Below, piece after piece: positions 1 to 11,292 of a DNA stretch of 11,292 nt. Under the pieces are notes generated by a model, which saw only the letters and a program-made list of their open reading frames with translations, had not been told where the DNA came from and made no database searches. Every line of letters begins with the position of its first letter. The stretch's first letter is position 1. This DNA is from Gemmatimonadaceae bacterium (GTDB taxonomy: Bacteria; Gemmatimonadota; Gemmatimonadetes; Gemmatimonadales; Gemmatimonadaceae): contig JADGGM010000034.1 of assembly GCA_019689955.1 (NCBI GenBank), forward strand, positions 1 to 11,292, in the 5' to 3' direction. A program made the position numbers and the translations under genes.

Positions 1-128
1 AGGAGCGAGTCGACGAACCGCTCCATCGGCGGGAGCGTCGGGCGCGCGAGGGTGCGCTGAGCGGAGGCCGGCGGGGCGAGGAGAGCGCCCGACGCCAACG
101 CCGCGGCAACGATGCGGTGCATGGGCAT
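1..128 (-). CDS. N-terminus of a secreted protein, possibly a GH3-type hydrolase (partial)
   Basis: This is an open frame of 42 complete codons that runs off the left edge of the window. It starts with a signal peptide (MPMHRIVAAALASGALL..., likely cut after ASA, before Q24). The mature part begins RTLARPTLPPMERFVDSL. A second ATG at 122 is an equally possible start; neither has a good Shine-Dalgarno sequence. The MERFVDSL segment resembles the stretch just before the MTLEEKxGQ motif at the N-terminus of many family 3 glycoside hydrolases, which often sit beside SusC/SusD pairs. That motif itself lies outside the window, so the family is a guess. The gene lies downstream of susD on the same strand, 23 bases beyond the end of the intrinsic terminator region. 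Export is well supported; the function is not. Confidence 0.6.
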   Translation of the reverse strand, partial: MPMHRIVAAALASGALLAPPASAQRTLARPTLPPMERFVDSL

Positions 129-151
129 GTCGTGGGCACGTCCGGTGAGGG

Positions 152-188
152 CGACAAAACAGCACGCGCCCCAAGATGGGGCGCGTGC
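152..188 (-). terminator. Intrinsic terminator downstream of susD
   Basis: A perfect 11-bp inverted repeat (GCACGCGCCCC at 162-172 and GGGGCGCGTGC at 178-188) encloses a 5-base loop. Read on the minus strand it is followed at once by TGTTTTGTC, a U-rich tract that is conspicuous in this GC-rich sequence. The orientation fits termination of the susC-susD transcript 56 bases after the susD stop codon. The next gene starts only 23 bases beyond the tract, so any expression of it from the same transcript needs read-through. Confidence 0.75.
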
Positions 189-212
189 GAGGACACGTCC
201 AGCAACATCGCT

Positions 213-240
213 CCCGGCGCGGGCGCGCGCCCGCGCCGGG
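213..240. repeat. 28-bp perfect palindrome after susD
   Basis: Bases 213-225 (CCCGGCGCGGGCG) are the exact reverse complement of 228-240, and the central CG is self-complementary, so all 28 bases form one dyad. It starts 4 bases past the susD stop codon. No T-rich tract follows on either strand. It could fold as a first 3' hairpin in front of the intrinsic terminator, protecting the susD mRNA end or stalling polymerase, or it could bind a protein. It is too GC-rich to exclude chance completely. Confidence 0.6.
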
Positions 241-243
241 CGG

Positions 244-1716
244 CTACGCGTCGTTGTTCATGCAGCCTTGGCCGGCGACGTTCGGGTTGTTCTGCTCGGC
301 CTGCGGCACCGGGAACGCCACCTGCGTGCCGTACGGGCTCCCGCTCCGCCAGTCACCGGTGGGGAACACGCTCTCCGGTTGGCGGCCGTACTGCCGGATC
401 AGCCGCCGCAGGTCGCCGACCCGGTGCCCGCGCCCGAAGAGCCAGAACGCGCGCTCGCGGAAGAGGAGGTCGACACGCGCGGCCGCGGTGCCCGGGTCGC
501 TGAGCGGCTTCAACCCCGCGACGCCGCCCGAGCCGGCGTGCCACAACGTGTCGGTCACCGCCGGGTTGGTGTCGCTCGGCTGCGTGTCGAACATCCCGTC
601 GGTGCGCAGCGCGTTGAGCGTGGCGAGCCAGTCGCCCGCGACGGCGCCGTTGAGCTGCGCCTCCGCTTCGATGAGCCGCGCCTCGATCCCATCGGAGATC
701 GCGACCGGCGCATCGCGCGTGGTCCAGATCATCTGCACGTACAGCGGCGTCGTCCCGTCGTCGCGCGTGCTGCGCGGGACGCCGATCGCCTTGCAGGCCG
801 CGTCGCTCCCCAGGCACACCGGCACCCGCGGATCCTTCGCCGTCGCGAAGTCGAGCCCGGTCCCCCCCTCCCGGTCGCCCACGCTGTAGCGCCGCGCGAT
901 CGTGTTGTACGTCCACATCGCGTTGTCGTTCGTGGTCTGCGAGTGGAGGTTGAGGTACTGGAAGGCCGTGGGCACACCGGCCACCGCCGCCGCGGCGTCC
1001 GCGGGGCGGTTGAGGTTCAGCAGGATGCGGCCGCGCGTCACCTGCAGCGCGTTCCGCACCTTCACGTCCGCCGGGGTCGACCCGGTGATGAGCGCCAGCC
1101 CGCTGTCGGCGTGCGCGAGCGCCATCTCGAACGCGGCGGTCGTCGTCGTCGGGCTCCCGTACTGCTCGGTGCCATTGACGACCGTGCTGAAGACGAGGCC
1201 ATTGCAGTAATGCTCGCCGACGAGGTTCTCGACGTACGCTTCGATGAAGTACATCTCCGCGACGTCGGCCACCGCGCCGGTCGGCTTGTACTGCTCCAGG
1301 AGCTGCACCGCCTGCGTGGCCGAGAGGCGCGCGCGGTGGAGCATGCGGTTCACGTCGGTCAGAAAGCTGTTCTGGGGCGTGATGACGCGGCCGTCCACCT
1401 GCCAGCGATCGATGAAGGAGTCGCCGTTGCTCCACTCGTCGGCGAACAGCCCGCTGAGCAGGAAGAGCCCCTCCGAGCTGCTGCTGCCGCCGCTCGTCGC
1501 GGCGTTCAGGCGCGCGATCGCGCCGAGTCGGACCGCGTCCGCGCCCGCGGCCGACTGCACGTCGCCCGGGCTGATGACGTTCGGGGTCTCCACGTCGAGC
1601 AGGTTCGATACGTTGCACGCCGTGACCGCGAGCACGCCGGCGGCGGCGAGCGCCATCGTCGCCGCGAGCCGCCCCGAGCGCGGCCCGCGGGAGCGTGAAG
1701 TCAGATATGAGGTCAT
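244..1716 (-). CDS. SusD/RagB-type nutrient-binding outer-membrane lipoprotein
   Basis: This 490-aa protein is the surface-exposed partner of a SusC-type TonB-dependent transporter; it caps the barrel and delivers ligand. The lipoprotein signal ends in a lipobox, LAVTAC, with the acylated Cys at residue 34. The mature N-terminus NVSNLLDVETPNVISPGDV is typical of RagB/SusD proteins. Further family traits are the helical segment RLIEAEAQLN in the middle-to-late part, a C-terminal RERAFWLFGRGHRVGDLRRL block from about residue 420, and FPVPQAEQNNPN near 469-480. Length is normal. A close pair VCLGSDAAC may form a surface disulfide. The start at 1716 is preferred because AGGA lies about 11 bases upstream; an in-frame ATG at 1728, one base after the susC stop, would add four residues. 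The overlap-like spacing implies translational coupling with susC. The ligand cannot be read from sequence; starch is not implied by the name. Confidence 0.93.
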   Translation of the reverse strand: MTSYLTSRSRGPRSGRLAATMALAAAGVLAVTACNVSNLLDVETPNVISPGDVQSAAGADAVRLGAIARLNAATSGGSSSSEGLFLLSGLFADEWSNGDSFIDRWQVDGRVITPQNSFLTDVNRMLHRARLSATQAVQLLEQYKPTGAVADVAEMYFIEAYVENLVGEHYCNGLVFSTVVNGTEQYGSPTTTTAAFEMALAHADSGLALITGSTPADVKVRNALQVTRGRILLNLNRPADAAAAVAGVPTAFQYLNLHSQTTNDNAMWTYNTIARRYSVGDREGGTGLDFATAKDPRVPVCLGSDAACKAIGVPRSTRDDGTTPLYVQMIWTTRDAPVAISDGIEARLIEAEAQLNGAVAGDWLATLNALRTDGMFDTQPSDTNPAVTDTLWHAGSGGVAGLKPLSDPGTAAARVDLLFRERAFWLFGRGHRVGDLRRLIRQYGRQPESVFPTGDWRSGSPYGTQVAFPVPQAEQNNPNVAGQGCMNNDA

Positions 1717-1729
1717 GGGCGGTGTCATC

Positions 1730-4700
1730 CTAGAAGCCGAGGGTGAGGCGGAGGACGTAGTACGTCGGCGGGCCGAACGCCTGGAACTCCGAAGGGGCAT
1801 CCCCGGTCGTGTCGAACGCCTCGGGGTCCACCCCCGTGTACTTGGTCCAGAGGATGCCGAGGTTCCGGACCGCGAACGACGCGCTGAGCCGCTGGCCGTG
1901 GAAGCTGCGCGCCCAGCTGTCCGGCGCCGTGAAGCTGAGGTTCAGCTCGCGGAACCGAATGAAGTCGCCATCCTCGATGAACCCGGCGACCGTGCGGCTC
2001 GGATCCAGGCGCACCGCGACCGTCCGCGCCTGCTCGAACAGCGAGGCGTTCGGGTTGATGAGCCCCGAGCAGTTGTTGCGGCTCGCGCACCGGATGCGCT
2101 CGGTGTTGTTGTACGTCTTGAAGCCGCCCTTGTAATCGATCAACGCGCCCAAGCGCAGGTGGTGGTCCAGGAACTCGAACCCGTTGGTGAACGTCAGCTC
2201 CCGCCGCGGGAGCGAGTAGCCGAGGAACACCGCGGTGTCGGTGACGGTGATCTCGCTCAGCGCGGGGTCCGCGTTGTACTCGATGATCCCGTTGCCGTTC
2301 TTGTCCTGGTAGCTCACCAGCCCGCGCGCCCACCAGCCGTACAGCGGGTACCCCTCGCGGTGCTGCTGCGTGCTGCTCAGGACGATGTTGGGGACGCCGC
2401 CGAGGCTCACGAGCTTGTTGTTGTTCGTCGAGCCGGTGAACCCGATGTCCCAGCTGAACGCCTCGCGCCGCAGGAGCTGCGCGGTCAGCAGGAGCTCCCA
2501 CCCCGTGTTGCGCACCTCACCGAGGTTCTCGAAGCGGACCGTGGCCCCGGTCCCGATCGACGGCGGGAGCACCCGGCTGATGAGCGCGTCCTTCGACGTC
2601 TTGTTGTAGTGCGTGACCTCGAGGTTGACGCGGTTGTCCCACACCGTCGCATCGAACCCCAGCTCGAGCTCCGTGGAGCGTTCGGGCTTGAGGTTCTTGT
2701 TGCCCAGGGCGCTGAACACGAGCCCGGTCGCCTCCCCGGCCTCCCCGAGCGTGCGCGTGGCGGTGTAGTACGCCTCCGCATCCGTGGCGCCCGGCTGGAC
2801 GCCCGACGCGCCGAACGCGCCGCGCAGCCGGAGCTGGTCGAGCCACGCGGGACGCGGGAAGAAGTGCTCGTCCGAGGCCACCCACGACATGGCGAGCTTC
2901 GGGTAGAAGGTCGTCTTGAAGTTCGTCCCGAACGCGCTGTTCCGGTCCGACCGCACGGCGCCGGTGACGAACAGCCGGTCGTTGTAGGCCAGGTGCTCCT
3001 CGAGGAACCCGCCGAGCGTCCGGCTCTCGGTCCGCGACTCCCCGGACGTCTGCGTCGCCGCGGCTGAGATCGACGTGGAGCCCGGGGGCAGCCCGACGCC
3101 GCTCGCCAGGTTCTCGTCGAAGATCTCGTCCGTGTACTGCACGCCGAGCGTCGTGTTGGACGCGAGCGCGTCCGAGATGCGGCGCGTGGCCGTCACCGCG
3201 CCGTTGGCGGTGTAGGTGTAGAAGTTCGTCCGGTTGTCGATCTTGAACCCGATCCGGCTGTCGCCGCCGAGGTCCGGGCAGTTGGCGAAGCGGCAGAGCT
3301 GCGTATCGGTGCGGTTGATGTAATCGAGGCCGAAGGTGCCGCGGAACGACAGCCACTCGAACGGCTCGAACCGGCCGTTCGCCGAGGTGATCAGGCGCTT
3401 GATCCCCTGGTCGGTGTACGTCTGGTAGATGTCGCGCGGCGTGAACTGCCGCCAGCCGAAGAGCGTGTCGCCGCTGGCGGAGAGGTTGTACTTGAAGCCG
3501 GGCCCGCCGTAGGTGTTGCCGGCGACGCCGTTGACGCCGGAGTCATCGCTCGTCGGGAGCCGCGTGTTCGAGGAGGTGTACCCGGCGCTCAGGTCGAGGC
3601 TCGCCTTCGGGGCGAGCTGGATGTTGAACTGCGTGCGCCCGGTGACGCGCCCCATGTGGCTCGGGTGCGCCTCCTCGGGGCGCAGCCCGAGACCGTGCGC
3701 GGCGAGGTAGCGCTGGTCGAACTCGGGGACCTTGAGGACCCCCGTCTCGTCCTCCCACTCGCCGTGCAGGAAGTAACGCAGCGTCTCCGTCCCGCCGCCG
3801 ACCTGGACGGCGTGCGCCTGGCGGTAGCCGACGCCGTACGGCGTGGCCTCGGGATCAGCGTACAGGTTGTAGCTCGTGACGCTGTCCTGCGCGCACGTCC
3901 CCGCGGCGACCTGGTACAGGTAACACTGCGTGGTGTTGGACGGCGTCGAGCCGGTCGTCCACCCGCGGTACGCGGTGGGGTACGTGTTCTGATCGGCGTG
4001 GAAGCCTTGCTCGGTGAAGTACGTGTACTGGGGCCGGCCGGCGACGCCGTGCTTGGTGGTGATGACGATCACCCCGTTCGCCGCGTCGGTCCCGTAGAGC
4101 GTCGCGGCCGAGGGGCCACGCACCACTTCGATCGATTCGATCTCATCGGGATTGAGGTCGTTCACGCGCGCCGGGGTGGTCCCGCCGACGCTCACACTCG
4201 ACGACCCCGTCGTCCCCTCGACGCGTACGCCGTCGACGATGTAGATCGGGTTGTTGGAGAGCGAGAGGGAGCTCGTGCCGCGGATGCGCACGCGGGTGCC
4301 GGCGCCGACCTGGGTCGGCGTGAACACGGTGACGCCCGGGGTCCGCGCCACGAGCAGGTCCCCCATGTTCGCGACGCCGGTGTTCTCGGCCGCCTTCGCG
4401 GCGTCGATCTGCCCGATGGCGTTACCGACCTCCACGCGGCGCTGCTGCCCGGTCGCGGTGGTGACGACGGGGTTCAGCGTCGTCGCGACCGCCTGCAGTT
4501 GCAGGTCGAGCGTCGTGGTCTGGCCGGCGGTGACGGTGGCCGTGTCGCGCCGCTCCGAGTACCCCACGCGCAGGACACGAACGGTGTAGAGGCCGGGGCG
4601 CAGGCCAGGGATCGTGTACTGCCCGCGATCGTTGGTGAGCACGCCGATCGTGGTGCCCACGATGTTGATTTGTGCGGCTGCCACCGGCTGCCGCGTCCCG

Positions 4701-4822
4701 GCGTCGGTGACCTGCCCGGTGATGCGGCCCTGCTGCGGCGTTTGTGCGCCGAGGTGGGAGACGGCGAGCGCTCCGAGGAGCACGGCCCATCGAGCCGTGC
4801 GAGCGGCTGAGCATCGACTCAT
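1730..4822 (-). CDS. SusC/RagA-type TonB-dependent outer-membrane receptor
   Basis: This 1030-aa protein is an energy-dependent outer-membrane importer working with the SusD lipoprotein encoded just downstream. A signal peptide (cut near LGA-Q, residues 26-27) is followed by a carboxypeptidase-regulatory-like beta-sandwich at about 33-110 (GRITGQVTDAGTRQPV to TLDLQLQ). The plug domain spans about 128-258, with RIRGTSSLSLSNNPIYIVDG and the ATLYGTDAANGVIVITT block that marks this family. The 22-strand barrel fills the rest and ends in a terminal aromatic, LTLGF. There is no STN domain, so direct FecR-type signalling is not expected. Three close cysteine pairs (C300/C310, C510/C515, C912/C918) probably staple surface loops. 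The start at 4822 has AGAGGT 4 bases upstream and gives a clean signal peptide; a longer TTG-initiated frame from 4915 was discarded. A dyad operator and -10-like hexamer lie about 160-190 bases upstream. Substrate unknown. Confidence 0.95.
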   Translation of the reverse strand: MSRCSAARTARWAVLLGALAVSHLGAQTPQQGRITGQVTDAGTRQPVAAAQINIVGTTIGVLTNDRGQYTIPGLRPGLYTVRVLRVGYSERRDTATVTAGQTTTLDLQLQAVATTLNPVVTTATGQQRRVEVGNAIGQIDAAKAAENTGVANMGDLLVARTPGVTVFTPTQVGAGTRVRIRGTSSLSLSNNPIYIVDGVRVEGTTGSSSVSVGGTTPARVNDLNPDEIESIEVVRGPSAATLYGTDAANGVIVITTKHGVAGRPQYTYFTEQGFHADQNTYPTAYRGWTTGSTPSNTTQCYLYQVAAGTCAQDSVTSYNLYADPEATPYGVGYRQAHAVQVGGGTETLRYFLHGEWEDETGVLKVPEFDQRYLAAHGLGLRPEEAHPSHMGRVTGRTQFNIQLAPKASLDLSAGYTSSNTRLPTSDDSGVNGVAGNTYGGPGFKYNLSASGDTLFGWRQFTPRDIYQTYTDQGIKRLITSANGRFEPFEWLSFRGTFGLDYINRTDTQLCRFANCPDLGGDSRIGFKIDNRTNFYTYTANGAVTATRRISDALASNTTLGVQYTDEIFDENLASGVGLPPGSTSISAAATQTSGESRTESRTLGGFLEEHLAYNDRLFVTGAVRSDRNSAFGTNFKTTFYPKLAMSWVASDEHFFPRPAWLDQLRLRGAFGASGVQPGATDAEAYYTATRTLGEAGEATGLVFSALGNKNLKPERSTELELGFDATVWDNRVNLEVTHYNKTSKDALISRVLPPSIGTGATVRFENLGEVRNTGWELLLTAQLLRREAFSWDIGFTGSTNNNKLVSLGGVPNIVLSSTQQHREGYPLYGWWARGLVSYQDKNGNGIIEYNADPALSEITVTDTAVFLGYSLPRRELTFTNGFEFLDHHLRLGALIDYKGGFKTYNNTERIRCASRNNCSGLINPNASLFEQARTVAVRLDPSRTVAGFIEDGDFIRFRELNLSFTAPDSWARSFHGQRLSASFAVRNLGILWTKYTGVDPEAFDTTGDAPSEFQAFGPPTYYVLRLTLGF

Positions 4823-4983
4823 CGAGACCTCTGGGGCGAAAACGGTGAGAGAGCGCACGCGGCCTCGGCGTCCCTCCACGGGTCCGGTGACGAGCCGCGT
4901 GCATGGCGCTGCCAACGACGGGAGGGCGGTGTCTGACCTCCTGGAGAGCGGCGGTGAGATGGGGGTGCGGCTGGGTGGTTGGC

Positions 4984-5013
4984 CGGCGTTCCATTATGTG
5001 GAACGCCGTTCCA
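4984..5013 (-). promoter_or_regulatory. Dyad operator with embedded -10-like hexamer upstream of susC
   Basis: Arms CGGCGTTCCA (4984-4993) and TGGAACGCCG (4999-5008) are perfect reverse complements around a 5-base spacer. A third GTTCCA half-site at 5008-5013 forms a second dyad with the middle arm (TGGAAC-GCC-GTTCCA, 4999-5013). On the minus strand the spacer gives CATAAT (4998 to 4993), a good -10 hexamer pointing at susC; no convincing -35 is seen. GTTCCn/nGGAAC arms with a short AT-rich spacer resemble operators of several IclR-family regulators, but the regulator is not in the window. A closely related site precedes the acylase gene. The leader to the susC start would be about 160 bases. 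Confidence 0.65.
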
Positions 5014-5050
5014 GTAAAAGGTGAGAGCGGCTAGACGATACGGTCCCGTC

Positions 5051-5080
5051 GGCCAGGGGGCAAGAGAGCGCCCCCCGGCC
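5051..5080 (-). terminator. Stem-loop after the acylase gene, probable terminator
   Basis: Read on the minus strand, GGCCGGGGGGC and GCCCCCTGGCC pair over 11 positions, with one G-U pair, around an 8-base loop. The stem begins 10 bases past the acylase stop codon. It lacks a U-rich tract, so it may be a weak or factor-assisted terminator or a 3'-end stabiliser. It stands between the acylase gene and the susC promoter region. Confidence 0.45.
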
Positions 5081-5089
5081 CCCGGCGCC

Positions 5090-7276
5090 CTAGGGCATTT
5101 CGCCCGGACGGTACCGCCGGATCGTCTGCGCGGCGATGTCCCGCTCGGACCATGCGATCGGTTTGACCTCCCCGCGCGCGAACATCGCCGCCTGGTCGCT
5201 GTGGAAGGGGGAATCGGGGCGCGCGCTCTCGCCGTACGCGAGCACCGAGTAGCCGCGCGGCTCGTCCCCGAGCTCCACGGCGAGGATCCACCCATCCCCC
5301 CCCACGGCCTCGCGCTTCCCGTCGGGATCGTCCTTGTACCACAGCACGCGGAAGCACCCGAGATCGCCGTGGCACCCGCCGACCGGCACGTCCACGGTGC
5401 CGATCCGCACGCGGTGCACGTCACCCCACGCGACGTCGACGCGCCCGTAGCGCCGCACGGTCTCCTGCACCGCCCATGCGAACGCCTCCACCGCGCGCGC
5501 CGGGAACCGGATCCCGCGCGGCGTGGTGGTGGGCGCCGACGGGCTCCAGGGCTCGGCGTACATGGTGTCGGCGCGCGCCCCGGCGATGTAGCGGCGCCAC
5601 CAGAGCTCGAACAGGACGCCGCCGCGGCTCTCCGGCGCGGTGGTGCGATCCCAGCGCGCCAGGAGGTCGGCCGCCGCCGCCACTGCGGAATCGGGGTGCG
5701 CGGCACGCACCGCGGCCACGAGATCGTCGCGCACCCGGTCGGCGAGGAGCATGCGATACGAGTGCTTGAGCGCGAGCACGTCCTCGAGGCTCAGCTTCGC
5801 CCGCGTGTCGACGAGCTGCAGCGCGAGCTGCGTGCGGAGCCCCAGGCGCGGCGCGGGGAAGTACGGCGGAAAGCGTGCGGGGTCGAGCAGCTGGTGGAGG
5901 TTCGTGTAGTACGGCGGGTCGTTCGAGTTCTGCACGTACCCGCCCTTGGGGTTGAGGAGCTGCGGGAGAGAATCGAAGGGGATGTAGTCCGTCCACACGT
6001 CCGCGGTCCCGTGCGCCTCGACCGCCACCGTGTCGCCACCGCTCGGGTGCGGGAGCGCGGGGACGTCGCCGTTCCACACGTAGAAGATGTTCCCGGCACG
6101 GTCCGCGTACGTGAAGTTGGATGTCACGCGCGCGCGCATGCGCATGGCCGCTTTCCACTCGGCCAGCGAGTGCGCGCGCATCATGCGCAGGAACTGCTCG
6201 CCCGCGCGGAAGTCGCGGTCCCCGGCGGCCCGGAGGACGTAGATCTTCCCGCCCCCGCGGTAGATCACGGGGCCGAGCGGGGTCCCCAACACCTCGCGCG
6301 TCTCGCGCGCGAGCCCCGCCCCATTCTTGAGCTCCACCGACACCAGCCGCCGCTCGAGCGGGAGCGAGGCGCCATCGAACAGGTAGTGATCGACGTGCGC
6401 CGAGTCGACATCGAGGGCGTAGATCTGCCCGAGGAGCGGCGCGTTGTTCGTCGTCGCCCACGCCAGGTCGCGATTGAACCCGCCGACCACGCCGAACGGC
6501 CCGCCGATGCGGAAGTCCCCGTAGAAATCGAGGACGCCGGGGACGCGCAGATGGGCCTCGTAGTAGCCGGCGTTCCACTGCAGATGCGGGTTGCGGAGCA
6601 GAATGGCGTGCCCGGACTTCGTGCGGCTCGGCGCGAACGCCCACGCGTTCGATCCCTCATCCGGCGGGTCCACCCCTTCGCCCGGCGCGTTGCCCTCCGC
6701 CCCCTCCCTTGCGGCGGCCACGCGGGAGGTGCGGGCCGCGCCGGGGTCGATCCGCGCGAGGAACTTCGCGGCGCGCTCGGCCCCGACGATCTCCACGTCG
6801 TGCGCGAGCACGTCGTAGCCGGTGAAGTGGGGCGCGAACCCCGGCGGGAACTCCGCGGGGTGGAGCGCGATGTAGCGGTTCACCCCCGCCGCGAACCCCT
6901 CGTACACGTCGCGCGTCGCGCGATCGAGGCGCGGGTACGTCTCCACCGCACGCGCGTACGCAAGCCGCGCGGCGAAGTCGTGCTCCATGCTGTCTCGCCC
7001 GAACCACCGCCCCATCTCCCCACGCGCGCGGAGGAGGTCGAGCGCGACGCGCGCCCCGTAGTCCTCACACTGGACGTACGCGAGCGCGTATTCCGCCGCG
7101 GCGAGGTTGTCGGCGAGGATGTGCGGGACGCCGTGCGCGGTGCGGCGCACCTCCACGTGCGCGGCGAGCGCGGGCACGCCGTCGTCCGCGGCCTGTGCGT
7201 GCGCGCCCGTCACCGGGCCCGCCGCCGCGAGGAGCGCGAGCGCCACGGCGCGCGCGCGGGCGAGCGTCTCGATCAT
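5090..7276 (-). CDS. Secreted penicillin/acyl-homoserine-lactone acylase family Ntn-hydrolase
   Basis: This 728-aa precursor is predicted to hydrolyse an amide bond that links an acyl group to an amine. Family members mature by self-cleavage into alpha and beta chains held together in the periplasm. A signal peptide (MIETLARARAVALALL..., cut after AHA-Q28) leads to the alpha region (about 29-208). The beta chain would start at Ser209 in DEGSNAWAFAPSRTKSGHA, the conserved nucleophile context. The oxyanion-hole Asn is probably N452 in VQNSNDPP, and LAWATTNNAPLLGQIYAL (about 271-288) is the usual core strand. The C-terminal SPFHSDQAAMF block is also conserved. Length is normal and nothing is missing. 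The start at 7276 has AGAGGGA about 5 bases upstream. A GTTCCA dyad lies 67-88 bases upstream, matching the one before susC. Whether the natural substrate is a beta-lactam, an acyl-homoserine lactone or another N-acyl compound cannot be told. Confidence 0.93.
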   Translation of the reverse strand: MIETLARARAVALALLAAAGPVTGAHAQAADDGVPALAAHVEVRRTAHGVPHILADNLAAAEYALAYVQCEDYGARVALDLLRARGEMGRWFGRDSMEHDFAARLAYARAVETYPRLDRATRDVYEGFAAGVNRYIALHPAEFPPGFAPHFTGYDVLAHDVEIVGAERAAKFLARIDPGAARTSRVAAAREGAEGNAPGEGVDPPDEGSNAWAFAPSRTKSGHAILLRNPHLQWNAGYYEAHLRVPGVLDFYGDFRIGGPFGVVGGFNRDLAWATTNNAPLLGQIYALDVDSAHVDHYLFDGASLPLERRLVSVELKNGAGLARETREVLGTPLGPVIYRGGGKIYVLRAAGDRDFRAGEQFLRMMRAHSLAEWKAAMRMRARVTSNFTYADRAGNIFYVWNGDVPALPHPSGGDTVAVEAHGTADVWTDYIPFDSLPQLLNPKGGYVQNSNDPPYYTNLHQLLDPARFPPYFPAPRLGLRTQLALQLVDTRAKLSLEDVLALKHSYRMLLADRVRDDLVAAVRAAHPDSAVAAAADLLARWDRTTAPESRGGVLFELWWRRYIAGARADTMYAEPWSPSAPTTTPRGIRFPARAVEAFAWAVQETVRRYGRVDVAWGDVHRVRIGTVDVPVGGCHGDLGCFRVLWYKDDPDGKREAVGGDGWILAVELGDEPRGYSVLAYGESARPDSPFHSDQAAMFARGEVKPIAWSERDIAAQTIRRYRPGEMP

Positions 7277-7342
7277 CGGATCCCTCTGCCACGCCGGCCC
7301 CGCGCCCCGCCACCGATTCGCGGCGGGCACCGCACCGGGCGC

Positions 7343-7364
7343 GGCGTTCCATATTGTGGTACCG
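7343..7364 (-). promoter_or_regulatory. Dyad operator with embedded -10-like hexamer upstream of the acylase gene
   Basis: GGCGTTCCA (7343-7351), a 5-base spacer TATTG, and TGGTAC (7357-7362) form an imperfect dyad; the inner six-base arms match at five positions. Aligned with the susC-upstream site, 17 of the first 20 bases are identical. On the minus strand the spacer region reads CAATAT (7356 to 7351), a -10-like hexamer in exactly the register of CATAAT in the susC site. No good -35 hexamer is visible. It lies 67-88 bases before the acylase start, so it is placed to control that gene; it could also influence the divergent gene at 7590. Confidence 0.55.
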
Positions 7365-7589
7365 AGTTGCAGCTACTGATGAGCGCGACAGACGATACGC
7401 CCCGGGGCGAGCGCGGGCAAGGGCGACGATGGCGACGGGGGCTGCCGATCCTGCGCGGCCTGCGGCCGTGATGCAGCCGGGGCGCCGCGCCGACGACGAC
7501 TAACGCGCCGTGACGCTCACCGGTCTACATCGATGAGAAGGCCATCGCCCACCGGCAGCAGCTCGGGTTCACCTCCACGGGACATCACC
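7365..7589. other. Intergenic region upstream of the Spy-like gene
   Basis: This stretch, with 7277-7342, separates the divergent acylase and Spy-like genes. Its AT-richest part (about 7365-7395) is next to the operator, and TTGCAG at 7367 could be a weak plus-strand -35, but no convincing partner hexamer was found. A 30-codon frame from ATG 7379 to a stop at 7471 is Arg/Gly-rich, lacks a ribosome binding site and is not called. Nothing else recognisable was seen. Confidence 0.4.
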
Positions 7590-8192
7590 ATGAAGCGACT
7601 CACATGCGGTCTCATCCTCCTCTGCGGCATCGGTGCGGCACCGACCATCGTGCGCGCGCAGGCGCCGGGAGGCCCGCCCCCGGCGGCCGGACGCATCACC
7701 GCGACGCCCTTCCCCACGTGGGACCTCGCCGGGTTCCTGCTCTCCCACACCGCGGAGCTGCAGCTCACCGACCAGCAGGTCGTCCGACTCGCCGCGGTCG
7801 CGCGCCGCGCCGGCGCGGAGCGGCAGGCGCTCCGCGCCCGCCTGGACTCGCTCGGCCCGATGACCATGCGGCACCGCCCGCAGCCGGGCGACACCACGCG
7901 CCGCCTCGAGCGCAACGGCCCGCCGCCCGCGCTGATCGAAGCGATGAAAGCCGCGCGCGATCGACACCACGCGGATGTGCGGGACGCGCTCAGTGTCCTC
8001 ACGCCGGACCAACTGGCCACGGCGTGGATGATGGCGACCAGTAACGCGATGCACCGGGGCGCGAGGCCCGGCTGGGGAGCGGCGCACGGACGCGGGGTCG
8101 GCGTGCAACGGATGCGGACTCGGAGACCGGGGCCGGACCACGGCAGGCAGATGCCCTCTCCGCCGCCAAGTGGCGAGGATCTGCCCGAGTGA
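7590..8192 (+). CDS. Spy/CpxP-like LTXXQ-motif periplasmic protein
   Basis: This is a 200-aa exported protein. The signal peptide MKRLTCGLILLCGIGAA... is probably cut after VRA, before Q24. Two LTXXQ motifs, LTDQQ at 59-63 and LTPDQ at 137-141, each followed by an amphipathic helix, mark the Spy/CpxP group of small helical periplasmic proteins. Known members are chaperones or envelope-stress and metal sensors that dimerise as a cradle. The last 50 residues are rich in Gly, Arg, Pro and His and look disordered. Scattered histidines leave metal binding open but show no defined site. The start at 7590 is chosen because it opens the signal peptide; the ribosome binding site is weak (CGGGA). A longer frame from 7533 would put a polar extension before the signal. 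It is transcribed as a single gene, with its own hairpin terminator 12 bases downstream of the stop. Confidence 0.8.
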   Translation: MKRLTCGLILLCGIGAAPTIVRAQAPGGPPPAAGRITATPFPTWDLAGFLLSHTAELQLTDQQVVRLAAVARRAGAERQALRARLDSLGPMTMRHRPQPGDTTRRLERNGPPPALIEAMKAARDRHHADVRDALSVLTPDQLATAWMMATSNAMHRGARPGWGAAHGRGVGVQRMRTRRPGPDHGRQMPSPPPSGEDLPE

Positions 8193-8203
8193 CGCACGCG
8201 ACG

Positions 8204-8228
8204 GGGCCGGAGCGCAATGCTCCGGCCC
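8204..8228 (+). terminator. Hairpin terminator of the Spy-like gene
   Basis: A perfect 10-bp inverted repeat, GGGCCGGAGC (8204-8213) and GCTCCGGCCC (8219-8228), encloses a 5-base loop GCAAT and begins 12 bases after the stop codon. Only a short TTCGT follows, so the U-tract is poor, but position and stem strength support termination. Confidence 0.65.
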
Positions 8229-8435
8229 TTCGTCCATCGATCCCTGATTGACGGAGATATCGTTCCGCGGGTTCGATGACGGGATGGGAGCGCCGACGCA
8301 TGCGGACGCGAGGCCCCGGGGGAGCAGGATTCGCCTACCGAACATACACCGGCAGCACGAGACGGTCAGCCGCATGAGCTCGCCGATGGGATGTATTACC
8401 TATCTGGCCGCCTCTGCCCATATCTTCTTTCGGAG

Positions 8436-8465
8436 GGCGACACGGCAGGGGGAACTCGTGTCGCC
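8436..8465 (+). repeat. Inverted repeat in the probable 5' leader of the YncE-like gene
   Basis: GGCGACACG (8436-8444) and CGTGTCGCC (8457-8465) are exact reverse complements around a 12-base loop containing AGGGGGA. The repeat ends 24 bases before the AGGAGGT ribosome binding site. It could be an mRNA hairpin in the leader or a protein-binding dyad near the promoter. No known riboswitch or operator class is recognised. Confidence 0.5.
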
Positions 8466-8489
8466 TGCTCGGCGATCATGCGCTCTCAC

Positions 8490-8496
8490 AGGAGGT
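8490..8496 (+). promoter_or_regulatory. Strong ribosome binding site, sets the start at 8505
   Basis: AGGAGGT with 8 bases to the ATG at 8505 is a perfect Shine-Dalgarno sequence, the best in the window. It excludes the in-frame upstream starts at 8391 and 8478. Confidence 0.85.
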
Positions 8497-8504
8497 CCGC
8501 TCTC

Positions 8505-9536
8505 ATGCGTGCGCTTCCCGCGCTCTCTCTCGGAGTCGCCGCCCTCGCCACGACCACCGTGCTCGGCGCGGCGCCGATGGTCCGTGCAGGGTACCACGTG
8601 GTCCGCACCTTCCGGCTCGGCGGCGACGGCGGCTGGGACTACCTCGCCCTCGATACAACGACCAACCGCCTCTTCATCGCGCGACAGAACCGCATCCTCG
8701 TCGTGGACCCCGACAAGGGGAAGGTGATCGGCGAAGTCCCGGGGCTCGACCGCGCGCACGGGATCGCGTTCGACGAGGCGCACGGCCGCGGGTTCGCGAC
8801 GTCGGGGCGCGACGGCACGGTGCGCATGTTCGACCTCCACACGCTCGCGCCGCTCGCCGTCATCCGCGCCGCCGCGGACGCCGACGCAATCCTCTATGAC
8901 CCGGCCACGCAGCGCATCGTCACGTTCAACGGCGACGCGGGCTCCGCGACGATGATCGATCCCGCAGCGGGTGCGGTGGTCGACTCGATCGCCCTGCACG
9001 CGAGCCCGGAGTTCGGCGTGTCCGCGGGGACCGGGATGCTGTACGTCAACCTCGTGGACGCGAATGCGGTGGCCGAGATCGATGCGCGCGCCGCGCGCGT
9101 CACGCGGCAGTGGTCGATCGCGCCGTGCGCCTCACCGACCGGGCTCGCCATCGACCGCGAGCACGGGCGGCTGTTCAGCGTGTGCCGGAACAAGACCATG
9201 GCGGTCTCCGACATCGCCTCGGGGCAGGTCATCGCCACGCTCCCCATCGGCGCGGGGGTCGACGGTGCGCGCTTCGACCCGGGGACGGGGAACGTGTTCG
9301 CCTCCAACGGCGAGGGGACGTTGACGGTGATCCATGAGGACACGCCGGACCGGTTCCGCGTGGTGGAGACGGTTCGGACGATGACGGGGGCGCGCACGCT
9401 GGAGCTCGACCCGCGCACGCACCGCGTGTACACCGTGGGGGCGAAGTTCGGACCGGTGCCGAAGAACGCGACCACGTTCGCCACGCACGGGCCGATGGTC
9501 GCGGGGTCGTTCTCGCTCCTCGTGCTGGCGCCGTAG
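8505..9536 (+). CDS. Secreted YncE-like seven-bladed beta-propeller protein
   Basis: This is a 343-aa exported protein. The signal peptide MRALPALSLGVAALATT... has possible cleavage after LGA or VRA. The mature chain is made of repeats of about 40 residues, each with a D-x-x-x-x-R-x-F/Y/V turn and a strand ending in a V-x-D/I-D type edge: LALDTTTNRLFIARQN, IAFDEAHGRGFATSGRD, ILYDPATQRIVTFNGD, LAIDREHGRLFSVCRN, ARFDPGTGNVFASNGE, LELDPRTHRVYTVG. This is the pattern of YncE/YVTN beta-propellers. Such proteins mostly bind partners or small molecules in the periplasm; no catalytic motif or metal site is visible. Two cysteines (in APCASP and SVCRN) are unpaired in sequence context. It has its own leader and is followed by a shared palindromic region facing prfC. 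Precise function unknown. Confidence 0.85.
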   Translation: MRALPALSLGVAALATTTVLGAAPMVRAGYHVVRTFRLGGDGGWDYLALDTTTNRLFIARQNRILVVDPDKGKVIGEVPGLDRAHGIAFDEAHGRGFATSGRDGTVRMFDLHTLAPLAVIRAAADADAILYDPATQRIVTFNGDAGSATMIDPAAGAVVDSIALHASPEFGVSAGTGMLYVNLVDANAVAEIDARAARVTRQWSIAPCASPTGLAIDREHGRLFSVCRNKTMAVSDIASGQVIATLPIGAGVDGARFDPGTGNVFASNGEGTLTVIHEDTPDRFRVVETVRTMTGARTLELDPRTHRVYTVGAKFGPVPKNATTFATHGPMVAGSFSLLVLAP

Positions 9537-9564
9537 CGCGGTGACGGGGCGCGCGCCGTCCGAG

Positions 9565-9573
<9 letters not shown>
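9528..9573. terminator. Nested inverted repeats between convergent genes, possible bidirectional terminator
   Basis: GCGCCGTAGC (9528-9537) and GCTACGGCGC (9564-9573) are a perfect 10-bp inverted pair. Inside them, GACGG (9543-9547) and CCGTC (9556-9560) flank a GC-only centre. The outer arms contain the stop codons of both the propeller gene and prfC. The structure would form the same hairpin in either transcript. There is no U-tract, and part of the symmetry comes from both genes ending in codons Ala-Pro-TAG, so function is uncertain. Confidence 0.45.
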
Positions 9574-11157
<1,584 letters not shown>

Positions 11158-11292
11158 GGGTGCTCGGGGCTCCGGGGGAAACGAATCGGGCGCGGCGCGG
11201 TCGTGGTGGCCGCTCTCGAAAGTTAATCCGGCGGGGCGGGCTTACCGAATCGATGCCGCGTCCGTCCATTGACACGGCCACCAGCCATGCGC
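11158..11292. other. Region upstream of prfC
   Basis: This 135-base stretch reaches the window edge and contains no supportable gene. On the minus strand ATTAACTTTC near 11217-11226 is the only less GC-rich spot and might include a -10 for prfC. On the plus strand TTGACA at 11269-11274 matches a perfect -35 hexamer for a divergent gene, but its -10 would fall at or beyond the right edge. Confidence 0.3.

Follow-up and report, generated by a model that had tools for sequence, protein, structure and literature searches.

Two related dyads of a Gemmatimonadaceae genome, one upstream of a susC gene and the other upstream of the gene of a secreted acylase, are very probably operators of a single autoregulated repressor of the IclR family, most likely the product of an iclR gene found on contig C16 of the same assembly, that would control a regulon for SusCD- and acylase-dependent uptake. 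The window, i.e. the whole stretch of DNA that was analysed (11,292 nucleotides), is the entire contig C512 of an assembly (G000) of 751 contigs and 3.76 Mb; this genome is 88.7% complete, and the window and C16 are united in it by binning alone.

The window and its two dyads

All three genes are on the minus strand, the acylase gene ahead of susC and a susD-like gene behind it (Table 1). The susC product is a SusC/RagA-type TonB-linked outer membrane protein (TIGR04056, 469.5 bits vs a cut-off of 368.25). The susD-like protein (244–1800) has no Pfam or NCBIfam match, and none to PF07980 up to E 1; it shares 65% identity with a protein of the relative G034 that scores barely above the PF07980 cut-off (25.4 vs 23.1 bits). 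The acylase belongs to the penicillin amidase family (PF01804, 405.7 bits vs a cut-off of 21.3) and its N-terminus is signal-peptide-like by eye. Its best solved matches are cephalosporin/glutaryl-7-ACA acylases (PDB 1keh and 3s8r, E 8.3e-97), and in the window it adjoins susC-susD; its score as a PvdQ acyl-homoserine lactone acylase (NF051460, 229 bits) is under the cut-off of 950. Across the same intergenic region, a plus-strand gene (7533–8192) that weakly matches LTXXQ (PF07813) is oriented away from the acylase gene, and the putative acylase operator might act on this gene as well.

Table 1. Genes and putative regulatory features of the window
Feature	Positions	Strand	Remarks
susD-like gene, downstream of susC	244..1716	minus	start placed by eye
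susC	1730..4822 (ORF 1730–4915)	minus	likely ATG 4822, start placed by eye
Putative operator core before susC, GTTCCACATAATGGAAC	4988..5004	minus	0 mismatches to published GTTYCRYW3RYGRAAC
Third box of susC operator, TGGAAC	5008..5013	minus	3 bp from core, 0 mismatches
Putative susC core promoter, TTGCCC-N17-TATCGT	5035..5063	minus	predicted from alignment and genome count
Ntn-hydrolase acylase gene	5090..7276 (ORF 5090–7330)	minus	likely ATG 7276, start placed by eye
Putative operator core before acylase gene, GTACCACAATATGGAAC	7346..7362	minus	1 mismatch to published GTTYCRYW3RYGRAAC
Third box of acylase operator, TGCAAC	7366..7371	minus	3 bp from core, 1 mismatch to TGGAAC
Putative acylase core promoter, TTGCCC-N17-TATCGT	7392..7420	minus	predicted from alignment and genome count

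A preliminary description of this DNA claimed that sites at 4984–5007 and 7343–7364 share 17 of their first 20 bases, are intergenic upstream of two same-strand genes and are both inverted repeats. The identity of 17 out of 20 bases is present between GGCGTTCCATTATGTGGAAC (4985–5004) and GGCGTTCCATATTGTGGTAC (7343–7362), the first coordinate having been given one base early for the 20-mer, and both dyads are intergenic, one before susC and the other before the acylase gene. The susC dyad is a perfect inverted repeat with arms of 10 bp (4984–4993 and 4999–5008, spacer of 5 nt), whereas the acylase dyad is weaker and imperfect (6-bp arms with one mismatch); because of this arm mismatch, it is omitted by an inverted-repeat scan requiring a perfect seed of at least 6 bp. 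With 0–2 mismatches, GGCGTTCCATNNTGTGGNAC occurs in the 3.76 Mb assembly nowhere beyond the two window places; with 3 mismatches, the matches listed include 7 more, one of them being the susC site on the opposite strand.

The likeness of the two upstream regions is larger than was described. They align on the minus strand over about 85 bp with gaps, with a local score of 47 while the best of 2000 first-order Markov pairs reaches 35, which bears out the earlier view that chance is an unlikely cause. Both regions contain CTTGCCC, CGTATCGTCT, an extra half-site and the dyad, and the likeness thus includes the putative promoters, whose TTGCCC-N17-TATCGT spacing is as for sigma-70 and which stand 29–30 nt ahead of the dyads. 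At genome scale, TTGC-N19-TATCGT is found at 7 places (reversed control, 0), 3 of which precede the dyads of the window and of iclR; at the 4 others, a dyad was not seen by eye in the 110 bp shown. These promoters stay candidates, since a stricter sigma-70 consensus scan of 4800–7700 returned none. A reading of GGAAC as the -35 box of an ECF sigma factor was weighed by eye and dropped.

The iclR gene and further sites in the genome

A search of the assembly for the IclR_C domain detected a single gene (G000:C16:3163-3933), the product of which belongs to the IclR family (PF09339, 41.1 bits with a cut-off of 22; PF01614, 147.5 bits with a cut-off of 24). The preliminary description had recommended a genome scan for other copies, especially before an IclR gene, and a related dyad, GTTCCGGAATCTGGAAC, does lie there: it is situated 33 nt before the ATG of iclR (centre at 42 nt), in the 121-bp gap that separates this gene from a divergent D-amino-acid transaminase gene (TIGR01121, above cut-off), and abuts, directly behind, the sequence TTGCGG-N17-TATCGT. 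The pattern GTWCCANANNNNGGAAC, fitted to the susC, acylase and iclR sites, is found exactly at these three places only in the genome.

A consensus has been published for a subgroup (group 1) of IclR sites, GTTYCRYW3RYGRAAC (Suvorova and Gelfand 2021, PMC8222616). With at most one mismatch, it is found at 3 places in 3.76 Mb (reversed control, 0), which are the susC site (0 mismatches), a site on contig C622 (0) and the acylase site (1); the iclR dyad has 2 mismatches. One regulator for both window genes, as predicted earlier, is therefore supported at the level of sequence by the consensus places together with the dyad before the only IclR gene detected. The looser pattern GTWSCA-N5-TGSWAC is exact at 3 places, namely the two of the window and one before another susC-susD pair (C514). 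Allowing one mismatch gives 44 places vs 148 for the reversed pattern; among the 20 that were classed, 4 are intergenic and 16 lie within called ORFs. Regarding the random occurrence in coding DNA that had been named as a possible refutation, exact copies are thus not scattered, but most of the classed near-copies do fall in ORFs. The iclR site is itself one of these 16; by homology, it lies between iclR and the transaminase gene (start L036:2339).

The C622 site, GTTCCACTTTACGGAAC, precedes an amidohydrolase gene (PF07969 above cut-off; best NCBIfam match below cut-off) whose product is 65–68% identical to the one adjoining iclR in the relatives G034 and G087. This site, located behind a gamma-glutamyltransferase gene, folds as a hairpin (-26.3 kcal/mol) before a U run, and its third box (2 mismatches) falls inside the hairpin stem; a terminator scan reported none at this hairpin. 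The idea that the C622 dyad is only a terminator stem was withdrawn in view of its full consensus fit and of the amidohydrolase homology to G034/G087: it is probably an operator, with a terminator role also possible. The C514 dyad is exact to GTWSCA-N5-TGSWAC, yet has 3 mismatches to the published consensus and lacks the third box, and would stand ahead of promoter-like sequence (by eye); it is only a possible operator of the same kind. On this contig (L149), the operator-like dyad (26–42) precedes susC-susD, and a gene of the AceK type, i.e. isocitrate dehydrogenase kinase/phosphatase (5764–7842), lies about 1 kb behind the pair.

Conservation among relatives

In a set of 395 genomes from the phylum, itself taken out of a larger group, 16 (the window's own among them) encode IclR homologs at E 1e-55 or better. 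Those at least 55% identical to the C16 protein adjoin susC-susD in several genomes and the acylase gene in three, and among the 11 relatives with an IclR identity of 50% or more, the fetched locus of 9 encodes, within about 8 kb, a SusC homologous to that of the window (blastp; the comparison covered the relatives other than G082 and G214). In G034 and its near-copy G087, iclR is divergent from susC-susD-acylase, with an amidohydrolase gene on its other side, and the perfect palindrome AGAGTTGCAGATTCTGCAACTCT precedes susC. The G034 sites have 4 and 5 mismatches to the published consensus and, as in GTTGCAGATTCTGCAAC, GTTGCA arms vs the GTTCCA type of the window; GTTGCA-N5-TGCAAC is also exact at G034:C35:16089. 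In these two genomes (loci L131 for G087 and L067 for G034), GTTGCAAACTCTGTTGCCTAGCGCAAC before the amidohydrolase gene (L067 7454–7480) repeats GTTGCAAACTCT of the iclR upstream region. In G314, iclR is followed by the acylase gene (product 74% identical to that of the window) and by a susC truncated at the end of the contig; the space between the first two genes holds GTTCCATAATATGGAAC (0 mismatches), and a one-mismatch copy precedes iclR. In Gemmatimonadetes isolate RYN_362 (L115) and in G356, GTTCCATATTATGGAAC is found between iclR and susC.

The motif GTWCCA-N5-TGGWAC, taken from the window sites alone, was sought with at most one mismatch in 300 bp upstream of iclR: it is present for 6 of the 10 other IclR genes whose products are at least 55% identical and for 0 of 7 at 51% identity or less, an association across all 18 loci that was reached by 5 of 5400 shuffles. 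A broadened motif (fourth base C or G, 400 bp), partly learned from the loci counted, which include the near-copies G034 and G087, is found in 9/10 and 0/7, respectively; the miss is G082 (57%), where the best result within 3 mismatches is one site at 3. In L138 (G256:C6; IclR 51%), another palindrome, AGTTCTCATATTCTGAGAGT, is seen by eye at the operator's place upstream of iclR (around 10019). In a tree of 22 IclR proteins, the operator-bearing ones cluster, with 3 changes (2 of 500 shuffles were as low); the deep forks of this tree are weak and do not establish a single origin of the operator. The L071–L074 homologs are in the tree and outside the upstream counts, no region was retrieved for the G078:C28 homolog, and L131 and L067 are near-copies here as well.

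The recognition helix, placed by eye, reads RPKST, RPRST, RPKSS, RPRSS or LPKST in the IclR proteins with GTTCCA-type sites, LSKGT in G034/G087, which have GTTGCA sites, and RHKST in G082, which has no site; the joint change of helix and operator counts as one event.

Some IclR sites have a third box forming a second pair, TGRAAC-N3/4-GTTYCA (PMC8222616), and both window sites show this three-box pattern. When 16 sites were searched for a left-hand TGGAAC or a right-hand GTTCCA at spacings 0 to 29 with at most 2 mismatches, spacing 3 was found in 13 (11 of 14 without the two window sites) and each of the 29 other spacings in 0–3; this spacing had been spotted by eye, at the window sites among others, before counting and played no part in finding the sites. 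In the window, G314 and G034, the susC and acylase sites have their third box towards the promoter, and so does the G209_b site; most of the sites read along iclR have it at the opposite end. The IclR family, suggested earlier from the arms of the dyads, is thus favoured by the consensus fit, the dyad before iclR, the conservation with iclR orthologs and the three-box spacing.

Acylases at E 1e-100 or better are encoded by 14 of 60 genomes, the window's included; 11 relatives were fetched, G034 was read separately and G015 was not fetched further. In these 11 loci (20 kb each), the motif with at most one mismatch occurs just once, within a gene; an IclR match at E 1e-30 is limited to one of their genomes, G055 (42%). 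The expectation that the dyads are conserved upstream of orthologs is thus borne out where the regulator is present and fails in the 11 acylase loci without a close IclR. As SusC and the acylase are encoded near each other in several of these loci, the grouping of these genes does not depend on this regulator. A search for GWWCC-N7-GGWWC before acylase orthologs, blind to the GTTGCA arms of G034, gave no site. In L081 (G018:C2:528000-547999), amidohydrolase-like and acylase sequences share one open frame of 1231 aa (10194–13889, minus strand) beside susC-susD, possibly a natural fusion of the two enzymes.

Mode of action and known systems

The following model can be drawn. IclR proteins have been reported to bind as tetramers, with the dimers on one DNA face. 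Dimers or a tetramer of IclR would bind TGSAAC-N3-GTWCCA-N5-TGGAAC and there block RNA polymerase; relative to the putative transcription starts of both susC-susD and the acylase gene, this site would span about +15 to +41. The copy located over the putative start of the iclR promoter would let IclR repress its own gene. IclR would be released by an effector that stems from the imported substrate, and the importer and the acylase, together with the amidohydrolase through the distant site, would be switched on together. A repressor that stops or excludes the polymerase is suggested by the position of the sites, behind the putative -10 boxes in the window and abutting that of iclR. N-acylated or D-amino acids or peptides are suggested by the acylase, amidohydrolase, transaminase and other enzymes within reach, which include, in L115, a D-aminopeptidase-like hydrolase (below cut-off) and, in G356, an amidohydrolase (TIGR01891, above cut-off); the substrate would perhaps be N-acylated amino acids or peptides.

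The same IclR sites might instead serve activation, as for some three-box IclR proteins such as PcaU and PobR, which are activators. This is unlikely, since each window site follows a putative -10 box and the iclR site directly adjoins one, although these promoters are themselves predictions. In its favour, PcaU, PobR and HmgR are named as having an extra box, which is needed for PcaU binding (PMC8222616), and the PDB holds a chain under the name p-hydroxybenzoate hydroxylase transcriptional activator. It is much less probable that the dyads act as RNA hairpins in an untranslated leader, i.e. as an attenuator or an mRNA stability element. Both sites would lie within the putative leaders and the RNA of the susC site has a strong fold (z -4.35 vs 200 shuffles), but the fold of the acylase site is no better than that of shuffles (z +2.02), the window has no Rfam match, and such hairpins would leave the IclR consensus match and the link with iclR genes unexplained. 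Binding of GTTCC dyads by a regulator of another family is equally improbable: palindromes of this size suit many families and binding by IclR is a prediction, but the consensus, the three-box spacing, the place before iclR and the phyletic link all point to IclR. Least probable of all is a likeness due to chance or to descent from a duplicated promoter segment with no shared regulator today: the alignment does extend beyond the dyad, but no Markov pair reaches its score, conservation is confined to promoter-like and operator boxes, and other genera have the palindrome beside iclR within unlike flanks.

The regulator family and the operator type of the proposed IclR repressor are already known. 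The sites share with the group-1 and three-box operators of PMC8222616 the core, a third box (3 bp away, as in TGRAACAN1-2TGTTYCA), the 20-bp phasing and the presence of a site before the regulator's own gene. They differ by the susC site, which is farther upstream than most: most IclR sites are centred -20 to -80 from the start codon (PMC8222616), and with window starts placed by eye the centres are at about -78 (acylase), -42 (iclR) and about -174 (susC), the last outside this range. The main text of that paper mentions neither Gemmatimonadota nor TonB, and its Table 2 has no row for this phylum. In literature searches, no IclR regulon of Gemmatimonadota was found, nor any link of IclR to SusC or to penicillin acylase and TonB-dependent uptake. 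The nearest in kind is PheR of Sphingobium (PMC13273656), a member of the IclR family that likewise represses a catabolic operon and the deletion of which increases the expression of TonB-dependent receptor genes as well; in contrast, PheR concerns phenanthrene catabolism, has a GCAACG core element, and the receptors are not presented there as direct targets. The motif of Escherichia coli IclR quoted in the same paper, TGGAAATNATTTCCA, has a TGGAA-N5-TTCCA spacing that resembles the pair formed here by the third box and the core; in E. coli this pair alone is the motif, whereas the main palindrome of the window is an outward-facing 17-mer.

Taken more widely, we tentatively propose, at somewhat less than even confidence, an IclR regulon of Gemmatimonadota (SusCD importer, periplasmic Ntn acylase, amidohydrolase and perhaps D-amino-acid transaminase) that would scavenge N-acylated or D-amino acids, in which the joint change in G034/G087 of the half-site (GTTCCA to GTTGCA) and of the helix (PKST to SKGT) would be a natural specificity switch. 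SusCD uptake would here have a candidate regulator-operator pair, in a phylum for which the literature searched shows no IclR regulon. The range of substrates conceivable for the secreted acylase would also be narrowed by its link with an importer and with an amidohydrolase, and the data may offer a small case of an operator and a recognition helix changing together.
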